Positions 1 through 64,000 of a stretch of DNA of 64,000 nucleotides are shown piece by piece. The stretch's first letter is position 1. Each line of letters opens with the position of its first letter. The position numbers were made by a program, and so were the translations under genes. The notes under the pieces were generated by a model. It made no database searches. It saw only the letters and a program-made list of their open reading frames with translations, and was not told the origin of the DNA. The stretch is taken from contig JACAVV010000014.1 in the NCBI GenBank assembly GCA_024648695.1, forward strand, positions 62,001 to 126,000. Reading direction: 5' to 3'. The stretch is from Nitrospina sp. Lineage in GTDB: Bacteria; Nitrospinota; Nitrospinia; Nitrospinales; JACRGP01.

Positions 1-32
1 CCCCCGGCCCATTGGGTCGGGGGTTTTTTTTT
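1..32 (+). terminator. Rho-independent terminator of an upstream gene
   Basis: CCCCCG at 1-6 pairs with CGGGGG at 18-23, with a further CCC/GGG pair inside, and is followed by nine T residues. This is a textbook intrinsic terminator on the plus strand. The gene it ends lies outside the window. Confidence 0.85.
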
Positions 33-310
33 GGGGCGTGCGCCCGGCAGGGCGCATTTTCAATAAATGCGGATTACGAACCAATATCATAAAATTAAAC
101 CGGCTATAAATAACACACCACCATTGCCTCCAGGGGAAGCTGATATTTCCTTATCTATAATTCGGGTAAATTTAAGGGAAGGGTAATACTTCTGGTTGGA
201 ATAAGAATTTTCTAAATGAAGGAAGGAATCATTTTAGTTTTTAAGAAAAGGAGGGGGGCTGTTGGTAAGCATAACGGGGGTAGAATACCCCCGAAAGGAA
301 AATTCAAAGT
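33..310. other. Intergenic stretch with one perfect short palindrome
   Basis: No coding frame is convincing here. Positions 275-293 form a perfect 8-bp stem (CGGGGGTA/TACCCCCG) with a 3-nt loop, 18 nt past the end of rpoZ on the minus strand. It lacks a clear T-run on either strand, so it may be an atypical terminator or mRNA-stabilising hairpin. Confidence 0.5.
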
Positions 311-544
311 TTAGCCTGCAATTTGTTCAAGATCCATATTGCCTTCGATAATTTCTTTTAGGGCTAACTCATAAAAAAATTTGGGGTGCATATTTTCTTC
401 ATCAACTTCAATACAGGGTAAGGCGCCTTTTTCCAATTGATGAATTCGCTGAGCTACCAAAATTGAAAGCAGGTAGCGGCTATTAACAACTTTCAAGGCA
501 TCTTTTTCCAAATCCAGAATTTCCTGATTGTCGGACAGTCGCAT
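311..544 (-). CDS. rpoZ: DNA-directed RNA polymerase omega subunit
   Basis: This 77-residue protein has the core of the omega family: an N-S-R-Y stretch followed by L-x-V-A-x-R-I-H-Q-L near residues 22-36, then the acidic P-x-I-E-V-D-E segment and a C-terminal A-L-x-E-I-x-E-G helix. Omega binds the beta-prime C-terminus and helps RNA polymerase assembly. The start is supported by an AGGAG ribosome site about 7 nt upstream. A near-consensus promoter lies just upstream, so the gene appears to be transcribed on its own. The sequence is divergent, but length and motif order fit well. Confidence 0.85.
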   Translation of the reverse strand: MRLSDNQEILDLEKDALKVVNSRYLLSILVAQRIHQLEKGALPCIEVDEENMHPKFFYELALKEIIEGNMDLEQIAG

Positions 545-574
545 ATATGATTTTCTCCTTTATGATTTATCTGA

Positions 575-603
575 ATTCTAATGTTTTAAAGAGTGCTTGT
601 CAA
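575..603 (-). promoter_or_regulatory. Sigma-70-type promoter of rpoZ
   Basis: On the minus strand TTGACA (598-603) and TAGAAT (575-580) are separated by exactly 17 bp, about 30 nt upstream of the rpoZ start codon. The -35 box is perfect and the -10 box differs from consensus at one position. Confidence 0.75.
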
Positions 604-616
604 ACCAAGTAAAGGA

Positions 617-1651
617 CTATTTTAATATTTCTTTAATGCCTTCAACGGCTTTGGCGATCATATGATCTTTCACGCCACTATGAGTCACGGCTCTGAATAC
701 GCCGGGGTCAATTGATAAGATTTTAATATTTCTGGATTCCAGTTTAGCCAGGAAATTCTTATCATCCAATTTTGGGTGATTTAATTCAAAAAAAACTATA
801 TTGGTTTTAATGGTATTGAGATCGATTTTGATGCCAGGGATCAAAGAAATTCCTTTGGCAAAAGAGTAGGCATTTGCATGATCCGATTTCAAATGTTCGA
901 TCATGGATTCCAAAGCAACAATGCCTGAAGCCGCCATATGGCCAGCTTGCCGCATTCCTCCCCCCAACATTTTTCTATACTTTCTTGCCTGGTTTATAAA
1001 ATCGCCTGTACTCGAAATCAACGACCCCACAGGAGCCGATAACCCTTTAGAAATAGATATCATCACGGAGTCAACGGGTCCTGTAAGATCGGTTACAGGA
1101 ACGTCCAGGGCCACAGCCGCACTAAATAATCGAGCACCATCAAGATGTACAGCTGTATTGTGTTTTTGAGCGATTTGAGAAACCTTATTCATGTAGGAAG
1201 GTGTGAGAGTCGCGCCTGAACAGAAATTGTGAGTGTTTTCCAGGCAAATCAATCGGGTGGAAGGAAAATGGATGTCCTCGGGTCGAAACGCCTTTTCCAG
1301 CTGGGATAGAGGCAAGGTTCCGTCCTTTTCATTGGGAATTACATGGGGATGCAGGCCGCCAAGAGCGGAAGCTCCGCCCACCTCATTTAGAAAAATATGG
1401 CTCCGATCACCGACAATATATTCATCGCCCCTTTGACAATGAGTGAGCAGGCAAATCAAATTGCCCATAGTGCCACTGGGAACAAAAAGGGCTGACTCTT
1501 TCCCAAGAATGGATGCCGTTATCTGTTCCAGTTTGGCTACTGTGGGGTCTTCTCTAAATACATCGTCCCCTACCTCAGCATTTGCCATAGCTTGTCTCAT
1601 GGCAGGCGTTGGCTGGGTCAGGGTGTCACTTCTCAAATCAATTAATTCCAT
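617..1651 (-). CDS. ltaE: Low-specificity L-threonine aldolase
   Basis: This PLP-dependent enzyme of 344 residues cleaves L-threonine or L-allo-threonine to glycine and acetaldehyde. It begins with the family signature I-D-L-R-S-D-T (residues 4-10). The Schiff-base lysine is K202 in S-K-G-L-S-A-P-V-G-S, and the PLP-contact segment H-L-D-G-A-R-L-F is at 169-176. The chosen ATG lies 1 nt after the stop of the upstream membrane protein, so the two are probably translationally coupled. A longer in-frame reading exists upstream but overlaps that protein and carries no family similarity. Length is normal for the family. Confidence 0.92.
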   Translation of the reverse strand: MELIDLRSDTLTQPTPAMRQAMANAEVGDDVFREDPTVAKLEQITASILGKESALFVPSGTMGNLICLLTHCQRGDEYIVGDRSHIFLNEVGGASALGGLHPHVIPNEKDGTLPLSQLEKAFRPEDIHFPSTRLICLENTHNFCSGATLTPSYMNKVSQIAQKHNTAVHLDGARLFSAAVALDVPVTDLTGPVDSVMISISKGLSAPVGSLISSTGDFINQARKYRKMLGGGMRQAGHMAASGIVALESMIEHLKSDHANAYSFAKGISLIPGIKIDLNTIKTNIVFFELNHPKLDDKNFLAKLESRNIKILSIDPGVFRAVTHSGVKDHMIAKAVEGIKEILK

Positions 1652-1652
1652 A

Positions 1653-1961
1653 TTATTTGCTCTGTATTCGGTTCTTTTTGATCCGGTAGTACACCAGGGA
1701 AAGGGATAAGACAGGCAAAACGAAACCGCCAAACAGGAGATTTCTGGCCGTTTTCGGATGAAATTCCAGGGCCAACAGGGTTTTGTATTCTGTAAGCCCG
1801 GTATAAGCCAGAATGACGGACAGAATGAGTGCGTACCCGACCTTTTTAGATCGCTTCGAACCCGGATTGACCACAAAATTGGCTACAAAATTGAGCCCCA
1901 AAAAAAGGATCCCGTTTAAACACATCAATAAGACGATTTGTTTTTGATGGGGATCAAGCAT
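1653..1961 (-). CDS. Small membrane protein, function unknown
   Basis: This is a 102-residue protein with three likely transmembrane helices (about residues 8-31, 41-57 and 74-92) and a lysine-rich cytoplasmic tail. I do not recognise the family. It directly precedes the threonine aldolase with a TAATATG junction, so the two probably form a two-gene transcript. Nothing in the sequence indicates a substrate. Confidence 0.7.
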   Translation of the reverse strand: MLDPHQKQIVLLMCLNGILFLGLNFVANFVVNPGSKRSKKVGYALILSVILAYTGLTEYKTLLALEFHPKTARNLLFGGFVLPVLSLSLVYYRIKKNRIQSK

Positions 1962-2246
1962 TCAGGCGGGTCTCAAATGAAAGTTAAGGACCATTTTACC
2001 GATTCTGTGGAGGGTAATAAAGCAAATATCGAATGGAACAGATTGTAACCGGGTTTTTTGTTATTTTGAATAGGTTAAACTCTATTGAGGAAACAAACGC
2101 TGGCCGTTCCTTTGATCTTCGTTTTTTCATCAAAGTAACTGAAAGCAACAATATGCAATCTTTGGAAATATCAATGTTCCTGGGCTTAAACTCAATAATA
2201 AATAGACCAACCGTTTTTAGTGGAGTGAACTGAATTTAAAACCTGA
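1962..2246. other. Intergenic stretch, nothing assigned
   Basis: The region is AT-rich and lies between the upstream end of the membrane-protein gene and the 3' end of dinB. A 66-codon plus-strand frame is present, but it has no recognisable protein features or clear ribosome site. Confidence 0.4.
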
Positions 2247-3455
2247 TTATTTTTCACTATCCCGAGTTTTCGCCTTTATTTGAAGGTCCCTTTGTATCGC
2301 AGTTCTGCCGCGCAGAATTGAGTGGAACCCGTATTTATCGCGGATGCGGTCGATGCCCTGGTATAACTGGTCCCACTGCCTGGGGTCCAGCGCGGCGAAC
2401 AGGTCGGCTTGTACCGGACCCGGCATGCCTAAACGCGTGAGCGCGACGCCGATCAAGCGTATGCGCGTTCGCCTCTGGTTCAACTGGCAGCGTAGTAAGT
2501 TCGCGGTGGTCTGGTAGATGACGTAATCTTCGTTGGTCGCCTCGTCTAATGTTTGAGAGCGGGTGACGGTTTGGAAATCGGAGTAGCGCAGTTTCAGGCT
2601 GATGCATCGTGCGCCCCAGGCGTCTTCGCGCAGTTGTGCGGAGGCTTTTTCTACGAGATAACTCAAAGCCGACTCAAGAAACTCGAGGTCAAGAGTATCC
2701 TCTTCAAAGGTGGTCTCGCGGCTGATCGAGCGTGCATCGCTACGCCCTTCAACTTCCGAATGGCAAACGCCGCGTGCTTTCAGGTACAAAGCGGTGCCCC
2801 ATTTTTGAAAGGCGTCCTCCAGCAACTGCCGGGGCAGGTTCGTCAAGTCGTTTACGGTGCGGATGCCCATGCGTTGAAGCTGTTTGCCGCCTTTGGGTCC
2901 GACACCCGGCAAACTGCCGATGGGAAGCGGTGCGAGGAAGCGGCGCTCTTTGCCTTCGGGAATCCACAACATGCCGCTGGGCTTGGCGTAACCGGAAGCG
3001 ATCTTGGCGATCAGCTTGTTCGACGCGATACCGATAGAGGCGTTGATGCCCACGGTGTCCTTGATCTTGTCACGAATCCGTTCCGCAGTATTCAGGGTCG
3101 GACCGTGCAGGAGTTCGCATCCGGTGAGGTCGAGGTAGGCTTCGTCGAGCGACATGGGTTCGACGCTGGGAGAATACTGTTCCATGATGCGGAATATCTG
3201 TTCCGACATTTCACTATAACGGCGATGCGAGCCGCGCAGGAAAATGGCGTCCGGACACAAACGCCGTGCCGCGGCCACGGGCATCGCGGAATGGATGCCG
3301 AACCGCCGCGCCGCATAAGACGCCGCCGCCACCACGCCACGACCGTTGGGGTCGCCGCCCACCACTACCGGTTTGCCGCACAGGGAGGGATCGAGGGTTT
3401 CCTCAACGGACACAAAAAACGCGTCCATATCGATGTGTAGAATGGTTCGTGTCAT
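2247..3455 (-). CDS. dinB: DNA polymerase IV (Y-family translesion polymerase)
   Basis: This 402-residue error-prone polymerase extends primers past lesions and mismatches. Catalytic carboxylates are visible as D9 in H-I-D-M-D-A-F-F and D104/E105 in S-L-D-E-A-Y-L-D. The steric-gate aromatic pair follows at F13-F14. The HhH segment L-P-G-V-G-P-K-G is present, followed by a little-finger domain with R-R-T-R-I-R-L-I-G-V. The start was placed at the ATG that opens the conserved M-T-R-T-I-L-H-I-D segment. A 48-codon upstream in-frame extension runs through a dispersed repeat and was excluded. The gene follows lexA on the same strand, consistent with SOS control, with a repeat copy inserted between them. 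Confidence 0.93.
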   Translation of the reverse strand: MTRTILHIDMDAFFVSVEETLDPSLCGKPVVVGGDPNGRGVVAAASYAARRFGIHSAMPVAAARRLCPDAIFLRGSHRRYSEMSEQIFRIMEQYSPSVEPMSLDEAYLDLTGCELLHGPTLNTAERIRDKIKDTVGINASIGIASNKLIAKIASGYAKPSGMLWIPEGKERRFLAPLPIGSLPGVGPKGGKQLQRMGIRTVNDLTNLPRQLLEDAFQKWGTALYLKARGVCHSEVEGRSDARSISRETTFEEDTLDLEFLESALSYLVEKASAQLREDAWGARCISLKLRYSDFQTVTRSQTLDEATNEDYVIYQTTANLLRCQLNQRRTRIRLIGVALTRLGMPGPVQADLFAALDPRQWDQLYQGIDRIRDKYGFHSILRGRTAIQRDLQIKAKTRDSEK

Positions 3456-3509
3456 GGTTTTGAAAAATGATTTAACATTACTCCAGTAAATCTTGATTCT
3501 GCAGACGTG

Positions 3510-3636
3510 GCGCGCGAATGCAGTGAGCCCAGCCGCAGTGCTATCAAAAGTAGAACCCGGCATATCCCGGCCAGTGGACTTTTGCATAAGTTCACCCACT
3601 ATCGGCCGGTGCCTCCCGCGGCCGTGGGCCGCCTAG
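3510..3636 (+). repeat. Dispersed ~127-bp repeat, copy 1
   Basis: The copy runs from GCGCGCGAATGCAGTGAGCC through a central CCGGCCAGTGGACTTTTGC block to GGCCGTGGGCCGCC. It matches copies at 4322-4452 (inverted), 4831-4956 and 16131-16258 along the whole length. It fills the lexA-dinB gap, and its GC-rich end overlaps the lexA stop codon. Confidence 0.8.
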
Positions 3637-4229
3637 AATTTGCGCATGACGCCGATGACGACGCCTTGAATTTTCAGGTCACCATTTTTGACGATGATGG
3701 GTTTCATATCGGGATTCGCCGGTTGCAAGCGCACTTGGTCTTTTTCTTTATAGAAACGTTTCAGCGTAGCGTTTTCGTTATCGATCAGCGCAACCACCGT
3801 TTCGCCGTTGTTGGCGTGCTGACGTCTTTCGACCACCACGTAATCGCCGTCGCGGATGTGGTCGTCGATCATGGAGTTGCCTTTCACGCGCAACACGAAA
3901 ACATCGGGATCGTCATAAGGCAAAAACGACACGGTTTCGCGGTTCTCCAGAACTTCGATGGGCTTGCCAGCGGCGATGTGGCCCAGCACTTCGTATTCGC
4001 GTTTCAAGGCACGGCGCGGGTCGTTCCCCAATTCGATGGCCCGGCTGAGGTGTTGTTGGCGCTGGATCAGTCCTTTGTTCTCCAGATGCGTCAAGTGCTT
4101 GTGCACCGTCGCGGGAGAACTGAGTTCGAACTGTTTGCCGATCTCCGCAATGCTCGGCGCGTAGCCCTTCGCCTCGATATGGTCTTTAATGAACCGGTAA
4201 ATTTCTTCCTGACGCTTCGTCAAATGCAT
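3633..4229 (-). CDS. lexA: LexA SOS repressor
   Basis: This 198-residue repressor has an N-terminal winged helix-turn-helix (about 1-65, with P-S-I-A-E-I-G-K-Q-F near 25-34) and a C-terminal S24 peptidase fold. The self-cleavage bond is Ala87-Gly88 in H-I-A-A-G-K-P. The nucleophile is S119 in G-N-S-M and the general base is K157 in A-T-L-K-R-F. All catalytic parts are intact, so RecA-stimulated autocleavage is expected. The ATG has a GGGAGG ribosome site about 10 nt upstream. A strong promoter with an overlapping inverted repeat precedes the gene, and dinB follows it. The recognition helix region differs from E. coli LexA, so a different operator is expected. Confidence 0.96.
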   Translation of the reverse strand: MHLTKRQEEIYRFIKDHIEAKGYAPSIAEIGKQFELSSPATVHKHLTHLENKGLIQRQQHLSRAIELGNDPRRALKREYEVLGHIAAGKPIEVLENRETVSFLPYDDPDVFVLRVKGNSMIDDHIRDGDYVVVERRQHANNGETVVALIDNENATLKRFYKEKDQVRLQPANPDMKPIIVKNGDLKIQGVVIGVMRKF

Positions 4230-4247
4230 AAAGGTGTTGCCTCCCAA

Positions 4248-4268
4248 AAAGCTGTCGTCTTCAGCTTT
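4248..4268 (-). promoter_or_regulatory. Candidate LexA operator
   Basis: A perfect inverted repeat, AAAGCTG, 7-nt spacer, CAGCTTT, lies between the lexA -10 box and the ribosome site, where a bound repressor would block transcription. It contains CTG/CAG half-sites like those in known LexA boxes but is not the E. coli consensus. Assignment rests on position and symmetry. Confidence 0.55.
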
Positions 4269-4270
4269 CA

Positions 4271-4299
4271 AGTATAGGCGAAAATAAAGCAAAAATCAA
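4271..4299 (-). promoter_or_regulatory. Sigma-70-type promoter of lexA
   Basis: On the minus strand TTGATT (4294-4299) and TATACT (4271-4276) are spaced 17 bp apart. The start of transcription would fall inside or next to the inverted repeat at 4248-4268. Confidence 0.7.
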
Positions 4300-4321
4300 G
4301 CGGGCGATGCCCGCAGGAAGT

Positions 4322-4452
4322 TCCGGCCCGGCCCACGGCCGGGAGAGACACCGGTCCATAATGAGTGAATTTATGCAATGATTCACCGGCCGGGGAGGGC
4401 CAGAGTTTTTCATTAGATAGCGGTGCGGCTGGGCTCGCTAATGCTCACGCGC
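4322..4452 (-). repeat. Dispersed ~127-bp repeat, copy 2 (inverted)
   Basis: Read on the minus strand, this copy has the same block order as copies 1, 3 and 4: the GCGCG start, GAGCCCAGCCGCACCGCTAT, the CCCTCCCCGGCCGGTG core, CCATTATG-like DNA and the GGCCGTGGGCC end. Together with copy 3 it brackets the small gene at 4498-4773 as an inverted pair. It sits 22 bp upstream of the lexA -35 box. Confidence 0.8.
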
Positions 4453-4497
4453 CGCAAACGGTTTTTCAATGACTTAATTTCTAACAAGAAAAACTGC

Positions 4498-4773
4498 TCA
4501 AGAACCTTTTTTCTTATAGGTTCCTTTGATCATGCGGTAGGCGGGACGACCGTCGTTGTGGATCATGGGAGCGCCGATGAGCACTTCGCATTGAGGGCAT
4601 TTCAGTGCAGGAAAATCGCTTTTGTGCCGGCTTTGTTTGTATTGGGCGAGATCTGCTGGTAACTGGATTCGATCCAGATACGCCCGGATCAAATCTCCGG
4701 ACCCTTCCTTTCGATACCGCATCACATGAATATCGCAGGCTTTACAATAAAGGTCTAAAAAACGGGAGGCCAT
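4498..4773 (-). CDS. Small zinc-ribbon-type protein, function unknown
   Basis: This is a 91-residue basic protein with two CxxC pairs (C10-x2-C13 and C59-x2-C62) spaced as in a zinc ribbon, and a lysine-rich tail. Zinc binding is inferred from spacing only. Its partner and role are not evident. The gene is isolated between inverted copies of the dispersed repeat, an arrangement that could reflect joint movement. It lies downstream of the MMPL exporter on the same strand. Confidence 0.65.
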   Translation of the reverse strand: MASRFLDLYCKACDIHVMRYRKEGSGDLIRAYLDRIQLPADLAQYKQSRHKSDFPALKCPQCEVLIGAPMIHNDGRPAYRMIKGTYKKKGS

Positions 4774-4830
4774 GATCTTGAAAAAATCCTGAAATTATAT
4801 CCTGTAAAATATTATTTCCAACAGACCGCG

Positions 4831-4956
4831 GCGCGCGAACGTAGTGAGCCCAGCCGCACCGCTATCTAATGAAAAACTCTGCCCTCCCCGGCCGGTGGAA
4901 CTTTGCTAAACTTTTCCTTTTATGGGCCGGAGCTTCCGTCGGCCGTGGGCCGACCG
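4831..4956 (+). repeat. Dispersed ~127-bp repeat, copy 3
   Basis: This copy is nearly identical to copy 2 in inverse orientation over the GAGCCCAGCCGCACCGCTAT and CTCCCCGGCCGGTG blocks. Its GC-rich end continues into the MMPL gene and encodes the last dozen codons there, giving a tail that ends G-R-P-T-A-D-G-S-S-G-P. Confidence 0.85.
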
Positions 4957-7442
4957 AGGGGTTTTAGCAGGATGAGCATGGCGGCTAACAACGTCAGGTT
5001 GTTCATGAGGGCTACCACCATTGCGAAGCCGGTGAGCAGGCCGAAGTAAATCGTGGGTATGAACTTGGACAGCGCCAAAATGGAAAAACCGATGGTTACG
5101 GTGATGGACGTGTAATAAATCGCGCGACCGATACTGCCGTGGCAACGATTGACCGTTTCAATGTAATCCGGATTGCGCGCAAACTCTACCTTGAACCGAT
5201 GGATGTAGTGGATTGTGTCGTCGACAGCGATCCCGATGGTGATGGCGGCGATGGTGATGGTCATCATATCGAGCGGAATGCCAAACCAGCCCATGATTCC
5301 CAGCACCAGACTGGCGGCGAGCAAGTTGGGCACAATGGCGATCAGAGCCAGATACACATTGCGGAACGATATGACGAACATGCCTAGGATACTGAAAAAC
5401 ACAAAGCCCAAAGTTACGATCTGCGAATCGTACAAACTGTACAACATGTTGTTATAAAGAATCGCCATGCCCGAAAAGCGGATACGATCATTAGCGATAC
5501 CCATGTCCTCCACCAGGAACTTGCGAATTTTTTCGATGAGCGCCTTGCGGTGCATGGTGGGGTCTGCTTCCACGATACGCATCGTGATCCGAATCTGGTT
5601 GGCATCGTCCGAAAGGTAAGGGTACACCAGCGACTTTTTGACCTTTTCCGGAATCAGTTTTCGAATAAGAGCCAGGTCGTATTCTTCCGGCATCTTGCCG
5701 TCGTTTAAATGTTTGACCACTTTCATCGCGGTGGCGATCGATTGCACCTTGCCGATCTCTTCCATAGCGGCCAGGCCGTCGTGAATGGCTTCGACCTTGT
5801 TCAGTGTGTCGACATGGAACCAGTAATTTTCCGGTTCCGGTTCCTCCTCGGCAAACGCGTCTCCAAACGGATCGTCAAAAGGATCGTCATCTTTCGCCTG
5901 CTTTTGTTCCTCCAGAAACTTGTAAAATTCCTGGTCCGGTTGAATAAAGATGTCCAGAGGCGTGGTTCCACCTAACTGTTTATCGATCACCTCTAGTCCT
6001 TGATAAATCTCGGTGGATTTCTTGAAGTAGTCGATGAAACGGTTATCCACCCGCAATTTTGAAATACCGACGGCACTCAAAATTGCCAGTAAAATGCAAA
6101 CCCCGACGATTAAACTTTTATGCTTCTGCGTGTAAGTCGAAATTTGCTCGGTAATAGCCCGCGTCATATCCCGGCTGGAAACTGCGGGGGCAGGTTTCAC
6201 CAACATCAAGGCTGAGGGAAACAGGAAAAAGGACAGGGTGAACGCGAGGGCGATACCAATGGTCATCATCCACCCAAAATCGATCACCGGCCGAATATCA
6301 CTGACCACCAGAGAGCTGAACGCGACGATGGTTGTAAGCGCGGTATAGAAACAGGGACCGAACATATGGCGGACGGTCCTTTGCACCAACGTCCTTTGAT
6401 CGAAATCGGGATGTCGTGCATACAATTCCCCGTAATGCACGATCAGGTGAATCGTCAGCGACATGGTGATGATGAGCAGAATCGATACGAAATTGGAGGA
6501 GATCACCGTCACTCGCCAGTCCATAAAACCCAGATACCCCAACATGGCAAATGCGGAAAGCAGGCAACACGTCATGGGAAGCAGAACCCATCGAAACCTT
6601 TTAAAGAAAAACCCCAGGGCAATGATTAAAAAACAGATCACTCCGATGCCAAACACGATCAGGTCGTAACGAATAAAGTCAACCATATCGGAGGTGATCA
6701 TGTTCACACCTCCGAGGAACATATCCGCCTTGTCCCTTTGTCCATCCATGATTTGGCGAATCTGTTCGACCTCTTTGCTTTGCAGGTCATTTAAATACGC
6801 GAGGTATTGTTTGAAATCTTTGACCGCTTTATCCAGTTCCGCCTGTTCCTTTACGCCAAAACCCGGTTGGCCCTTCTCCAATCGCAAATCATTCCGTTTG
6901 TAAAGAAGTTCAAAATACTTCTCATCCCGTTTCAGGTTCACCTGAATGGCGGTGGTTTTGCCATCGGGACTCATCAGCAGGTTGGAATAAATCGGGCTGG
7001 TGCGAAATTCCTTGAGTGCCATTTGGCGGTCGGTGTCCGGAGTTTCCAGAGTGCGCAATTTGTCAGCCAACTCGGAAAGCCGCACTTTAGGGCTGTCTAT
7101 CAAAGGGACGTCGAGGATCGATACAATTGATTCCACACGCGGCATTTTGGACAGTTCTTTTTTAAGCGCACGAAGTCCGTTGAGAGAGCGTTCCGACATC
7201 ATGTCATCGTGTGGAGTGTAGGTGATGATGTGGTATTCGGAAGAACCGTATTTTTTGACCATGGTGCGAAAATATTCCAGGTCACGGTCATTTTCCAGAA
7301 CGAGCGAGTCGGCGGAAGCGTCGAGTTTGAAGTTGTGGGTATAAAATCCCAAAAACAGGGTGAGGGCGAGCACCAGGCTCAAAGCGACTTTGGGGTGATC
7401 CAGGACCAGTTTTTCATAGCCGCGTACAATTGTTCTACCCAT
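4920..7442 (-). CDS. MMPL/RND superfamily exporter
   Basis: This 840-residue inner-membrane protein has the duplicated RND layout: an N-terminal helix (about 17-35), a large periplasmic loop (about 36-230), a block of five helices (about 235-420), a second helix near 440, a second loop and a final block of five helices near 670-830. The second block contains I-A-V-D-D-T-I-H-Y, typical of MMPL/SSD proteins. The second periplasmic loop holds an acidic, proline-containing insert near 530-550. Such proteins move lipids or hydrophobic compounds using the proton gradient. The substrate cannot be read from sequence, and no membrane-fusion or outer-membrane partner is adjacent. The C-terminus is encoded by repeat DNA. 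Confidence 0.85.
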   Translation of the reverse strand: MGRTIVRGYEKLVLDHPKVALSLVLALTLFLGFYTHNFKLDASADSLVLENDRDLEYFRTMVKKYGSSEYHIITYTPHDDMMSERSLNGLRALKKELSKMPRVESIVSILDVPLIDSPKVRLSELADKLRTLETPDTDRQMALKEFRTSPIYSNLLMSPDGKTTAIQVNLKRDEKYFELLYKRNDLRLEKGQPGFGVKEQAELDKAVKDFKQYLAYLNDLQSKEVEQIRQIMDGQRDKADMFLGGVNMITSDMVDFIRYDLIVFGIGVICFLIIALGFFFKRFRWVLLPMTCCLLSAFAMLGYLGFMDWRVTVISSNFVSILLIITMSLTIHLIVHYGELYARHPDFDQRTLVQRTVRHMFGPCFYTALTTIVAFSSLVVSDIRPVIDFGWMMTIGIALAFTLSFFLFPSALMLVKPAPAVSSRDMTRAITEQISTYTQKHKSLIVGVCILLAILSAVGISKLRVDNRFIDYFKKSTEIYQGLEVIDKQLGGTTPLDIFIQPDQEFYKFLEEQKQAKDDDPFDDPFGDAFAEEEPEPENYWFHVDTLNKVEAIHDGLAAMEEIGKVQSIATAMKVVKHLNDGKMPEEYDLALIRKLIPEKVKKSLVYPYLSDDANQIRITMRIVEADPTMHRKALIEKIRKFLVEDMGIANDRIRFSGMAILYNNMLYSLYDSQIVTLGFVFFSILGMFVISFRNVYLALIAIVPNLLAASLVLGIMGWFGIPLDMMTITIAAITIGIAVDDTIHYIHRFKVEFARNPDYIETVNRCHGSIGRAIYYTSITVTIGFSILALSKFIPTIYFGLLTGFAMVVALMNNLTLLAAMLILLKPLGRPTADGSSGP

Positions 7443-7567
7443 TTATTTTTACCCTGTCCAAGGAAGGTCATCGTTGAGTGCATTGCCTGTTGGGATCCCC
7501 TCCCGTTCTCGGCAAAAATTGCTTTTCATTGTATGCAAAAACCGCAATAAATCAATAGTCTACAAAT

Positions 7568-7596
7568 GAAAAAGGAACCGCGAATTTTTGCGGTTT
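7568..7596 (-). terminator. Rho-independent terminator
   Basis: Read on the minus strand, AACCGC pairs with GCGGTT across an 8-nt loop and is followed by CCTTTTTC. It lies 18 nt after the stop of the 167-residue protein gene and separates that gene from the MMPL exporter. Confidence 0.7.
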
Positions 7597-7613
7597 GAGA
7601 AAGGGAATGAAGG

Positions 7614-8117
7614 TCAGGAAGAAGTGACGTGTGGAAATGCCAACTCTTTCACAATCACAGGTTCATCGCCGGGCGTGACATAAGCTTTCACAATGAGCAC
7701 CCAACGCGCGTCGTCGGGAAACACGACAACCTGTTTACCGAGTTTCATATCAGGTTTTCGAGGAACGATGGAAACTTCGGCGGGCAATAACGGCTGGATT
7801 TTGCTTATCATTTTAAGCTCCTCCTGGGAAAACTCCAGGGGAGAAGGTGGAATCCATTCAGCGCTACCCATAGGGGAGAACATCCAGGAAACAAATTTGG
7901 AAGGGCTGAGATCATTTTCATCTGACCGCATCGCCCAAAATGACGAACGGGCCAGTTGTCGGGGAGAGGATATGTGCCGGACCACTCGAATCCCTTGCCT
8001 GAGTTCGGGATAATCGCCGGGTTTGGATGCCCAGGTAAATACCAGCCACATGGACCCCAAAATTCCAATGAAGGCCCAGATTCCCAGGGACTGGGTTTTT
8101 TCGATGAATCCGCTCAT
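7614..8117 (-). CDS. Membrane-anchored protein of unknown function
   Basis: This 167-residue protein has one N-terminal transmembrane helix (about residues 12-30) followed by a soluble, probably periplasmic domain without cysteines or a recognised motif. The ATG is preceded by an AGGAA ribosome site. It lies between gdhA and the MMPL exporter and is closed by its own terminator. It could be an accessory to either neighbour, but nothing in the sequence proves this. Confidence 0.65.
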   Translation of the reverse strand: MSGFIEKTQSLGIWAFIGILGSMWLVFTWASKPGDYPELRQGIRVVRHISSPRQLARSSFWAMRSDENDLSPSKFVSWMFSPMGSAEWIPPSPLEFSQEELKMISKIQPLLPAEVSIVPRKPDMKLGKQVVVFPDDARWVLIVKAYVTPGDEPVIVKELAFPHVTSS

Positions 8118-8175
8118 GCCAGGTTCCTGTGATCAGGTGGACAAACAGGGAATCATTATAACCCCATAAGCGGAT

Positions 8176-9528
8176 TCACACCACCCCATAAGCCAGCATG
8201 GCATCGGCTACCTTGATAAAGCCGCCTATATTGGCTCCTTTCACATAATCGATCTTACCGTCATCCCCTTTACCGTAGCGGACACAGGTATCATGAATTT
8301 TACGCATGATGGTCTGCAAACGATCTTCCAACTCCTCCCTTGACCAGGAAAGCCGAATGCTGTTCTGCGTCATTTCCAATCCGGAAACCGCCACGCCGCC
8401 GGCATTGGAGGCTTTGCCTGGAGCGTACAGGACCCCGGCATTCTGAAACACATGAATGCCTTCAGGCAAGGTCGGCATATTCGCCCCTTCGGACACACCG
8501 ATGCAACCGTTTTCCACTAATAGAAGAGCGGCGGTTTCATCAATCTCGTTTTGAGTAGCACACGGAAAAGCCAGGTCCGCGGGCACTTTCCAGGGTTTTT
8601 CTCCGTGATAAAACTCGCAACCAAACTCTAAAGCGTATTCTGAAACCCGCCCGCGTATTATGTTTTTTAAATGAATAAGGTAATCCAGCTTTTCGCGGGT
8701 GACGCCTTCAGGGTCGTGCACGAATCCTGAGGAATCAGAAAAGGTAACGACGCGGGCTCCGAGCTGAATCAGCTTTTCGATGGTGTATTGGGCGACGTTC
8801 CCGGAACCGGATACCAGGCAGGTTTTGCCGTGGACAGAATTGTTCTGGTGACCCAGCATCTCTTCCATGAAAAAGGCGCAACCATAACCGGTGGCTTCTT
8901 TTCGAATGAGACTGCCCCCGAACTCAAGGGATTTGCCTGTTAGCGTGCCGGTGAATTCGTTTTTTAATCGTTTGTACTGGCCGAACATGAAACTGATCTC
9001 GCGCGCGCCGACCCCGATATCCCCGGCAGGGACGTCGATATCTTCGCCAATGTGTTTGTAAAGCTCAGACATAAAGGATTGGCAAAAGCGCATCACCTCG
9101 CGATCGGATTTGCCTTTGGGATTGAAGTCCGCGCCGCCTTTACCCGCACCCATGGGAAGTCCGGTGAGACTGTTCTTGAACGTTTGCTCGAAGCCAAGGA
9201 ATTTAAGTATGCCCAGAGTGACGGAGGGATCGAACCGGAGTCCGCCTTTGTAGGGGCCGATTGAATTGTTGAATTGAACCCGGTAACCACGCTGGACGCG
9301 AAACCAGCCCTTGTCGTCTTCCCAGCAGACACGAAAAATGATGGTGCGGTCCGGTTCCGTCAGACGCTCCAGAATACGCGCTTCCCGATACTCCTTGCGT
9401 TCATTGACCAAAGGCAGAACTGTTTCCGCCGTTTCCTTGACAGCCTGGTGAAACTCCGGTTCCCCCGGATTGCGCTTGACCAATCCGTCCATAAAGTCGT
9501 CCAAAGTTATCGGCGTGCGCCCGTACAT
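8176..9528 (-). CDS. gdhA: NADP-specific glutamate dehydrogenase
   Basis: This 450-residue enzyme reductively aminates 2-oxoglutarate to glutamate, assimilating ammonium. Diagnostic parts are the substrate-binding stretch G-P-Y-K-G-G-L-R-F near 91-99, the catalytic-lysine motif P-M-G-A-G-K-G-G-A-D-F, P-A-G-D-I-G-V-G-A-R-E-I, and the nucleotide fold G-S-G-N-V-A. The overall form is that of the hexameric, biosynthetic bacterial enzyme. The ATG has an AGGAG site 7 nt upstream. It appears to be a single-gene transcript. Confidence 0.96.
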   Translation of the reverse strand: MYGRTPITLDDFMDGLVKRNPGEPEFHQAVKETAETVLPLVNERKEYREARILERLTEPDRTIIFRVCWEDDKGWFRVQRGYRVQFNNSIGPYKGGLRFDPSVTLGILKFLGFEQTFKNSLTGLPMGAGKGGADFNPKGKSDREVMRFCQSFMSELYKHIGEDIDVPAGDIGVGAREISFMFGQYKRLKNEFTGTLTGKSLEFGGSLIRKEATGYGCAFFMEEMLGHQNNSVHGKTCLVSGSGNVAQYTIEKLIQLGARVVTFSDSSGFVHDPEGVTREKLDYLIHLKNIIRGRVSEYALEFGCEFYHGEKPWKVPADLAFPCATQNEIDETAALLLVENGCIGVSEGANMPTLPEGIHVFQNAGVLYAPGKASNAGGVAVSGLEMTQNSIRLSWSREELEDRLQTIMRKIHDTCVRYGKGDDGKIDYVKGANIGGFIKVADAMLAYGVV

Positions 9529-9685
9529 GCAGATCTCCTGTTAATTAAAAGTTTGCTTTTATTTTAGCGCTATAAAGATCAAAGCGAAATGGGTGTTTTA
9601 CAGGTAGTGGATTGGAAGATAATTTCGGGGAGGAGGCAGACGAAAAGGTAGAAATAATTCTGGGGTAGTTTTAAAGGTTTTCCCA

Positions 9686-12172
9686 TCAAGTTGAAAAAAA
9701 AGAATTAGTGTTATAGGTAACCAACTTTGGTTCATTCCAAGGTGCTTTCCTGGATCTCCATAAGTAGATAGCTATAACCAAAATAGTTGAAAGGGTAATG
9801 ATTAAACCTATACGAAAGGACCAAGGTCTGTACCTGAATTGTACTCTATGTGTTCCCGGTTCCAATAAGATTGCTCGGAATTTATAATTAGCTTGGTAAA
9901 TTTTGACAGAGGTTCCATCGACAGTGGCCTCCCAGCCCGGATAGAATGATTCACTAACAAATAAAAATTTTTTGGAAGATACTTCTACCGTTAAGTCTAA
10001 GTCCCCATAATGGTAATCCAAAACTTTAACAGACCCCAAATTTAAGGTAGCTCCTTGGCCACATGTGAAGCCTTTGGGTGCTTCATCCAAATATAATATA
10101 TCTTTCGGGTGAAACACATTGTCTAAAAAAGCATGGCTCCATTCCTCTTGTTTTAAAATAACCTTACAATCGTTTACCAAAAAAGCTAAAGGATAAACAT
10201 TGAGGTTTTCATAAAGGCTAATGGGTTCTATTTTGAAATCATTTTTTGAATCATTTAAATCTAAATTTTTAGCTATATCAAAACGTTCAATCCCTAAGTT
10301 TTTCAATTTTGGAGAATTTATTTTTTCTCTTGAAAGAATATACTTAATATTACTCATAGATAAAAACTCAAGTTTGTCAGTAAGGGGTTTCATATTGACA
10401 AATTTAAAAATACTTTTATCTCTTTTAATATTAATTACGGTCCTGGCATCAAAATGTTTTATGCCGGGAACAGACCTGGTTTCTAAAGGAACAATAGAAC
10501 CTCTAACAATTTTTCCAAATCGCACTGTTTGAACTAGATTTTGTTTTTCTTGAACTTCTGTTGAATTCAAAATTAATACTCTGAAACCACCGTTATTTTC
10601 TAATAAAAATTTGGAAATCTTGTCGGGGTTTTTGAATTTCTCTGTGGACAAGGTGCCCCAATAGCCAAACGTATAAAAAAATATATCAAGAAAAAAAATG
10701 AAAATGGCTGCAAAATAGAAAATCCACTTAAACCTTGATACTTTATAAAACAGGAATGAAGCCAAACCAAATAATGAGGTGAACATCAGCAGTCGCTTAA
10801 TATTCAAAATATTAGTTTCGGCTTTATTAAATTCAGGAAAACTCCATCCTTTGTTATTAACCCAATCCACCCAATATTTTTGCTGAAAATCAATACATCC
10901 GTAAAGAACCATAAAAATTGCGCTGAAAATAAGAAAATATAGAGCCCATTTTTCAGCTTTTTTATTCTTTTCTTTTACAAAATTTGCATAACAATGCCAT
11001 CCCCATCCTGCCGCAAAACAGAGAAGAATGATGGTTGGCAAAATAAATTTTACGGGATACCTGAATCCAGAGAACCAAGGCAAAAAATTGTACATCAAAT
11101 GATATAAATATGAATCGTTACCCATGGAAATATAAATAGAAAAAACACACACTATTACCCAGGGAATACGTTTCCGCCCGCCTTCAAAAAGAAAAATTAT
11201 AATAAGAAAAAAGGGTATCAGACCTAAATAAAAAGAACCTATCCAATTTTGATTTAAAAACAGATTCTTTTGATCCCATCCGTCACCAAATGGGTCAATT
11301 AGGAAAAACTTTAAAAAGTCTCTAAGTTTAAAAGCCCAAACGGAAGCATTTTTTAAATCCAGGCCTTCTTGGCGCATTGAGAATGAAATTAATTCATACG
11401 TTGGAATTAGCTGAACTGATATCAACCCAAGAAATGAAATCAAAAACACAAAAATAAATTGTAGTCGCTTTTTTAAATTTAATGGAATTGCTATACCCTG
11501 GAAAATATTTGGAATGAGATAGAAAAAAATCAAAAATGGAAAGATTTGATAGCAGGTTTCAATCCCGCCAATAAAAAACATAAGTGAGCCAACACAACCT
11601 GAAAAAATGGCCCATCTCAAATCATTGGTTTGGTTCCCTTTGAAGAAACCAAGAACAATTAGCGATACCCAAACGACCGCGAAAAATGTTGATGGATAGG
11701 TATATATTGATAGCAAATATCCTCCGAACATAAACGAAAGCCCGGAAATAAAAGCCCCACCAATATTGGCACCCACCGTACGTAATAAAATGTAAAGAAA
11801 TGTTCCTCCCAAGGCGAAATGCAAAATAAAAAGGTAATTAAAAACTAAAAAGAAAGGGAGGAACAAATAAAATATATAGAAAGGATAAAAAACCCCGGGT
11901 TGTAGCCTGGCAGCTAACGGGGTTCCAGCCCAGTGGTCCGGGTTCCAAAGAGGAGGTTGAAAATCTTTTACTTGTTGAACCCAGGCATCCAGATAGGGCA
12001 AAAAAAATGAAACTAAATCGGCTCCCGGGAATATGTTTTCAAAATCGGTGAATTTATAAAAATAAACGACAGATAATAAAAAGTATACGAGAAAAAATAA
12101 AACAAACTCTTGGGACCTTGGAAATAAAAAGGAAAAGGAGACCCCCCTTTTATTCAAAGATCTACCTGCCAT
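9686..12172 (-). CDS. YfhO-family multispanning membrane protein
   Basis: This is an 828-residue protein with about 12-14 transmembrane helices in the first ~560 residues, a C-terminal extracytoplasmic domain, and a final helix near 795-815 followed by a basic tail. The P-G-A-D-L near residue 50, W-N-P-D-H-W-A-G-T-P-L near 76-86, and the C-terminal S-E-S-F-Y-P-G-W-E-A-T-V-D-G motif are hallmarks of YfhO-like, GT-C-related proteins. Family members are implicated in glycosylation of surface polymers. I placed the start at an ATG; an in-frame TTG two codons upstream is also possible. The gene is markedly AT-richer than its neighbours, which suggests later acquisition. It starts 18 nt after the prepilin stop. 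Confidence 0.8.
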   Translation of the reverse strand: MAGRSLNKRGVSFSFLFPRSQEFVLFFLVYFLLSVVYFYKFTDFENIFPGADLVSFFLPYLDAWVQQVKDFQPPLWNPDHWAGTPLAARLQPGVFYPFYIFYLFLPFFLVFNYLFILHFALGGTFLYILLRTVGANIGGAFISGLSFMFGGYLLSIYTYPSTFFAVVWVSLIVLGFFKGNQTNDLRWAIFSGCVGSLMFFIGGIETCYQIFPFLIFFYLIPNIFQGIAIPLNLKKRLQFIFVFLISFLGLISVQLIPTYELISFSMRQEGLDLKNASVWAFKLRDFLKFFLIDPFGDGWDQKNLFLNQNWIGSFYLGLIPFFLIIIFLFEGGRKRIPWVIVCVFSIYISMGNDSYLYHLMYNFLPWFSGFRYPVKFILPTIILLCFAAGWGWHCYANFVKEKNKKAEKWALYFLIFSAIFMVLYGCIDFQQKYWVDWVNNKGWSFPEFNKAETNILNIKRLLMFTSLFGLASFLFYKVSRFKWIFYFAAIFIFFLDIFFYTFGYWGTLSTEKFKNPDKISKFLLENNGGFRVLILNSTEVQEKQNLVQTVRFGKIVRGSIVPLETRSVPGIKHFDARTVINIKRDKSIFKFVNMKPLTDKLEFLSMSNIKYILSREKINSPKLKNLGIERFDIAKNLDLNDSKNDFKIEPISLYENLNVYPLAFLVNDCKVILKQEEWSHAFLDNVFHPKDILYLDEAPKGFTCGQGATLNLGSVKVLDYHYGDLDLTVEVSSKKFLFVSESFYPGWEATVDGTSVKIYQANYKFRAILLEPGTHRVQFRYRPWSFRIGLIITLSTILVIAIYLWRSRKAPWNEPKLVTYNTNSFFST

Positions 12173-12190
12173 TCTCAATTAGTTATTAAA

Positions 12191-12574
12191 TTAGTTCGTA
12201 ATCTCGGCTGGAATTGCAAGCCCTGTGGAAGCAGTATATGTGAAAGTATTTGTTACATCTCCCCAATCAATTGTAATTGTAGTGGCTCCAGTGCTTACAG
12301 TACCCCCTTGAATGTCAGTGCCGGCTACAATACTATCAATATCATAAGTTGCAGTGGCAGTTATCAAGTTTTGGGCATGCAATAACGTTACCGTACCACG
12401 TAATGCAGCCAAAGCACCAGCGGCTCTAGAGGTCTGAGCTTCACCTCTTAAATCAATAAACTTGGGAAGGGCAACGGCTGCCAAAATTCCTAGAATTACA
12501 ATAACCAAAATTAATTCAATTAAGGTAAAGCCATTTTCATTCTGGTGAAACTTTTTTCTTAAACTCTGTGTCAT
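12191..12574 (-). CDS. Type IV pilin-like protein (prepilin)
   Basis: This 127-residue prepilin has a short basic leader, a cleavage site G15-F16 in N-E-N-G-F-T-L-I-E, Glu at mature position 5, and a hydrophobic helix to about residue 35. A serine/threonine-rich C-terminal domain follows. The ATG was chosen over an upstream in-frame start because a GGAGG site sits 6 nt before it and the leader length fits. A sigma-54-type -24/-12 element lies 43 nt upstream. It is probably the major pilin or a pseudopilin of the block at 12.2-21 kb. Confidence 0.85.
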   Translation of the reverse strand: MTQSLRKKFHQNENGFTLIELILVIVILGILAAVALPKFIDLRGEAQTSRAAGALAALRGTVTLLHAQNLITATATYDIDSIVAGTDIQGGTVSTGATTITIDWGDVTNTFTYTASTGLAIPAEITN

Positions 12575-12616
12575 GAATGCCTCCGTAGGACCTGTTGAAT
12601 TAGTAATTGTATTTAA

Positions 12617-12631
12617 GCAATTTCTAAACCA
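12617..12631 (-). promoter_or_regulatory. Candidate sigma-54 promoter of the prepilin gene
   Basis: On the minus strand TGGTTTAGAAATTGC has GG and GC separated exactly as in -24/-12 elements, with a good TTGC half and a weaker TGG half. It lies 43 nt upstream of the prepilin ATG. An NtrC-type activator gene is 3.6 kb upstream in the same block. Confidence 0.5.
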
Positions 12632-12785
12632 AATATTTTGGAAACAGAATTTCAAGTTTGGGGTTTTCTCTAACGATCCGATTTGATTGATATTTTCGGA
12701 ATTAAACTCTCTTTTCATTTAAAGCTAAATATCCAGAAAAATGTAAACTCAAGTTTCCAATTTGTAACCTCGTTTACCCAATTGG

Positions 12786-13403
12786 TTATCGAATCACCCA
12801 TGAGAAATAGGAAATCAGCAGATAACACGAACCCAGGAATAAAAATATCCCAACCGTTCCATGGTTCTTCATTATCCAGGAATCGACATATTGTCTGGTG
12901 CCATCGAATTTCTCAAATGCTTTGTCGGTCGCTATCCAGCGGTCCAATTTTTCATTCCATTTTGTGAAGCGTTCCGGTTCCGTCATGATCGCCAGACAAC
13001 CAAATATACCTATTACTGAAAAAACGATGAACACCCATTGAATCATGGAAAAGATGAGATCGTAAACTGCTTTGGCGTTTGGACTTGAGGGTTCGATCAC
13101 CAAATCCAGAAAGACATCCATTTTAAAGTCCACATACAAGTACTTGAAGGTGTATATAGCGCCAATCAGGAAAATAGACCCTACCCACCAGCGGTGTTTC
13201 ATGATGGCGTCTGTGGTATCGATTCTTTTGTCGAGATTCTTGGAAATTTCTTTGGTGGAGACCCAGGTGTTCATGCGGGCGCTCAAGGCTTCGATCTTTT
13301 CGGGCTTGAATGCAATCAGGTAACTGCCCCATAGGGCGAAAAGGATTAATAGCAATCCCAGGATAGTACCCGTTGTTATCAGAATTTCCCAAACGACGTC
13401 CAT
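12786..13403 (-). CDS. Four-helix membrane protein with internal duplication
   Basis: This is a 205-residue protein with about four transmembrane helices (near 8-32, 74-92, 117-140 and 183-202). Two halves resemble one another: K-P-E-K-I-E-A-L-S-A-R-M-N-T-W-V near 33-48 and E-P-E-R-F-T-K-W-N-E-K-L-D-R-W-I near 142-157. Each is followed by an aspartate/lysine-rich linker and an I-M-K-H/I-M-K-N step into a glycine-containing helix. I do not recognise the family. It sits between two prepilin genes, so a role in pilus assembly or export is possible but unproven. Confidence 0.7.
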   Translation of the reverse strand: MDVVWEILITTGTILGLLLILFALWGSYLIAFKPEKIEALSARMNTWVSTKEISKNLDKRIDTTDAIMKHRWWVGSIFLIGAIYTFKYLYVDFKMDVFLDLVIEPSSPNAKAVYDLIFSMIQWVFIVFSVIGIFGCLAIMTEPERFTKWNEKLDRWIATDKAFEKFDGTRQYVDSWIMKNHGTVGIFLFLGSCYLLISYFSWVIR

Positions 13404-13448
13404 GATCGGCTCCTTGAGTTTCTGAAGTTTTACTTTGCGAACAGACTG

Positions 13449-14105
13449 TTAAGGCGCGGTTGTTTGAGCCGTTCCGCTGGCGCCACTGGGTTGGTTGGCT
13501 CCTGCGGACCCCCTTTGGCGTCGTCTCAGTCGGTCGCGTTCGGTTTCTTCGCCTCGCAGGCGGCGGTCTGCATCCAGTTGACGCTTGAGCGGGCTCTCCC
13601 TGTCGATGATCTTGGAACTGATCACTCCATTGACCCTGTCGTAAACCCATCTCACTATAGTATGGTCTTCGCGCTGATGGTAAATGACTCCTGTACCGCG
13701 AAAGGTTGTCAGTGTTGTCCCGGCCTGCTCGGGTGTCAGGTTTACCGATGAGTTGGCGGTTCCGCCAACGAATACCCACAATCCGTCATCCTGAGGTTGG
13801 CCTGTCGGACGCGTGGTTCGGCGGCGGTCGTAACCTTCCGGAATTTTTGTCAGGTTCGCGAAGGGGTTGTTTGGAAAGGTTGCCACACGGTCCCGTACCA
13901 GGGCCTCACTGTAGTTTGTGAGGATGTTGTTGCGCATCACTTCGATAGTCGCATCTTCCGCCTGAATTTCAGCGTCTTCAGCAATGTTCACCATCCTCTG
14001 TGACGCGGCGGCAAATAGCAAGCCAATGATCACGATCACCATGACCATTTCTAGCAAGGTGAAGCCGGATTCATCTAAATATATGATTTTTCTGGACTTA
14101 TCCAT
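13449..14105 (-). CDS. Prepilin-type protein with charged C-terminal tail
   Basis: This 218-residue protein has a type III/IV prepilin signal: cleavage after the glycine in D-E-S-G-F-T-L-L-E-M, with Glu at mature position 5 and a hydrophobic stretch to about residue 33. The C-terminal ~50 residues are rich in Arg, Glu, Ala and Thr and look disordered. The start is uncertain: an in-frame GTG ten codons upstream is an alternative and neither has a strong ribosome site. It follows the PilC/GspF gene by 55 nt and is probably a minor pilin or pseudopilin. Confidence 0.8.
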   Translation of the reverse strand: MDKSRKIIYLDESGFTLLEMVMVIVIIGLLFAAASQRMVNIAEDAEIQAEDATIEVMRNNILTNYSEALVRDRVATFPNNPFANLTKIPEGYDRRRTTRPTGQPQDDGLWVFVGGTANSSVNLTPEQAGTTLTTFRGTGVIYHQREDHTIVRWVYDRVNGVISSKIIDRESPLKRQLDADRRLRGEETERDRLRRRQRGSAGANQPSGASGTAQTTAP

Positions 14106-14160
14106 GCGACCATTATAATTGATTTTTACCGCCACGCATATTGAAAAGTACGGATCGTCC

Positions 14161-15384
14161 TCATCTGCGTGCCATTTTCGACATATCCCACATGGGGAGG
14201 AAAATGGAAAGCGCCAAAAAGCCTACCAGCACGGCCATGAACACCAGCAGGATCGGTTCGATATAGGTCGATAATTTTTTAAGTGAACGGTCGACTTCCT
14301 CATCGTAATAGTCGGCGACTTTCACCAGCATGTCGTCGAGTGCCCCGGCTTCCTCTCCAGCGGCGACCATTTGAATGACCAAAGGCGGAACATAACCGCT
14401 TCTTTGCAAGGGGTCCGCCAGGCCCAGACCTTCTTCCACACTCACACGGAGACCGCGGATGATCCCTGCAATCACGACGTTGCTCACAACACGGGACGCG
14501 ATGTTGAGTGTTTCCAGAATGGGAACACCTGCAGATTGAAGTGATCCAAACACGCGTGTGAACCGGGCCATGGACGTTCTCAAGGCAATAGGACCAATGA
14601 TCGGCATGCGAAGCAGAAGAGTGTGCCATTGATAGCGCCCGTTTTCCGTTTTAATGTAATGTTTAAACGCAAAAAAGCCAACCACTGCTGTAATCAGGCC
14701 GATCAACCAAAAGTCGACAAAAACCTTATGGAAGGCGATCAGTATTTTAGTGGGTAACGGCAATTCGATTTGTGCCCGTTGAAACATGTTCACAAACACC
14801 GGAACCACTTTGGACATGAGTATCCCGATGGCAATGACCACCGCCGCGACCACCATTTTCGGGTAACGTAATGCGGTGCGAATCTTGTCCTCGTTTTGCT
14901 CCTGCCTTTCCAGTAGATCCGCCAGACGGCGCAGGATTTCATCCATCACGCCACCGGCTTCACCCGCTTCTATCATGCTGACATACAATTCGGAAAATAC
15001 GTCCGGATGCTTGCTCATGGCATCTGACAAGGACAAGCCGTCACCGATATCCGCCTGCACCTTGAGGATGACCTGACTGAAATGTGGACTTTGAACCTGT
15101 TCCGATAAAGCGGTCAAGGAACCCAGAATGGGAATGCCCGCATTGACCAGAGTCGCCATTTGGCGTGAGAACAGCACCAGTTCCTGAATTTCGACCTTTC
15201 GCGGACCAAACAAACTTCCCGTGGAGTCCTTGGGTTTCGTTTTGGTTTTGACCGATTTGATAGAAATAGGAAAATGGCCCATTTTGCCTAGTTCCAGGCT
15301 GACCACTTCCTGGCTGGCGGCGTCCATGCTCCCTGTGATCAGGGAACCGGATCTGTCTCGAGCTTTGTATTGAAATTGGGCCAT
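14161..15384 (-). CDS. Type IV pilus/type II secretion inner-membrane platform protein (PilC/GspF)
   Basis: This 407-residue protein has two tandem T2SSF domains (about 70-195 and 272-395), each containing the E-A-G-E-x-G-G or A-A-G-E-E-A-G motif, and three transmembrane helices near 172, 220 and 380. It couples the cytoplasmic ATPase to pilin assembly. It is encoded with prepilins and a PilB/GspE ATPase. Whether this is a pilus or a secretion system cannot be settled, since no secretin gene is in the window. Confidence 0.92.
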   Translation of the reverse strand: MAQFQYKARDRSGSLITGSMDAASQEVVSLELGKMGHFPISIKSVKTKTKPKDSTGSLFGPRKVEIQELVLFSRQMATLVNAGIPILGSLTALSEQVQSPHFSQVILKVQADIGDGLSLSDAMSKHPDVFSELYVSMIEAGEAGGVMDEILRRLADLLERQEQNEDKIRTALRYPKMVVAAVVIAIGILMSKVVPVFVNMFQRAQIELPLPTKILIAFHKVFVDFWLIGLITAVVGFFAFKHYIKTENGRYQWHTLLLRMPIIGPIALRTSMARFTRVFGSLQSAGVPILETLNIASRVVSNVVIAGIIRGLRVSVEEGLGLADPLQRSGYVPPLVIQMVAAGEEAGALDDMLVKVADYYDEEVDRSLKKLSTYIEPILLVFMAVLVGFLALSIFLPMWDMSKMARR

Positions 15385-15652
15385 GAGTTTTAAAGGTGCT
15401 TGTCAGAAAGATTTAAGGTCCGGTATCTTGTACCAGGATTACATTTTTAACGGAATTCATTTTTTAACAATCATTAACAACACATCGTCATTCTGAGGCA
15501 GAATTTGGTTCTGGCTAAGAATGACGTTCGGCCGTTTTTCTAATTTTTACTTTTAAGTTTCGCTAAATACTCAACCTCCGTATGCACAAAAAACTTTTCT
15601 TCATCATTCTAACTTGGATCAAATTTTCAATAAAGTTCTATTATAAAATCGA
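15385..15652. other. Intergenic stretch with a short inverted repeat
   Basis: CGTCATTCT at 15486-15494 is repeated inverted as AGAATGACG at 15518-15526 around a 23-nt loop that itself contains CAGAAT/GTTCTG. No T-run follows. No coding frame is supported. Confidence 0.45.
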
Positions 15653-16093
15653 TTAATGCCAGTAAGCCAGGATGAGTCCAAACAACATCAGGCGTGTGAT
15701 ATCAAAACCGCTGTTTATCATTACCAGTTTCCATCCGCGAAATTCCCAGGCCACGCGACCAATTTGCAGAGGCAGGAGGAATCCAAGCCAGTTCCAGAAA
15801 GCCGCGTTTGCTCCATAGACCCAGGCCGGGTCATCCTGTCCCACGTTCCAGGTGGAAGGCCGCCAGATTTCTATACTGTGCGCCAGGACAAAGGCGATCA
15901 AAAGCGATCCCATAGCGTAAAGGCTGAGCGATTTCGCCATTTCCTTGGGTGCTGGCTCAGGTTTGCTTTCCATTCCCATTTCTTTGGTCCAGGCCAATCC
16001 GAACAGGGGGCCAAACCAGAGGAATCCCAAAGGCATGGAAAGCACCACACATACAACGATAGCAAGGTAATTGATATCCAGATCAGGTAACAT
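15653..16093 (-). CDS. DUF1761-type membrane protein
   Basis: This 146-residue protein has four transmembrane helices. It opens with the DUF1761-like pattern I-N-Y-L-A-I-V-V near 7-14 and has L-W-F-G-P-L-F-G-x-x-W near 26-36, followed by a P/E/K-rich loop. The function of the family is unknown. The ATG has an ideal AGGAGG ribosome site 5 nt upstream; an in-frame extension further upstream enters repeat copy 4 and was rejected. Confidence 0.75.
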   Translation of the reverse strand: MLPDLDINYLAIVVCVVLSMPLGFLWFGPLFGLAWTKEMGMESKPEPAPKEMAKSLSLYAMGSLLIAFVLAHSIEIWRPSTWNVGQDDPAWVYGANAAFWNWLGFLLPLQIGRVAWEFRGWKLVMINSGFDITRLMLFGLILAYWH

Positions 16094-16130
16094 AAAACCT
16101 CCTGCAAAAGTCAGTTTTTTAACCAGTTCC

Positions 16131-16258
16131 GCTACGTGCGAGCCAATGCGAGCCAACCCGCACCGTTGAAAAAAATATCATCCGGCGTACCCGGCCGGTG
16201 GTAAATAGCATAATTCTCCCATTATTGTCCTGAGCTACCCCAGGGCGTGGGCTGGCCG
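16131..16258 (+). repeat. Dispersed ~127-bp repeat, copy 4 (diverged)
   Basis: The copy keeps the block order GCGAGCC, CCGCACCG, CCCGGCCGGTGG, TATTG-CC-GAGCT and GCGTGGGCTGGCCGCG, with many substitutions compared with the 3.5-5 kb copies. It lies between the DUF1761 gene and the response-regulator gene. It encodes the last codons of the regulator, giving a tail P-T-P-W-G-S-S-G-Q similar to the MMPL tail. Confidence 0.7.
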
Positions 16259-17637
16259 CGTGCCGATTGGCCCAGGCCGTACTTTTTCATTTTATTGTGC
16301 AGGGTTTTGCGACTGACGCCGAGGCGGTCTGCCGTTTCCTGGCGCTTCCAGTTTTCAATTTCCAAAGCTTCCAGAATGAGACGCTTTTCCGTCGACCACA
16401 CCACCGCCTGTACCTGATCTTCAAAGGAAACACCGTTCGGCGGACCCGTCACAGGCTCGGCCAGAGCGGGATAGACTCTTAACAAATCCTTTTGGTCCAA
16501 AACCTGATTGAACGAAAGCACCATCGCACGTTGAATCACATTTTCCAGTTCGCGCACATTGCCCGGCCAGGAATAGTTTTGCAGGATTTCCAAAGCGTCA
16601 TCGGCCAAACCTGAAATCTCTTTTCCAAAAGGTTTGTTATAAACCTCAAGAAAATGATTCGCCAAAACAGGAATATCCCCGCTTCGCTCGCGCAGGGGAG
16701 GCAAGGTGAGGGAAACCACATTAATCCTGTAAAATAAATCTTCGCGAAACTCACCCTCGGCAACCGCCTTTTCGAGGTTTTTATTCGTGGCCGCTACCAG
16801 GCGGATATCGATAGGAATGGTCGTTTCGCCGCCTACCCGTTCCAGTTCTTTTTCCTGCAATACGCGGAGAATTTTCATTTGTGTCGATTTGGGCATGTCG
16901 CCGATTTCATCCAGGAACAAGGTGCCTCCGGAAGCCAACTCGAACTTTCCGATTTTTTGTTTGACCGCTCCGGTGAAGGCTCCCTTTTCGTAACCGAAAA
17001 ACTCCGCTTCCAGAAGATCCTGAGGCACTGCGGCGCAATTGACCTTGATCAAAGGTCCCCGGTTTCGAGGGCTGGTGTAGTGAATGGCCTGTGCCGCCAG
17101 TTCCTTGCCCGTTCCGCTTTCACCGCTGATGAGGACCGAAACATCACTGCCCGAAATCATTTCGATTCTCGCATGAACCTCTTGCATGCCGCGGCTGTTA
17201 CCCAACATCCTGTCCAGTGAAAAACGGTCTTTGAGTCCGTTGCGAAGCGATTGCACTTCCTTTAGCAAGTGAGCCCGCTCCAGACCACGGCGCACAACCA
17301 CCCGCAATTCATCCAACTCAACCGGTTTGCAAAAATAATCGAACAAGCCCTGGTTCATTGCATCCAACGCGATGACCTGGCTACCATGCCCGGTGATCAA
17401 TATGGCTACCAAATCGGGGTGAATGTGTTTCAATGCCTTGAACAATTCGAGCCCATTGCGCGTGGGGAGGTTATAGTCCAGCAAAACCAGATCGAAATCT
17501 TCTTCGGAAAAACGGCCCAGAGCTTCTTCACTGTTTTCCACCGCACAAATTTCGTGACCTTCTTTACTCAAGGCCTCTGAGAGGAAAAATCTCATGGCTT
17601 CTTCATCTTCCACGATAAGAATTTTGGAAGGATTCAT
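16222..17637 (-). CDS. Sigma-54-dependent response regulator (NtrC/PilR type)
   Basis: This 471-residue activator has a receiver domain (1-120, phospho-acceptor D54 in L-L-D-Y-N-L-P), an AAA+ domain (about 145-380) and a C-terminal Fis-type helix-turn-helix (R-L-G-V-S-R-K-T-L-H-N-K-M near 440-452). The AAA+ domain has Walker A G-E-S-G-T-G-K-E and the sigma-54-contacting G-A-F-T-G-A loop. It overlaps the kinase gene by 4 nt, so the two form one unit. Position in the pilus block suggests control of pilin genes. The ~15 residues after the HTH are encoded by repeat DNA. Confidence 0.93.
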   Translation of the reverse strand: MNPSKILIVEDEEAMRFFLSEALSKEGHEICAVENSEEALGRFSEEDFDLVLLDYNLPTRNGLELFKALKHIHPDLVAILITGHGSQVIALDAMNQGLFDYFCKPVELDELRVVVRRGLERAHLLKEVQSLRNGLKDRFSLDRMLGNSRGMQEVHARIEMISGSDVSVLISGESGTGKELAAQAIHYTSPRNRGPLIKVNCAAVPQDLLEAEFFGYEKGAFTGAVKQKIGKFELASGGTLFLDEIGDMPKSTQMKILRVLQEKELERVGGETTIPIDIRLVAATNKNLEKAVAEGEFREDLFYRINVVSLTLPPLRERSGDIPVLANHFLEVYNKPFGKEISGLADDALEILQNYSWPGNVRELENVIQRAMVLSFNQVLDQKDLLRVYPALAEPVTGPPNGVSFEDQVQAVVWSTEKRLILEALEIENWKRQETADRLGVSRKTLHNKMKKYGLGQSARGQPTPWGSSGQ

Positions 17638-19160
17638 GATGTCGCCTTATTGGATTCGATAGCCTTCAAGCCGTTGGAAGTTTCGGGCGAATCATTTGTC
17701 TCCCCCGAGACAGGAAATGTAAGGCAAAACCGGTTTTCTTCATTCACTCGCGAAAACGCGACCGTTCCCTTGTGCCGATGAATGATCTGATGAGTGATCG
17801 CGAGACCCAGTCCGGTCCCTTCCTTTTTGGTGCTGAAAAATGGATCAAACATATGCGCTTGCACTGCAGGATCCACGGGCGGGCCATTATCAAAAAATTC
17901 AATTTGAATCCGGTGGGAATCTGTTTTTACGATTTCAACTTCTGCATTGATGGGAACTATTTTGCTTACGATACGAATTGTTCCTTCCAAACCCACGGCC
18001 TGAGTTGCGTTTAAGAGTAGATTTAAAAAAGCCTGAACAAGACGGGTGTCATCGCCTGAAACCCTGGGCAAGCCGGGATTCAGATCCCTTTCAACATTGA
18101 TGGATTGTTTGGTCAGATCAAGGTGAATCAAGTCAAGGGTCTGATGAATCAATTTGTTTAGATCTACCGGAAAGAAATTTCCCGGAGTGCTCTGGGCAAA
18201 GTTTAGCAAATTGGAGACCACTCCATTCAGGCGATCGATTTCAGAAACCATCGTCCTGGTGTACTTCTGCGTGGTGTCGTCATCCGGTTCCTTTTCCTGG
18301 AGCAATTGGGTGAGACCTTTGATAGAGCCCAGAGGATTGCGGATCTCATGAGCCAGGTTGGCGGCCATCACTCCCAGTGCGGCCAGACGATCCGTGCGAA
18401 ACATCTGGTCAGAGATCGCTTCGGCCCGTGTGAGGTCTTTAAGCGTCATGCCGACAAGGGGTTCGAAATCACCTTTTAGAATCGAGGTGGAAACCAAAAC
18501 ACGTACCGACCGGCCATCCAGAGTTTCAAACGAAATTTCACGGTCACTTAAAGGTTGATGATCGCTGAGAGTCTGGTTGATCAAATAAAAGTAGCCGTCC
18601 GCTTTACGAATGTTTCGGCTCAGTTCCTCACGAAGCGCGTCGTCGACGGGTTTCAAAGTGCCCTGGAGAATCCACTGCGCTCCCATATTAAGGGCCAGAA
18701 TATTTCCGTAAGAATTCACCAGCATCCATCCTGCGGCCATATTGTCCATAAAGTACTTATTCAGAGAAGAAGCCATTTTGTTAATGTCTTTGCCCAAAGC
18801 GGCCATTTCATCCAGATGTTCGGTCTCCAGGTGGGCGCTGAAATCGCCCTGCGCAATGCGGTGGGTTTCACCCATGACTCGCTTCAATGGATTGAGCACA
18901 GCGATGGCGATACCCCATCCTGCCAACGCTCCCAGAATGGTGAAAGCCAGAACCTCTATCCTGATAAGATGTATTAAATCCCGTACTTTTTCCTGGCTGG
19001 GTGAGGTGTAGGGTGGGTTGTTGGGATTCAGAAAACTTTCCGCAAGATTCAAGGCAATAAAACCGGAAGCGAATGCGGTTAAAGCCATGACCACGGGAAG
19101 AATGAGCTTCAAATCGACCGGCTGGCGTTTTTTGAAAAAAAGATCGAACCAGGAATTCAT
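17634..19160 (-). CDS. Membrane sensor histidine kinase (NtrB/PilS type)
   Basis: This 508-residue kinase has two N-terminal helices (about 18-40 and 68-92) around a short periplasmic loop, a HAMP segment (92-145), a PAS-like domain (about 145-255), HisKA with the phospho-accepting His in N-L-A-H-E-I-R-N-P-L-G (about 275), and a HATPase domain with F-D-N-G-P-P and G-T-G-L-G-L. It should phosphorylate the regulator encoded next to it, with which it shares an ATGA overlap. The periplasmic loop is too short to be an obvious sensor, so the signal may come through the membrane or the PAS domain. Confidence 0.92.
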   Translation of the reverse strand: MNSWFDLFFKKRQPVDLKLILPVVMALTAFASGFIALNLAESFLNPNNPPYTSPSQEKVRDLIHLIRIEVLAFTILGALAGWGIAIAVLNPLKRVMGETHRIAQGDFSAHLETEHLDEMAALGKDINKMASSLNKYFMDNMAAGWMLVNSYGNILALNMGAQWILQGTLKPVDDALREELSRNIRKADGYFYLINQTLSDHQPLSDREISFETLDGRSVRVLVSTSILKGDFEPLVGMTLKDLTRAEAISDQMFRTDRLAALGVMAANLAHEIRNPLGSIKGLTQLLQEKEPDDDTTQKYTRTMVSEIDRLNGVVSNLLNFAQSTPGNFFPVDLNKLIHQTLDLIHLDLTKQSINVERDLNPGLPRVSGDDTRLVQAFLNLLLNATQAVGLEGTIRIVSKIVPINAEVEIVKTDSHRIQIEFFDNGPPVDPAVQAHMFDPFFSTKKEGTGLGLAITHQIIHRHKGTVAFSRVNEENRFCLTFPVSGETNDSPETSNGLKAIESNKATS

Positions 19161-19252
19161 GGTCTTATCAGTGGCGAATGAAAACCTTCACCTGTGTTTG
19201 AGGTGGAATAACAATTTTGATCGCAAAAGGCATCCGTCTGTCAGGTCCTTAC

Positions 19253-20959
19253 TCAATCGGCAAAAGTGATCCGATTCAACTCTTCCAAAGTGGTGAGTCC
19301 GGAAATCACCTTGGCCTGTCCATCCTCGCGCAGGGTTTTAAAGCCTTGCGTTCGGCGCGCGTGTTCCCGTATGTCCATCGGTGCGGCACGTTCCAGAATC
19401 ATTTGCCGAACATCGTCCGTGACTGCCAGGATTTCAAATATTCCAATACGGCCCCGATACCCACTGCGTTTGCACGCTTTGCATCCTTTGCCACGATGAA
19501 GTTTGACTTCTCCCGGAGTTCCATTCAAAGCCAGAGCCTGTTTCTCTTCGTCGGAAGGATCATGCTCTTCCTTGCATATATTGCAAATTTTGCGAACCAA
19601 ACGTTGCGCCAAAACTCCGACCACAGAGGACGCCATCAAAAACGGTTCCACCTTCAAATCCGTCAAACGTGAAAGCGCACCGGGAGCGTCGTTGGTATGC
19701 AGAGTGCTCATCACCAAATGGCCGGTCAATGCCGCCTGAATGGCGATTTCCGCCGTTTCCCCGTCGCGGATTTCCCCCACCAGAATGATGTCGGGATCCT
19801 GCCGCATCAAGGAACGCAAGCCATTGGCGAATGTAATGTTGGCTTTCGGGTTGACCTGGGTCTGGCGAACACCAGCCAGGCGGTATTCCACCGGATCTTC
19901 AATTGTTTTGATATTTTTGTCTGGTGTGTTCAACTGGCTTAGAGCGGCGTACAGAGTGGTGGTTTTACCACTCCCTGTAGGACCCGTCACCAATATGACT
20001 CCGTAGGGATTGACCAGAAGTTTATTAAACTTTTCCAGGTAAGAGCCGACTAATCCCAGGTCGGGAAGCTTTAACATCAGCTTGCTCCGGTCCAGAATAC
20101 GAAGGACCAGATTCTCCCCATAAATGGTGGGGCAGGTCGACACACGAAACTCGATTTTCCTGTCGCCAAACTGAGCCGAGAAGCCTCCATCCTGGGGCGC
20201 GCGAGTTTCTGAAATATCCATATTGGCCATCACCTTGACGCGTGATATGAGGGCCGACTCCACGCTCTTGGGGGGACGCGAAGCCTGAAACAAAACACCG
20301 TCGATGCGGTAGCGGATATTCAGTTCGTTTTCATTGGGTTCAATATGGATATCACTGGCACCATCGTCCAAAGCCTGCTTCAACACCACCTCCACCAGGC
20401 GGGCCACAGGCGCTTCAGTGGGGTCCAGATTTGCATCCGGGGTCATTTGAATAGCCGCTTTGGCCTGCTCCCGCTTGTTATCCACCTGCCCGATGCTTTG
20501 CACCACTGCCTGAATCGAAGCGGCGACACCATAATTTTCTTCGATGGCGCGGTCGACATCGCCCTGGGTTGATATCACTACATCCACATCCATTCCCGTT
20601 TGAATCACCACCTCATCGATGGCGAGCAGGTTCAGGGGATTGGCCATGGCGATGACCAGACGGCCATCCTGAATTTTTAAAGGAATCAGCTTATGCAGGC
20701 GAGCGACATTTTCCTTCACCTTTTTCAGGGCATCCTGGGAAACTTTTGTTTCGACCAGGTCGACAAAGGGAATATTGAGTTGTTCCGAAAGGCTGGCGGT
20801 TAACTTTTCTTCAGTGATGAACTCCAGCTTGAGAAGCGCCTGGCCCAGTTGCAAACCGGATTTTTTTTGATACGCCAGCGCCTTGTTCAGTTGTTCAGGA
20901 TTGATCGCTCCTGCTTTAATTAGAACATCACCCAAACGGACTTTTTGTCGGATCACCAT
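19253..20959 (-). CDS. pilB: Type IV pilus extension / type II secretion ATPase (PilB/GspE)
   Basis: This 568-residue hexameric ATPase powers pilin polymerisation. It has an N-terminal GspE/MshEN-type domain (1-150), Walker A G-P-T-G-S-G-K-T-T-T near 327-336, an Asp box with D-P-V-E-Y-R, the His box, and a tetracysteine zinc site (C-N-I-C and C-K-A-C) near 470-505. A GGAG site 7 nt before the ATG decides the start; a TTG two codons upstream is less likely. It leads the minus-strand block that also encodes the two-component pair, PilC/GspF and prepilins. Confidence 0.93.
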   Translation of the reverse strand: MVIRQKVRLGDVLIKAGAINPEQLNKALAYQKKSGLQLGQALLKLEFITEEKLTASLSEQLNIPFVDLVETKVSQDALKKVKENVARLHKLIPLKIQDGRLVIAMANPLNLLAIDEVVIQTGMDVDVVISTQGDVDRAIEENYGVAASIQAVVQSIGQVDNKREQAKAAIQMTPDANLDPTEAPVARLVEVVLKQALDDGASDIHIEPNENELNIRYRIDGVLFQASRPPKSVESALISRVKVMANMDISETRAPQDGGFSAQFGDRKIEFRVSTCPTIYGENLVLRILDRSKLMLKLPDLGLVGSYLEKFNKLLVNPYGVILVTGPTGSGKTTTLYAALSQLNTPDKNIKTIEDPVEYRLAGVRQTQVNPKANITFANGLRSLMRQDPDIILVGEIRDGETAEIAIQAALTGHLVMSTLHTNDAPGALSRLTDLKVEPFLMASSVVGVLAQRLVRKICNICKEEHDPSDEEKQALALNGTPGEVKLHRGKGCKACKRSGYRGRIGIFEILAVTDDVRQMILERAAPMDIREHARRTQGFKTLREDGQAKVISGLTTLEELNRITFAD

Positions 20960-21294
20960 CAGCAAGCTCCATAAACCATTGATATCTAATCGCTAACAAG
21001 CGCACGGCAGATAAAATTGAACTGAAGGTTATTGTATTCCAAATTACTGATTAATTGAAATAAAATTGAAGGAAAACAATTTTAACCCGAGTGATGGAAC
21101 ATGGCTGTTAAATTAAGGAAAAGTTTTTTCACAGGATAAATAGATTTGCTCACCCCACCCCTCTGCCCCCAAGGCAGAGGGTGACTCCCTTTCCATAACT
21201 CGGGTTACCTATAATTGTTGCTGGAAACCCCTGGCAAAATAGAATTGGAAAATTTTTAACACCATATTTTTATAGCGCAATACTCGGAAACCAA
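20960..21294. other. Intergenic region with a strong hairpin
   Basis: CCCTCTGCC (21159-21167) and GGCAGAGGG (21173-21181) form a perfect 9-bp stem with a CCCAA loop. No T-run follows on either strand, so it is a structural element rather than a clear terminator. The rest is AT-rich and must hold the pilB promoter, which I could not place. Confidence 0.5.
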
Positions 21295-21474
21295 TCATGG
21301 TTTTCCGGTTTGACCGGTAACGGGAGCCTTCTCTTTGGATACATCGGTTTTAGGTTTTGATGTATCCCCTTGGTACCAATAGTAAAATACCCAAAACAAA
21401 ACCATGAAAATCAGTATGATCCTCCTTCGGGTTTTACTGACTCCGGGCGGGTCTTTCAGATGTTTGAAATTCAT
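21295..21474 (-). CDS. Small single-span membrane protein
   Basis: This 59-residue protein has a basic N-terminus (R-R-R near 16-18), one transmembrane helix (about 19-33) and a lysine/threonine-rich tail. The ATG lies 4 nt after the stop of the SUMF1-domain gene, which suggests translational coupling. A longer reading would overlap that gene. No family is recognised. It may be an accessory subunit of the exported SUMF1 protein. Confidence 0.55.
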   Translation of the reverse strand: MNFKHLKDPPGVSKTRRRIILIFMVLFWVFYYWYQGDTSKPKTDVSKEKAPVTGQTGKP

Positions 21475-21478
21475 AAGT

Positions 21479-22546
21479 TCAAGGAGATTTTGCACAGCGA
21501 AATCCAAAACTGTTGTTACGGACTTCAGGGGTGAAAAAACTTCGGTTGAAGGTAGGTGCGCTCAATCCGCATCCATAGGACAAGCAATCGAACCAGGACC
21601 CCCCTTTGAGAACTCTTTTGTCCTTGCCATACTCCGGACTGGGGACGGTGTTGCCAGGATGCGGTAAATAATAGGCATTCACCCACTCCCAAACATTTCC
21701 GGACATGTCGTAAAGCCCATAGGGACTTCGGCCTTGCGGATAGGATCCCACCGGTTCGGTTCCCGTGGAACCTTTATAGGGATTATTTGATTTGTCCTGA
21801 GTCCATTCATTTCCCCAGGGATATATCAAGCCATCATTTCCACGTGAGGCCTTTTCCCACTCTTCTTCGGTGGGAAGGCGTTTTCCCGCCCATGCACAGT
21901 AATCATGGGCATCGAACCAATTGACGTAAACCACCGGATGCTTGCCCTTGCCTTTGGGAATGTTTCCGTTCGGCCAATGGTACGGCGTTTCGCGCTCAGT
22001 AGCCTTGGCAAATTTGGCGTAATCTTCATTGGTAATTTCATACAGGTCGATAAAAAACGCTTTCGTGCTTTCCAGATACTCCGGGGCCTCGTCATGCCAC
22101 CGTTCATTGGAACCCATAATGAACTCCCCCGCAGGCACATAGGCCATTCCGGGTATGGAAGGAACGGGCTTTTTTTCAGTCTCTTCGGTAGATTCTTCCT
22201 TCTTTTCCGATGCGGGACTCACTGCTTCGGTGGAAGCCAATTGAGTGTCCGGATTCCTGACTGTAGGCGGTTTGTCTATCGATTTAAAAGACACGGGAAG
22301 AAAGGGCGTGAAGGGCTTTTGTGATATTAGCCCAATATGGCATCCTTTGCATTCCTGCTTTCCCTGTTTGTCCTTTCTTGCTTTAATTATGTTCTCCGCC
22401 TGGTGGCACGCAGTGTTGCATTTCAAACCCTCCTTGGTGGGATGTTTGAATTCTGAAAACGCGAGCGCATGACCCTTCAAAAAACCAACAAGGAAAACCG
22501 ACACACAAAGGATTGACTTAAGTGAAAATTTCAAAAATATTCTCAT
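21479..22546 (-). CDS. Exported SUMF1/formylglycine-generating-enzyme-like protein with N-terminal heme-type motifs
   Basis: This 355-residue protein has a signal peptide (about 1-29) and a short cysteine region with C43-x3-C47-H48 and C66-x2-C69-H70. Next comes a charged, Thr/Glu-rich linker (about 95-130) and a full FGE-sulfatase domain (about 132-353). That domain shows P-A-G-E-F-I-M-G-S, R-L-P-T-E-E-E-W-E, S-G-N-V-W-E-W and G-F-R-C. C321 and C326 have a C-x4-C spacing like the copper-binding pair of true FGE, though shifted by one residue relative to the G-G-S motif. Known members either generate formylglycine or have other oxidase or binding roles. The heme-type motifs suggest a redox role outside the cytoplasm. 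No sulfatase is adjacent. Confidence 0.85.
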   Translation of the reverse strand: MRIFLKFSLKSILCVSVFLVGFLKGHALAFSEFKHPTKEGLKCNTACHQAENIIKARKDKQGKQECKGCHIGLISQKPFTPFLPVSFKSIDKPPTVRNPDTQLASTEAVSPASEKKEESTEETEKKPVPSIPGMAYVPAGEFIMGSNERWHDEAPEYLESTKAFFIDLYEITNEDYAKFAKATERETPYHWPNGNIPKGKGKHPVVYVNWFDAHDYCAWAGKRLPTEEEWEKASRGNDGLIYPWGNEWTQDKSNNPYKGSTGTEPVGSYPQGRSPYGLYDMSGNVWEWVNAYYLPHPGNTVPSPEYGKDKRVLKGGSWFDCLSYGCGLSAPTFNRSFFTPEVRNNSFGFRCAKSP

Positions 22547-22678
22547 TATGTTAGAAATTGAAATAAATCGAATTGAGAGGAGTGATTCTGGAATGGTATC
22601 CCATCCGTAAATAATGTGATATCTATAAGAGGCAACGTGTTCTCATTGACTATTAATTATACCAGCAATTGAATATCG

Positions 22679-23521
22679 ATGAAATCCCCGCCCTGGAGAT
22701 TTATACAGGAAGGTCCATGCGATGGACTTTACAATATGGCCGTCGACGCCACCTTACTCAAGCTCTGCAACCAGGGGGCAAGCCCACCCACATTCAGGCT
22801 ATACGGTTGGAGTGGCCCGACACTATCTATCGGCCATAATCAATCCATTGAAAACGAAATCGACCTGGACCAATGCCGAAAGCTGGGAATCCCCGTTATC
22901 CGTCGTCCAACAGGAGGTCGGGCTTTGCTTCATGATCGTGAAATCTGTTATAGCCTGACCGCTCCGATTCCCTTTCCCGGCCTGCCCGGCGATTTGCGGG
23001 GCACGCTGAAAGAAATTGGCAGGATGCTGGTTCTCGGCTTGCAAAAACTGGGAGTCGACAACCCGGGAGTCTGCACCGGAGACAAACCGGAAAGGAGCTT
23101 TGGCCATGACCCCTCGTGTTTTTCCTCGGCCAATCACTGGGAGGTTTCCGTGTCAGGAAAAAAACTGGTGGGGAGTGCCCAGCGGAGGATGAAACACGCC
23201 TTCATGCAACATGGGTCGATCCCTCTGACATTGCATCGGGAATGGGCAGAAAAGCTGTTTAAATACCGCACTCAGGACCTGAAAATGCGGTCCTTGCAAA
23301 AACTGAACTCAAGCGCAACGTGCTTGAACGAAGTGCTGGGTTTCACGCCTTCCCTGGATAAGGTGAGTTTCGCCCTGGATCAAGGGTTTCAGGACTACTT
23401 TTCTGTCAAACTCCAACCTGGATCGTTCAGGGAACCAGAGATCCGGCAAATCAATCTATGGCTGGATTCTGCTACCGTCCAAACCCCTCATTCTCAGGCC
23501 AAATTGCAAGGTGAACGTTGA
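22679..23521 (+). CDS. Lipoate/octanoate-protein transferase of the LplA/LipM family
   Basis: This 280-residue protein has the biotin/lipoate ligase fold with the signature R-R-P-T-G-G-R-A-L at 75-83. It contains C147 in P-S-C-F-S-S and K162 in S-G-K-K-L-V-G-S-A-Q-R. The Cys followed by this lysine segment resembles octanoyltransferase LipM, where Cys is the acyl carrier, more than ATP-dependent LplA. It should load octanoate or lipoate onto E2 or GcvH proteins. It is the first gene of a plus-strand run. Exact activity (LipM, LipL or LplA) is not settled by sequence alone. Confidence 0.85.
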   Translation: MKSPPWRFIQEGPCDGLYNMAVDATLLKLCNQGASPPTFRLYGWSGPTLSIGHNQSIENEIDLDQCRKLGIPVIRRPTGGRALLHDREICYSLTAPIPFPGLPGDLRGTLKEIGRMLVLGLQKLGVDNPGVCTGDKPERSFGHDPSCFSSANHWEVSVSGKKLVGSAQRRMKHAFMQHGSIPLTLHREWAEKLFKYRTQDLKMRSLQKLNSSATCLNEVLGFTPSLDKVSFALDQGFQDYFSVKLQPGSFREPEIRQINLWLDSATVQTPHSQAKLQGER

Positions 23522-23684
23522 CAATTTTCCGCTTACCTGATTAACTAGAGACTTAATCATTTTCCTAAAGGTTATTCGAACGCATTGAAATGTGCATGGG
23601 GTCTGAACTCCCCGGTGGATTAGGTTCGGATTTGGGAGGGCCGCCGACACGCCCCGGAGATAATTCCAAAAAGGAAATCATTAA

Positions 23685-24545
23685 ATGCTAATTAAATTTT
23701 GGGGTGTTCGGGGAAGCGTTCCATCCGGGAATAAGGAAACCTGCGGAATTGGCGGAAATACCACCTGTGTTGAGGTCCGGTGCGGTAAGGAAACCCTGAT
23801 ATTTGATGCGGGCACCGGAATTCGTAATTTGGGAAACAACCTGGATTCTCAAAACCCGTTTCATGCCCGAATATTTTTCACTCATGTCCATTGGGACCAT
23901 ATTCAGGGCCTTCCCTTTTTCCCCCCGATTTATCAGGCCAGAAACGAGTTCACCATTTATGGCGGCACTTTTTTTAATGAATCGATTTATACAATCCTGA
24001 AAAAACAAATGTCTCCACCTGTTTTCCCTGTCAGTCTGGAAGACTTGCCAGCCACCTTTAAATTCGAAAGTTTGCAAAAAGGTCAAGTATTACAAACGGA
24101 AGATTTTGTGTTAAAGCACCAGCAAATCAACCATCCCAATGGCGCCCTGGCTTTTCGGGTCGATACTCATAATCGCTCGATGGTGTTTGCTACCGATGTA
24201 GAACCGGTGGATGGGAAACTGGATCCCGGTCTGGTAGAATTTTGTAGAGGCACCGATGTTTTGATTCATGATGCCCAATATACCCGGGAAGAATATCTGG
24301 GGTTGAATGGGCATCATTCCCGCGTCGGATGGGGACACAGTACCCCGAATGATGCCGTCCGTCTGGCCCAGGCGGCAGAGGTTAAGTTTTTGGCCTTGTT
24401 TCACCACGACCCTTCTCACGATGACGAATTTATTAAAAATATTGAAGCTGAATCTCGAAAGCAGTTTCCTGACTGTGTTGCCGCCTATGAAGGATTGGAA
24501 ATTGATTTCAAAAATTCCTTCCCTCCCGTTTCCTTTTTTGATTAA
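23685..24545 (+). CDS. MBL-fold metallohydrolase
   Basis: This 286-residue cytoplasmic metallo-beta-lactamase-fold enzyme has the metal motif H67-x-H69-x-D71-H72 in T-H-V-H-W-D-H, a following H-D-A-Q-Y segment and a late F-H-H-D-P motif. The N-terminal G-V-R-G-S-V-P and the G-G-N-T-T-C-V-E-V segment are typical of a common group of uncharacterised, phosphodiesterase-like MBL proteins. The substrate is unknown. Its 3' end overlaps the start of the FG-GAP lipoprotein gene by 59 nt. Confidence 0.85.
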   Translation: MLIKFWGVRGSVPSGNKETCGIGGNTTCVEVRCGKETLIFDAGTGIRNLGNNLDSQNPFHARIFFTHVHWDHIQGLPFFPPIYQARNEFTIYGGTFFNESIYTILKKQMSPPVFPVSLEDLPATFKFESLQKGQVLQTEDFVLKHQQINHPNGALAFRVDTHNRSMVFATDVEPVDGKLDPGLVEFCRGTDVLIHDAQYTREEYLGLNGHHSRVGWGHSTPNDAVRLAQAAEVKFLALFHHDPSHDDEFIKNIEAESRKQFPDCVAAYEGLEIDFKNSFPPVSFFD

Positions 24546-25773
24546 AGCTGTCGGGTTCCTGGTCATTCTGTTTGGATTGGCAGGATGTTCGAATACCCCT
24601 CTTATCGGAGACGATCCCAAAACCCAGCGCTTTGCCGACGTAACCACCCGGGCGCTCCCAAAAGTTTCCGGCAGTATATTACAGGCCCATTTCGCCACCT
24701 TGAATCCGGACAACGCCAAGGACCTCGTACTTTTCACCAAAGAAAGAGGTGCCGGCCTGAATTTTGTGGTCCTGATGAACAATGGCAAGGGCAGGTTCCA
24801 ACGGAAAGATAACAAGAACCTGATCTCAGCGGCGGCGGACACACTTTTTTTTACAGTCGCAGACCTGAACAGTGACCGGATTTCGGAACTGATCCTCCTG
24901 CAAAAAGATGCAAAAGGGACTCGGGCACGTATTTTCGTGAATAATGGTAAAGGGTATTTCTATCGGCCTGAAGGCACCCAGGACCTTCGCTTGAACTCTG
25001 GAATCGATCGCATCAATCCTATGGATTTAGATAGTGATCACGATGTAGATCTGCTGTTCACCGGAAAAAAGGTTACGGACAAAAATGGAAAAGAAGCTGA
25101 ATATCCCATGCAATTATTCATCAATAACGGGAAGGCTCGTCTGGTGGATCGTACGGCTACCCTCATGCCGCCTCATGTGGGGCAGGGAGTGACGTTTCCC
25201 GTGTTCGCCGACTATGACGGCGATTCAGTGGTGGATATTTTTCTCGTATCAGAACGAGGCCCTAACAGGCTTTTGATCAACAACGGATTGGGCCAGTTCA
25301 CAGACACTTCGGATCGGGCGCTTCCCGGAGTCATTGGAAAAAATACCCACGCCGACTGGGCGGATTTCGATGATGATAAAGATAACGACCTGTTGGTGAC
25401 CACGCGAGGTATAAAAAAATCATCCCAATCCTATCCCTCCGAGTACACCTACCTACTGGAAAATGATGGACGCGGAAAATTTAAAAAACGTCCGATGAAA
25501 ACTTTTCCAAATATTCCGTCCCGCAGGGTCTATTTGCTGGATGCGGATGGCAATGAGACGGTGGACGCTTTGATCCTCACGCATAAAGGACCTCATTTTT
25601 TTGCCGGTTTGGGGGGCTGGAGTTTTGCGATCAAATCGAAGGCCCGCCTGCCAAGCGCTTCACCTGTTCTGGAAATGACCTTTGGCGATATAAACGGCGA
25701 CCATTATCTGGATGTTTTTGCTATCAATTCAAACCGGAGGTCCGGAAGGTTGTGGGTCAGCCTGATCGATTGA
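24487..25773 (+). CDS. FG-GAP/VCBS repeat lipoprotein
   Basis: This 428-residue protein has a lipoprotein signal with lipobox L-A-G-C (Cys34). It then has about seven FG-GAP/VCBS-type repeats with calcium-loop motifs such as D-L-D-S-D-H-D-V-D, D-Y-D-G-D-S-V-V-D, D-F-D-D-D-K-D-N-D and D-I-N-G-D-H-Y-L-D. It should form a lipid-anchored beta-propeller outside the cytoplasm. The ATG lies inside the preceding MBL gene; longer upstream readings lack a signal peptide at the N-terminus. Function is likely binding or adhesion. Confidence 0.8.
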   Translation: MKDWKLISKIPSLPFPFLIKAVGFLVILFGLAGCSNTPLIGDDPKTQRFADVTTRALPKVSGSILQAHFATLNPDNAKDLVLFTKERGAGLNFVVLMNNGKGRFQRKDNKNLISAAADTLFFTVADLNSDRISELILLQKDAKGTRARIFVNNGKGYFYRPEGTQDLRLNSGIDRINPMDLDSDHDVDLLFTGKKVTDKNGKEAEYPMQLFINNGKARLVDRTATLMPPHVGQGVTFPVFADYDGDSVVDIFLVSERGPNRLLINNGLGQFTDTSDRALPGVIGKNTHADWADFDDDKDNDLLVTTRGIKKSSQSYPSEYTYLLENDGRGKFKKRPMKTFPNIPSRRVYLLDADGNETVDALILTHKGPHFFAGLGGWSFAIKSKARLPSASPVLEMTFGDINGDHYLDVFAINSNRRSGRLWVSLID

Positions 25774-25901
25774 ATCTAAAATGAGTTCGATCCAGTGGTC
25801 CGGTTCAATCGGCAAGAACATGGAATCAAAAGGCCTCTTTCCGGATCTTATAAGAGACTGCCAAACTTTGCCTGAAAACTTTAGGAAGGTGAAACCGAGT
25901 T

Positions 25902-27338
25902 ATGGGTGACGAAATATCACAATGCCAATTCAATGGTCAGGATGTCCAGGAATTCCGCCGCCGCTTGAACGAAGAATCGCAAATTCTGATGGATTGGTTC
26001 AAGGACGATCGTTTTGAATCTCATCCCGGACGATGCGGGTTCGAGCTGGAAGCCTGGCTGGTGGATAAGCATTTCCGTCCGTCTCCAATCAACGATGAGT
26101 TTCTGGATAAAATTTCCAGTCATCTGGTGGTTCCGGAATTGTCCAAGTTCAATTTTGAGATCAACAGCACTCCTCACTCTCTTGAAGACCACCTGCTCAG
26201 TCACCTCGAGCAAGAACTTTTGGAAGTGTGGCACCAATGTGAAACGATTGCCAACCAATTTGATTCCCATGCCCTCACCATTGGTATTTTGCCCACGATC
26301 AGAAACGACATGCTTACCCTGGACAATATGTCGTCTATGAAACGGTACGCCGCTTTAAACGAGCGGGTTTTGCAATTTCGTGAAGATGAACCTTTGAAAC
26401 TGGATATTCATGGCAAAGATGCCCTGCGAGTGCAACATCACGATGTGATGCTGGAAGCGGCGGCTACATCTTTGCAAATACATTTACAAGTTCAGCCGAA
26501 CCAGGCGGCGCGGTATTATAATTTGTCTCAGATCGTTTCCGCCCCGATGGTCGCTCTGTGCGCCAACTCTCCTTTTCTTTTCGAAAAGGACCTGTGGGCG
26601 GAAACGCGTATCCCAACTTTTGAACAGGCCGTCGCCATCTCCACCTTCAAGGACGATTCCAACAGGACGATTCGGCGTGTCACATTTGGAACCGGATACG
26701 CACAAAATTCTATTGCCGAATGTTTTGAAGAAAACAGAAACCATTTCCCTGTTCTACTTCCGGAACTGTTCGATGAAGACCCCGGTCAACTCAATCACCT
26801 TCGATTGCACAACGGGACCATTTGGCGCTGGACCCGGCCTCTGGTGGGTATCGGGGACGATGGCACGCCGCATCTTCGAATCGAGCACCGGGTGCCGGCG
26901 GCAGGACCCAGCATCACTGATGTCATTGCCAATATTGGTTTTTTCATTGGCTTGATGGCAAAATGGGTCGATCTGGAAACACCGTTGGAACATCATATTC
27001 CTTTTGAAACGGCCCGAACAAATTTTTATAATGCCGCCAAGCATGGTCTGGATGCTGAAATCGTTTGGTCCGAAGGCAAGTCGATGAGTATCGCTTCATT
27101 AATATCCGAGATTCTGTTAGACGAAGCCAAGGAAGGACTCCGCTCCTGCGGGCTGGCAGACGAGGAAGTCGACCACTATATGGAAGGAGTGATCGGCAAC
27201 CGAATACGGACCGGCCAGAATGGTTCTGTCTGGCAACGGGCTTTTATTGCTACACACGGATCTGAATTCACCGAGATGACTCGTCAATATTTCAAAAACC
27301 AAACCCAAAACATTCCTGTTCACCGGTGGGCAGTCTGA
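25902..27338 (+). CDS. Glutamate-cysteine ligase family 2 (GCS2) protein
   Basis: This 478-residue ATP-grasp-like ligase has the GCS2 opening G-F-E-L-E-A-W-L (residues 47-54), F-N-F-E-I-N-S-T-P near 84-92, and the conserved H-L-Q-V region followed by R-I-E-H-R-V-P-A near 328-335. Members make gamma-glutamylcysteine or other gamma-glutamyl amides. Four nucleotides downstream begins a zinc carboxypeptidase-like gene, so the pair probably act on related amide compounds. No glutathione synthetase gene is nearby, so I do not name it gshA. Confidence 0.75.
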   Translation: MGDEISQCQFNGQDVQEFRRRLNEESQILMDWFKDDRFESHPGRCGFELEAWLVDKHFRPSPINDEFLDKISSHLVVPELSKFNFEINSTPHSLEDHLLSHLEQELLEVWHQCETIANQFDSHALTIGILPTIRNDMLTLDNMSSMKRYAALNERVLQFREDEPLKLDIHGKDALRVQHHDVMLEAAATSLQIHLQVQPNQAARYYNLSQIVSAPMVALCANSPFLFEKDLWAETRIPTFEQAVAISTFKDDSNRTIRRVTFGTGYAQNSIAECFEENRNHFPVLLPELFDEDPGQLNHLRLHNGTIWRWTRPLVGIGDDGTPHLRIEHRVPAAGPSITDVIANIGFFIGLMAKWVDLETPLEHHIPFETARTNFYNAAKHGLDAEIVWSEGKSMSIASLISEILLDEAKEGLRSCGLADEEVDHYMEGVIGNRIRTGQNGSVWQRAFIATHGSEFTEMTRQYFKNQTQNIPVHRWAV

Positions 27339-27341
27339 TTC

Positions 27342-28355
27342 ATGGAACTGTTTGAATTCGATTCATTGCCACCCGGGTTTCTTGAAGCGGAACACCATGA
27401 ACTGGATTCCATTTTGCCGGGTCCTTCCCTGATAAAAATTCCTGGAGAGGATTCGTCTTTTTTGTTTCTGGCCACACTTCTGCATGGAAATGAACCTACC
27501 GGATTGCAGGCGATTCAAAAACTATTAAAAAAGTATGAAGGCCAAACCCTTCCACGTGGACTGATCCTGTTGATTGGAAACGTAAAAGCCGCACGTGATA
27601 ACCTGCGCCGGTTTCCGGAGGAACCGGATTACAATCGCATTTGGCAGGGCGGAAACGGCCCTGAAGGAAAGTGGGCTGAAAAGATTCTGGACCGACTGAA
27701 ACAGGAAAACCTGATTGCCGGCATTGACATTCACAACACTTCCGGAAAAAATCCACATTATGCCTGTATCAACCGACTATCTTCACCGTTTGTCAATCTG
27801 GCAAAAATGTTTAGCCAGACTTTAGTGTATTTCACCAGTCCCAAAGAAGTGCTTTCCAATGCGTTGGCGGAATTTTGCACAGCGATCACCATCGAAAGCG
27901 GCGTCCCGGGCGACCCCTATGGGGTCCAGCACGTGTACGAATTTCTGGAAAAATGTTTTCAGCTTAAACAGATACCGAGCACAGGGTGCGACGATTTGTA
28001 TGTGTATCACAGCGTTGCGCGCATTCTGGTACCGGAGAAGAGCCGGATTGGCTTCGACCCCAATGCCACCGGAAAAGACTTTTGCTTTATCGCCAATCTC
28101 GATGTGCAGAATTTTTCTGAACTCCCTGAAAACTCTCTTTTGGGTTGGCGTTACAATTCCGGTCTGGCATTATCGGTTGTGGATGAAAATAATCAGGATG
28201 TCGCAAAGACTTACCTGAGTTACGAAGGTAACGAAATTCGTTTTAAACGATCAGTCGTGCCTTCGATGTTCACCACCCAGGAGAAAATAGTTCATCAGGA
28301 CTGTTTGGGCTATTTGATGGAACGTTTCGAAATTCCCGATAGCGATGCAGTGTGA
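27342..28355 (+). CDS. Succinylglutamate desuccinylase/aspartoacylase-family zinc hydrolase
   Basis: This 337-residue M14-type amidase has the zinc ligands H48 and E51 in H-G-N-E-P-T-G and H131 in D-I-H-N-T-S-G, and a T-I-E-S-G motif near residue 187 carrying a candidate catalytic Glu. It lies 3 nt after the GCS2 ligase gene, so the pair is cotranscribed and could make and break the same amide bond. The substrate is not evident. Confidence 0.82.
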   Translation: MELFEFDSLPPGFLEAEHHELDSILPGPSLIKIPGEDSSFLFLATLLHGNEPTGLQAIQKLLKKYEGQTLPRGLILLIGNVKAARDNLRRFPEEPDYNRIWQGGNGPEGKWAEKILDRLKQENLIAGIDIHNTSGKNPHYACINRLSSPFVNLAKMFSQTLVYFTSPKEVLSNALAEFCTAITIESGVPGDPYGVQHVYEFLEKCFQLKQIPSTGCDDLYVYHSVARILVPEKSRIGFDPNATGKDFCFIANLDVQNFSELPENSLLGWRYNSGLALSVVDENNQDVAKTYLSYEGNEIRFKRSVVPSMFTTQEKIVHQDCLGYLMERFEIPDSDAV

Positions 28356-28402
28356 TAAAATGGGAAAAATTCGAGATCTGGGATTAACCCGACTTTATCA
28401 AC

Positions 28403-28819
28403 ATGATTGAAACACGAACCTTTGAAATAAGCACACAGGGGTTTTCCGATATCATCGACATCACTGGCCATGTTGAGCGGGAAATTTCTGCAAGTGGTAT
28501 TTCGGATGGAATAGCTACCGTGTTTGTTCCCGGCTCCACTGCAGGAATCACGACGCTTGAATTCGAATCGGGAGCAGTGAGTGATCTGAGGCAATCGATT
28601 GAGCGTCAGGCCCCGCAGGATATCCATTATGAACACGATGCGCGTTGGGGCGATGGTAACGGATTCTCCCACGTACGGGCGGCTTTGATGGGTGGATCGT
28701 TCACCGTTCCCTTCAATGACCGCCGAATGCTATTGGGAACCTGGCAACAAATAGTTTTGTGTGATTTCGATAACCGGCCGCGTTCACGAAAAATACTGGT
28801 TCAAATTCTTGGACAATGA
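28403..28819 (+). CDS. yjbQ: YjbQ/UPF0047 family protein
   Basis: This 138-residue protein has the family signature V-P-G-S-T-A-G-I-T-T-L-E-F-E (about 44-57), H-Y-E-H-D-A-R-W-G-D-G-N-G-F-S-H-V near 75-91, and the C-terminal G-T-W-Q-Q-I-V-L-C-D-F-D-N-R-P-R-S-R. Some members have weak thiamine-phosphate synthase activity; the biological role is unsettled. Length is typical. The stop overlaps the next small gene by 4 nt. Confidence 0.92.
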   Translation: MIETRTFEISTQGFSDIIDITGHVEREISASGISDGIATVFVPGSTAGITTLEFESGAVSDLRQSIERQAPQDIHYEHDARWGDGNGFSHVRAALMGGSFTVPFNDRRMLLGTWQQIVLCDFDNRPRSRKILVQILGQ

Positions 28820-28998
28820 CAAAGGAAAAAGGCAAAAAGTTTTTAGGCATTTTGTTCGACTGTTGTAACGTGTACCGCCGCATTTATATCAACCGAGACA
28901 AAACCGCCTATGAAGGCCGATGCCCGATGTGTTACCGGGAGGTTTCGGTAAAGATTGGTCCGGAAGGTTCCTCTTCACGTTTTTTTACCGCCCGTTGA
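28816..28998 (+). CDS. Small CxxC protein, possible zinc ribbon
   Basis: This 60-residue basic protein has C16-C17 and C36-x2-C39 (C-P-M-C), a pattern that could bind one zinc ion. It begins with an ATGA overlap with yjbQ, so it is likely translated by coupling. A role is not recognisable. Confidence 0.65.
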
Positions 28999-29054
28999 TT
29001 TGGGATTCCCGCCCTGATAAATTCCTGTTCCACCTCTATCAATATTTTCTATTT

Positions 29055-29492
29055 ATGAAATTGGTCCTGCAAAGAGTCAGCCAGGCTTCAGTGCAAGTCG
29101 ATGGCAGGGAAATCTCACGAATTTCCCAAGGGCTCATGGTCCTTCTTGGTTTGGAAAAAGGGGATGGGGAGGAGACCCTCGTGGAACTTGCTAAAAAAAT
29201 GGTGAATCTCAGGATTTTTGAGGACGATCAGGGAAAAATGAATCTTTCTTTACTTGATATTCAGGGGGAAGCCTTGGTCGTGTCCCAATTCACTTTGGCC
29301 GGTGACTGTTCACGGGGCAGGCGCCCCGGATTCGACAAGGCGGCGCCTCCAGATCTGGCTAACGAACTATATTTGAAATTTGTTGACGAGGTCCAGCGAT
29401 TGGGAGTTCCCGTGCAAACGGGTCAGTTCGGTGCGACGATGTCGGTTGAAATCCAGAACGAAGGCCCGGTCACTTTTATTCTGGAACGTTGA
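29055..29492 (+). CDS. dtd: D-aminoacyl-tRNA deacylase
   Basis: This 145-residue enzyme hydrolyses D-aminoacyl and glycyl mischarged tRNAs. Both cross-subunit motifs are intact: S-Q-F-T-L near residue 78 and the Gly-cisPro segment N-E-G-P-V-T-F near 134-140. The ATG was chosen because it starts the conserved M-K-L-V-L-Q-R-V; upstream codons overlap the preceding small gene. Its stop codon directly abuts the stop of the convergent TPR lipoprotein gene, leaving no room for a terminator between them. Confidence 0.95.
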
Positions 29493-30680
29493 TCACTCCC
29501 GACTTCGTAAATTGGGAACCGTTGCTACGGGAGAACCCGGAAGCACAATATTGGCGAAATCCTTTTCCTTCAGCTTGTATATTTTGAAATAGCTATCCAA
29601 CAAATTCCTGGATTTTTCCACCAATTGAATATTATTTTTTTCCAGGAACAGTTTTTCCGCGATTTTTAAATTTTTAATGGCCTCTCGTCCCTCGCCAACT
29701 TTATTGAAAACCATTCCCAGGCTAAGATAAGCTGGGGCGAAAAGTGGATCAAGGTTGATGGATTTTTGAAACGACTCCAGGGCAGGCTTGATTTTTCCCA
29801 TATTGAGATACAGTTCTCCCAAGGCAAACCGGGTTGGGGCATGGGATGGGCGAATTTTCAAGACCTTGTTGAATTCACTCAGGGCATCCTCAAAAAACTT
29901 CAGTTCCTGATATGCCCAGCCGAGGTTGGAATGCGCCAGATAATCATTCGGGTTCAACTTGACCGCGGTTTCCCATTCCTTGATGGCCTTGTTAATTTGG
30001 TCATTCTGGGCATAAATATTACCCCGGTTGAAATAAGCTTCCGGGTAACGCGGATTCAATTCTATCGCCTTGGAATATTCCTTCAGGGCCTCATTATCCC
30101 GACCCATTTTCCCATAGACAACACCCAGATTATTGTGGGCCACGGCATGCCTGGGTTCCACCGTTATTACTTTTTGAAAATTTTCTACGGCGGTTTTGTA
30201 CTGTCCCAAACTGGAATAGGCGGAACCCAGGTTCAATAATGCTTCAGGATTGGTTTCATCCCGACGCAGGGCCGCTTCCAGAATTTTTACGGCCTCTTCG
30301 CTAAACCCCTGCTCCAGCTTGATCACGGCCAGGCTGATGAGAGTGAGAGGATCGTCGACGTTCAGCACCAGAGCCTGGGTCAATGTCTTTTCCGATCGGT
30401 CCTTTTGTCCCAGGCGAAACTGGGCCACACCCAGATTCCTGAACGCTTCCGGATATTTATTCTTTAACTGAATGGCCTTTTCCAGGTTTTCTACCGCGTT
30501 TTTGTATTCTTTGTTTTCCAGGTAAGCAGTTCCCAGTTCGAAATGGGCTTCCGGATCCTTGGGGGATTTCACAACCTCCGTATGAAAGTGAGCGATTCGT
30601 TGCTCAGGAGAGTTGTCTCCGGAACCACACCCGGATAACAGGAAGAACAGGGAACTGATGAGGGCAAAGATAGCTTGCAT
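29493..30680 (-). CDS. Tetratricopeptide-repeat lipoprotein
   Basis: This 395-residue protein has a lipoprotein signal peptide with lipobox L-L-S-G-C (Cys18), then about nine consecutive TPR units from residue 30 to 350, with repeated patterns like P-E-A-x-x-N-L-G-x-A-x and Y-x-x-A-V-E-N-F-Q-K. It should be a membrane-anchored periplasmic scaffold. Its partner is unknown. It follows nuoN on the minus strand with a 70-nt gap. Confidence 0.85.
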   Translation of the reverse strand: MQAIFALISSLFFLLSGCGSGDNSPEQRIAHFHTEVVKSPKDPEAHFELGTAYLENKEYKNAVENLEKAIQLKNKYPEAFRNLGVAQFRLGQKDRSEKTLTQALVLNVDDPLTLISLAVIKLEQGFSEEAVKILEAALRRDETNPEALLNLGSAYSSLGQYKTAVENFQKVITVEPRHAVAHNNLGVVYGKMGRDNEALKEYSKAIELNPRYPEAYFNRGNIYAQNDQINKAIKEWETAVKLNPNDYLAHSNLGWAYQELKFFEDALSEFNKVLKIRPSHAPTRFALGELYLNMGKIKPALESFQKSINLDPLFAPAYLSLGMVFNKVGEGREAIKNLKIAEKLFLEKNNIQLVEKSRNLLDSYFKIYKLKEKDFANIVLPGSPVATVPNLRSRE

Positions 30681-30750
30681 GGAACCTGAACAACTCCAGG
30701 AAGTTATTTATTCAGGTTCAGGATAGGCGGAAAGTGGGGCGACGGCAAGC

Positions 30751-32277
30751 CTAGAATGGTACCGACAATTTGGCAAGTGACATCAACGTGGATGGGAACA
30801 ACCCAAAAACCAAAACGGCCACCATACTGACCATAATGACAGCTCTCATGCCTTTGTTAATTTCTATCGTTTCAGTACTCTCTTCATCATGGAAATACAT
30901 CAACACAATCACTCGCAAATAAAAATAAACGGCGATCATGCTGGCGATCACCGCCAGGATGGCTAACAAATGGTAACCTTCCTGAATGGCGGCAAGAAAC
31001 AGGTACAGCTTGCCGAAAAAACCCGCTGTGGGCGGAATACCGGCCAGGGAAACCATGAACAGGGCCATCGCTCCGGCCAACATGGGATTTCTTTTTGAAA
31101 GTCCTTTCAAACGCAAAATAGAGTTGCCCTCTGAACCCTGTCCTTCCAGTGTTAGAACGATCGCAAATGCCCCCACGTTCATAAACAGGTACACTGCCAG
31201 ATAAAACAGAATGCTGGCCACACCTTCGTGACTGTTGGCGACAATGCCTATCAGCAGGTAACCGGCATGCGCAATACCGGAAAATGCCAGCATGCGTTTG
31301 ATATCCGTTTGAAAAATTGCCGCGGTGTTGCCCACGATCATGGTGATTACTGACACGCCAAACACCACTGGCATCCAGATATACTGTAATTCGTGAAACG
31401 AAACCGAGAACACCCTCGCGATCAATGCAAATGCCGCCGCTTTAGTGGCCACAGACATGAATGCCGTGATCGGAGTGGGGGCTCCCTGATAAACATCTGG
31501 CGTCCAGGAATGAAAGGGCACGGCAGATACCTTAAACGCCAAACCGGCAAACATCAGTCCCACCCCGATATAAACCAGGGTATTGTGACTGTAGGGATTG
31601 CTGTGCAGAAGTTTGGCGATGCCACGAATCTCTGTCGTTCCCGTTCCCACATATACCAGCGCCATACCATAAACCAGGATCGCCGAGGCGAATGCTCCGG
31701 TCAAAAGGTATTTCACTGTGGATTCCTGGGACGCTTTACATTCCCAAGTGAGTTTCTCGCTATCTCCGGGACCTTCGGTTCCGGTACCGTGTTTGGCGGA
31801 AAACCCGCATAAAATATAGAGTGCGATTGAAAAGACTTCCAGGGCTACGAACGCAGTGATCAAGGTTCCGGCTTTGGCCAAAAACATCATGCCTGCCACT
31901 GCCATAAGGACCAGCGTGAAATATTCGGATTTGTTTTCGTTGTCGGATTTTGGGTAACGATAGGAAGCCAGAATGGCAAAAACACCCATCGCCAGTATCA
32001 GCAAATTGAAGGACTGGGAAAAGCGGTCATAGATCAGGGCATTCGAGAATATTTCCGGCTCGGCTCCTAAATGGTCGTGTGGCGCAGACCTCCAAAGCAA
32101 AGCCGAGTAGAGCCAGGCGATTCCCAATCCACCGAGCGCACCATTGCACAAAAACGGACGGTTATCGTAGGTTTTGAATAATCCTAAAATCAATAAGGCA
32201 AAGGCTGTCATCAGGACGATCAATTCGGGCCCTAAAGCCGTCCACTTCATATCGCTGTAATCGATTAAAAATTCCAT
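30751..32277 (-). CDS. nuoN: NADH-quinone oxidoreductase subunit N (complex I)
   Basis: This 508-residue antiporter-like proton-pumping subunit has about 14 helices. It carries the family features A-L-E-V-F-S-I-A-L-Y-I-L near 150, K-Y-L-L-T-G-A-F-A-S near 190, F-K-V-S-A-V-P-F-H-S-W-T-P-D-V-Y-Q-G-A-P-T-P, and K-R-M-L-A-F-S-G-I-A-H-A-G-Y. The conserved Lys and Glu residues of the proton path are therefore present. Chosen start: an ATG with an AAGGAA site 11 nt upstream. No other nuo gene is in the window, and nothing precedes it on this strand for 440 nt, so it appears detached from its usual operon end. Confidence 0.95.
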   Translation of the reverse strand: MEFLIDYSDMKWTALGPELIVLMTAFALLILGLFKTYDNRPFLCNGALGGLGIAWLYSALLWRSAPHDHLGAEPEIFSNALIYDRFSQSFNLLILAMGVFAILASYRYPKSDNENKSEYFTLVLMAVAGMMFLAKAGTLITAFVALEVFSIALYILCGFSAKHGTGTEGPGDSEKLTWECKASQESTVKYLLTGAFASAILVYGMALVYVGTGTTEIRGIAKLLHSNPYSHNTLVYIGVGLMFAGLAFKVSAVPFHSWTPDVYQGAPTPITAFMSVATKAAAFALIARVFSVSFHELQYIWMPVVFGVSVITMIVGNTAAIFQTDIKRMLAFSGIAHAGYLLIGIVANSHEGVASILFYLAVYLFMNVGAFAIVLTLEGQGSEGNSILRLKGLSKRNPMLAGAMALFMVSLAGIPPTAGFFGKLYLFLAAIQEGYHLLAILAVIASMIAVYFYLRVIVLMYFHDEESTETIEINKGMRAVIMVSMVAVLVFGLFPSTLMSLAKLSVPF

Positions 32278-32715
32278 TTCAAAAACAATTCCTTTCGGCC
32301 CGAGACTGGCCGGTCCATAGTTGTGCTTCTCTGGGAATAAAAGATGTTTTGCAGAGTGATTTGTAAAACATTTCCAGCGTTTTTTCAAGGCTGAATTGAA
32401 TTGTCTCCTCCTGGCATGTGGATTGATTTTGAACGAAAAACATGCTTAAAGCTTGTTTTCTTGCAAGAAACTCCCTGAGAATCATCCAGATTGGCATTGA
32501 ATTAAAAGGGCTTCTAAGTACATTGGGGAAGCAGAAGCATTTTCCGAATCCGGTTAAAGAGGGTTAAAGTTCCTATCTTTTCAGTTATAATAGAAAGTGG
32601 GAATCTTTTTAACTTACAGTTTTTCAAGCGCGTATTTTTTGTCATGAAAAATAGTTGCTCAGGTCTTTGAATTCATTCAGTTACCCCTCGTTTCCACCGG
32701 GAGCCTGCTTTTTCC
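32278..32715. other. Divergent promoter region between nuoN and the giant CHAT gene
   Basis: This 438-nt stretch has no supported gene. A possible plus-strand promoter is TTAAAG (32564-32569), 16 bp, TATAAT (32586-32591), about 125 nt before the giant gene. The -10 is perfect and the -35 is weak. Confidence 0.4.
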
Positions 32716-35700
32716 ATGAAATTTTCAAATTTGTTTCTTGTTCTCAGTCTTTTTACTTTTCTATTCGCACCAAATGTATATTCCGCTGACGATTTAAAAG
32801 ACGATCGCATCACCCAGGCCATCCAGGTCACCACCAATCCGGGAGAGGATTTTGCTCCCACCATTTCCCGGGACGGCAAATACCTGATTTATGTCTCCGA
32901 CAAGTCCGGCAATCTTGATTTGTGGCTCAAGTTTCTGGGGCCGGGTAGCCATCCTCCGGACCGGCAACTAACGTTCCACAGCGCGTCGGACAATTCACCG
33001 GAATTCAGTCCTGATGGTAGTAAAGTGGTTTTTGTATCGAACCGGTCGGATCCCAGAGGAGATATTTATGTTCTTGAACTGGGTTCCTTTTCGCTTTCCA
33101 CCGAAGAGAAATCGGAGGAAAAGACCAAGGGCGGCCTCAGTTTTTTGGGCTTGTCCTCACTGCAGAGTAAGGATAGCGAAGCCCAGCGTGCCAGCGGTTT
33201 GACCCGCCTGAGCCAAGCGGGGCCGGAAGACCTGGATCCCACGTGGGACCCTTCGGGACAGGCGGTTTATTATTCATCTCATAAACCCGGTCAGGCCGAG
33301 AAAAAAATTTATCGCGTCGCTTTGTCAGGCGGATCGGAAACCCAAGTGACCACACAGGACGGGGTCAGTCCCGCCGTATCTCCGGACGGCCGCTATTTGG
33401 CATTTATTTCCAAAAAGGAGGACGCATCGGGAAACATCTGGCTGAAAGACCTTTCCAGCGGTCAGTTGACGGCTTTGCACAAGGGACCGGAAATCGAGCT
33501 GTCTCCCCACTGGTCTGAGGATGGTCGGTATATTTATTTTACCCGCTACCAGGATGACACCAATTTCGACCAGGATTTAACTATTGAAGACCGACCCAGT
33601 ATCTGGAAAGTGGGTCTGAATGGTTCGGTGCCAACCAAGTTCCTGCAATTGACGGACAGTTCCACGTATGACCTGTTACCGGAAATCCATGGCGACAATA
33701 TTTATTTCACGTCCCATCGCCGAACCGGGATTGATATTTTCCGGCTTCCCAAGGAAGGCGAGCTCCCCGCCCTGACCGATTATGGGCAAGCCCTGCAATT
33801 GGCCAGTGACCTGTGTCCTGATGAAAAGGCCTCCTACACCTGTGTGTTGATTTACAAAGATATCCTGAATGAATTCAAGAATGAAGAAGACCTGGCGCGC
33901 ATTCGCTATAAATTGTCCAAAACCTTTTTCAATCTGGGCAATGCCTTTTCCGCCAAGTTCCAGTATGGCCGCATTTCTAAAGAACACCCAGACGATCCGG
34001 TTTATAACGGACTCGCTGAAATTGAAATCCTTATTCTGGAAGTGGAGGAGACCCGAAAGGAAGGGATCACTCTGTATAGAAAACGGGTGGAGCAGGCTTT
34101 GTCCGAAATCGAAGCAATAGCGGCCAAATACAGGAGTCAGCCCAGGGTTTTGGCCCGTGCGTTCCTGGAAAAAGGAAACTTTAATTTTGAACTGGACCGG
34201 CAGGATCTGGCACTGGGGTTTTACAAAAAGGTCATTCAGGAATACGCTCGTCAGCGGGAAACAGCGGCAGAAGCGGCTTTTTCGAGAAGTAAAATTTACA
34301 CCACCATTGGCGACACCGATAAGGTGGTTGAAGCTTTCGTAGACGTGGTGCGCAATTATTATGATGTGAAACTCTGGACCGCTAAAGCGATCAGCGAAAT
34401 TCTGGCTCTGTTCGAAAAGGAAGCCTCAGTCGAAAAGAAGGTTTCCAACCTTCAAAACCTGACCCGGGAATACAAATCTTTACCCATTTTGGCCGCGGCG
34501 GTGCAGAACCGGATCGGTCAGTTGTATTATGAAGGCGGGGAAAATCTTCTCGCTAAAGAGGCGTATCAGAAAACCATCAGCAACTTTGCGCAGGCGCCTT
34601 TGGAAAAATTCAACGCCCTCTTTGCTTTGGCTCAAATCTATGCGGAAGAGGAACAGTTCGAAAAAAGTCTGGATCTTTACCAGCAGGTGGTGCAGACGCC
34701 ACAGGGCTTCGACGAAAAATTACGTTTGGCCACCTTGGGCTATATTCGTAAATCCCTGAAAAAAGGCAAATGGGAAATCAATGTAGGCGAAGTGAAGCTG
34801 GCCTATAAAACGTTTCTCAAGCTGATCGACTTCAGTCCGCAAAATGTGGAAGCACATCGCGGTTATGTGCAATCGTCTGCCATGCTGAAGAAGGTGGATA
34901 AGGCGATCGATTTTTACAAATCCCGGCTCCAGCAAAACCCTAAATCTGCAGTGGACCATTATTCGTTAGGTCTGGCTTATACTTACCTTTCGCCTCCCGG
35001 ACTGGACATGGCGGAGAAGGAGATCAACCAGGCATTGGTCGTCAACTCCCAGGAAACTTATTACCATCAAACCCTAGGTTGGGTGTTCGAGCAGAAAGAA
35101 CGTTTGCATCCGGGCAAGGAATACCTGGAAAAAGCTTTGCAGGAATATTCCACCGCCCTCGCTTTGAATGACGAAAACATCAGCCCGGAAAACGAGGCCG
35201 ATCTGTTTCTGAACCTCGGTAACGGCAACCACCTGTTGCGCAATCATCTGGAAGCTCGCCATTATTATCAGAAACGGAAAAAGAGCAAAGTCGAATTTGT
35301 CAACGCGGACCGGGAAATTATTTATTACCAACGCTTCGGCGAAAGTGCCTTTAAAGCCGGGTACCCGGATGAAGCGGTGGAGCATTTTAAAGAGGCTCTG
35401 GCGCTTCATAATAGAAAGAAGGAACCCGACCTTAAACGCATTGCGGAAATGAACGATCGTATCGCATTGGCTTACCAGGACAGCAACCAGTATGCTAAAG
35501 CGGTCGAGTATTTTTCCAAGACTCTGGAACTGCATCGAAAAACTGGCAACACGGAATCGCTTTCGAAAGCTTTGCGCAACATTGCGAATAACCTGTATTC
35601 CCTCAATGAGCGCCGTGGGCGCAAGGACACTCAATCGCTGAACATGGCGCTCAGCCATTATTTTCAGTCGATAGAAAATCTCGAAAAATATGGAGTCGTT

Positions 35701-38700
35701 CAACAGGAGGTCAAAAAAGAATCCAACGCTCTGGTCAACATCAATGTGGAAACGGGGCTGGACGAAAATGCCTCCCAAGCGGCCCGGGGATTCAATAAAG
35801 AGGGTGAGGAAAAGCTCATCTTCAATTATGTCGGGAAGATTTATGGCGACTTCGGTGAATATGACCGCGCCATCGATTATTTTCAGAAGAAATTGGCCCT
35901 GGTTCCGGACAATCTCAATCCGGAAAAAGACATTCCTGTCATTTTGGAAAAAGCTATCCTGCTCAACCAGATCGGGAATTTCCACTTTCAGGGGGGCGAG
36001 TACGACCGGAGTGGAGAGTATTTTAAGGAGTCCTACGCGCTCAGTAAATCCATCAACAACCGGCAAGGGGTTGCCGTCAATGCGGCGAATCTGGGCCGAC
36101 TCCTGTTGACCAAATCGGAAATGATTCCGCGTGAACAGTTCCGTAGTTCTATTCAAGACACCTTGAATTTTCTTGAGGAAGCGCTGGACATCATTGTGCA
36201 AGCCAAAAACTTTGCCAGTCCGGAATATGCTGTGTACCTGAATAACTATCTCGGCATCTTTTATCACTATATGGGAGTTCATTTTTCAGATAACGGGTCC
36301 GGCCAATCTAGAGGACCCACGACCGGCCCGACGAAGGAGCAGTTTCTTGCGGCTCTTGGATCTCTACAGCAGGAATTCGGTTACTTTCAAAAGTCCATTG
36401 CTTATTTCAACTCTGCTCTCGAACTGGTTCACGCCAATATTGAGGGTCCATTGGCCAAACGATTGGAAACCGCGCTTCAGCAAAACCTCAGGCTCACCCA
36501 TTCCAAAGCGGACCTCAAAAACCAGAAACCGAAGAAGTTTGCCGATACCGGTGGTTTGAATTCCAAATGGCAATTCAAGTATCTGGAGTTTTTAGAGGTT
36601 CCGGAGTCCAGCAAATTGAGCGTGCTGAAAAATGCAGAGGCTGAATTGTCGCGCTTGCCTTATGGATTGCTTCCCAATACCAGCACCTCGCGGGTGATGA
36701 TGGAAGAGTTGTATTTTTCATTGGCCCAACAACTTTTTAAGGAAAAAAAATTCAGCGAAGCCTTTTACTATTCTGAAAGAGGATTGCAACAGATTCTCAT
36801 CTCCTACAGACAGAATATGGAACTGAAGTTCAAGGATGAAGTTCGCGTCGGATACTACGATGAATTTATGGAATATCCGGCGCAAATCAGGGATCTGTCG
36901 AAACAGATAGCCGTGGGTGCGGGCAATTTTTCCAATCGGTCCGAGATTGATGGCCTGCTTGAGGAGTATCAGGACCTCATTTCAGTGGTTAAGGAAGAGG
37001 ATCCGGTTTTTTCCCAATTGTTCTCTCCAAGCATTCCGGAGTTGAGCCAGGTGCGGGCACTTTTGCGGCCTGGAGAAGTGATCGTCAAATATCAAAAAGT
37101 GTACGACCGGATTCTGGTTTGGGTGGTTTCCCGGGACCGTGTGTTTGGTGGAACCATTTTACCCGATCCACAATTGTTTGGTCTTATTTCCAGGATCACA
37201 CACAGTGATTCGGTGGTCCAAGGCCAGGATATCGAAGCTTTGTCCAATGCCTTGATCACGCCCCTGGGAGGCACGCTTGGGCAATCGACCTCGGTCTATC
37301 TGTTGGCGAACGGTGGTCTGGAATTTTTACCGTGGAGCGCTTTGAAGCTGAATGGGAAAGCACTGATAGATCACTATGCGATCACTCACGTTTCTTCGGT
37401 GGCGCAGTTCATCAATTCGCACCGCAAGAAGAATCTTTATAATTCTCGACTGCTGTCGGTGGAGCTTTCGGAGGCCGATGCCAAGTCCATATCTCAGCCC
37501 TTTGCGTCTTCCATAAACCTTTCGGAAGATAAAAGCACACAAAAGGAATTCATGAAATCGATGGGGCAGTATGCCGTGGTCCATATAGAGAGCAAAGCCC
37601 AATTGGGCCGGTTGGGGTCGGGCAACTCCTACATCAATCTCACTCAGGCAAGAAACCGTTTCGAGCGCATGACTCTGGAAGATCTCTTTGAAAACCCAGT
37701 TGAGTCCCATTTCATTGCCCTCAACCATGTGGAGTATGAAAAGATGCCCGACCTGGATGTGTCGCCCACAGCGCCCATGGTGCATGCCCTGGACTACATG
37801 GGGTACCCCGGCATTCTCATGAAGTTCGGACCCAAAAACGAGGCCACGCATCAGGAGTTTCTGAAACTGTTTTACCAGAATTTTCGTAAAGGCAATCCGA
37901 CCGAGGCCCTGCGTATTGCACAACTGGCGCTTCGGCAGAAAAACCCGGGTTCGTATGCCTGGACCCGTTATCGCTTTTTTGGTTTTCCGGGAATGAACGA
38001 GCAGGAAAAAAACATTTTTGCGAAAACCCATTTTAAGGAAAATGTCAAAAAAGGCATCAAGGCCTTTTCCAAAAAGAAATGGAACACGGCTATCAGCTAT
38101 TTTGAAAAGGCCCTGGTTCTGATCGATTTGATGGAGAACCAAAATCAGGCTCCTCAGCTTTACAAAGTTCTCGCACAAGCGGCCTACAATCAGGAGGACT
38201 ACCAAAAGGCAATTAAGTATCAAAAGGAGTTGGTTGCATTGGCAGACCAAAAGGGCGATCCCGAGGAACTGGCAGGAACGATTTATTTTCTGGGCATCCT
38301 GTATTCCCGGGCGGAAGAGTTTCCCAAAGCTGTGGAAAAACTGGAACTGGCCCTGGATATTTTTCAGGAATATGAAATTCTCGACAAGCTGGCGGAAAGC
38401 TACAGTGTCCTGGGAATCGTAAAAGAAAATGCCCTGGACTACGACAAAGCTCTGGACGCCTTCAACGCTTCCCTGAAAATTAACAAGGAAATTGGAGAAG
38501 ATTTAAACCGTGGCAGGGAGTTGCGTCGAATCGGGCGTATTCATTACCTGCGCCTGAACAATTACCCCAAGGCACGCGATTATTTTACGCAGGCCTACAA
38601 TTTGTTCAAGGAACTCGATCAGGTCGATCAGGTGGTTGAGACCTTGCTGGAGTTGGGTCTGGTCGCGGAGAAACAGAGTTTGTTTCCGGAAGCTTTGAAA

Positions 38701-40860
38701 TTTTATGCCGAAGCGCAGGCCCTTGCAGAATCCAGCGACTTTCCTGCTTCGGTTTCCAAGGCCTTGCTTTATCAGGCCAACACCTATTGGTTTCAAGGGG
38801 ACTACCAGAACGCTTTCAAACGCCAGACACAATCATTAAACATCGCTGAAGAATTAAAAGATAAACGCCAGCAGACGTTCATCTACAACACCCTTGGCCT
38901 GATTTACTGGACCCTCAACGATTCAGTACGCGCTCTGGAGAATCTGAATCGAAGCCTGGATCTTGCCAGGGAAATCCGTTCTCCTCTCGACATGGCATCG
39001 GCCTACAACAACATCGGACTGGTGTACCGCAAGGATAAGGATTATCCGCGCTCCATTGAGTTTTTTCAAAAGGCGCTCGACAAGGATGTTGAACTGAAAT
39101 CCAAGTGGGGACAAGGTTACACCCACCGCAACCTGGGTATCAGCTATTTGCGCATGAAACGCCTGGACCAGGCTCAGGAGCATCTCAATAAGGCGGTGGC
39201 GTTCAGTACTGAAATCGGCAACCAGACCAATCTCGTAAAAGCCAAGCTGGAACTCGGTAATTTGGCAATGGAACGTGGTCAGTGGGATTCTGCGATCGGG
39301 GTTTTTCAGGAAACCCAGGCCCTGGCCACCCAATACAACATCAAGGAGGTCATTTGGCGGGCGCACCGTGGCAATGGGTTTTGCCTGAGAAAACTGAACC
39401 GACTCAGTGAGGCCGCGCAATCTTACCGCACTGCGGTACAGGTAGTCGATGAGTTACGCGCGGCAATCAAGGTAGAGGAATTTCAGAACGGCTTTCTCAC
39501 CGACAAGCAGGATGTGTATAAGGAGCTGATCCTTCTCCTGCTCGACCAGGGAAAAGTTGAGGAAGCTTTTAATTTCGCCGAACGGGCCAAATCCAGAAGT
39601 TTCATCGATCTGCTGGGCAATCAAAAGATCAGCTTGAAGAACGATATCAGCCAACAGCTTTACGACAAGCTGATTGGGCAAAAACGCCGAATCCGCCTGG
39701 CAGAAGTTGAATTGGCCAAGGCGGAAGGCGACGAAAATAAAAAACGCCTGCGAACTGAGCTGATTTCCCAACGCAATGGCTACCGCGACCTGTTAATTCA
39801 GGCCAAAGCACAAAGTCCGCAGATTTCCAGCTTCGTCACGGTAGAGGCGATCACTCTTACGGAATTATACAAAATTCTTGAAAACGACGTTTCCCTGGTC
39901 GAGTACTTGATAACCGACGAAGAATTGATTGGCTGGGTGATCAGCCAGGGCCGCATACAGGTCGTGCGCACGCCGGTTAAGGAAAAAGATCTGATCGTCT
40001 TGATCGAAGATTACCGCAAACGGATTCAACAACTGGCACCGGTGGAGGATCAATCCAAAAAGTTGTATCAGTTGGTGATTCAACCGCTTGAACGGTATTT
40101 TGCATCGACCCGTGTGCTTGGGATCATCCCGCACGGTCACCTGCATTACGTGTCGTTTTCCTCTCTGCGGGATCAGGAATCTTATCTGGTGGAAAAGCAT
40201 CCCCTGTTTTATTCCCCAAGCGCATCGGTGTTGCAGTTCACCTTTAACCGCAAATTTGAAAAAAAAGGTAAAATAAAAGTTTTGGCACTGGGCAATCCGG
40301 ATTTGCAGGATTTTAATTACGACCTGCCCCTCGCCGAACTGGAAGCCAAATCGATCAAATGGGATTTTCCCGAAATCGATTTGTTCACTCGCAAAGAGGC
40401 TACCGAGAGTTGGCTTCAGGAAAATATCGGAAAATATCAAATCATTCACATCGCCTCGCATGGGGAGTTTGATCCGGTGAACCCGTTGTTTTCCTCGTTA
40501 AAGCTCACTGCCGATGAGTTTAACGACGGCAGTTTTGAAGTCAACGAAGTGTTTTCGCTGGACATCAAAGCCGACCTCGTGACCTTGAGCGCGTGCCAGA
40601 CCGGACTTGGAGAAATTTCGGGCGGTGATGAACTGGTGGGACTGAACCGGGCTTTCATTTACGCGGGCACGCATGCCCTGGTGTCATCCTTGTGGCGCGT
40701 AAGCGATATTTCAACGGCTGTTCTCATCAAACACTTTTACAGAAATTACACGAGTGCAAATAAATCAGAAAGCCTGCGTAAAGCCCAACTGCTGGTGAAA
40801 CGTTTGTATCCCCATCCCTCGTACTGGGCCGGGTTCAACCTGACAGGGGATTACCGGTAG
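32716..40860 (+). CDS. Giant exported TolB-propeller/TPR protein with two CHAT domains
   Basis: This protein has 2714 residues. Signal peptide 1-24 (A-P-N-V-Y-S-A). Residues ~35-360 hold TolB/PD40 propeller repeats such as S-P-D-G-S-K-V-V-F-V-S and S-P-D-G-R-Y-L-A-F-I-S. TPR units fill ~390-1250. Residues ~1448-1755 look like a CHAT domain with lost chemistry: H-I-E-S-K has K1627 where the catalytic His belongs, and A-L-N-H-V has V1672 in place of Cys. A second TPR array covers ~1762-2240. The C-terminal CHAT domain (~2381-2714) is intact, with H2582 in H-I-A-S-H-G-E and C2627 in S-A-C-Q-T-G, ending in Y-W-A-G-F. CHAT domains are caspase-like cysteine proteases. Export makes this one unusual. 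Its target is unknown and no partner gene is adjacent. Confidence 0.9.
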   Translation: MKFSNLFLVLSLFTFLFAPNVYSADDLKDDRITQAIQVTTNPGEDFAPTISRDGKYLIYVSDKSGNLDLWLKFLGPGSHPPDRQLTFHSASDNSPEFSPDGSKVVFVSNRSDPRGDIYVLELGSFSLSTEEKSEEKTKGGLSFLGLSSLQSKDSEAQRASGLTRLSQAGPEDLDPTWDPSGQAVYYSSHKPGQAEKKIYRVALSGGSETQVTTQDGVSPAVSPDGRYLAFISKKEDASGNIWLKDLSSGQLTALHKGPEIELSPHWSEDGRYIYFTRYQDDTNFDQDLTIEDRPSIWKVGLNGSVPTKFLQLTDSSTYDLLPEIHGDNIYFTSHRRTGIDIFRLPKEGELPALTDYGQALQLASDLCPDEKASYTCVLIYKDILNEFKNEEDLARIRYKLSKTFFNLGNAFSAKFQYGRISKEHPDDPVYNGLAEIEILILEVEETRKEGITLYRKRVEQALSEIEAIAAKYRSQPRVLARAFLEKGNFNFELDRQDLALGFYKKVIQEYARQRETAAEAAFSRSKIYTTIGDTDKVVEAFVDVVRNYYDVKLWTAKAISEILALFEKEASVEKKVSNLQNLTREYKSLPILAAAVQNRIGQLYYEGGENLLAKEAYQKTISNFAQAPLEKFNALFALAQIYAEEEQFEKSLDLYQQVVQTPQGFDEKLRLATLGYIRKSLKKGKWEINVGEVKLAYKTFLKLIDFSPQNVEAHRGYVQSSAMLKKVDKAIDFYKSRLQQNPKSAVDHYSLGLAYTYLSPPGLDMAEKEINQALVVNSQETYYHQTLGWVFEQKERLHPGKEYLEKALQEYSTALALNDENISPENEADLFLNLGNGNHLLRNHLEARHYYQKRKKSKVEFVNADREIIYYQRFGESAFKAGYPDEAVEHFKEALALHNRKKEPDLKRIAEMNDRIALAYQDSNQYAKAVEYFSKTLELHRKTGNTESLSKALRNIANNLYSLNERRGRKDTQSLNMALSHYFQSIENLEKYGVVQQEVKKESNALVNINVETGLDENASQAARGFNKEGEEKLIFNYVGKIYGDFGEYDRAIDYFQKKLALVPDNLNPEKDIPVILEKAILLNQIGNFHFQGGEYDRSGEYFKESYALSKSINNRQGVAVNAANLGRLLLTKSEMIPREQFRSSIQDTLNFLEEALDIIVQAKNFASPEYAVYLNNYLGIFYHYMGVHFSDNGSGQSRGPTTGPTKEQFLAALGSLQQEFGYFQKSIAYFNSALELVHANIEGPLAKRLETALQQNLRLTHSKADLKNQKPKKFADTGGLNSKWQFKYLEFLEVPESSKLSVLKNAEAELSRLPYGLLPNTSTSRVMMEELYFSLAQQLFKEKKFSEAFYYSERGLQQILISYRQNMELKFKDEVRVGYYDEFMEYPAQIRDLSKQIAVGAGNFSNRSEIDGLLEEYQDLISVVKEEDPVFSQLFSPSIPELSQVRALLRPGEVIVKYQKVYDRILVWVVSRDRVFGGTILPDPQLFGLISRITHSDSVVQGQDIEALSNALITPLGGTLGQSTSVYLLANGGLEFLPWSALKLNGKALIDHYAITHVSSVAQFINSHRKKNLYNSRLLSVELSEADAKSISQPFASSINLSEDKSTQKEFMKSMGQYAVVHIESKAQLGRLGSGNSYINLTQARNRFERMTLEDLFENPVESHFIALNHVEYEKMPDLDVSPTAPMVHALDYMGYPGILMKFGPKNEATHQEFLKLFYQNFRKGNPTEALRIAQLALRQKNPGSYAWTRYRFFGFPGMNEQEKNIFAKTHFKENVKKGIKAFSKKKWNTAISYFEKALVLIDLMENQNQAPQLYKVLAQAAYNQEDYQKAIKYQKELVALADQKGDPEELAGTIYFLGILYSRAEEFPKAVEKLELALDIFQEYEILDKLAESYSVLGIVKENALDYDKALDAFNASLKINKEIGEDLNRGRELRRIGRIHYLRLNNYPKARDYFTQAYNLFKELDQVDQVVETLLELGLVAEKQSLFPEALKFYAEAQALAESSDFPASVSKALLYQANTYWFQGDYQNAFKRQTQSLNIAEELKDKRQQTFIYNTLGLIYWTLNDSVRALENLNRSLDLAREIRSPLDMASAYNNIGLVYRKDKDYPRSIEFFQKALDKDVELKSKWGQGYTHRNLGISYLRMKRLDQAQEHLNKAVAFSTEIGNQTNLVKAKLELGNLAMERGQWDSAIGVFQETQALATQYNIKEVIWRAHRGNGFCLRKLNRLSEAAQSYRTAVQVVDELRAAIKVEEFQNGFLTDKQDVYKELILLLLDQGKVEEAFNFAERAKSRSFIDLLGNQKISLKNDISQQLYDKLIGQKRRIRLAEVELAKAEGDENKKRLRTELISQRNGYRDLLIQAKAQSPQISSFVTVEAITLTELYKILENDVSLVEYLITDEELIGWVISQGRIQVVRTPVKEKDLIVLIEDYRKRIQQLAPVEDQSKKLYQLVIQPLERYFASTRVLGIIPHGHLHYVSFSSLRDQESYLVEKHPLFYSPSASVLQFTFNRKFEKKGKIKVLALGNPDLQDFNYDLPLAELEAKSIKWDFPEIDLFTRKEATESWLQENIGKYQIIHIASHGEFDPVNPLFSSLKLTADEFNDGSFEVNEVFSLDIKADLVTLSACQTGLGEISGGDELVGLNRAFIYAGTHALVSSLWRVSDISTAVLIKHFYRNYTSANKSESLRKAQLLVKRLYPHPSYWAGFNLTGDYR

Positions 40861-40944
40861 AAAAGTTTGTAAGCTATTGAGAGGAAACGCGACTATAAAA
40901 GATTAACTTCGTTTGAAGAACGAGACTCTTTTGGATAGTCGGTC

Positions 40945-41529
40945 ATGACCGTTCCCTCGCGGCAAAAATCTCTCAAGAAGCTGGGTCTGATTGTATCCCT
41001 GTTGATCGGTCTGATCCTGACAAGCCACTTTACCGGCCTGCGTTCCAGTTTCACCCCCATGCAAATCAAGGATATGTTTGGTCATCATCAAGTGTATGGG
41101 ATCCTTCTATTTTGCCTGGTGTTCAGCCTGGGAAATTTGCTTTATGTCCCGGGATGGGTTTTTCTGGTCGCCGCTGTCGTTGCCCTTGGTAAAGAGTGGG
41201 GCGGTCTGGTTACTTTCACCGCCGCGATCACATCATGCACTCTCAGCTATTTTTTAATCTACAAACTGGGGGGTGACGCGTTACGGACCTTTAACAACAA
41301 GTGGGCCGACAAGGCATTTTTGCGTCTGGATGAAACCCCGGTAATCTCAGTCGCAACTTTACGATTGATATTTCAAACCGCGCCACCGCTAAACTATGCT
41401 CTGGCGCTTTCTAACGTCCGCTTCTCTCATTACCTTGTCGGCACTCTCGTTGGATTGCCGCTACCCATTTTCGCCTATTGCTACTTTTTCGAAATCATCT
41501 TCAAAAAGGTAATTATCGAGTTGTTCTGA
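40945..41529 (+). CDS. TVP38/TMEM64 (DedA-like) membrane protein
   Basis: This 194-residue inner-membrane protein has about five hydrophobic segments. It shows the VTT-domain pattern: P-G-W-V-F-L-V-A-A near 72-80, G-x-x-x-S-Y-F-L-I-Y-K-L-G-G-D near 104-114, and L-R-L-I-F-Q-T-A-P-P-L-N-Y-A-L-A near 137-152, where an R-x-x-P-x-x-P-F-x-x-x-N-Y motif is usual. Relatives include lipid scramblases and undecaprenyl-phosphate flippases. It lies 84 nt after the giant CHAT gene, on the same strand. Confidence 0.85.
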   Translation: MTVPSRQKSLKKLGLIVSLLIGLILTSHFTGLRSSFTPMQIKDMFGHHQVYGILLFCLVFSLGNLLYVPGWVFLVAAVVALGKEWGGLVTFTAAITSCTLSYFLIYKLGGDALRTFNNKWADKAFLRLDETPVISVATLRLIFQTAPPLNYALALSNVRFSHYLVGTLVGLPLPIFAYCYFFEIIFKKVIIELF

Positions 41530-41560
41530 TATTATGAAAACGTATTGTATCTATTGAATA

Positions 41561-42502
41561 TCAAGCGGCGAAAATGGAATCGATCTCCTTGTCATTGTCC
41601 GGACCCGGTTGCCATCCAACCGCTTTTAGATTGTCTTCCATTTGCTTCGCGTTTTTTACACCTACCAGGGCAGTGGCCAGAGCCGGTTGGCGAAGCACCC
41701 AGTTGATGGCCAGTTGACTGCAAGTCTTGTTTTCCTGCTCGGCAATTTTTTTCAGTTGGTCAACCTTACCGATATTCCTCTTAAATGCTTCACCTGTAAA
41801 TTCACCCAGAAGGCCTTTACTGCGCCAATCCTTGAATTTTGTGTTGGCGTCGTATTTTCCGGTCAGGACACCTGAAGCCAGTGGGCTGTAGGCGACAATC
41901 CCGATATCGTTTTTCAAGCAAAAGGGCACCGTTTCTTTCTCGATGGACCTTTGCAAAAGGCTGTATTCAGGTTGCAGGGAGACAACCGGGCCTACTTTGA
42001 GGCAGGCTTCCATTTGTTCTACGGAATAATTACTCACGCCGATGTGTCGAATTTTTCCTTGCTGTTGTATTTCCAGCAAGGCCTGCATGGTTTCTTCCTG
42101 AGCCGTTCCCACATCCGGCCAATGCACCTGATACAAATCGATCACATCGGTTTGCAGGCGTTTTAAGCTAAGTTCGATTTCCTCCAGGATCGAGGTTCTG
42201 GTACAATCTTTTTTGATGGAGCCCAGAGCCTCTTTTGTCCAACGTAAACCGCATTTGGTGGCTAGCACGACTTTATTGCGGTAAGGTTTCAGGGTTTTAC
42301 CAATCAACTCCTCGGAATGGCCAAAGCCATAAACGGGGGCAGTGTCGAAAAAGTTGATCCCTGATTCATAGGCTTTGAGTATGGCCTTGGCAGAGGTGGC
42401 ATCGCCTTCGGTCGACCAAAACGGGGCACCACCGATTCCCCAGGCACCAAATCCTATGACGGACACTTCCAAATCACTGCTTCCCAATTTCCGGTATTCC
42501 AT
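41561..42502 (-). CDS. Aldo/keto reductase
   Basis: This 313-residue NADPH-dependent oxidoreductase has the TIM-barrel AKR signature: catalytic Asp and Tyr in F-F-D-T-A-P-V-Y-G (about 51-59), Lys in V-L-A-T-K-C-G near 83, and His in Y-Q-V-H-W-P near 125. The cofactor segments G-V-S-N-Y-S and V-G-V-K-N-A-K-Q are present. It is most like the AKR11/13-type bacterial group. Substrate unknown; the gene stands alone and is convergent with the TVP38 gene. Confidence 0.92.
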   Translation of the reverse strand: MEYRKLGSSDLEVSVIGFGAWGIGGAPFWSTEGDATSAKAILKAYESGINFFDTAPVYGFGHSEELIGKTLKPYRNKVVLATKCGLRWTKEALGSIKKDCTRTSILEEIELSLKRLQTDVIDLYQVHWPDVGTAQEETMQALLEIQQQGKIRHIGVSNYSVEQMEACLKVGPVVSLQPEYSLLQRSIEKETVPFCLKNDIGIVAYSPLASGVLTGKYDANTKFKDWRSKGLLGEFTGEAFKRNIGKVDQLKKIAEQENKTCSQLAINWVLRQPALATALVGVKNAKQMEDNLKAVGWQPGPDNDKEIDSIFAA

Positions 42503-42609
42503 TTTGTGACTCCTTTACAGTTTTCAAGAGCATCCTGAGTGTTCAGGCGCTTTTGTATATTAAATTTTATAACCTGTATTCAATGATTCAGGTTGTTTTG
42601 GAATGAAAT

Positions 42610-44334
42610 ATGAAATCTCTTGTTCGCGTTCTCAGTTACCTTCGCCCCTATAAACGTTATGTGGTCATGACCCTTTGTTTTGCCGTGCTCACTACTTTAC
42701 TCGATTTGATACCGCCCTGGCTGATCAAAATGATCATTGACTTCCTGGTGGAAGACAAAGGCCAATCGGTGGTCTATTGGACCGCAGGAGGTTTGGTGCT
42801 GGCTTACCTTGCGCGCAATTTATCGAATTACATCCGAATCATGCTTAATAACAAACTGGAGCAGAAGGTGATCTTCGACTTGCGCTCGCATGTGTACCGG
42901 TGTTTGCAGACTTTGTCCCTTTCCTATTTCGAAAACCGTTCGACAGGTGAAATCATGTCGCGAGTGAATGAAGATGTCAATAATGTCGAGCGCGTGTTCA
43001 TCGACGGCATCGAACAAGTGGTCACGGCCCTGCTCACGTTAACCGGCGTGGTGGTGATCCTGTTTTTTATGCATTGGAAACTGGCATTGATTTCCCTGAT
43101 CCCCATTCCCATCCTGTTTTTCAGTGCTTTTAAATACACACACCGAGCGCAGGAACTTTACCTGATCAATCGCAAACGATCTGCTCGATTGAACGCTTTT
43201 TTGCAGGACACCATTTCCGGAATCCGCGAAACCCTGGCTTTCAACCGCTCGCAACACGAGGTGGAACGTTTTGATGAACGGAGCCAGGACTATTGCCAAA
43301 GCATATTGCAGGTGATGCGTTTATGGGCCCTTTATTCGCCGGCCATGATGTTTCTTGGATCGCTGGGAACGGTATTTATAATATTTTACGGTATCGGCCT
43401 GGTGCGGACCGATGAAATCTCCGTCGGTTCGCTGATCGCCTTCATCGGTTACCTGGCTCTATTTTACACTCCTGTGAACCAACTGCATTCTCTGAATAAT
43501 ATGCTTCAGCAGGCCCTCGTGTCCGGAAAACGGGTTTTCGAGATCATCGACACCCCTCCGGAAATCAAGGATGGTCCTAATGCGCTTTTCCCTGCGGATA
43601 AAGTGGAGGGAAAAATCACTTTCGACCAGGTCAACTTTTCCTATATTGAAGGACGGCAGGTTTTGCATGATATCTCGTTTCAAATCCAGCCTGGAGAAAA
43701 GATTGCCTTGGTCGGCCATACGGGAAGCGGCAAATCGACGATCATCAAATTATTGATGCGTTTTTATGAAAACAATTCAGGCACCATTTCCATGGACCAG
43801 CACAACATCAGGGATTTGAACATCACCTACCTGCGCGAACAGATGGGACTGGTTTCGCAAGACCCGTTTTTGTTTAATGGAACCGTATCAGAAAACATTC
43901 TCTATGGGAAGCTGGATGCGGATCCATCGGAAGTGGTGCACGCGGCAAAAGCTTCCTTCTCTCATGAGTTTATTGAAACCTTGCCGAAAGGATACGAAAC
44001 GGTGGTTGGGGAACGCGGCGTTAAGTTGTCGGGGGGCGAAAGGCACCGCATCGCTATCGCCAGAGCGTTTCTGAAAAACCCGCCAATCCTTATTCTGGAC
44101 GAAGCGACGGCAACGGTCGATACGGAAACCGAATCCAAAATCAAGGAAGCTTTGAAGAACCTGATGCAGTCGCGGACCACCATCATCATTGCTCACCGAT
44201 TATCCACTTTGGAAGACGCTGACCGTATTCTTACAATCAAGGACGGTCGTCTCATGGAGAGCGGACGGCACGAGGATTTGATTGGAAAAAATTCGATCTA
44301 CGCCAACCTGTTCAAGACTCAGGTTCATCTTTGA
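42610..44334 (+). CDS. MsbA-like ABC exporter (fused permease and ATPase)
   Basis: This 574-residue half-transporter has six transmembrane helices (about 15-310) and a C-terminal ATPase. Walker A is G-H-T-G-S-G-K-S-T, the signature is L-S-G-G-E-R-H-R-I-A-I-A-R-A, Walker B is I-L-I-L-D-E-A-T-A, and the H-loop is I-I-A-H-R-L-S-T. It works as a homodimer and probably moves a lipid or drug. The M-S-R-V-N-E-D-V segment is the usual coupling region. Single gene; lipid-A flipping is possible but not shown by sequence. Confidence 0.92.
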   Translation: MKSLVRVLSYLRPYKRYVVMTLCFAVLTTLLDLIPPWLIKMIIDFLVEDKGQSVVYWTAGGLVLAYLARNLSNYIRIMLNNKLEQKVIFDLRSHVYRCLQTLSLSYFENRSTGEIMSRVNEDVNNVERVFIDGIEQVVTALLTLTGVVVILFFMHWKLALISLIPIPILFFSAFKYTHRAQELYLINRKRSARLNAFLQDTISGIRETLAFNRSQHEVERFDERSQDYCQSILQVMRLWALYSPAMMFLGSLGTVFIIFYGIGLVRTDEISVGSLIAFIGYLALFYTPVNQLHSLNNMLQQALVSGKRVFEIIDTPPEIKDGPNALFPADKVEGKITFDQVNFSYIEGRQVLHDISFQIQPGEKIALVGHTGSGKSTIIKLLMRFYENNSGTISMDQHNIRDLNITYLREQMGLVSQDPFLFNGTVSENILYGKLDADPSEVVHAAKASFSHEFIETLPKGYETVVGERGVKLSGGERHRIAIARAFLKNPPILILDEATATVDTETESKIKEALKNLMQSRTTIIIAHRLSTLEDADRILTIKDGRLMESGRHEDLIGKNSIYANLFKTQVHL

Positions 44335-44346
44335 AGGAACGAACAT

Positions 44347-45138
44347 TCAAGACATTTTGAAATAGAAAAAAATACCTGCGGTAATCATCACAGCCCCCAG
44401 AAAACGCCCTCCTTTGGGTCCGTAAGGCAGAAGTTTTTCCAGAAGCACAAACAGGGTCAGGATTCCGATCCAAATAAGGTTCATCACTCCTCCTACAAAC
44501 AGGAGGCTCATGATCAACCAGCAACACCCCAGGCAAAACGAACCGTGGTGCACCCCCATTTGAAACGCGCCGAGATTGCCTGAACGCCAATGCCTGGAAA
44601 TGAATTGTATTGGAGACCGGCAATGCACCAAACACCTTTCTTTAACGGGGAGCCATTGATAGATTCCGGCCGTCACCAGTAAAATAGCCGCAAGCGTTCC
44701 ACTTTTTGCAACCATCATAGGCGAAAGCAAAGACAGGGTATCCAGCCCCCACTGTGCCAGAGTGGCGACCATACTAAACAGAAACCACATCACCAGGTAT
44801 CCGAAAACGAAAGCGCTCACGGGAGCAACGTGCATTCCCTGGCGGGCCGATTTTTTTAGCACTGCGGCATAAATTAAAACCGTGGGGGTTATGGAAGGCA
44901 TCATCATTCCGACCATCATGATGGCCCACATCAAAAACATCATCAAAAAATATGTAGCGTCCCATTCCGGCGAAGGTATCGATTTCATACCACCTTCTGT
45001 GTCCATTGTGGCAACTATGGAAACCAGATAAACCCAGGATAAAAGTGTGACGCCAAACAGGGAAACAGAGATCGCCAGAATGTCACGTTGAGGAAGGTTT
45101 TTAAAAAAGGACATGAATGGATCAGCGAATGATTCCAT
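44347..45138 (-). CDS. DUF2182 membrane protein
   Basis: This 263-residue integral membrane protein has about six helices. It contains the DUF2182 features W-A-I-M-M-V-G-M-M-M-P-S (about 71-82), C-L-V-H-C near 168-172 and H-H-G-S-F-C-L-G-C-C-W near 195-205. The Cys/His/Met-rich membrane motifs suggest binding of a soft metal such as copper; this is inference. Its start overlaps the end of the DUF1326 gene by 17 nt, a pairing that recurs in bacteria. Confidence 0.85.
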   Translation of the reverse strand: MESFADPFMSFFKNLPQRDILAISVSLFGVTLLSWVYLVSIVATMDTEGGMKSIPSPEWDATYFLMMFLMWAIMMVGMMMPSITPTVLIYAAVLKKSARQGMHVAPVSAFVFGYLVMWFLFSMVATLAQWGLDTLSLLSPMMVAKSGTLAAILLVTAGIYQWLPVKERCLVHCRSPIQFISRHWRSGNLGAFQMGVHHGSFCLGCCWLIMSLLFVGGVMNLIWIGILTLFVLLEKLLPYGPKGGRFLGAVMITAGIFFYFKMS

Positions 45139-45751
45139 CCTGATTCATATGGAGAACATTGAACTGGCCATAGCTGTGTTGCAAATCCAGTTCGATTTCG
45201 GACATCACTCTGGAGTTGCCTTCCCCCATCTCAGCATAAGTGTATTCAAACCCCTCGGGCAAATGAATTCCTTTTCGAGACTCCTTGCCGCTATGCGGAT
45301 CGATTAAGGGAGTACCGGTAGATTGGCCTAAACCCTCAATCTTAACCTGGGCGTTTCGAGATTCAACATCGATGCTGATATCGATGGGAGCGTAACGGGT
45401 GGGATGTACTTTGGACATAGTGCTGTTAAAAATAAAAAACGATGTTGCGGGGGAGGACGATTCTCCATGCGCGATTTTTCGAAGAGCCTCGCGTTGATCG
45501 GGACTGGCCTTGTCGTCAATAATCACCTGCATTTGACCATTGCCTTCGGCAATTTCTCCGGGCCATTTCATAAACGAAACGAATGAGAGGTTGTTCAGGG
45601 AAATGTCGTTAAAATGGCCTTCATCAATTTGAAAACTGGCAACCGCTTCACAATAACCGTGAGTGGAAGGCGCGTTAAATTGACAGGGACAGCCGTAATC
45701 ACAATTGCAATTGGCAAACTCGCTTCCTTTAATCGTCCATTTAGCTTCCAT
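45122..45751 (-). CDS. DUF1326 protein
   Basis: This 209-residue soluble protein has the DUF1326 N-terminal cysteine cluster N-C-N-C-D-Y-G-C-P-C-Q-F (about 14-25), continuing to H-G-Y-C near 31-34. The cysteine density points to metal binding. It is encoded in overlap with the DUF2182 membrane protein and the two probably work together. Function of the family is not established. Confidence 0.85.
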   Translation of the reverse strand: MEAKWTIKGSEFANCNCDYGCPCQFNAPSTHGYCEAVASFQIDEGHFNDISLNNLSFVSFMKWPGEIAEGNGQMQVIIDDKASPDQREALRKIAHGESSSPATSFFIFNSTMSKVHPTRYAPIDISIDVESRNAQVKIEGLGQSTGTPLIDPHSGKESRKGIHLPEGFEYTYAEMGEGNSRVMSEIELDLQHSYGQFNVLHMNQDGIIR

Positions 45752-45776
45752 AAGCTTTCCTTCAGAAGTTCTTTGT

Positions 45777-46757
45777 TTAAACCTGGCTTTCCTGAGTGAT
45801 GTCTCCGAAAATTCCCATATTGCGAAATTTTTCGGCCCTTTGTTCCAGTAATTTATCGACAGGTATTGTCAGCAACTCATTCAATTGACCTTTCAGGGCT
45901 TTTCTGAGCAGAATGATCGCACGCTTGTGGTTGCGATGTGCGCCCCCCAGAGGTTCGTGGACAATTTGATCGATTACATTTAATTCCTTCAGGTTCTTTG
46001 CGGTCAGGCACAACGCATCCGCCGCCTGCACCACCTTGTCCTTTTTGGCCCACAAAATGGAAGCGCATCCTTCGGGAGAGATAACCGAATAAACCGAATG
46101 TTCCAGCATCATGACGCGGTCGCCAACGCCAATGGCCAAAGCACCGCCACTGCCGCCTTCACCAATAACCACAACGATGATTGGTACTTTTAATTGCGAC
46201 ATCACCATCAGGTTTTTAGCAATGGCCTCGGACTGACCCTTTTCCTCGGCGTCGATTCCGGGATAGGCTCCGGGAGTGTCGATCAGGGTGACGATGGGGA
46301 AGCGGAATTTCTCGGCAAAATTCATTAAACGTTGGGCTTTCCGGTAATCCTCCGGTTGCGCCATTCCAAAGTTCCTGCGCAGTTTTTCTTCTGTGGTGCG
46401 TCCTTTTTGATGGCCCATCACCATAACGGTCTGCCCTGCCAAGCGGGCAATTCCACCGACAATAGAGGGTCCAAAGCCGCCGTGACGATCACCATGCTGT
46501 TCGCAAAAATCGGTGAATATGCCATCAACATAGTCCATGGTGTGTGGGCGTTCAGGGTGACGCGCTACTTGCGTTTTTTGCCAACCATTGAGATTGGAAA
46601 AAATATCCAGCTTCATGCGCCTCAGCTTTTTCTTGAGCTTGCCGATTTCATGCGTGATGTCACCCACGCTATCGTACATATGGGATAAAGAAACCAGTTC
46701 GCGAATCTGGTTTTCAACAGCAAAAATTTCTCTTTCGAATTCCAGGATCTGTACCAT
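45777..46757 (-). CDS. accA: Acetyl-CoA carboxylase carboxyltransferase subunit alpha
   Basis: This 326-residue protein transfers CO2 from carboxybiotin to acetyl-CoA together with AccD. The N-terminal coiled region (1-60), the A-R-H-P-E-R-P-H-T-x-D-Y signature near 66-77, G-D-R-H-G-G-F near 90-96, and the oxyanion segments I-G-E-G-G-S-G-G-A-L-A-I-G and S-P-E-G-C-A-S-I-L-W are all present. Length is normal. accD is not in the window, as is common for dispersed acc genes. Confidence 0.97.
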   Translation of the reverse strand: MVQILEFEREIFAVENQIRELVSLSHMYDSVGDITHEIGKLKKKLRRMKLDIFSNLNGWQKTQVARHPERPHTMDYVDGIFTDFCEQHGDRHGGFGPSIVGGIARLAGQTVMVMGHQKGRTTEEKLRRNFGMAQPEDYRKAQRLMNFAEKFRFPIVTLIDTPGAYPGIDAEEKGQSEAIAKNLMVMSQLKVPIIVVVIGEGGSGGALAIGVGDRVMMLEHSVYSVISPEGCASILWAKKDKVVQAADALCLTAKNLKELNVIDQIVHEPLGGAHRNHKRAIILLRKALKGQLNELLTIPVDKLLEQRAEKFRNMGIFGDITQESQV

Positions 46758-46775
46758 AATTCTGTAGCTTATTCC

Positions 46776-47843
46776 TCAGTAAAAACCAAAAATGGGATGA
46801 ACCAGATTTGTCAGTGTTTTTGATTCCTGCAGGGCCTTGGCGCCCTCGGTTCCAATTTTATTTTGTCCGAGCTTCAAGGATTCCAGCTTAACAAAGTTAT
46901 CAGATTGTGCAATATTCAATGCCCCTTCGTTGCCAATTTTATTGAAATTTAAATCAAGCTCTTTCAGGTTTTTCAAGGTAGAAGACCTTGCTAAAGCAAT
47001 GGCGCCCCGGTCGGAAATATTATTTCCTGCCAGTTCGAGAGATTCCAAGCTTGCCAGTTTAGGCGAATTCGCGAGAGCGATAACCCCTGCATCGGTCAGA
47101 TTATTTTCGTTTAAGTTCAATCGTTTTACTTTGGAAACATAGGGCAAATCCAGCAACGCCAACACCCCTTGATCCCCGATGAAATTTTTTTCAAGGTTTT
47201 CCAGTTGTCCCCTGCTGTTCAGCGAATTGAATTTCTGAATGAGCCGAAACCGGGCCAAAGCTTTTTTTCCGGGTTCAGTTAAACGATTATAAGACAATTC
47301 GATTCGTCTCAGGCTTTTATGTTCAAATTTTTCGAGCAGGTAGAGCGCTCCGGCATCGCCTATCTGATTAAAGGTTAAATTCAGTATTACCAGGTTATTC
47401 AAATTCGGCGAATCGGCCAAGGCCTTGGCGCCGGCATCGCTCACCCGGTTTCTGTATAGATTGATCACTTTCAATCTTTGGGCAAATTCGCTATTCACGA
47501 GATAGCCGATACCGGTATCCGAAACTTCATTGTTCTCAAGGTGCAGGCTTTCCAGATGTTTCAAATAGGGAGAATTGGCAAATGCCCGGACTCCTTCATC
47601 TCCCAACATGCTTTTGTAAATGACAAGGGTTTTCACCGTTTTCAAGTGGGGCGATTGGGCAATGACCGTTGCGCCTTCCGCTCCCAAAGCTTTCTGGTTG
47701 ATTTTTAAAACATGCGGATTACGTCTTAATTTTTTTCGAATATATTTTTCGACATCCTGGGCTTCCATCATCACAGGGGACGATCCCGCGGTCACAATAA
47801 ACAATAGGGGCAGGTAAAGGAGGGTTTTCAGTAATTTGTTCAT
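46776..47843 (-). CDS. Exported leucine-rich-repeat protein (RNase-inhibitor type)
   Basis: This protein of about 355 residues has a signal peptide (about 1-22, ending near T-A-G-S-S) and roughly ten LRR units of the RI-like pattern L-x-x-L-x-L-x-x-N-x-I-x-x-x-G-A-x-A-L-A. A short less regular segment lies in the middle. It should form a curved extracytoplasmic binding surface. The start is uncertain: this ATG or a TTG three codons upstream, neither with a clear ribosome site. Its place between lpxD and accA suggests envelope function but does not prove it. Confidence 0.8.
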   Translation of the reverse strand: MNKLLKTLLYLPLLFIVTAGSSPVMMEAQDVEKYIRKKLRRNPHVLKINQKALGAEGATVIAQSPHLKTVKTLVIYKSMLGDEGVRAFANSPYLKHLESLHLENNEVSDTGIGYLVNSEFAQRLKVINLYRNRVSDAGAKALADSPNLNNLVILNLTFNQIGDAGALYLLEKFEHKSLRRIELSYNRLTEPGKKALARFRLIQKFNSLNSRGQLENLEKNFIGDQGVLALLDLPYVSKVKRLNLNENNLTDAGVIALANSPKLASLESLELAGNNISDRGAIALARSSTLKNLKELDLNFNKIGNEGALNIAQSDNFVKLESLKLGQNKIGTEGAKALQESKTLTNLVHPIFGFY

Positions 47844-47911
47844 GAGATTCAAACTTTCATGGAGGGATATAATCAGACTTCGTTTTGGGTAACTACGGGC
47901 TTACTATTATT

Positions 47912-48940
47912 TTATGATTTCGAAGTCCTGTTTTCAATGGCCTCCAGACGTTTTTCCAGTTCACGAATTTGAGCGGCCAACTTGGGTAGTTTCTTAATGA
48001 GCACCGTGCTCCTGCCATAATCCTTATGAGGAAGGCTGGGGGATCCTGCCTGTATGGTGTTAGCGGGGATATCATCCATAACGCCTGATTGGGCCATCAC
48101 CCCGACACGGTCGCCTATAGTTACATGTTGAGAAATGCCCACCTGGCCTCCCAGGGCAACCTGGTTGCCAATTTTGCAACTTCCTGACACTCCTACTTGT
48201 GACACGAGAATCGTATCTTCGCCGATTTCGCAATTGTGTCCGATCTGCACCAGATTATCGATTTTGGTTCCGCGGCGAATGCGGGTCTCTTTGAATTTGG
48301 CCCGGTCGATACAGGAATTGGCACCGATTTCGACATCGTCTTCAATCACCACCTTGCCGATATGCTGGACCTTAAAATGGGCTCCCTGTTCATCCTGTGT
48401 GTAACCGAATCCGTCCGCACCGATCACAGTACCGGCATGAACGGTCACGCGGTCGCCCAATACCGTGCCTGCGTACAGGATCACGTTGGGATAAAGGATG
48501 CAGTTGGCTCCGATCTCACAGCCGGCACCCACCACCACGCCGGGGTAAAGAACGCTCTCTTCTCCAATACGGACTCCCGTAGACAGAACAACGTAAGGTG
48601 AGAGGGTGATATTGTTTCCCAGGCTGACATCTTCTTCCACCACAGCCTGATCACTTATTCCTGCAGTGGGTTTTGACGTCGGGTACCAATGCGCTAAAAC
48701 GCGGGCAAAAGCCAAAGCCGGGGTTTCGCAGATAATTTGCGCTTTATCGGTTTCCAGTAGTTCCCTGGTGATCACTGCAGAAGCTTTGCTTTCAGCCATA
48801 GCGGACGCTTTGCGGGGGGGGGCGAGATAGGTGAGTTCTCCCGATTGCGCGTCTTCAATGGAGGCCAGTGCAGTTATTTCCAGGGTAGGATCTCCCACCA
48901 CCTGACCCTGTATCAAGTCTCCAATCTGTTGCAAATTCAA
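47912..48940 (-). CDS. lpxD: UDP-3-O-(3-hydroxyacyl)glucosamine N-acyltransferase
   Basis: This 342-residue enzyme adds the N-linked hydroxyacyl chain in lipid A synthesis. It has an N-terminal uridine-binding domain (1-95), a left-handed beta-helix of hexapeptide repeats (about 100-300) and a C-terminal helix. The catalytic His lies in A-D-G-F-G-Y-T (near 178) and the following segment H-I-G-K-V-V-I-E. The start is TTG, supported by a GGAGG site 8 nt upstream. lolCD precede it, giving an envelope-biogenesis group. lpxA and fabZ are not adjacent. Confidence 0.95.
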   Translation of the reverse strand: MNLQQIGDLIQGQVVGDPTLEITALASIEDAQSGELTYLAPPRKASAMAESKASAVITRELLETDKAQIICETPALAFARVLAHWYPTSKPTAGISDQAVVEEDVSLGNNITLSPYVVLSTGVRIGEESVLYPGVVVGAGCEIGANCILYPNVILYAGTVLGDRVTVHAGTVIGADGFGYTQDEQGAHFKVQHIGKVVIEDDVEIGANSCIDRAKFKETRIRRGTKIDNLVQIGHNCEIGEDTILVSQVGVSGSCKIGNQVALGGQVGISQHVTIGDRVGVMAQSGVMDDIPANTIQAGSPSLPHKDYGRSTVLIKKLPKLAAQIRELEKRLEAIENRTSKS

Positions 48941-48970
48941 TGTTTCATCCTCCGCTAATAAGACATTTCC

Positions 48971-49690
48971 TTAAAGGACCACTTCATTTTCTAATGGTTG
49001 CACCTTGCCTTGGAATAGCTGATACACCTCATCAAGTTTTTTAGCCACCCGTTGGCTGTGGGTCACAATGACAAAGGTTTGTCCTAATTCTTCGTTCAAT
49101 TTGCGAATCAAATCCACCAATCCATCGGCTGTGTTGGTGTCCAGATTACCCGTAGGCTCGTCCGCGAGCAGAAGCTCGGGTTCATTGATCAAGGCCCGCG
49201 CCAATGCCACGCGCTGGCACTCGCCTCCGGACAATTCTCCAGGACGATGATGCATCCGGTCTTTGAGTCCCATTTGACACAAATACTCTTCGGCTTTTTC
49301 CTGAGCCAGTTTTTTATCAATTTTTTTAATAAGGGGTGGAAACATGACATTTTCCAAAGCGGAAAAATCGTGGAGCAAATTGAACTGCTGGAACACAAAG
49401 CCGATATGGTTGTTTCGATACGTTTCCAGGTACCCGCTTTTTTGTGCAAAGATGTCTTCGCCGCGAAAATAAACGTTTCCGGAATCAGGATGGTCCAGTC
49501 CGCCAATAACATGAAGCAAAGTGCTCTTTCCCACTCCGGAAGCTCCAACGATTCCTAAAACTTTTCCGGGAGGAATAGAGAAGCTGGTGCCGGTCAGTAC
49601 CTTCAGAGGATCGGTTTCCTTTCGATACGTTTTAAATACATCGACCGCTTCCATTAAGGGAGCTTTGGAAACCTGGGTCACATCATTCAT
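48971..49690 (-). CDS. lolD: Lipoprotein-releasing system ATP-binding protein
   Basis: This 239-residue ABC ATPase has Walker A G-A-S-G-V-G-K-S-T near 48-56, the LolD/MacB-type Q-loop F-Q-Q-F-N-L-L, signature L-S-G-G-E-C-Q-R-V-A, and Walker B L-L-A-D-E-P-T-G-N-L-D. It powers release of outer-membrane lipoproteins from the inner membrane. It overlaps the upstream permease gene by 8 nt, so the pair is cotranslated. Confidence 0.93.
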   Translation of the reverse strand: MNDVTQVSKAPLMEAVDVFKTYRKETDPLKVLTGTSFSIPPGKVLGIVGASGVGKSTLLHVIGGLDHPDSGNVYFRGEDIFAQKSGYLETYRNNHIGFVFQQFNLLHDFSALENVMFPPLIKKIDKKLAQEKAEEYLCQMGLKDRMHHRPGELSGGECQRVALARALINEPELLLADEPTGNLDTNTADGLVDLIRKLNEELGQTFVIVTHSQRVAKKLDEVYQLFQGKVQPLENEVVL

Positions 49691-50963
49691 ATCTCAGGCC
49701 ATCCACAGGATCCAGTCGTGATGCTCGCCAGGCGGGGTAGAGCGACGCGACATAACAAATGACTATTGAGAAAACCACGATGATTAACGAGTCCCACCAC
49801 TGGATATCGGAGGGCAAGCGGGTCAAAAAATACACATCCGCGGGGAATGCCTTGAACCCGAAGATGCCTTCGATGAACCCGACGATTTCATTGATGTTGG
49901 GTACAATGGTGAATCCGGCGGCACAGCCGAGCAGGGTGCCTGCCAAACCGATCATCAATCCTTGCAGACTGAAAATTTTCATGATACTTCCCCGCGTCGC
50001 GCCCATAGCTTTTAATATTGCAATGTCTTTTCCTTTTTCCATGACCACCATAAACAGAGTGCTCACGATGTTGAATGCGGCTACCAGAATGATCAAAATC
50101 AGAATCACAAACATGGTGATTTTTTCCAGGCGTAAGGCAGAGAACAGGTTTTTATTCATCCGCATCCAGTCGCGCACATGGTAGGGAAAACCCAGGCGGT
50201 CATTCAGTTCTTGAGCCACCTCATCGGCGCGGAAGATGTCTTTCACGCGAATGCCGACACCGCTGACCTTGTCTTTCATGCCAAAAAATTTCTGAGCGGA
50301 TTGAATGGAGATAAATGCCAGATTGGAATCGTATTCATACATCCCCGACTCGAACCATCCAACCACTTGATAGATTTTCATTTTCGGTATCAGGCCCATA
50401 GGAGTGGCCCTTGAAACAGGCGATACCAACCGGACAGTATCGCCCACGTAAGCGCCCAGTGCGCGGGACAATTGTTTACCCAAAATGATACCGTCGCGTT
50501 TCACCTTATCGTTCATTAAAGAGCCGTCCACAACTTTTTTGTTGAGATCGGCCAAATTGCCTTCCTTGATATTCTTGTCCAGATCGGAAACGGTGGCTTC
50601 GCGTCCCGGGTCGATTCCCCGAATCACGACCCCTTTCACGTTATCTCTCCGGATCAGCATGACCTGGCTCATGACAAAAGGAGAGGCCGCGTCGACGAGT
50701 TCGAGTTTCTTCGCTTCGTCGATCACTCCTTCAAAATCGCGCATGCCTTTTCCGGCAAAATTGCCGACGATCACATGGCTGTTTGTGCCTAATATTTTAT
50801 CGCGAAGGTTTTTGCCGAATCCGGACATCACGGCAATCACAATGATGAGCGCCATGACGCCGACCATCACGCCACCGATTGATATCCAGGTGATCAGTGA
50901 AATAAACTTTTGCGAGCGTTTCGATCTCAGGTGTCTGAGGCTGACAAATAATTCGTAGGACAT
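49683..50963 (-). CDS. lolC: Lipoprotein-releasing system permease (LolC/LolE/LolF family)
   Basis: This 426-residue permease has one N-terminal helix (about 22-46), a large periplasmic MacB-type domain (about 50-280), and three C-terminal helices with the FtsX signature (I-L-K-A-M-G-A-T-R-G-S-I near 323-334). The N-terminal L-R-x-x-R-S-Q-K-F-I-S-L-I-T-W is typical of Lol permeases. Only one permease gene is here, so it may act as a homodimer (LolF-like) or pair with a partner encoded elsewhere. Confidence 0.93.
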   Translation of the reverse strand: MSYELFVSLRHLRSKRSQKFISLITWISIGGVMVGVMALIIVIAVMSGFGKNLRDKILGTNSHVIVGNFAGKGMRDFEGVIDEAKKLELVDAASPFVMSQVMLIRRDNVKGVVIRGIDPGREATVSDLDKNIKEGNLADLNKKVVDGSLMNDKVKRDGIILGKQLSRALGAYVGDTVRLVSPVSRATPMGLIPKMKIYQVVGWFESGMYEYDSNLAFISIQSAQKFFGMKDKVSGVGIRVKDIFRADEVAQELNDRLGFPYHVRDWMRMNKNLFSALRLEKITMFVILILIILVAAFNIVSTLFMVVMEKGKDIAILKAMGATRGSIMKIFSLQGLMIGLAGTLLGCAAGFTIVPNINEIVGFIEGIFGFKAFPADVYFLTRLPSDIQWWDSLIIVVFSIVICYVASLYPAWRASRLDPVDGLRYE

Positions 50964-51002
50964 TAGTAAGATCCCGGGAAACTGCGGTGAATCCGCAGAG
51001 TC

Positions 51003-52508
51003 TCAGGATTCCTTCTTGAGTTGGGGGAACAGGATCACGTCGCGAATGGACTGGGAATTAGTGAACAGCATGGCCAGGCGGTCGATACCGATCCCCTCGC
51101 CAGCAGTGGGCGGCATACCGTATTCCAGGGCACGGATGAAATCATTATCCATCCAGTGCGCTTCTTCATCTCCGGAATCCCTCTGCGATACCTGCTCTTC
51201 AAAACGTTCCTTCTGGTCGATTGGATCGTTCAACTCGGTGTAGGCGTTGGCAATTTCTTTCCGGGCCACGAACAATTCAAAACGTTCCACCAGGGACGGA
51301 TCGTCCTCCTTCTTTTTCGATAGCGGGGACAGTTCCAAAGGGTAATCAATGATGAACACCGGTTGCACCAGATTGGGTTCCACGAAGTGGTCAAACAGTT
51401 TTCCCATCACCTTGGCAGGGCTGTCTTTCTTCTCCAAAGGCACCTTGTGTTCGAGAGCATAGGCCACCGCTTTTTGCGGGTCGTTTACCGTATCGGCAGG
51501 AATATTGCCAATCTCGGTCAAGGACTCTTTGAAAGGGATGCGTTTGAATGCGGGTTCAAAATCGAGGGTGCCTTCTTTCTCTTCTCCGTTTTCCACATAG
51601 GTGTAAGGAAATTTTAAGGTGCCAAAAACCTTGGTGCCAATGTAGCGGAACAATTCTTCGGTGAGATCCATTAAATAGTGGTAATCCACGTAAGCCGTGT
51701 AAAACTCCAGCATGGTGAATTCCGGATTGTGTTCGGTGGAGATTCCTTCGTTGCGAAAATTCCGGTTGATTTCGAAAACGCGCTCGATGCCTCCGACCAC
51801 CAGCCGCTTCAGGTAAAGTTCGGGAGCCACCCGCAGGTACAAATCCATATTAAGTGCGTTGTGGTGCGTTTTGAAAGGCTTGGCCGTCGCGCCCCCTGGA
51901 ATGGATTGCATCATAGGCGTTTCCACTTCCAGGTAATCGCGGTCCGTTAAAAACTCGCGTAAAGCCTGGATGATCTTGCTACGGTACACGAAGACCTGTT
52001 TGACGTCCGGGTTCACAATGAGATCCACATATCTTTGCCGGTAGCGAAGTTCGACGTCTTTCAGTCCGTGCCACTTCTCCGGCAAAGGCAGTAGGGATTT
52101 CGAAAGCAGGGTGGTTTCCTTTGCGAACAGGGTCAGTTCGCCGGTTTTGGTTTTGGATAGTTTACCCGTGACGCCCATAAAATCGCCGATATCATATTTG
52201 CTGAACAAGTCATAAGCTTCCTCGCCGATATCATTTTTCTTGATATATACCTGAATCAAACCCGTACCATCCTTGATATTGCAAAACGTGGTTTTGCCAT
52301 GTTTACGGCGCGAGAGGATTCGGCCTGCCAGAGTGTATTGCAAATTTTTCTCTTCGAGGTCCTCTTTGGTTTCTTCAGAAAACGTTTCAAGAAGTTTGCC
52401 GATGAATTCCGAAACTTTGAAACGGTTGATGTAAGGATTGACTCCCAGGTCGCGAAACTCCTGGACTTTGGCGCGTCTGATTTTTATTAGATCACTGATT
52501 TCTTCCAT
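51003..52508 (-). CDS. lysS: Lysyl-tRNA synthetase, class II
   Basis: This 501-residue enzyme charges tRNA-Lys. It has an N-terminal OB-fold anticodon domain (about 50-155, with A-G-R-I-L-S-R-R-x-H-G-K), then the class II catalytic core: motif 1 near 195, motif 2 around [10 protein letters not shown], and motif 3 in [13 protein letters not shown] near the end. Full length and intact. It precedes lolC by 39 nt, the order often seen in related genomes. Confidence 0.97.
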
Positions 52509-52771
52509 GGACGATGCTTTTTATAAAAGGGTGATTAAATGAAAACTGTTAGGTGATTTAGAGGATTGCTAAGGATACCAAAAATACGGGCAAGATTGTT
52601 ATGTGGAATTTGTTAAACCGTCATGAGGGCATTGGGACTAAAAATTATTGAAATGGCGGTTCCAGGTGAACGCAGAGCGACCTCAATTTCGGGAGCCAGG
52701 AACAGAGGATTAAACGATGCTCCGTCAAACTGGCGCTTTTTCACCCATGGCAGTTTAATAGAAAAAAATGC
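52509..52771. other. Intergenic region downstream of rny
   Basis: No supported gene. On the minus strand the frame of rny stays open for about 50 codons after its TAG stop, then ends. This extension is not part of known ribonuclease Y proteins and I treat it as chance or decayed coding DNA. Confidence 0.35.
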
Positions 52772-54358
52772 CTACCGGGCATATTCGGTGAAACGCGCCT
52801 CCCGTACGACCGTGATCTTGATTTCACCTGGATAGGTGACTTCCTTTTCAATACGCTTGGCAATATCTTTTGAAAGTAAATCCGCACCTTCATCACTGAT
52901 ACCATCTGGCACCACAATGATTCGCACTTCCCTCCCTGCCTGAATCGCATAGGTTTTTTCAACCCCTTTAAAGGAGTCACCGATTTCTTCTAGTTGGGTC
53001 ATGCGTTTTACGTAGGTTTCCAGCATTTCCCTGCGCGCACCCGGACGCGACGCCGAAATTGTATCTCCCGCCGCCACCAGAATGGCGTACAAGGATTCAG
53101 GTTCGACATCCTCGTGATGCGCCGCAATGGCGTTGACGACGTATTTATGCTCGTTATACTTCTTGGCGATTTCAACGCCCAATTGCGTGTGCGTGCCATC
53201 GGTTTGATGGTCGATGGCTTTACCGATATCGTGAAGCAACCCGGCCCGCTTGGCCAATTTGATGTCAAGTCCCAATTCTCCCGCGATCACACCACACACG
53301 AAAGCAACTTCTTTAACATGCTCCAAAACGTTCTGGGTGTAACTGGTGCGGTACTTCAACCGGCCCAACAGTTTGACCATTTCGGGGTGAATACTTTCTA
53401 TCCCAAGATCCATCACCGCCTGCTCTCCGGCTTCACGGATTTTTTGATTGATTTCCTTTTTGCACTTAAGAACCACTTCTTCGATTCGGCCGGGATGAAT
53501 CCGGCCATCCACCGTGAGCTTTTCAAGAGCTCGACGGGCCACTTCGCGGCGAATGGGGTCGAATCCGGATAGCACCACGGCTCCCGGAGTGTCGTCGATG
53601 ATCAGATCAATTCCTGTACACTGCTCCAAAGCACGAATATTACGACCTTCGCGACCAATAATGCGTCCTTTTATCTCGTCGTTTGGCAGTTCAACCACCG
53701 AAATAGTTGCTTCGGCAATGTGGTCGGAAGCAATCCTCTGAATGGCCGTTGAAATGAGTTTTCTAGCTTCATCCTCCGCCTCATTGCGTGCTTTATCCTC
53801 GATCTTTCGGACTTCTCGGGAGACATCCAGCCGGGCTTCCTCCAACACCTGATTCTTGATCTCTTCCTTGGCCTGCTCGGCGGTGAAAGAGCTAATGGAT
53901 TCCAGCTTTTTAAGCTGGTCCTTGATCAGGGTTTCATATTTTTCCTTTTCAACATTCAGAAGTTTTTTCTTCTCTTCGATTTCCTTGAATTTTTGTTCAT
54001 ATTCTGATTCCGCGATTTTATTTTTTTCCAGGTTGCGTTTTAGATCATCCTCCTTATTTCGAAGGCTCAACTCCTGTTTGCGAAGTTCACTTTGCTTTTC
54101 CTTGATTTCCTTTTCAAATTCGGATTTGATCTGTAACTGCTCTTCCTTAATTTCAATAGCGGCGGATTTAACGCGGGTTTCTGCTTCTTTTTCTGCATCC
54201 AGTATGATTTTTTTGCCCTTTTCGCGGGCATCTTTAATTTGATATTCAGTAAAAATCTTCCTTAAATAATACCCGATGAGGTAACCCACAATGAGGGTTA
54301 AAAAGGAAGCGATTATTAATGTAATAAAATTAAACTTAATGGTGAAGAATATATGCAT
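52772..54358 (-). CDS. rny: Ribonuclease Y
   Basis: This 528-residue membrane-anchored endoribonuclease starts mRNA decay. It has an N-terminal transmembrane helix (about 9-31), a long Glu/Lys-rich coiled coil (about 35-200), a KH domain with the [12 protein letters not shown] motif near 229-240, and an HD domain with H-D-I-G-K-A near 364-369 and H-H-E-D near 404-407. Length and order are standard. An endonuclease of this type suggests RNase E-independent decay. Confidence 0.96.
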
Positions 54359-54401
54359 CTTCAGTACCTCATTTTATTTTTAACCGTTTTTAACGGACGA
54401 T

Positions 54402-54977
54402 TCAGCATTCTATAACACGCGATTCGGTGATGACTTTGTGGGCCGAGACATCCCATTCAGCCTGTGGCAAAGATTCAAAAACCTGAAAATCGAAGCTGAG
54501 GGCCAAAAGAGGGGTCCCTTTTGAAACCGTTTTCATGTATCGATCATAATAGCCACCGCCGTAGCCAATCCGGCCTCCACGATAATCAAAGGCCAATCCG
54601 GGCGCTATCACCAAATCCAGAACCGACGGGACCTGCATGTTCAAAAATTCGCGTTTTGGTTCTTTTATTCCAAACGGACCGGAATCGAAGCCGATATCCA
54701 ACCCGGTTAACAAGGAAATTCCCATGGACTTTGAACTTTTGTCAACAATGGGAATGTAGACCGATTTTCCCCGACGCCAGGAATCCTGCATGACTTCCTT
54801 GGTTTGTACTTCCAAAGGCGTCGCCATATAAACCAAAGCATGGCGGCAAGTCAGGTATTCATCAGTTTGAAACAGATTCAAGGCAATTTGATGACTCTTT
54901 GCCTGTATCTCTTCCGAAGAAAGTTCTCTCCGGTTGCGGTTGACTTGCAGGCGAAAGGCCTGTTTGCTGTCATCCAA
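54402..54977 (-). CDS. fau: 5-formyltetrahydrofolate cyclo-ligase
   Basis: This 191-residue enzyme converts 5-formyl-THF to 5,10-methenyl-THF using ATP. Signatures are the basic N-terminus, V-Y-I-P near 75 and the nucleotide loop G-R-I-G-Y-G-G-G-Y-Y-D-R-Y near 138-150. The reading begins at a TTG without a good ribosome site, so the exact start is uncertain. It lies downstream of zapA with the probable 6S RNA between, matching the zapA-ssrS-ygfA order of many bacteria. Confidence 0.92.
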   Translation of the reverse strand: MDDSKQAFRLQVNRNRRELSSEEIQAKSHQIALNLFQTDEYLTCRHALVYMATPLEVQTKEVMQDSWRRGKSVYIPIVDKSSKSMGISLLTGLDIGFDSGPFGIKEPKREFLNMQVPSVLDLVIAPGLAFDYRGGRIGYGGGYYDRYMKTVSKGTPLLALSFDFQVFESLPQAEWDVSAHKVITESRVIEC

Positions 54978-55477
54978 TTGAAATCAACTCAACTATTCTC
55001 AGGATTCCAGGGGCGGTAAATATCCCCGATTTGATCAGGTGGGAAATCGATATAAATGAGGAATGAAATTAACCCGGTTAATGCTTGAGGCGTCTGGAAA
55101 CCGATTATCCAGAAAGCACATTTCCTTCATAAGGTAAATACATGGGAAGGGAAAAAGTTAAACGTTTACTTTTTAACCTGTCCAGCACATTCACCAATTT
55201 GCCATAGAAAGAAAATCGGTCTACAAAAACATATGAAAATTCATTATAGAAAAAAACGGGAACCATTGACCGGCTACCATTTTTTAAATGTAAAATCCAG
55301 TTCCTCTGCGAAAAAAGTACAGCACTTAAATAAGCTACTAAATAATGAAACCAATTTTCGCATTTTCCAGCTTTATCCAGGAGAAATATCATCCCAACGA
55401 ATCCTCTCCACCCCATCAACTCGGCGCTTAAACCAGAGAATGCTTCCCCGTAAATGCCGATGCAAAAACCTTTTTTT
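54978..55477. other. Intergenic region between fau and the probable 6S RNA
   Basis: Short open frames are present on both strands (for example 55105-55488 minus), but they have no recognisable features, no good ribosome sites, and overlap the RNA terminator. Nothing further can be supported. Confidence 0.4.
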
Positions 55478-55636
55478 AAACCTGTCAAGGACAGGTGGGA
55501 TCTCCGTGACTGAATTAGGCTTCCTTGATAAAAAGGAGGCTCACCGCAGTCGAACCATCAACCCCTAAATTAATGAGTTGGCTCAAAAAAACAGCTCTTA
55601 CACGCACACCACAGGGAAGCAAAATTTTTCCCTTTG
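55478..55636 (-). ncRNA. ssrS: Probable 6S RNA
   Basis: The assignment rests on three things. First, the position between zapA and fau is the classic 6S locus. Second, a promoter (TTGAGG, 17 bp, TACGAT) sits just upstream. Third, the transcript shows 6S-like elements: a central GGTTCGACTGCGGTGAGC, then GGAAGCCT, then CACGGAGATCCCACC near the 3' end, whose CACG can pair with CGTG near the 5' side. A CCTGTC/GACAGG hairpin at 55481-55495 closes the 3' end. 6S RNA binds sigma-70 RNA polymerase. Ends are approximate. Confidence 0.65.
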
Positions 55637-55641
55637 GGGCC

Positions 55642-55670
55642 ATCGTAACACAATCCAAAAAACCCCTCAA
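55642..55670 (-). promoter_or_regulatory. Promoter of the probable 6S RNA
   Basis: On the minus strand TTGAGG (55665-55670) and TACGAT (55642-55647) are 17 bp apart. The -35 box overlaps the zapA stop codon, and transcription would begin near 55635. Confidence 0.55.
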
Positions 55671-55984
55671 GAATTATCTGACGGCCCTTTTGGAGGGGTC
55701 GAGGACTCCAATTCCAGGTGAATTGTTTCGACCAATTCGCTGGTTTTTTGCAGGATGATTTCTTCATCGCGCTCAGCGCCTTTTTTCAATTCCAGGTATT
55801 CGAGCGCTATGCTTACAGAGGTAAGGATCGCAAGATCCAGTGTGGAATTTTTACCCGCACTTCGGGATAGCTCATTCATTTTGGCATTGACGTATTCGGA
55901 CAATTCATCCAATTCGATCTGGCTGGACAAGTTTTTGACGGTAAACGTTTTACCAAAAACCTTGATTTGTTCAGAAGAACTCAC
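55667..55984 (-). CDS. zapA: Cell division protein ZapA
   Basis: This 105-residue FtsZ-ring stabiliser has the family pattern I-K-V-F-G-K-T-F-T-V at the start, L-x-x-L-S-E-Y-V-N-A-K-M-N-E near 26-39, and L-D-L-A-I-L-T-S-V-S-I-A near 49-60, followed by a helical tail. The start codon is GTG. It is encoded 14 nt after a coiled-coil protein that may also be a Z-ring factor. Confidence 0.88.
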   Translation of the reverse strand: MSSSEQIKVFGKTFTVKNLSSQIELDELSEYVNAKMNELSRSAGKNSTLDLAILTSVSIALEYLELKKGAERDEEIILQKTSELVETIHLELESSTPPKGPSDNS

Positions 55985-55998
55985 GTGGGGACTCTTTA

Positions 55999-56277
55999 TC
56001 AGGTAAAATTCATTTTTTCCAGGTCGTCCAGAATTTGCTGGACCTTACCCCGGATTTCCATTTTTTCGGATTCCGTTTTTTTATACGATACTTCCAGAAA
56101 CGAAAGTTTATTTAACTTGGCTTTAATTTCATCCTCTCTGGCCATAAATGGATTTAATTTTTGCTCCAGTTCTTCCACCTGGTTTTTCAAACCCAGGTTT
56201 TCGGCCCGGAGACGGCGAACTTCGTCCAAAAGCTCGTGAACCGTTTTTTCCAGCTTTTCAAAAGGCTCTAAATTCAT
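55999..56277 (-). CDS. Coiled-coil protein, possibly ZapB-like
   Basis: This 92-residue protein is almost entirely helical with heptads such as L-x-x-x-V-R-R-L-R-A-E-N-L-G-L-K-N-Q-V-E-E-L. This is the pattern of short division-associated coiled coils. It directly precedes zapA. Assignment as a Z-ring factor rests on shape and neighbour only. Confidence 0.7.
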   Translation of the reverse strand: MNLEPFEKLEKTVHELLDEVRRLRAENLGLKNQVEELEQKLNPFMAREDEIKAKLNKLSFLEVSYKKTESEKMEIRGKVQQILDDLEKMNFT

Positions 56278-56338
56278 AAGAAAATCGTACACCCCGGTTC
56301 ACGGAGTGTCAATGATCAATGCGCCCTGGAGCAAGCCT

Positions 56339-58447
56339 TCAGGAATCCCTTAAAGTGGCTCCAAATTGTTGATTGAGAGCGCTCAGAATATTATCGAACA
56401 CGGGATTGACCTCATCGTCGGTCAATGTTTTATCTGGCGATACAAAAGAAAGAGCGAAGGTTAGGCTCTTTTTCCCTTTTTCGAACTGTTTTCCTTCGAA
56501 CAGGTCGTACAATTCGACCCGGTCCACCAGAGGCGAACCGGTTTCTCGAATCAGGTCACACACTTTTTGCGATGGCAGTGATTTGTCGACCACGATGGAA
56601 ATATCGCGGAAGGTTTCGGGAAATTTGGATATGGGGGTGAATCGTACTTTTTTCTTCATCGCCTCCAGATAAGCGCCAATGTGAATCTCAAATACAGATG
56701 TTTGTTTGGCCAGTTCCCATTGTTTTAGCAATTTTGTATCCAGTTCTCCAATAATGCCGACCGATTTGCCGTTCAACAAGACTTGCGCGGAACGGCCCCG
56801 CTTGAAGAAGGGCGTGTCCTTCGCTTCAAAACCTGGGTGAACGGATCCTGATTTGATCACTGATTCCAATATGCCTTTAATATCATAAAAATCGTAAACT
56901 TTCCCTTGTTGTTTCCAGGGACTGCTTTCATAAGGACCGGAGGCTAACACGGCGAGACTGGACCTTTCCTCATAACAGCCATCTTTTCCTGACTGGAAAT
57001 ATATATTACCTAACTCAAACACTTTTACGGGTTTTTGTCCTTTGCTTAAATTGCGCGACGCGGTTTTGATCAGGCTGGGTATCAGACTGGTACGCATTGT
57101 TTCCAGATCTGAACTGATCGGGTTCCTGAGTGAAACTGTTTGAGAATCTGATGTGCCGTATATTGAGGAAAATTGTTCCGAAAGGTTTTGCTCAAGAAAG
57201 CTGTAGTTGACTGCTTCCTGGTAGCCCAGTGCGGAAAGCCGTTCACGAAATTTGGCCTGGCATTCCTGTTTTGAGGTAAGGCGGATCGGGCGCAACTCCG
57301 CTTTGGGTTTGATGACCGGAAGGTTGCCGTACCCAGTCAGGCGGGCAATTTCCTCGATTACGTCGATTTCGCGGGTCAAATCAGGACGAAACGTTGGGAT
57401 CTTCAAGGAGATGATGGGCTCGGACGATCCATTGGAATCGGAACTCAATAAAATCAATCCCATTCTTTCGAACAAGGCTCTCAAGGTCTCCACGTCAAAG
57501 GACTGGCCCAACACTTTTCGGACCCGGTCAAGGCAAATGTCCACTTCTTTTTGCTTTTGGGGTTGCGGATAAATATCGAACCGGCCCGCGCAAATCGTTC
57601 CTCCGGCCAGTTCCTGAATGAGGAGCGCCGCCCGGGTTTGGGCTGTGATGACGCCTTCAATGTCCACTCCCCGCTCAAAGCGATAGGATGAATCCGACCG
57701 CAGACCATACTTTTTTGACGATTTTCGAATACAGGGAGAATCAAAAAAAGCGCTTTCCAGGACAACGGTTTGCGTGGACAAGGTTACCTGACTGTTGGTC
57801 CCGCCCATGATCCCTGCCAAGGCAACCGCCTTTTCGCCATCGGCGATCACCAAGGCATCTTCCTGCAGTTTCAACTGGGTGCCATCCAGGGCAGAAAAGG
57901 GTTCTCCTGATTTTGCTTTTCGAATGACGATTTTTTGGCCTGTCAGTAAATTCAGGTCGAAAGCGTGCAAGGGTTGACCGTACTCCATCATCACGAAGTT
58001 GGTGATATCAACGATATTGTTGATGGGTCGCAGGCCAATGGAAAGCAGGCGGTCCTGCAACCATTGTGGTGAAGGGCAGACCTTGACGTTTTCGATCACC
58101 ATAGCGGCATACCTGGGACATAAGGAGGTTTCCAGATTATCCACGGAAATCACTTCTTCTGCAGGTCTACCCCGTGTTTGACTCTCCATTTGGTTTTCCA
58201 CATCCGGCACCTGGCAAGTCACTTCTGTTAAAGAAGCGATTTCGCGCGCGACGCCAATATGGCTGAGACAGTATCCCCGGTTGGGGGTGACGTTCAATTC
58301 AAAGACTTCTGTTTTTTTGCCTTCGGAAAGTTCGACGGTTTCCTCTTCTTCAATCTCCAGGCCACTCATGGTGAGCAGATGGCTCAACTCTTTCGGAGGG
58401 CTATTCAGGGCTACGTAATCATTCAACCAATCCAGTGCAACCTTCAT
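56339..58447 (-). CDS. pheT: Phenylalanyl-tRNA synthetase beta subunit, compact form
   Basis: This 702-residue protein has the N-terminal W-L-N-D-Y-V segment, then goes straight to F-E-L-N-V-T-P-N-R near residue 48. The ~100-residue OB-fold (EMAP-II-like tRNA-binding) domain that usually sits between these is missing. The B3/B4 editing region (about 90-300), B5 domain with R-P-D-L-T-R-E-I-D near 355, the catalytic-like core and the C-terminal anticodon-binding (FDX-ACB) domain with F-P-E-T-F-R-D-I-S-I-V-V are present. AGGAG precedes the ATG. No pheS gene lies upstream. Confidence 0.93.
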   Translation of the reverse strand: MKVALDWLNDYVALNSPPKELSHLLTMSGLEIEEEETVELSEGKKTEVFELNVTPNRGYCLSHIGVAREIASLTEVTCQVPDVENQMESQTRGRPAEEVISVDNLETSLCPRYAAMVIENVKVCPSPQWLQDRLLSIGLRPINNIVDITNFVMMEYGQPLHAFDLNLLTGQKIVIRKAKSGEPFSALDGTQLKLQEDALVIADGEKAVALAGIMGGTNSQVTLSTQTVVLESAFFDSPCIRKSSKKYGLRSDSSYRFERGVDIEGVITAQTRAALLIQELAGGTICAGRFDIYPQPQKQKEVDICLDRVRKVLGQSFDVETLRALFERMGLILLSSDSNGSSEPIISLKIPTFRPDLTREIDVIEEIARLTGYGNLPVIKPKAELRPIRLTSKQECQAKFRERLSALGYQEAVNYSFLEQNLSEQFSSIYGTSDSQTVSLRNPISSDLETMRTSLIPSLIKTASRNLSKGQKPVKVFELGNIYFQSGKDGCYEERSSLAVLASGPYESSPWKQQGKVYDFYDIKGILESVIKSGSVHPGFEAKDTPFFKRGRSAQVLLNGKSVGIIGELDTKLLKQWELAKQTSVFEIHIGAYLEAMKKKVRFTPISKFPETFRDISIVVDKSLPSQKVCDLIRETGSPLVDRVELYDLFEGKQFEKGKKSLTFALSFVSPDKTLTDDEVNPVFDNILSALNQQFGATLRDS

Positions 58448-58800
58448 TTAATTTGTGATTCTCCTTTAGGGTCAATGGGTGGGATCAATCTTGTGTTTTC
58501 GAATCCATACCAAACATAAAGAAATATTTTTGATTAGTCAACTTGTTCAAATTGAATCCCTTGTAATAACAAGAGGTTTAGAAGAAAGGGGTGCTTCAAA
58601 AAAGGTTTTTATAATAGCCCGGCAGGGTAAACCGAGAGCTTGGGGCATCCTATTGATTTCGAATGAAACTTTGATATACTCTCATCGCGAACTGGGAAAA
58701 ACCCAATTCAAAGGCATCACCTTAGATTATTTCTTCACCTTGGATTCTTTTTCTTCCAGGCGTCACTCCTTTTTTCACGTTCCCCTGATTCCGGCTTGTC
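58448..58800. other. Divergent intergenic region between pheT and the sugar operon
   Basis: No supported gene is present. A frame of 149 codons on the plus strand (58479-58928) runs into the first sugar gene out of frame and lacks protein character. The region holds the operon promoter at 58653-58680. Confidence 0.5.
58653..58680 (+). promoter_or_regulatory. Candidate promoter of the CDP-sugar operon
   Basis: TTGATT (58653-58658), 16-bp spacer, TATACT (58675-58680), about 120 nt upstream of the first gene. Both boxes are close to sigma-70 consensus. Confidence 0.5.
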
Positions 58801-59691
58801 ATGAGAAAAACCTTTTTTGTCACTGGTGGCACAGGTTATCTGGGCAGGAATTGTATTCCCAAAATGCTGGACCATTCCTGGGATCCTGTTCTGTTGGTGA
58901 GACCCACATCAGACCTTTCCACTTTTGATGGACAATTGGATATCATTAGAGCGCTCAATATTGAGGGCGATCTTGAAAAAGGGTTTCGGGATTACCGGCC
59001 CGAAGGGATTCTTCACATGGCTACGAATTACGGAAAGGGTTCCGCGAGTTTGGAGGAAGTCCTGCAAACCAATTTGAACTTTCCGGTACAATTGCTCGAA
59101 TTGGCCAAAAAATATAATGTGAAACAGTTTATTAATATTGACACCAATCTTCCGGAGAATACCAGTCCTTACGCGCTATCCAAAAAACAGTTTCTTAAAT
59201 GGCTGAGGCTGTTTTCCCGCGATTTTAAATGTGTGAATATTGGCCTTGAATATTTTTATGGTCCTTTGGACGGCTCGAAAAAATTCATCACTATGGTCAT
59301 TAGAACCATTTTAGCGGGTAAAGATCGTTTGGCCCTGACCGCTGGAGAACAACGGCGCGATTTCATTTTTATTGATGATGCGGTGGACGCTATTTTAACA
59401 ATAATGAACCAACAGGATACCGGGCAAGATTCCTGGCAGGAATTTGAGGTGGGAAGTGGCGAAACGGTTAGTTTGAAGGAGTTGGTGACCTTCATTGCCC
59501 AATCGATTCCTGAATGCAAAACTCAATTCGGCTTTGGAGATCTCCCTTATCGCGAGAACGAATTGATGGAATCGAAAGCCGACCTGTCCGCAATTTCTTC
59601 CCTGGGATGGGCTCCCAAGTATTCGTTGAAGGAAGGCTTGCAAAAAACCGTTGCCGAAGAGTCGCGTAACCACGTTAAGGTGGCGTCATGA
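58801..59691 (+). CDS. rfbS: CDP-paratose synthase-like reductase (RfbS type)
   Basis: This 296-residue short-chain dehydrogenase of the extended type has the NAD(P) loop G-G-T-G-Y-L-G (residues 8-14). L-P-E-N-T-S-P-Y-A-L-S-K-K-Q near 112-125 holds the catalytic Y-x-x-x-K. Y-F-Y-G-P-L-D-G-S-K-K-F near 144-155, Q-R-R-D-F-I-F-I-D-D and E-V-G-S-G-E follow. From memory, these blocks follow the Salmonella paratose/abequose synthases closely. It would reduce the 4-keto group of CDP-4-keto-3,6-dideoxyglucose. It is first in an operon whose later genes supply that substrate, and overlaps the next gene by 4 nt. Confidence 0.8.
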   Translation: MRKTFFVTGGTGYLGRNCIPKMLDHSWDPVLLVRPTSDLSTFDGQLDIIRALNIEGDLEKGFRDYRPEGILHMATNYGKGSASLEEVLQTNLNFPVQLLELAKKYNVKQFINIDTNLPENTSPYALSKKQFLKWLRLFSRDFKCVNIGLEYFYGPLDGSKKFITMVIRTILAGKDRLALTAGEQRRDFIFIDDAVDAILTIMNQQDTGQDSWQEFEVGSGETVSLKELVTFIAQSIPECKTQFGFGDLPYRENELMESKADLSAISSLGWAPKYSLKEGLQKTVAEESRNHVKVAS

Positions 59692-60707
59692 AATACCTGA
59701 TTACCGGGGGCTGTGGTTTTTTGGGGTCCAACCTGTCGGCTGAAGTTTTGAGCCGTGGCGAGGAGTTAATCGTATTCGACAATCTGAGCCGCCATGGCGC
59801 AAGTTTCAATCTGGAGTGGTTGCAGGAGCAGGGGAAATTTCACTTTGTTCATGGAGATATTCGCAATCCCCATGATATTGAAAGAACCCTTGAGGAACAT
59901 ACACCGGAAATCATTTTTCATCTTTCCGGCCAGGTAGCCATGTCGACTTCTTTGGAAGCGCCACGCCGTGATTTCGAAATCAATGCCCTGGGAGGCATCA
60001 ACCTGCTGGAAGCGGTCCGTCATCTGGTTCCTGAGGCCATTGTGGTGTATTCCTCAACCAACAAGGTTTACGGGGATCTGGAGCATATTGAATATGAAGA
60101 GACGCCCACCCGCTATGTGGCTCCACAATACCCGGACGGATTTGATGAGTCGCTCGGACTTGATTTTCGTACGCCTTACGGTTGTTCCAAGGGGTCCGCG
60201 GACCAGTACATGGGTGATTACGCTCACATGTTCGGATTGAAGACCATCGTGTTCCGGCATTCCTCGATTTTTGGTGGCCGCCAGTTCGCGACTTACGATC
60301 AAGGCTGGGTCGGTTGGTTTGTTCAGCAGGCTTTGGACATTCAATCGGGCAAGTTGAAAGAACCGTTTACCATTTCGGGAAATGGTAAACAGGTCCGGGA
60401 CATCGTGTTTGCCGGTGACTTGGTGCGCTGTTATTTTTCCGCCATAGAAAACATCGAGCAGACACGCGGTCAGGTATTCAATATTGGCGGCGGGATGGAG
60501 AACACGCTGTCCTTATTGGAACTGTTCTCCATGTTGGAAAGCAAACTGAATGTCAAGATGGCCTACCGCCAATTGCCCTTTCGGGCTAGCGACCAGAAAA
60601 TATTCTGCGCGGATTTTAAAAAGGCCACCCAAAGGTTCGGTTGGCGTCCCACGATAAATAAGCAGGAGGGTATCGAAAAAATGATTGCCTGGTGCGCCAA
60701 TTCATGA
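59688..60707 (+). CDS. rfbE: CDP-paratose 2-epimerase (tyvelose epimerase type)
   Basis: This 339-residue NAD-dependent epimerase has G-G-C-G-F-L-G at 7-13, D-N-L-S-R-H-G near 31-37, S-G-Q-V-A-M-S-T-S near 82-90 and catalytic Y-G-C-S-K near 164-168. The F-R-H-S-S-I-F-G-G-R-Q segment and the W-V-G-W-F stretch are typical of CDP-paratose 2-epimerase rather than UDP-glucose epimerase. It would convert CDP-paratose to CDP-tyvelose. ATGA overlaps with both neighbours show tight coupling. Confidence 0.85.
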   Translation: MKYLITGGCGFLGSNLSAEVLSRGEELIVFDNLSRHGASFNLEWLQEQGKFHFVHGDIRNPHDIERTLEEHTPEIIFHLSGQVAMSTSLEAPRRDFEINALGGINLLEAVRHLVPEAIVVYSSTNKVYGDLEHIEYEETPTRYVAPQYPDGFDESLGLDFRTPYGCSKGSADQYMGDYAHMFGLKTIVFRHSSIFGGRQFATYDQGWVGWFVQQALDIQSGKLKEPFTISGNGKQVRDIVFAGDLVRCYFSAIENIEQTRGQVFNIGGGMENTLSLLELFSMLESKLNVKMAYRQLPFRASDQKIFCADFKKATQRFGWRPTINKQEGIEKMIAWCANS

Positions 60708-61399
60708 ATGCTGTATTGGAATTGAGCGTTGTCATTCCGTCCTTTTTAGAGGAAGAAAACCTTCGCATTCTTTTGCCAAGAATTCGTAAAATTGTTTCGG
60801 ACATTACAGAGTCCTTTGAGATCATCGTTGTGGATTCCTTTGAGCCTTTGGACAATACAAGGCTGGCTTGTGAAGAGTTTCAAGTCACCTATGTCAACCG
60901 GGCCTTGAATAATGATTTCGGCAATGCCGTGCGTACAGGCATAGAACAAGCCAAGGGTAGATACATTCTTTTTATGGATGCGGACGGCTCGCATCCTCCG
61001 GAATTCATCCCGAAATTGTTCGAGCGAAGGGAGGATTACGATGTCGTGATTGCTTCCAGGTATATCGAAGGGGGGTTTACGGAAAACAACAGGGTGTTGA
61101 TTCTCATGAGCCAGATTTTAAATTTAACCTACCGTCTGATTTTGGGGTTGGACTGCAAGGATGTCTCGAACAGTTTTAAAATCTACAAAAGCGCTCTGTT
61201 GAAAGAATTAAATCTCAATTGCCGAAACTTCGATATCATAGAAGAAATTCTTTTCAAGTTGAACAAGCGGCGCAAAATAAAAATTCTCGAAATCCCGACC
61301 ACGTTTAAAAAAAGAATGTTTGGCGAAAGCAAAAGAAATTTGTTGATGTTTATTCTGGGCTATATCATCACCATTCTCAAATTGCGATTTGGCAGGTAA
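60704..61399 (+). CDS. Family 2 glycosyltransferase
   Basis: This 231-residue GT-A enzyme has V-V-I-P-S-F-L-E-E-E near 8-17, I-I-V-V-D-S near 39-44 and the metal-binding D-A-D-G-S-H near 86-91, followed by a hydrophobic patch near 125-140 and another at the C-terminus. It resembles dolichyl/polyprenyl-phosphate mannose synthases in size and layout. It may transfer a sugar to a lipid carrier or to the O-antigen. The ATG overlaps the preceding stop (ATGA). Confidence 0.85.
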   Translation: MNAVLELSVVIPSFLEEENLRILLPRIRKIVSDITESFEIIVVDSFEPLDNTRLACEEFQVTYVNRALNNDFGNAVRTGIEQAKGRYILFMDADGSHPPEFIPKLFERREDYDVVIASRYIEGGFTENNRVLILMSQILNLTYRLILGLDCKDVSNSFKIYKSALLKELNLNCRNFDIIEEILFKLNKRRKIKILEIPTTFKKRMFGESKRNLLMFILGYIITILKLRFGR

Positions 61400-61430
61400 A
61401 AAAACCGGATATTGAAAGGCGTTTGAACCT

Positions 61431-62201
61431 ATGAAGGTTGTCATTTTAGCCGGCGGCAAGGGCACCCGCATAATGGAAGAAAGCCATTTGAAACCGAAAC
61501 CCATGGTGGAAATTGGCGATAAACCCATCTTGTGGCACATTATGAAAATTTATTCGAGTTTCGGCTTGAACGAATTCATCATATGTTGCGGTTACAAGGG
61601 CTACGTGATCAAAGAATACTTTTCGAATTACTTTCTGCACAATTCCGACGTTACCTTCGACATGACCCAGGAAAAAATGGAAGTTCACAATCATTCCTGC
61701 GAACCCTGGAAAGTGACGGTCGTGGATACGGGACTGAATACCTTGACTGGCGGCCGATTGAAGAGGGTTCGGCAATACCTGGGGGACGAGGATTTTTGTT
61801 TCACTTACGGAGACGGTGTGGCGGATATTGATATCCGACAATTGATTGAGTTTCACAAAGCGCAAGGCAAGTTGGGAACGATGACCGTGGCCCTGCCACC
61901 GGGGCGATTCGGCCATGTCACGCTAAAAAACAATCTGGTGAACGATTTCAAAGAAAAGCCCAAAGAAGCTATGGGCTATATTAATGGAGGATTCTTTGTC
62001 CTGTCCCCGAAAACCCTGGACTATATTGATGGGGATAGCACCGTGTGGGAACGCGACCCATTGGAGAAGCTGGCGAAGGAGAATCAATTGTCAGCCTGGG
62101 TTCATGACGGGTTTTGGCATTGTATGGATACCCTGCGGGACAAGAACCATCTTGAAGATTTGTGGGCGGAAGGCAACGCTCCCTGGAAGGTATGGCAATG
62201 A
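61431..62201 (+). CDS. rfbF: Glucose-1-phosphate cytidylyltransferase
   Basis: This 256-residue nucleotidyltransferase has the loop L-A-G-G-K-G-T-R-I near 6-14, K-P-K-P-M-V-E-I-G near 22-30, and the RfbF-type stretch W-K-V-T-V-V-D-T-G near 93-101 with T-Y-G-D-G-V-A-D near 125-132. It makes CDP-glucose from CTP and glucose-1-phosphate, the first step of 3,6-dideoxyhexose synthesis. It overlaps rfbG by ATGA. Confidence 0.95.
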   Translation: MKVVILAGGKGTRIMEESHLKPKPMVEIGDKPILWHIMKIYSSFGLNEFIICCGYKGYVIKEYFSNYFLHNSDVTFDMTQEKMEVHNHSCEPWKVTVVDTGLNTLTGGRLKRVRQYLGDEDFCFTYGDGVADIDIRQLIEFHKAQGKLGTMTVALPPGRFGHVTLKNNLVNDFKEKPKEAMGYINGGFFVLSPKTLDYIDGDSTVWERDPLEKLAKENQLSAWVHDGFWHCMDTLRDKNHLEDLWAEGNAPWKVWQ

Positions 62202-63283
62202 ATCCGGAATTCTGGAAAGACAAAAAAGTTTTCCTGACCGGCCATACAGGGTTCAAAGGCTCCTGGCTCAGTCTTTGGCTAAAAAGCCTGGGGGCCGATC
62301 TGACAGGTTATTCCTTACCACCACCCACGAAACCCAGTTTTTTCGAATTGGCCCAGGTAGGCGATGGAGTTACTTCCCTTCTGAAGGATATCCGCGACTT
62401 CAAAACCTTTTCCACGGCCCTTAAGGATCGTCAACCGGAGATCGTGATTCATATGGCCGCACAACCTCTGGTCCGTTACTCCTACGAAAACCCGGTCGAA
62501 ACTTATGAAACCAACGTGATGGGCACCGTTCATTTGCTGGAAGCCGCAAGGCAATGTTCGGGCATAAAGGCCATTTTGGTGGTTACCAGCGACAAATGTT
62601 ACGAGAACCGCGCCTGGCACTGGGGGTACCGCGAGAACGAGGCTATGGGAGGTAGCGATCCCTATTCCAGTAGCAAGGGTTGTACGGAACTGGTGGCGCA
62701 GGCGATGCAAAAGTCTTTTTTTTCCAATGATACCTATGATCAACATGGCGTTGCCGTTGCCACAGCGCGGGCAGGTAACGCTATTGGGGGAGGGGACTGG
62801 TCAGAAGACCGCCTCGTTCCCGATATCATTTCCGGAATATTGGAAGGTAAGGAAATCGATATCCGCAACCCGCAGGCCATCCGTCCCTGGCAACATGCCC
62901 TGGAACCTCTAGGAGGCTATATGATGCTGGTGGAGAAATTAGTTGAGGAAGGTCCTGCCTACGCCGAAGCCTGGAATTTCGGACCGGAAAACGCGGACTG
63001 CCAACCGGTTTCCTATTTAGCGGAAAAAATTATTCGGCTTTGGGGCGATTCCGCCCGTTGGAAACAGGATATGAATCAGCATCCCCACGAGGCGGCTTTT
63101 TTAAAGCTTGATTGCTCCAAAGCGAAGGCACGCTTGCATTGGAAACCAGCCTGGAACGTGGATCGGGCATTGGAAGAGACTGTGTCCTGGTATCGCGAAT
63201 GCCAGAATCGGCCAGAAAATTTAAGAGCGTTTTCGCTCCAGCAAATCTCAAGCTATATGAAGGATTTTTCCAGTCAATCTTGA
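62198..63283 (+). CDS. rfbG: CDP-glucose 4,6-dehydratase
   Basis: This 361-residue extended short-chain dehydrogenase has the NAD loop T-G-H-T-G-F-K-G near 14-21, M-A-A-Q-P-L-V-R-Y-S-Y near 87-97, V-T-S-D-K-C-Y-E near 130-137 and Y-S-S-S-K near 158-162. The G-F-K-G-S-W-L motif separates it from dTDP-glucose dehydratases. It makes CDP-4-keto-6-deoxyglucose. Cotranscribed with rfbF and rfbH. Confidence 0.94.
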   Translation: MNPEFWKDKKVFLTGHTGFKGSWLSLWLKSLGADLTGYSLPPPTKPSFFELAQVGDGVTSLLKDIRDFKTFSTALKDRQPEIVIHMAAQPLVRYSYENPVETYETNVMGTVHLLEAARQCSGIKAILVVTSDKCYENRAWHWGYRENEAMGGSDPYSSSKGCTELVAQAMQKSFFSNDTYDQHGVAVATARAGNAIGGGDWSEDRLVPDIISGILEGKEIDIRNPQAIRPWQHALEPLGGYMMLVEKLVEEGPAYAEAWNFGPENADCQPVSYLAEKIIRLWGDSARWKQDMNQHPHEAAFLKLDCSKAKARLHWKPAWNVDRALEETVSWYRECQNRPENLRAFSLQQISSYMKDFSSQS

Positions 63284-63300
63284 CTCCAAAGAATATTACC

Positions 63301-64000
63301 ATGTCAGATCAAACCAGAGAACAGCGTCTTCGCCAGGAGATTTTGGATAAGGTCGGCGAGTATTATCGCGAAATCCACCAACCGGAAGCAGATCAGGAAT
63401 TCCAGCCGGGCGTCTCCAGGGTCCCTTATGGAGGCAGGGTTTATGATGAAAAAGAAATGGTGAATCTGGTCGATTCTGCTTTGGAATTCTGGCTGACCTC
63501 AGGCCGCTACACAGATCAGTTCGAAAAGGAATTAGCCCGAAACCTGGGTGTCAAACACGCGCTGTTTGTGAATTCAGGATCCTCTGCAAATCTTCTAGCC
63601 ATGAAAGCTCTCACCTCTCCTCTATTAAAAGACAAGCGTGTTAATCCGGGTGACGAGGTGATCACGGTTGCGGCGGGATTTCCCACGACCGTGACCCCGA
63701 TCTTCGAAGCAGGGGCGTGCCCGGTTTTTCTGGATGTGAATCTGGAGGATGGTACCTACAATCTGAACGTTTCTCAATTGGAAGAAGCGCTCAGCAATAA
63801 AACCAAAGCGGTGATGGTGGCGCACACCCTGGGCAATCCCATGAACCTGTCCGCAGTAACCGAGTTTTGTGAATCCAATGGACTCTGGTTCGTTGAGGAC
63901 AATTGTGATGCGCTGGGTTCTACCTATGAAGGAAAAGCTACCGGGTCTTTTGGTGATCTTGCCACCTCAAGCTTTTATCCTCCGCACCACATCACCACAG
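63301..64000 (+). CDS. rfbH: CDP-4-keto-6-deoxyglucose-3-dehydratase (RfbH/DdhC), 3' truncated by the window
   Basis: The first 233 codons are visible. Key parts are the N-terminal Y-Y-R-E-I-H, P-Y-G-G-R-V-Y-D-E near residue 44, F-V-N-S-G-S-S-A-N-L near 91-100, V-E-D-N-C-D-A-L-G-S near 198-207, and S-F-Y-P-P-H-H-I-T-T at the edge. The His where other family members have the PLP-binding Lys is the mark of this PMP/iron-sulfur dehydratase. It removes the 3-hydroxyl together with a separate reductase, not seen here. The gene continues beyond 64000. Confidence 0.93.
   Translation, partial: MSDQTREQRLRQEILDKVGEYYREIHQPEADQEFQPGVSRVPYGGRVYDEKEMVNLVDSALEFWLTSGRYTDQFEKELARNLGVKHALFVNSGSSANLLAMKALTSPLLKDKRVNPGDEVITVAAGFPTTVTPIFEAGACPVFLDVNLEDGTYNLNVSQLEEALSNKTKAVMVAHTLGNPMNLSAVTEFCESNGLWFVEDNCDALGSTYEGKATGSFGDLATSSFYPPHHITT

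Follow-up and report, generated by a model that had tools for sequence, protein, structure and literature searches.

The usual annotation for proteins with a SUMF fold is FGE-like or nonheme-iron. In FGE, an Arg-rich stretch after the second cysteine of the cysteine pair is typical. To our knowledge, no EgtB, SenA, PvdO or GldK-PorK protein carries c-type heme. The available text of PMC12123546 describes the physiological reductant of FGE as still unidentified. Among c-type heme motifs, CX3CH is an atypical variant that PMC6295460 (available part) records in homologues of ImcH, and the available part of PMC10734462 counts it as heme-binding. Searching titles and abstract starts of the open-licence literature with combinations of terms, we found no publication on a fusion of an FGE/SUMF fold with c-type heme; the one paper returned by a combination that included Nitrospina deals, by its title, with immunity domains. 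Term searches of the main text returned no mention of formylglycine or sulfatase in PMC3578206, which describes the genome of Nitrospina gracilis, or in PMC8026999.

Here we describe a gene of Nitrospina sp. whose product, judged from its sequence, is predicted to be exported and to join a diheme cytochrome of the c type to a domain with the FGE fold; it is probably a redox module in which hemes are wired to a thiol or copper site. The bacterial family to which it belongs is large and apparently undescribed. This SUMF branch occurs across several phyla, is nearly fixed in one order and appears to consist of heme proteins.

Architecture and fold of the protein

The gene lies in a stretch of 64,000 nucleotides (the window). 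The original prediction placed it at 21479-22546, which is correct, and left its strand unstated; this strand is the minus one, and the plus strand has stops. The translation and the Pfam search reproduce the remaining layout given there, that is, C-x3-C-H and C-x2-C-H motifs, a linker, a complete FGE-sulfatase domain and the numbering of C321 and C326, and the N-terminus does look like a signal peptide. The features are as follows.

21479..22546, minus strand: whole gene, 355 aa with an ATG start, encoding a predicted exported diheme FGE-fold protein with an orthologue in 60/64 genomes of the source order (Nitrospinales, the order of the window's organism)
22460..22546, minus strand: putative signal peptide at the N-terminus, roughly residues 1-29; the model has a hydrophobic helix at 2-27
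22403..22420, minus strand: first heme-type motif CNTACH (CX3CH), residues 43-48, with C43, C47 and H48
22337..22351, minus strand: second heme-type motif CKGCH (CX2CH), residues 66-70, with C66, C69 and H70
22157..22336, minus strand: unconserved linker, residues 71-130; pLDDT below 50 at 73-111, aligning poorly among orthologues
21488..22156, minus strand: FGE/SUMF1-type domain, residues 131-353; Pfam PF03781 at E=2.2e-55, fold of FGE, EgtB and CalU17 at Z 27-29
21542..21604, minus strand: family-specific loop, residues 315-335 (GGSWFDCLSYGCGLSAPTFNR), identified by orthologue conservation and holding C321 and C326

An AxA cleavage site near residue 29, read by eye, is plausible. Eight cysteines follow the signal peptide. 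Four belong to the heme motifs, C217 and C351 are kept in at least 90% of a broad SUMF alignment, and the pair C321/C326 is special to the diheme family.

The FGE-type fold of residues 131-353 is supported by several comparisons. The match to PF03781 (FGE-sulfatase) scores 188.5 bits against a cut-off of 23.3 and covers positions 2-255 of the 255 in the profile. The predicted structure (mean pLDDT 81) recovers the FGE fold, matching FGE, EgtB and CalU17 chains with rmsd 1.9-2.9 over 216-222 aligned residues. By sequence the closest PDB entries are human SUMF2 and SUMF1 (best 1y4j, E=3.7e-34). In NCBIfam, the matches to EgtB, SenA, GldK, PvdO and OvoA all fall far below the curated cut-offs.

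The cysteine pair of the diheme family is a C-x4-C following GGS, as in human FGE, and it aligns one residue past C336/C341, in a loop modeled at a block-mean pLDDT of about 64. In the printed alignments this loop is two residues longer than that of FGE, and the Arg-rich stretch after the second FGE cysteine is absent (CG[IL]S[AS] in the family, CYRYR--CAARS in SUMF1). Within the loop, C321, Y324, C326, G327, S329 and N334 each occur in 0-14% of 64 paralogues; D320 is another of these loop residues that are almost absent from the paralogues. For annotation we propose a two-part signature: CX2-3CH...CX2CH near the N-terminus, together with GGS-[FWY]-x-[DN]-C-x2-Y-x-C-G.

Conservation of both parts in a bacterial family

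In a search of 41 genomes, the orthologue scored E 1e-127 or better, against about 1e-56 or weaker for other SUMF genes, and was missing only from G004. One copy with a single in-frame TAA (L027 in G033), an assembly error or a pseudogene, was excluded from the 39 aligned orthologues, and another (L026), whose frame continues upstream, was trimmed by 230 N-terminal residues before alignment. Across the 39/39 intact orthologues C43, C47, H48, C66, C69, H70, C321 and C326 are invariant, as is the loop 315-335 except for A330, and the linker is hardly alignable. This invariance, and the presence of the gene in 60 of the 64 genomes of the order, indicate that the layout of two heme motifs plus cysteine pair is not due to chance.

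Relatives occur in 2/13 other genomes of the class (G041 and G076), each carrying the cysteine pair as well as the heme pair of the N-terminus. A contig scan added seven further such proteins in six loci from Deltaproteobacteria, Gammaproteobacteria and Chromatiales MAGs, one locus (L066) holding two of them close together. By profile search the family is present in 46/117 relatives of one deltaproteobacterial MAG and in 28/144 relatives of one gammaproteobacterial MAG, and one Nitrospirae MAG (the genome of L070) also has a member. Another member, L028, has a WER variant of the motif pattern.

The original prediction had proposed a search for homologues sharing both parts, and a large family does keep them together. 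We scored 300 non-redundant SUMF ORFs with a motif-blind profile built from residues 131-312, a region free of both features. The best-domain scores split into 109 ORFs at 278 or more and 191 ORFs at 242 or less. All 103/103 uncut high scorers have both heme motifs and the cysteine pair, and 0/191 low scorers have either; the six one-sided high scorers are all cut: the open frame of four begins right at the edge of the locus, and that of the other two continues past it. Residue frequencies come from a set of 103 proteins, from which seven duplicates were removed along with eight members that are partial or cut by a contig end; since this set was chosen by its motifs, its 100% values at motif residues hold by construction, and the motif-blind profile is the non-circular test. 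At the level of sequence, the architecture, the strict co-conservation of its parts and the fold are shown. In a tree the diheme family is a single clade against 15 paralogues, with support 99/92, several of the paralogue branches being long. All members descend from one ancestor; the two parts occur together because they were inherited jointly and retained by selection, and were not gained independently.

The source order has a strong expansion of SUMF-fold genes: each of the 41 genomes gives 13-34 matches, and G000 gives 34. Reading the SUMF genes of G000 in 30 loci, we found the pair or the heme motifs in no other gene. Outside the window, G000 also holds a decayed partial copy (G000:C9:9261-9578; L021 about 4075-4582) comprising the 3' 107 codons and downstream flank, with 86% nucleotide identity over 504 bases, an in-frame stop and an altered cysteine loop.

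Gene neighborhoods

In most genomes of the source order the gene and lplA are transcribed divergently, nuoN, dtd and an FG-GAP gene lie close by, and the downstream neighbor varies. Comparing neighbors across these genomes, we found no operon in the window, and a cytochrome or SUMF gene is adjacent in 0/36 loci of the order. Elsewhere in the window, on the minus strand at 44347-45751, a cysteine-rich protein (CNCDYGCPCQ) sits beside a membrane protein, a pair that by eye looks metal-related, and 32716-40860 encodes an exported protein of 2714 aa with apparent propeller and TPR-like repeats, also read by eye.

In deltaproteobacteria a mono-heme cytochrome gene lies directly upstream in 25/28 loci, and in the clusters of this group SUMF paralogues without heme motifs or cysteine pair are adjacent or one gene away. 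In gammaproteobacteria such a heme-free and pair-free paralogue is the next gene downstream in 17/26 loci. One deltaproteobacterial clade has a recurrent cluster (L214-L222, L068) with a triheme cytochrome (TIGR04257), an NHL propeller, a four-motif cytochrome, a PpiC/SurA-type isomerase and a mono-heme cytochrome, continuing with the diheme FGE-fold gene, a spermine-synthase-like protein, a SUMF lipoprotein, a large protein and a TPR protein. The large protein (650-690 aa) has no Pfam or NCBIfam match and we read it as an outer-membrane barrel; the cluster may be an electron conduit. At L064:1826-8558 the diheme FGE-fold gene occurs with a cytochrome and three SUMF genes. The cluster of four SUMF genes at this locus is followed by a cytochrome, by a protein of the COX1 family and by an AAA ATPase, which we read as NO-reductase-like.

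Heme-type motifs

The first motif is CX3CH throughout the source order (39/39 orthologues and four further genomes of the order) and in G041. Outside the order it is the canonical CX2CH in 59/60 members, which supports c-type heme, and there the two motifs are 14-17 residues apart. The source genome encodes cytochrome-c assembly proteins, and conserved CXnCH motifs, as expected of an exported c-type cytochrome, are found in 39/39 orthologues. Cytochrome profiles in Pfam stay below cut-off: Cytochrome_C7 gives 13.8 bits against 24.8 (E=0.05) for this protein, and Cytochrom_c3_2 gives 17.6 against 25 for a deltaproteobacterial member. The family alignment has no second conserved histidine near each heme as a candidate sixth ligand. 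H203 in the FGE domain, present in 99% of the family and 27% of the paralogues, could be a heme ligand, which is a guess.

Proposed function and alternatives

Our preferred reading, to which we give a little less than even confidence, is an exported electron-transfer protein in which two hemes are combined with the invariant cysteine pair as a second redox site, exchanging electrons with cytochrome c. Near the N-terminus, two c-type hemes a short distance apart would be joined by a flexible linker to the FGE-fold domain, and the pair in its extended loop would act by thiol/disulfide exchange or by thiolate-bound copper. Electrons would travel by way of the hemes between this cysteine site and a cytochrome c that is soluble or lipid-anchored, a partner that in deltaproteobacteria would be the cytochrome encoded just upstream. 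We infer heme attachment, redox activity of the pair and the cytochrome partner. The electron-transfer reading is favored by the 39/39 invariance, the 103/103 against 0/191 split, the single clade at 99/92, the CX2CH of 59/60 members, the upstream mono-heme cytochrome in 25/28 loci, the multiheme cluster, the assembly proteins and the CX3CH of ImcH homologues (in the available part of that source). It is weakened by the single ancestry of the family, the absence of extra conserved histidines, the sub-cut-off cytochrome models, the 0/36 adjacency in the source order and a possible structural disulfide. The original prediction of an extracytoplasmic oxidase survives in part. Its exported union of c-type heme sites with an FGE-fold domain, conserved as a unit, stands, the heme half being supported by the CX2CH of the outside members, the assembly proteins and the upstream cytochrome gene. 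Its copper-oxidase half is conjectural; the pair is a C-x4-C as in FGE but aligns one residue past it, in a loop that is two residues longer and has no Arg-rich stretch.

In the periplasm C321-C326 could be a plain structural disulfide, and the FGE-fold domain a non-enzymatic docking or binding scaffold through which the diheme cytochrome is bound to SUMF-fold lipoproteins or to an outer-membrane partner. We regard this as possible, if doubtful. Structural SUMF-fold proteins do exist (PorK of the T9SS ring matches our model at Z 25), and heme-free, pair-free paralogues adjoin the gene in 17/26 gammaproteobacterial loci and lie beside it or one gene off in the deltaproteobacterial clusters, one of which also has the barrel-like protein, but the entire pair loop is near-invariant across several phyla, which is beyond the needs of a disulfide. 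Quite improbable, in our judgment, is a heme-fed enzyme of the FGE type, in which the pair binds Cu(I) and uses O2 to oxidize a cysteine in an exported protein, while the hemes give the two electrons that FGE needs. The FGE fold, the C-x4-C and the missing reductant of FGE (PMC12123546, available text) speak for it, and COX1-family proteins (E 1e-50 or better) in 27/30 tested deltaproteobacterial carriers make O2 or NO chemistry possible there; COX1 is, however, equally common in non-carriers (18/20), the pair and its loop depart from FGE as described, and no sulfatase bearing [CS]xPxR is present. The original prediction had seen no sulfatase gene nearby, and indeed both sulfatase-fold proteins of the source genome (about 97% complete) sit on another contig; across that whole genome neither has the [CS]xPxR of a type I sulfatase substrate, other substrates being possible. 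Finally, the two sets of Cys-Cys-His, separated by 17 residues, could bind zinc or iron-sulfur instead of heme, in keeping with the low cytochrome scores; against the CX2CH pairs, the export signal, the cytochrome neighbors and the assembly machinery, we give this very little credence.

We also looked for ties to particular metabolisms. A link to nitrite oxidation was rejected: a strong match to TIGR03478 (E 1e-30 or better), which we take to be NxrB-like, occurs in 21/64 genomes of the order against 60 with the diheme gene, and carriers such as G022, G007 and G059 (96-97% complete) have no such match. A link to oxygen respiration in deltaproteobacteria gave no signal in the COX1 comparison, which sampled 30 of 46 carriers and 20 of 71 non-carriers.

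Beyond the electron-transfer reading, we think it unlikely, though not negligibly so, that the family is a class of self-wired redox enzymes, in which an FGE-fold cysteine pair holds copper or cycles between thiol and disulfide with electrons moving through a pair of c-type hemes in the same protein. Were the chemistry FGE-like, the family would offer a natural example of how a site of the FGE type receives its electrons. The heme-fed version is attractive but unproven; given the unidentified reductant of FGE (available text of PMC12123546), a heme donor fused to the FGE fold makes a wired version directly testable.

Comparison with known systems

The protein shares with FGE (SUMF1) its fold (Z about 28) and a C-x4-C near a GGS motif. 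FGE differs in having no diheme N-terminus, a loop shorter by two residues, a pair offset by one and an Arg-rich flank, and no sulfatase of the source genome bears the FGE target motif. SUMF2 (pFGE) and the other SUMF-fold paralogues share the domain, 1y4j being the best PDB match by sequence, but they have neither a cysteine pair at that place nor heme motifs (0/191 SUMF ORFs outside the family). EgtB, SenA, PvdO and GldK-PorK have the same domain and fold, with NCBIfam scores far below cut-offs, and differ in their N-terminal parts. Cytochrome c7 and other small multiheme cytochromes with doubled CXXCH have the same two closely spaced motifs; from these the diheme FGE-fold protein is set apart by a sub-threshold match, by the lack of a second conserved histidine per heme and by the enzyme-type domain fused to it.

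Follow-up and report, generated by a model that had tools for sequence, protein, structure and literature searches.

A predicted exported giant protein with a dyad-less and an intact CHAT unit in Nitrospinota and four further phyla

Introduction

The CHAT pocket of Craspase changes shape when non-self RNA binds in the TPR/linker region, and the distance within its His-Cys pair falls from ~7 to ~3 angstrom (PMC9729208); the protease region of Csx29 consists of a pseudo-caspase lobe and an active caspase lobe, like that of separase (PMC10028731). A dead half is therefore normal inside one CHAT unit, and what is unusual in the giant protein described here is that a whole further unit is dead. Csx29/Craspase shares with the giant a run of TPRs followed by a CHAT domain with a His-Cys dyad, but is cytoplasmic, CRISPR-bound and built with one CHAT unit of ~700 aa in which the pseudo-caspase is a single lobe. 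Eukaryotic separase likewise places a long helical repeat ahead of a caspase-like protease, but it is intracellular, regulated by securin, and has no propeller, signal peptide or complete second CHAT unit.

DdvA (PDB 8rot, 8rw5) is a membrane-associated bacterial protein of ~900 residues that matches structural models of two parts of the giant (CHAT1 and TPR2-CHAT2, below); it is an anti-sigma factor by PDB title and is compared here by title and fold match alone, and we found no DdvA paper in the open-access literature. The genome that encodes the giant also encodes another exported TPR-CHAT protein (L057, 1871 aa), in which a two-partner-secretion (TPS) domain replaces the propeller and the one CHAT lies outside the clade of the giant's intact CHAT. 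Because of this protein, and because DdvA is titled transmembrane in the PDB, an exported CHAT as such is already known, and the statement in an earlier note on this DNA that CHAT proteases act inside cells was too strong. PorE/PG1058 of the type IX secretion system is reportedly an exported protein with TPRs and a propeller; set against the giant by name only, it apparently has no CHAT. Descriptions of the giant's architecture, or of a CHAT in Nitrospina, were not found in the open-access literature, a scope outside which most subscription journals and all preprints lay.

Results

Domain architecture and export

The window, meaning the whole stretch of 64,000 nucleotides that was analysed, comes from a 4.2 Mb genome in 56 contigs. 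It contains an open reading frame at 32716..40860 (+) that translates into 2714 aa (~300 kDa) without internal stops. Pfam searches returned five PD40 stretches near the N-terminus (E 4.8e-39), many TPRs and two CHAT stretches, which gives the order Sec signal peptide, propeller, TPRs, CHAT1 (no His/Cys), TPRs, CHAT2 (H2582/C2627):

30751..32388 (-), nuoN, the divergent neighbour (NCBIfam TIGR01770, 433 bits; synteny)
32716..32787 (+), Sec signal peptide, residues 1-24, cleavage by eye at ~VYSA|DD
32803..33780 (+), PD40/TolB-like beta-propeller, residues ~30-355 (Pfam PD40; TIGR02800 below cut-off)
33781..36702 (+), first TPR region (TPR1), residues ~356-1329 (Pfam TPR families)
36703..38010 (+), dead CHAT (CHAT1), helical entry from residue 1330 and core ~1440-1765 (Pfam, AlphaFold2, Foldseek, alignment)
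38038..39705 (+), second TPR superhelix (TPR2), residues 1775-2330 (Pfam TPR_12, model)
39868..40857 (+), intact CHAT (CHAT2), residues ~2385-2714 with H2582 and C2627 (Pfam E 3.8e-60, alignment)

Translation and Pfam thus bear out the two TPR-CHAT units described in the earlier note; K1627, V1672, H2582 and C2627 stand where it had placed them, and the motifs FLPWSAL and RYRFFGF are present. Its TolB-like propeller was right in kind, since the domain is of the PD40/TolB-like type, but the score against the TolB equivalog TIGR02800 (108.8 bits, cut-off 343) places it outside TolB of the Tol-Pal system; by this comparison the propeller is TolB-like, but not TolB.

The N-terminus (MKFSNLFLVLSLFTFLFAPNVYSA) has the appearance of a classical Sec signal, and signal-like N-termini are carried by the Nitrospinota homologues in which the N-terminus is present and by nearly all relatives in other phyla, some of them with a signal of lipoprotein type (all read by eye). 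With a signal peptide conserved in homologues, the export that had been proposed from the single sequence is retained. A Cys367/Cys376 pair in TPR1 is invariant in the Nitrospinota alignment columns; we rejected the idea that it proves an oxidising compartment for the family at large, since its invariance is confined to Nitrospinota and members elsewhere contain as many as 27 Cys. An assembly artefact was also rejected, because the same architecture recurs in dozens of genomes.

Distribution across genomes

A homologue search with the single CHAT1 sequence gave no match, and a search with an alignment of residues 1700-1975 as query succeeded, finding 31 loci in named genome contigs, 30 of them titled Nitrospinota, Nitrospinae, Nitrospinaceae, Nitrospinia or Nitrospina and one a Nitrospirae MAG. 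Within Nitrospinota, 37 genomes from the order to which the window belongs have a strong CHAT1 match. A genome from another family of the class (G043) has a copy that has diverged further and is truncated where its contig stops, and that copy shows the same pattern of dead and live domains. In genus g8 (family f3) the giant occurs in none of eight genomes, four of which are at least 94% complete; this lineage-wide absence might be a pointer to its function.

For other phyla the query was a profile (A4) built from TPR2 together with CHAT2. Full-length relatives of 2500-2900 residues were found in four further phyla (those of G393, G097, G380 and G203), with an A4 match in 40 of the 82 genomes of the G380 phylum. 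The domains of these relatives follow one another as in the giant (propeller, TPR, central domain, TPR, CHAT); in some members (G393, G203 and part of the phylum of G097) the profile no longer recognises a CHAT in the 420-650 residues at the centre, which occupy the same place. The two-domain architecture reported in the earlier note was therefore recovered in 37 genomes and four more phyla, and is not special to the window.

CHAT1 keeps the fold and lacks the dyad

Searched alone against Pfam PF12770, CHAT1 scored 55.5 bits (E 7.6e-15, cut-off 24) over approximately residues 1506-1752. An AlphaFold2 model of the unit, computed with 22 Nitrospinota sequences, reached a mean pLDDT of 90.9 and a pTM of 0.91, with helices that start at residue ~1330 and a CHAT core from ~1440. 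We then compared this model with the PDB by Foldseek: Craspase TPR-CHAT ranked first (E 1.2e-12) and the next molecules were DdvA (E 1.2e-10) and separase (E 5e-9), while a search of solved structures by CHAT1 sequence gave no match. By family score and model, the central domain has a CHAT fold, as had been read from its motifs at ~1448-1755.

The residue at the His position (1627) is P, K, R, L or T and that at the Cys position (1672) is V, I or A among the 22 Nitrospinota sequences, none of which has either His or Cys of the dyad. Among members outside Nitrospinota that could be aligned by profile, the Cys is present in 0/29 and the His in 1/28, and over all aligned members in 0/51 and 1/50, so that CHAT1 lacks the dyad of an active protease; these counts cover the members in which the profile detects a CHAT1, and so not G393, G203 and part of the phylum of G097.

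CHAT2 is a predicted active protease

CHAT2 (residues 2446-2712) matched PF12770 at 204 bits (E 3.8e-60, cut-off 24) over profile positions 3-289, a full-length match that includes the His-Cys dyad H2582/C2627 and places the domain in the family. Both residues are invariant in the 21 Nitrospinota sequences that cover them (21/21) and present in 34/34 members from other phyla, and entropy around them is near 0.06. From this conservation CHAT2 is a predicted active protease. In a model of TPR2-CHAT2 the TPR part is mostly above pLDDT 80, while CHAT2 is mostly of low confidence and was left out of the dyad assessment; Foldseek matched the model mainly to TPR superhelices, and its hits included separase and DdvA. 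Sequence searches of solved structures gave only E 0.025-0.05 for CHAT2, and nothing for the CHAT2 profile.

Phylogeny and selection

We inferred a maximum-likelihood tree under LG+C20+F+G4 from 77 CHAT domains, 26 of them from outside the giant family. The giant-family CHAT2s form one clade against the 26 other CHATs (99/93), and the giant-family CHAT1s all lie on one side of a branch (100/99), with the exact place of CHAT1 unsure because its branches are long. The simplest reading would be one two-CHAT ancestor that preceded the split of the sampled phyla's versions, by descent or later transfer. On sequence grounds we regard the giant as an old multi-phylum family, not a local oddity.

Estimated by NG86 on close pairs, dN/dS is 0.08-0.23 for CHAT1 vs 0.03-0.14 for CHAT2, values that are rough because dS is near or above 1 in several pairs; the CHAT1 range argues that this domain is under purifying selection and hence maintained. 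Relatives of the same architecture in several phyla likewise indicate that the dead copy has been kept under selection, and the pair of a dead and an intact CHAT, with the dead copy retained, holds beyond the window in which it was noticed. Across the order CHAT1 is the least conserved part of the protein (32-47% identity, vs 65-74% for CHAT2). Its windows at 1627 and 1672 rank 152 and 132 of 318 in conservation, which is average variability for CHAT1, and its peaks fall on the LPWSAL motif and on the GFPGM junction that leads into TPR2. Constraint that lies there and away from the old active site speaks for a structural or coupling role and against a retained substrate cleft.

Genomic neighbourhood

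In the Nitrospinota loci the giant is divergent from nuoN wherever the contig extends that far, and beyond nuoN there usually follow a gene for a TPR protein and one for a D-aminoacyl-tRNA deacylase. The arrangement looks like vertical inheritance rather than an operon, and nuoN, whose position is fixed across the order, is probably not a functional partner. Clustering of neighbours found no gene shared by Nitrospinota and other-phyla neighbourhoods, with only seven other-phyla loci having flanks. The scanned neighbours in the window encode NuoN, the TPR protein, the D-aminoacyl-tRNA deacylase, a VTT protein, an aldo-keto reductase and an MsbA-like ABC transporter; the adjacent gRAMP (Cas7-11) and Csx30 of a type III-E Craspase system are not among them, and none of the ten neighbours scanned with Pfam is a gasdermin gene.

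In most of the Nitrospinota loci that were inspected, a homologue of the TPR-repeat protein between nuoN and the deacylase gene (29493-30680, -) occupies the corresponding position. Downstream of the giant, 13 loci carry a conserved ~785-aa protein (L034:1566-3923, -, and homologues) with GATase1_like and weak MG2 matches, preceded by a conserved ~270-aa gene; it does not adjoin the giant in the window. An 830-aa YfhO-like membrane protein is encoded at 9686-12178 (-) of the window in an AT-rich stretch (GC 0.335 vs ~0.48 around) and adjoins pilin-like and type II/IV secretion genes.

Discussion

Proposed mechanism and alternatives

With a probability of roughly 0.5, we propose that the giant is a Sec-exported (periplasmic or surface) autoinhibited cysteine protease of the separase/Craspase kind, in which the dead CHAT acts as a structural or allosteric hinge. 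By analogy with Craspase and Csx29, the propeller and TPR1 would form a sensor half that binds a partner or ligand; CHAT1, placed between the two TPR superhelices, would be a hinge without catalysis, structural and allosteric in function, through which a binding event in the N-terminal half is relayed to TPR2 and so to the catalytic CHAT2; CHAT2 may then cleave a single envelope or secreted substrate, or a few of them, outside the cytoplasm. The activity and autoinhibition of CHAT2, the hinge role of CHAT1 and the nature of any ligand or substrate are inferred. In support of this reading, the closest folds, Craspase TPR-CHAT and separase, are both proteases controlled by helical repeats. A proteolytic switch, which the earlier note had suggested, is plausible. 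We hold more tentatively, at somewhat below even odds, that the family is a hitherto undescribed class of exported giant proteases that arose once and is spread over several phyla. In it a complete CHAT unit would have been duplicated, and one copy would have lost its dyad before the versions in the sampled phyla diverged and been kept ever since to regulate an envelope switch of the separase kind.

If the proposal is true, regulated proteolysis of the separase/Craspase type would move out of the cytoplasm. The family would also offer a clean natural experiment, in which a whole protease domain is dead in every sampled lineage yet kept, beside a strictly conserved live one. As the family spans several largely uncultured phyla including Nitrospinota, identifying what it cleaves would give access to a new pathway of signalling in the envelope.

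Substrate binding is common among dead protease domains, and CHAT1 could on that general precedent of pseudo-enzymes be a docking module whose old cleft binds the substrate peptide and hands it to CHAT2, a role for the dead copy that the earlier note had raised. The retained fold and the purifying selection on CHAT1 are what such a module would show; the old active-site segments, however, are no better conserved than the domain average (152 and 132 of 318), with the LPW motif and the CHAT1-TPR2 junction conserved instead, and the residues that replace the dyad vary among other-phyla members. These patterns weaken docking, and we consider it unlikely. Somewhat less probable again is that the whole giant is a non-proteolytic scaffold, both CHATs being binding modules and the TPRs and propeller building a large envelope assembly: a giant repeat protein with a TolB-like propeller, inherited vertically beside nuoN with no recurring substrate neighbour, would suit that role, as would the anti-sigma factor title of the CHAT-like DdvA, but a pure scaffold has no need for H2582 and C2627, which are kept over five phyla.

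CHAT proteases do serve conflict systems, as in Craspase, and one CHAT protein of the same genome carries a secretion domain, which together would fit a secreted, surface-displayed conflict or defence protease directed at neighbours, predators or phages. The giant is, however, single-copy, fixed in chromosomal position and vertically inherited, and its CHAT2 is 65-74% identical across the order, unlike fast-evolving conflict genes, so we rate this explanation as quite improbable.

Other CHAT proteins

The second exported CHAT protein of the genome, L057 (contig C33:24467-25270, -), consists of a TPS domain, TPRs and a C-terminal CHAT, and its sequence matched Craspase weakly among solved structures (E 0.28). 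A 955-aa TPR-CHAT paralogue (L056, contig C53:68453-69331, +) shows no clear sign of export and has a CHAT that does not group with the giant clade; the same search returned only a chance match. In another phylum, G636:C38:30001-37733 holds three TPR-CHAT-like ORFs in tandem, of 998, 871 and 844 aa.
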